Positions 1-5,098 of a stretch of DNA of 5,098 nt are shown one piece after another. Source of the DNA: an uncultured Solobacterium sp. (GTDB taxonomy: Bacteria > Bacillota_I > Bacilli_A > Erysipelotrichales > Erysipelotrichaceae); NCBI GenBank assembly GCA_900554555.1, contig USIC01000073.1, positions 1-5,098 of the forward strand. The letters are read 5' to 3'. The position numbers and the translations under genes are program-made. Numbering within the stretch: the first letter of the stretch is position 1; every line of letters begins with the position of its first letter. The notes under the pieces were generated by a model. The model saw only the letters and a list, made by a program, of their open reading frames with translations. It made no database searches and had not been told where the DNA came from.

Positions 1-1764
1 ATAGCCACCATGGTTTTGGTAGGTGATATTGAAGATGAAGTTCTTCTTATCTTTTTCCTTTTCGTAAGCCTCTTCTAGTACCTTGAAATTCTGTGCATCA
101 CTTGGATATCCATGGATTGTCTCTAGACCATCAAATGTTTCTGCGAAGACTTTATCCTGGTATTGTAGTTTCTTCCATGCGGAAGCACGGTTCCAGTTGG
201 TGGATTTACCAAGGTGAATACCGGTAGTAGTAAAGCCGCTTTGGTTAAAGTAGGAAATCATAGAAGGTACGTTTCTGTGCATATACATGTTGAATGGATA
301 TACACCACCCGCAAAGAATGCTGTTGTATTACCGGTTAATGATTCATATTCACTATTACATGTACCACCGCCACGTACATCGACGTAGAGGTTACCACGA
401 ATCGTATTATCTAAAGATAGAAAGTAAGGGATGATGTTATCGGCGTAGTTTGTACCACCAACATTCATATCCGCGAAGGATTCATTCATAACCATGATGA
501 TATTCGTTGGTTTTGTGACATTTGGATCAACGTTGGCTGCGGCACGTTCTTGAAGTTCTTTGCCAAGTTGTTTGAGGTCATCTACAGAATATCCTTCTGG
601 TTTCTTTGGCTGATCAGAGATGTATTGGTTTACAAGACCTGTAAAGCTAAGGGCTGTACCATCTGTTTGGAAGATGGATAATAGGTTCATATCCCATAGG
701 TAGTATTGACCAACACTATTTAAGAAGAGTGCTACAACAATAATCAAGATAGGATATGTTGCGTAGTATACGTTAATCTTTGTATTATCACGTGGTACAG
801 CGCGCATCAAGAGATAAATTAAGATGGCGATAATAATTGCGATAACCATGAAGTAACGAATCTGAACATGGTAGTTTGAGATGACATCTGCAGCTGTACC
901 AATTGCGGTTAAATCCCATGGTGCGATTGGACGGTTGCGGAATTGTGTTACGTACATGTTTATAATACCGAAGATAACAACAAACAAGTTACTAATCAGT
1001 ACTGAGATTGGTAATCGACGGAATATTAAGTAGAGTACTTTATATAGAATAATATAGATAGCAACGTTATAGAAACGATTCATCAAGTTGATGTAGTAGT
1101 AGTTACCAGTACAGATTTCTGACATAAAGAAGCACCAGATAGGAGCCGCTATTAACATCATTTCGTTTTCTGGAACGTGTTTTGCCCATGTAATCTTTTT
1201 ATCAATGAGATACGCAATGATCCAACTTAATATCAAAATGGATAGGTATACTGCAACCCAAGCAGCTTTTGGTAGGTACTCTTGGGTCTCGAGTTGGAGC
1301 CAGCCTTCAACACCGTTAACGGTTAGGTTAATGGTGTTGTCATTCGTATTGATGACCATACCTTGAGAGGCGATGATCTTGTTAGAGATACTCTCTGGTG
1401 TATACTCTGCAAGCTTAAATGGTCCAAATGACACATCAATCTTTGAGATAGCGATGTCTGTCTTTACGTTGTTAAAACCTAAACGTAAGGAGTTTGTAAC
1501 GATTGGGATATTACTGAGGTGAATTACTTCCCAAGATGGTTGTGCATCTAGCCATGTCTTATGAGAGTTATAGTTATAGTTTGCAAAGATTTCTTCTCCA
1601 CGATCGGTATTAAAGTTTGATACGACCACAGTACCTTGGATACCTTTTTTCATATGTACATCAAAGGAAAGATGTGGTGCATAAAACAGCAAGAACATTG
1701 CCGAGATGAGTAAGAACCATACGGCTCTACGTATATTTAATTTTTCTTTTATAATTTTCATCAT
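1..1764 (-). CDS. LtaS-family lipoteichoic acid synthase (sulfatase fold), C-terminus cut by window edge
   Basis: This is a membrane phosphoglycerol transferase of the LtaS type, which in Firmicutes polymerises glycerol phosphate from phosphatidylglycerol on the outer membrane face. I translated 588 codons without a stop; the frame leaves the window at base 1. Residues 13-29 form TM1, about 30-163 a polar extracytoplasmic region, and six further hydrophobic segments lie near 167-186, 202-219, 231-248, 252-273, 303-320 and 333-350. The catalytic domain begins near 420. It shows NESF (E428, metal ligand), GGGTCNSE (T468, the nucleophile position), H517, W524, R526 and QNHGG (H585). The 517/524/526/585 spacing mirrors H347/W354/R356/H416 of S. 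aureus LtaS. The Asp-His metal pair expected near residue 644 lies outside. The start is the first of two adjacent ATGs, with AGGGAAG seven bases upstream. The TM1-ectodomain-TM2 module is additional to the usual five-TM LtaS plan. The exact polymer made (LTA or another glycerol-phosphate glycopolymer) is not determined. Confidence 0.9.
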   Translation of the reverse strand, partial: MMKIIKEKLNIRRAVWFLLISAMFLLFYAPHLSFDVHMKKGIQGTVVVSNFNTDRGEEIFANYNYNSHKTWLDAQPSWEVIHLSNIPIVTNSLRLGFNNVKTDIAISKIDVSFGPFKLAEYTPESISNKIIASQGMVINTNDNTINLTVNGVEGWLQLETQEYLPKAAWVAVYLSILILSWIIAYLIDKKITWAKHVPENEMMLIAAPIWCFFMSEICTGNYYYINLMNRFYNVAIYIILYKVLYLIFRRLPISVLISNLFVVIFGIINMYVTQFRNRPIAPWDLTAIGTAADVISNYHVQIRYFMVIAIIIAILIYLLMRAVPRDNTKINVYYATYPILIIVVALFLNSVGQYYLWDMNLLSIFQTDGTALSFTGLVNQYISDQPKKPEGYSVDDLKQLGKELQERAAANVDPNVTKPTNIIMVMNESFADMNVGGTNYADNIIPYFLSLDNTIRGNLYVDVRGGGTCNSEYESLTGNTTAFFAGGVYPFNMYMHRNVPSMISYFNQSGFTTTGIHLGKSTNWNRASAWKKLQYQDKVFAETFDGLETIHGYPSDAQNFKVLEEAYEKEKDKKNFIFNITYQNHGGY

Positions 1765-1783
1765 TTTATCACTTCCCTGAATA

Positions 1784-1813
1784 ATGGTAGCACAAATAAG
1801 CAAAGTAAGTTAA
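1784..1813 (-). promoter_or_regulatory. Candidate promoter of the LtaS-like gene
   Basis: The minus strand carries an extended -10, TG-C-TACCAT (hexamer 1789-1784), with a weak -35, TTAACT (1813-1808), 18 bases upstream. Transcription would start close to the ribosome binding site, giving a leader of about 20 bases. The terminator just upstream of this site means the gene needs its own promoter, which supports a promoter somewhere in 1765-1844. The exact hexamers are uncertain because the -10 matches only four of six consensus bases. Confidence 0.35.
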
Positions 1814-1844
1814 CTAACATAGGTGAAAATTAAAAAAGTTCAGA

Positions 1845-1875
1845 ATAAAAAAGAGTAATTCTTAAGAATTACCCT
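1845..1875 (-). terminator. Rho-independent terminator after the two-GTPase unit
   Basis: On the minus strand AGGGTAATTC-TTAA-GAATTACTCT forms a 10 bp stem (one G-U pair) with a four-base loop. It is followed at once by a run of T (TTTTTTATT). It starts five bases after the stop codon of the fused P-loop gene, exactly where an operon terminator belongs. The core, 1855-1872, is a perfect 18-base palindrome, so a weaker effect on plus-strand transcripts is possible, but no T-run follows it in that direction. Confidence 0.88.
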
Positions 1876-1880
1876 AGTGA

Positions 1881-2822
1881 TTAACTGAAATATACGAACT
1901 CATCTTGTGGTTTTTGGTAGTTTTGAATGCGGTTTGCGTAAAGGACAAGAGTCTTTCCACCATTATCTAATGGGACGGTCTTAAGGTTACCTTGCACTTC
2001 ATACCAGTTATCCTTTACAAGTTCTTCTACTTTCACACCTGTGACAGTTAAGCCGCACAGGCTTGTATCATTTGCACAACATACCATTGCTTGTCTACCC
2101 ATGATAAATGTTTGATGATAGCCTGGTAATGTCTCGGTGAACTTACCGCGTAGGATGATTTCTTTTCCATCGTATTTATCTGGGTTTTCAATCGCATCCA
2201 TATACCAGATGCCATAATCATCATCTTTGATATCGATGATAGGCGCGTTGATATTGAATGGTAGTACACCTTCTTTAAGAGTGACCTGGGCACCGTGTTC
2301 GCCTTCGTAGAAAATCTGAGCTTTTTTATTAATAGCTTTGATATTGCCACGCAGCATTGATGCGGAGGTATCTGGTGTACAACGATTACAGATAATTGTA
2401 TCGCTGTACTTTAACTGTTCGTAAATAACAGAACGCATTGCGTTAATATACATTTGGAAAGTTGTCGCATCTACTGTTGTAAGAATCTGTACCAAAGGCC
2501 AGAAGTTTGGCATCTGTGACAAGATAAACGGTGTGATTGCGAGGGTTCCATTATATTCAATAAATACTTGGTTTGGATGATAGATGGTATCTAACTCGCG
2601 AATCTTTTCTACGTTTAAATCCTCTGGAGAGTCCATATATTCAACAAATGCTTTGCGCTCTGCGAGGTATTTATCGTTGTATCGAACTTCACCTTGTTCA
2701 AAACAGATGATTAACGTACGGCTATTTTCTTCCATAAAGGATGGGTCGTTAAGTGTGTCTAAGATTAAAGAAGTTTTACCGGAATCAAGAAATCCCGTAA
2801 AGAGATAAACAGGGGTTGCCAT
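1881..2822 (-). CDS. CobW-like P-loop GTPase fused to a TIGR03943/DUF1980-like C-terminal domain
   Basis: The 313-residue protein has two parts. Residues 1-185 form a CobW/COG0523-like G domain: Walker A GFLDSGKTS (10-18), a Walker B-like FIEYNG (87-92) where classical members have ExPSG, TTVDA (115-119), and NRCT (146-149) at the NKxD position. The CxCC metal motif is absent; the equivalent region is CFEQGE (C40). Residues about 205-300 resemble the C-terminal domain of TIGR03943/DUF1980 proteins such as Bacillus YcgQ: NPDKYDGKEI, a beta-rich stretch, MVCCANDTSLCG (C248, C249, C256), then NWYEVQG. YcgQ-type proteins are thought to pair with a YcgR-like permease. No transmembrane segment or signal peptide is seen, so it is likely cytoplasmic. 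The ATG follows the upstream TAA after one base, suggesting translational coupling. A role in metal delivery or sensing is inferred from family and partner; the metal is unknown. The domain assignment is by motif recognition only. Confidence 0.82.
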   Translation of the reverse strand: MATPVYLFTGFLDSGKTSLILDTLNDPSFMEENSRTLIICFEQGEVRYNDKYLAERKAFVEYMDSPEDLNVEKIRELDTIYHPNQVFIEYNGTLAITPFILSQMPNFWPLVQILTTVDATTFQMYINAMRSVIYEQLKYSDTIICNRCTPDTSASMLRGNIKAINKKAQIFYEGEHGAQVTLKEGVLPFNINAPIIDIKDDDYGIWYMDAIENPDKYDGKEIILRGKFTETLPGYHQTFIMGRQAMVCCANDTSLCGLTVTGVKVEELVKDNWYEVQGNLKTVPLDNGGKTLVLYANRIQNYQKPQDEFVYFS

Positions 2823-2823
2823 C

Positions 2824-3999
2824 TTACTTCACCGCAAAGATTTCTTTAATGCGATCAACATCTACCTGATCACCAATGACAGTGATTAAACCAGTATAAG
2901 CAGGGGAACCAATGCGGATATCTGCATCTCCTGGTACATAGTCAAAGAATAACCAACTTCCATCTGTACTTGGGACGATGCCCTTAGCACGGATGATATG
3001 CTCATCTAACTCGGAAAGTGCTAGTGCAATGTCTTCTACAGAGTATTTGTTTACTGTTTCAATACCGATTGATGTGAATACTTCATCCGCATCGTGTCCA
3101 TGATGGTGATGATGGTGATGTTCATGATCGTGATGATCATGGCCACAACAGCAGCTTTCTTCCTCATCATGTTCTTCTTCCTCGTGGTGGTGATGGCAGC
3201 AACATTCTTCATCATCGTGATGATGTTCATGGTGGTGCTCTTCATGTTCATGAGAACCACAACAGCAGCACTCTTCTTCCTCATGGTGGTGATGATGTTC
3301 GTGTTCGTGGTGGTCGTGGCCACAGCAACAATCGTCATCGTCGTCTTCGTCATGACAACCACATCCACAACAGCAGCATTCTTCTTCCTCTTCGAGTTCT
3401 GGGAAGCCGTCTGTAGAGCCTTCCATTGCGTCGATGATGGCTTGACCAGAGAGGTCATCCCATGGGGTCGTGATGATTCTTGCGTCATGGTTTAATTCAC
3501 GGATGATTGCGATATCCTTTTGTAATGTTTCTTCATCAACGAGTTGTGTTCTGGATAAGATGACACAAGCAGCTGTGGAAATCTGATCATCGAAGAATTC
3601 CTTGAAGTTTTTATGGTAGATTTCACAACGCTTTGCGTCTACAACAGTACTGTAACTATTTAGCTGTAAACCTTCTACATCTTTTACGACTGCTAAGATA
3701 TCGGATAATTTACCAACACCGGAAGGTTCAATGATGATGTGGTCAGGGCTATACTTCTTGATTACTTCGTGTAAAGCATTGCGGAAGTCGCCTTGTAATG
3801 TACAGCAGATACATCCACTGTTGATTTCATTGACAACGATACCGGAATCTTTTAAGAAACCACCGTCAATTCCAATTTCGCCAAATTCGTTTTCTACAAG
3901 CACAACCTTTTTGCCTGCGTATACTTCTTTGATTAACTTTTGTATCAATGTAGTTTTTCCAGCTCCTAGAAAGCCGGAGATAATATCGATCTTTGTCAT
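2824..3999 (-). CDS. COG0523/CobW-family metal-chaperone GTPase with a His/Cys/acidic-rich insertion
   Basis: This 391-residue cytoplasmic GTPase belongs to the family that includes CobW, YjiA, B. subtilis ZagA and eukaryotic ZNG1, which use GTP to place metal ions into client proteins. The G domain (1-200) has Walker A GFLGAGKTT (9-17), GCICC (the CxCC metal motif, C63, C65, C66), EPSG (91-94) and VVDA (119-122). SRTQ (149-152) sits at the NKxD position. Residues 201-306 are a low-complexity stretch with about 19 Cys and 35 His, the rest nearly all Asp/Glu/Gly. Residues 307-391 form the CobW C-terminal domain. I chose the ATG at 3999 because GAAGG lies seven bases upstream; a GTG at 4017 in the same frame would put that site inside the gene. 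Zinc is the most likely metal from family precedent, with nickel or cobalt also possible. No Zur box was recognised upstream. It forms a two-gene unit with the fused P-loop gene downstream. Confidence 0.93.
   Translation of the reverse strand: MTKIDIISGFLGAGKTTLIQKLIKEVYAGKKVVLVENEFGEIGIDGGFLKDSGIVVNEINSGCICCTLQGDFRNALHEVIKKYSPDHIIIEPSGVGKLSDILAVVKDVEGLQLNSYSTVVDAKRCEIYHKNFKEFFDDQISTAACVILSRTQLVDEETLQKDIAIIRELNHDARIITTPWDDLSGQAIIDAMEGSTDGFPELEEEEECCCCGCGCHDEDDDDDCCCGHDHHEHEHHHHHEEEECCCCGSHEHEEHHHEHHHDDEECCCHHHHEEEEHDEEESCCCGHDHHDHEHHHHHHHGHDADEVFTSIGIETVNKYSVEDIALALSELDEHIIRAKGIVPSTDGSWLFFDYVPGDADIRIGSPAYTGLITVIGDQVDVDRIKEIFAVK
3082..3399 (-). repeat. In-frame repeats encoding a Cys/His/acidic metal-binding tract
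   Basis: This stretch encodes residues 201-306 of the COG0523 GTPase. Five modules each begin with a CCC or CCCC cluster (starting at residues 208, 224, 244, 266 and 283) followed by His/Asp/Glu runs. At DNA level a 26-base unit beginning CCACAACAGCAGCA (plus strand) occurs at 3257-3282 and 3365-3390 with one mismatch. A version one codon shorter lies at 3143-3165. The units are 114 and 108 bases apart, whole numbers of codons, which fits growth by in-frame duplication or slippage. The skewed composition also opens long but meaningless frames on both strands. Confidence 0.85.
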
Positions 4000-4021
4000 T
4001 TCGTTACCTTCTTTCACTATT

Positions 4022-4049
4022 ATTATATCCTTTGCGTCAAATTCACCAA
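4022..4049 (-). promoter_or_regulatory. Candidate sigma-A promoter for the two-GTPase unit
   Basis: The 59-base gap after guaC contains a perfect -10, TATAAT (4027-4022), with TTGGTG (4049-4044) 16 bases upstream as a modest -35. A start site near 4015 would leave a leader of about 16 bases that still holds the GAAGG ribosome binding site for the ATG at 3999. Between the hexamers is a short inverted repeat, TTTGACGCAAA (4042-4032), which could be an operator, but it does not look like the known Firmicutes Zur box. No terminator separates guaC from this unit, so read-through is also possible. Confidence 0.5.
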
Positions 4050-4058
4050 ATAGAATGC

Positions 4059-5045
4059 CTAATGCGAATCACCATTGAAAATAGAATTCTTTACAATGAC
4101 ATAATCAACATAACGAATTGCATTTAAATCTTTTCCGCCGGCATAAGAGATGGATGATTGAAGGTCTTGTTGCATTTCGGTTAGTGTATCCATGATAGAA
4201 CCTTTACATGGCACAAGCATCTTTTTGCCTTCCACATTTTTACGGGTGCCTTTTTGATATTCAGAGGCACTACCGAAGTATTCTTTCATTTCAATACCAT
4301 CTTGCATGACGGTATTACCTGGTGATTCGGTATGCCCAGCAAATAGGGAACCAATCATAACCATACTTGCGCCAAAGCGAATCGACTTCGCAATATCACC
4401 GTTTGAACGGATACCACCATCAGCAATGATTGGCTTACGTGCAGCTTTTGCACACCAACGCAAGGCAGCCAACTGCCACCCACCTGTGCCAAAGCCTGTT
4501 TTTAATTTTGTGATACATACTTTACCAGGACCAATACCAACTTTCGTTGCGTCTGCGCCTGCATTTTCAAGTTCACGAACACCTTCAGGGGTTCCTACAT
4601 TACCTGCAATGACAAATGTATCAGGTAGGTGTTTTTTGATATGTTTGATCATATTGATGACGGCGTTGGAGTGACCGTGAGCAATATCAATTGTAATGTA
4701 GTCCGGAACTAGGTGATGACTTGCAAGGTCTGCAATGAAATGATATTCATTTTCTTTTACACCAACACTAATGGAAGAAATTAATCCTTTGTCGTTCATC
4801 ATCTGTACAAACTGAAGACGAGTTTCAGGAGTGAAACGATGCATGATATAGAAATATCCGTTCTCCGCAAGCTTAATTGCTAGAGATTCATCAATGACTG
4901 TCTGCATGTTTGCTGGGACGACTGGCAATTTAAAGCGATGTTTGCCAAATCGTGTTGTTGTGTCACATTCTGAACGACTGTTTACAATACACTTATTTGG
5001 TATTAGTTGAATGTCTTCGTAATCAAAAACTGTAAAATTTTCCAT
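4059..5045 (-). CDS. guaC: GMP reductase
   Basis: GuaC reduces GMP to IMP and ammonia with NADPH, letting the cell convert guanine nucleotides back toward adenine nucleotides in the cytoplasm. The 328-residue protein matches the Firmicutes GuaC form in length and sequence along its whole (beta/alpha)8 barrel. Landmarks are [12 protein letters not shown] near the N-terminus, SRSECDTT (23-30), PVVPANMQT (41-49), HGHSNA (123-128), AGNVGTPE (147-154), the catalytic loop [11 protein letters not shown] with C177, GFGTGGWQ (184-191), IADGGIR (207-213), MIGSLFAG (230-237) and the YFGSAS substrate loop (256-261). The lack of a CBS domain insert and the loop sequence distinguish it from IMP dehydrogenase. 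The ATG at 5045 gives the usual family N-terminus. A TTG (5096) and an ATG (5090) lie in frame upstream but would add residues encoded across a hairpin. The ribosome binding site is poor (AAGTGGG) and lies in the 3' arm of that hairpin. Confidence 0.96.
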
Positions 5046-5082
5046 AAAAAAACCCACTTTCTTTGAAATGGGGAAATTTTTT
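5046..5082 (-). promoter_or_regulatory. Hairpin plus T-tract abutting the guaC start (possible attenuator or SD-sequestering leader)
   Basis: On the minus strand CCCATTTC-AAA-GAAAgTGGG (5072-5053, one bulged G) is followed without a gap by TTTTTTT (5052-5046) and then the guaC ATG. An A-tract (5082-5077) upstream could pair with the T-tract and extend the stem. This has the form of an intrinsic terminator in the guaC leader. The 3' arm also contains the only Shine-Dalgarno-like bases, so folding would hide them. On the plus strand the same hairpin is followed three bases later by TTTTTT, so it could end a convergent transcript. Any upstream aptamer or PurR site would lie beyond the window. 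Confidence 0.5.
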
Positions 5083-5098
5083 ATCCTCATATACAATA

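Follow-up and report, generated by a model that had tools for sequence, protein, structure and literature searches.

A Cys/His-rich tract in a COG0523-like NTPase paired with a second cobW-domain protein: a possible metal reservoir

Introduction

The question of how metals are stored, chosen and passed on by COG0523 proteins is raised again by a stretch of 5,098 nucleotides from an uncultured Solobacterium sp. (contig USIC01000073.1), hereafter the window, where a protein of this type (W1) carries a long tract of Cys, His, Glu and Asp residues and stands next to a second cobW-domain protein (W2). His-rich regions are widespread in the family, and the accessible text of a survey reports them in ∼40% of 887 COG0523 proteins, some with up to 29 His (PMC2770081). 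W1 resembles COG0523 proteins in general by its cobW domain and CxCC motif; it differs from them by a tract with 34 His and 19 Cys, by its W2 partner and by LSRTQ in place of NKxD. The novel part is the setting, namely the pairing with W2 and the existence of permease-linked relatives, and not the tract alone. An initial annotation of the window had described a metallothionein-like tract inserted in a COG0523 GTPase. This picture was right in outline; W2, the permease-linked relatives and the altered G4 motif went unremarked in it.

No study of the W1–W2 pair was found in a literature search for which most subscription papers were outside reach, and the titles and abstract openings retrieved under the same limit included none on poly-Cys tracts in COG0523 proteins. 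In the literature on DUF1980 and TIGR03943 nothing was found on function.

Genes of the window and architecture of W1

The features of the window are compiled in Table 1. The sulfatase-domain product reads as LTA synthase-like. A plus-strand ORF of 133 aa (window 3094-3495) overlies the W1 tract and most likely is a mirror of its His and Cys codons, not a gene. A search of plasmids gave 0 matches. Across 80 loci from the genome collection no general conserved neighbour other than W2 was seen, and the surroundings vary by lineage.

Table 1. Coordinates of genes, domains and motifs in the window
Feature	Position	Strand	Evidence or remark
Sulfatase-domain protein, cut by window edge	1-1764	-	Pfam
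W2, cobW-domain protein no. 2, fused to DUF1980_C	1881..2822	-	Pfam; locus pairing; model pLDDT 89.9
DUF1980_C of W2, residues 192-311, OB-like fold	1890..2249	-	PF21537 E 4e-17; Foldseek PriB/SSB ~1e-4
CC..D motif of W2 (C248, C249, D252)	2067..2081	-	Invariant in 28 aligned W2
W1, COG0523-like NTPase, 391 aa, with tract	2824..3999	-	PF02492 E 5e-38; ATG 3997-3999; translation
CobW_C-like C-terminal domain of W1, ~residues 303-391	2827..3093	-	PF07683 in relatives; ordered in model
Cys/His/Glu/Asp tract of W1, residues 203-300, five CCC/CCCC clusters	3100..3393	-	Composition; pLDDT <50
G4 position of W1, LSRTQ instead of NKxD, residues 148-152	3544..3558	-	Aligned to LTKTD of YjiA
GCICC metal-site motif of W1, residues 62-66	3802..3816	-	GCxCC in 172/172 relatives
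Walker A of W1, GFLGAGKT, residues 9-16	3952..3975	-	Invariant in 31 rows of alignment
TTGAC-N8-TATAAT box before W1, unusual spacing	4022..4040	-	Motif counts
guaC	4059-5045	-	Neighbour upstream of W1 in minus-strand reading

In W1, residues 6-176 match the cobW domain (PF02492, E 5e-38; Pfam), and the Walker B Glu is present in the sequence IIIEPSG, with E91 invariant in the 31 aligned rows. CobW_C (PF07683) is matched in 25 of 31 aligned family proteins; W1 of the window has no such match, and in its AlphaFold model the C-terminal domain is ordered from about residue 304 onwards. A fold search gave Zn-bound YjiA as the nearest solved structure for both W1 and W2, with modest TM-scores (0.34-0.45).

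The tract is in frame in the 391-aa minus-strand ORF (2824-3999) and lies between the cobW domain and the modelled C-terminal domain, just where the initial annotation had located it. Its core (residues 203-300) contains 34 His, 26 Glu, 19 Cys, 12 Asp, 5 Gly and 2 Ser, and the five modules led by CCC or CCCC are all found there (CCCC-G-C-G-C, CCC, CCCC, CCC and CCC). For the wider span 3082-3399 the counts of 19 Cys and 35 His, with mostly Asp and Glu for the rest, were correctly given, but the length is 106 residues (201-306) and not 102. The tract is predicted to be disordered, with pLDDT <50 at residues 206-216 and 218-302 of the AlphaFold model. Neither the tract nor residues 39-69, the span holding GCICC, is placed with confidence in this model; therefore, no geometry linking tract and GCICC is claimed.

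Distribution and turnover of the tract

A first protein search scored 7,995 candidates. The best 120 of them are 90-99% identical to W1 and all possess the tract (120/120), with lengths of 97-133 residues and an extra module in two (P0001 and P0002). Single sequences among these 120 represent up to 28 contigs from several sources, and one named match is from a Solobacterium MAG. In the 80 loci, the tract is present in the linker wherever the contig permits reading, and its types extend from pure His/acidic repeats through modules with CCC, CEC or CxCGC.

The interdomain stretch was measured with domain models in 179 of 191 W1 proteins (172 unique), the 12 others being truncated or giving no score for the C-terminal domain; L053 and L075, whose contigs stop within W2, entered this count as ‘none/unseen’. 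In the 142 unique W2-partnered W1, the median length of the stretch is 104 residues (35-180), with median contents of 36 His (10-70) and 5 Cys (0-25). At least 10 His are found in all of them (142/142), while 37/142 have no Cys and CCC occurs in 27/142. W1 of the window ranks joint third for Cys and 74th for His, and is the only one with CCCC. The comparison of linkers foreseen in the initial annotation confirms that the tract is exceptional in Cys and His, but as a trait of the subfamily and not of W1 in particular; its Cys-rich form is one of many. A second protein search, biased by its Cys-rich seed L075, listed 120 proteins, with CCC in 70 of the 120 matches listed; the highest numbers per tract among them are 27 for Cys and 88 for His.

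A tree of 109 representatives of the 172 sequences was obtained after thinning at 80% identity and with the tract left out; it is a quick build with SH-aLRT support only and several long branches. For the grouping, L053 and L075 were moved to the W2 group, and L021, also cut by a contig end, stayed ‘none/unseen’. Among the W2-partnered rows, CCC changes at least 17 times on this tree, and the state of having six or more Cys changes 23 times or more, so that poly-Cys looks like a recurrent choice. Cys, His, Asp and Glu dominate the tracts in lineages with differing repeats, and the composition of the tract is conserved while the sequence itself turns over.

W2 and its pairing with W1

The cobW domain of W2 is a weaker Pfam match than that of W1, and GCxCC is absent from its sequence. 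Against TIGR03943, W2 scores 70.5 bits, under the curated cut-off of 88.8, and neither an ArsP_1 permease nor a DUF1980 N-terminal domain is matched by Pfam in W1-W2. In Foldseek, the W2 model (pLDDT 89.9) combines one domain nearest to YjiA and HypB with an OB-like domain, the whole-query TM-scores being <0.5. By its sequence, the CC..D motif in DUF1980_C is a candidate metal-receiving site.

W2 adjoins W1 in 71 of the 80 loci, and in the remaining 9 the contig ends with W1. The gene order is inverted in some loci (e.g. L077, L096 and L104). The association was also followed in 245 genomes, all from the class to which G002 (Anaerostipes butyraticus) belongs, read as Clostridia. With limits drawn visually where the tables show gaps (W1 to 1.8e-105, W2 to 6e-84), tract-type W1 and W2 both occur in the identical 44/245 genomes; below these limits, G135 has a partial W2 match (3e-48) and no W1 match.

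Permease-linked relatives

W1-like cousins, ∼300-345 residues long and with a minimal tract or none, have as neighbour either a cobW-ArsP_1 permease protein or a permease encoded separately; a DUF1980 protein also adjoins 13 of the 14 permease-linked W1-like genes. Permease partners were recognized by Pfam in L123, L128, L138 and L139, with second cobW and DUF1980 genes too in L131; the remaining ones were called by models for which four of these loci had served as the source. This ArsP_1 and DUF1980 set resembles W1-W2 in its W1-like protein, second cobW domain and DUF1980_C, and differs from it by the permease and by little or no tract where that of W1-W2 is long.

In the interdomain stretch of the 14 permease-linked proteins, the number of His ranges from 1 to 13 with a median of 3, and that of Cys from 0 to 5. 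The difference in median His, 3 against 36 in W2-partnered proteins, gives a Mann-Whitney p of 8e-10, uncorrected for kinship. On the tree, the partner type changes three times, once owing to L021, where the contig stops after W1; therefore, the link between permease and tract may amount to one or few events. The rule is blurred by several loci: L138 and L139 have a permease yet 12-13 His, L157-L162 (six W1) have short linkers of 35-58 residues with 10-19 His despite a W2 partner, and no partner lies within the stretch examined for L164 (19 His) and L173 (15 His). Close homologues lacking the tract, a finding that, with metal stoichiometry or activity unchanged, the initial annotation would have counted against its reading, do exist, but mainly among permease-linked or partner-less relatives. 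At the genome level, ArsP_1 of any kind occurs in 12/44 tract genomes versus 105/201 other genomes. Since G172 and G247 carry both the soluble and the permease-linked version, there has been no simple replacement of one by the other.

G4 motif and nucleotide

At the G4 motif, the Asn position is Ser in 135/142 W2-partnered W1, and the Asp position is Gln in 90/142 and Asp in 28/142. According to PMC2770081, G3E proteins are marked by an intact NKxD. W1 has LSRTQ in place of this motif of COG0523/G3E NTPases and for this reason is filed here as COG0523-like. Given that YjiA reads LTKTD in the alignment with W1, accepted COG0523 members vary at G4 too. The earlier designation as a COG0523 GTPase with a CxCC site stands for the COG0523-like fold family and for GCICC, the GCxCC motif being present in 172/172 relatives, but not for the G4 motif; as this motif determines guanine specificity, ‘GTPase’ is a provisional name. 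The sequence suggests that the nucleotide specificity of W1 may differ. A nucleotide other than GTP is possible, because the relative ZagA is described, in the part of PMC11340326 that is accessible, as a GTP or ZTP user.

Metal clues from known systems

Metallothioneins are small free-standing proteins with dense Cys for several metals, arranged in CxC and CC patterns. The resemblance invoked in the initial annotation holds for composition, dense Cys ligands being common to both, and goes no further: the W1 tract is inserted in a 391-aa protein, has more His than Cys and displays contiguous CCC(C).

A closer parallel is CobW2 of C. metallidurans. In the accessible text of PMC11340326 it has an internal His-rich region predicted to be random coil and binds ∼7 Zn in the open form, and the authors interpret it as a Zn store. 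CobW2 is an experimental precedent for a metal store within a COG0523 protein. It shares with W1 the GCxCC motif and a large internal His-rich region, whereas that region is called His-rich, with poly-Cys clusters and a W2-type partner unmentioned in the same text (PMC11340326). CobW2 is also Zur-regulated according to this text (PMC11340326); ahead of W1 no Zur box was found, and W1 has an altered G4. Zinc is further suggested by B. anthracis, in which Zur binds ahead of an operon that includes an ArsP_1 permease, as stated in the accessible part of PMC6336718; thus, the permease-linked cousins may be tied to zinc.

Upstream region of W1

The TTGAC-N8-TATAAT box precedes W1 in 38 of 49 upstream regions from L001-L057, where 55 of the 57 loci are from Erysipelotrichaceae. 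On both strands of 558,632 bases, the motif has 45 matches, 44 of which precede W1. A matrix built from 39 sites and applied at the 99% limit recovers 11 of the other 91 W2-partnered regions, where a background of random genomic sequence rather than promoters predicts 0.9, and 1 of 14 permease-linked regions.

Known metalloregulators were sought with the consensus sequences of Zur (B. subtilis-type), Fur, MntR and NikR, in 139 W2-partnered, 14 permease-linked and 16 other upstream regions, with simple base shuffles as reference. For Zur, 3 sites were counted in the 139 W2-partnered regions versus 4.0 expected, and 0 versus 0.4 in the 14 permease-linked ones; NikR gave 15 versus 17.4 in the 139. 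Fur sites were more frequent than expected in both sets (19 versus 8.6 in the 139, 4 versus 1.6 in the 14), as were MntR sites in the 139 (6 versus 0.6). These Fur and MntR excesses may be due to AT-rich promoters.

Functional interpretation

Once W2 and the missing permease are taken into account, the Cys tract becomes understandable, as one version of a trait of the subfamily. The reading favoured here, which has about an even chance of being correct, is that the tract is a disordered metal reservoir in a soluble relay of two NTPases, W1 and W2, probably for zinc. It is favoured on account of YjiA as the nearest structure, predicted disorder, the CobW2 precedent, the Zur-bound ArsP_1 operon and the gene neighbours. 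The tract would act as a tethered reservoir of many metal ions, most likely Zn(II), with a capacity of at most ∼13 four-ligand sites if all 53 Cys and His were engaged. It would keep metal near GCICC, which would take up one ion upon nucleotide binding; nucleotide hydrolysis would then hand the ion on via W2, through CC..D of its DUF1980_C, or to a client docked on W2. W1-W2 would share an ancestor with the permease-linked set (W1-like protein, cobW-ArsP_1 permease, DUF1980 protein), and in the soluble version the reservoir would occupy the place of the permease. A more specific scenario is possible but tentative: the soluble relay would descend from a permease-linked ancestor by loss of the permease, fusion of the second cobW domain with DUF1980_C and growth, within the first, of a metallothionein-like reservoir that is quickly remodelled, perhaps with a nucleotide other than GTP (e.g. 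ZTP), and with a conserved TTGAC-N8-TATAAT control box of its own.

The subfamily offers a natural series at one position, from little or no tract through His-only to mixed His/Cys tracts rebuilt repeatedly, in systems with and without permease. Thus, the reservoir role is directly testable. If the reading is true, a conserved two-protein system may have given up a membrane pump and stores metal in one of its own proteins instead.

A somewhat doubtful alternative confines the tract to storage or detoxification, as a metallothionein-like sponge on an NTPase, uncoupled from the nucleotide cycle. Cd, Cu(I) or Zn would be suitable metals for poly-Cys modules, and both the extreme ligand density and the turnover of modules at constant composition accord with a sponge, as does the term storage protein applied to CobW2 in the accessible text of PMC11340326. 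However, in the relatives read the tract keeps its place between the two domains of this NTPase, mostly with the same partner alongside, and GCxCC is retained in 172/172, which argues against a tract uncoupled from the enzyme.

A nickel or cobalt chaperone, comparable to HypB or CobW, is unlikely. Many Cys clusters favour softer metals, and cobalamin-type surroundings were met in only 1 of 18 neighbourhoods read by eye, even if W1 of L071 directly follows a CobQ-like gene. The His stretches of HypB bind Ni (accessible text of PMC2770081), but the permease cousin of B. anthracis is Zur-bound (likewise, PMC6336718).

That the tract is a functionless, neutral low-complexity expansion through repeat slippage is improbable. 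Lengths vary widely, and the codon identity between repeats exceeds expectation by >0.2 in 26 of 132 relatives’ tracts, where the repeats look recently duplicated; in 60/132 the excess is ≤0.05. In the window, the codons are scrambled and the residues kept: adjacent codons for the same residue are identical in 24 pairs and synonymously different in 26, and at the best self-shift 9 of 20 identical residues share their codon (expected about 0.53). The window tract is no simple microsatellite. Because its codons are mixed and repeat codon identity is not above that expected from composition, the tract is probably old, with its residues kept. Slippage also fits poorly with the His content of at least 10 in 142/142 W2-partnered W1 and with the dominance of Cys, His, Asp and Glu across lineages with different repeats. 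Finally, the artefact of sequencing or assembly raised in the initial annotation, to which repetitive sequence is prone, is practically out of the question with the tract in all of the best 120 homologues and up to 28 contigs per sequence from several sources.

Additional loci

Some neighbourhoods deserve mention. W1-like genes without W2 adjoin znuA in L166 (4080-6151) and a cation-efflux gene in L167 (3069-5164). In L071 (4358-7155), where the tract-type W1 comes directly after the CobQ-like gene, the genes further upstream look cobalamin-like by eye. Extra W2-like genes are present in L154 (4737-5669), L155 (3460-4395) and L156 (3662-4597) with no tract-type W1 alongside; one of them adjoins a distant tract-less cobW protein and the other two adjoin a similar protein, which in L155 has FeMo-cofactor/FKBP domains (Pfam).
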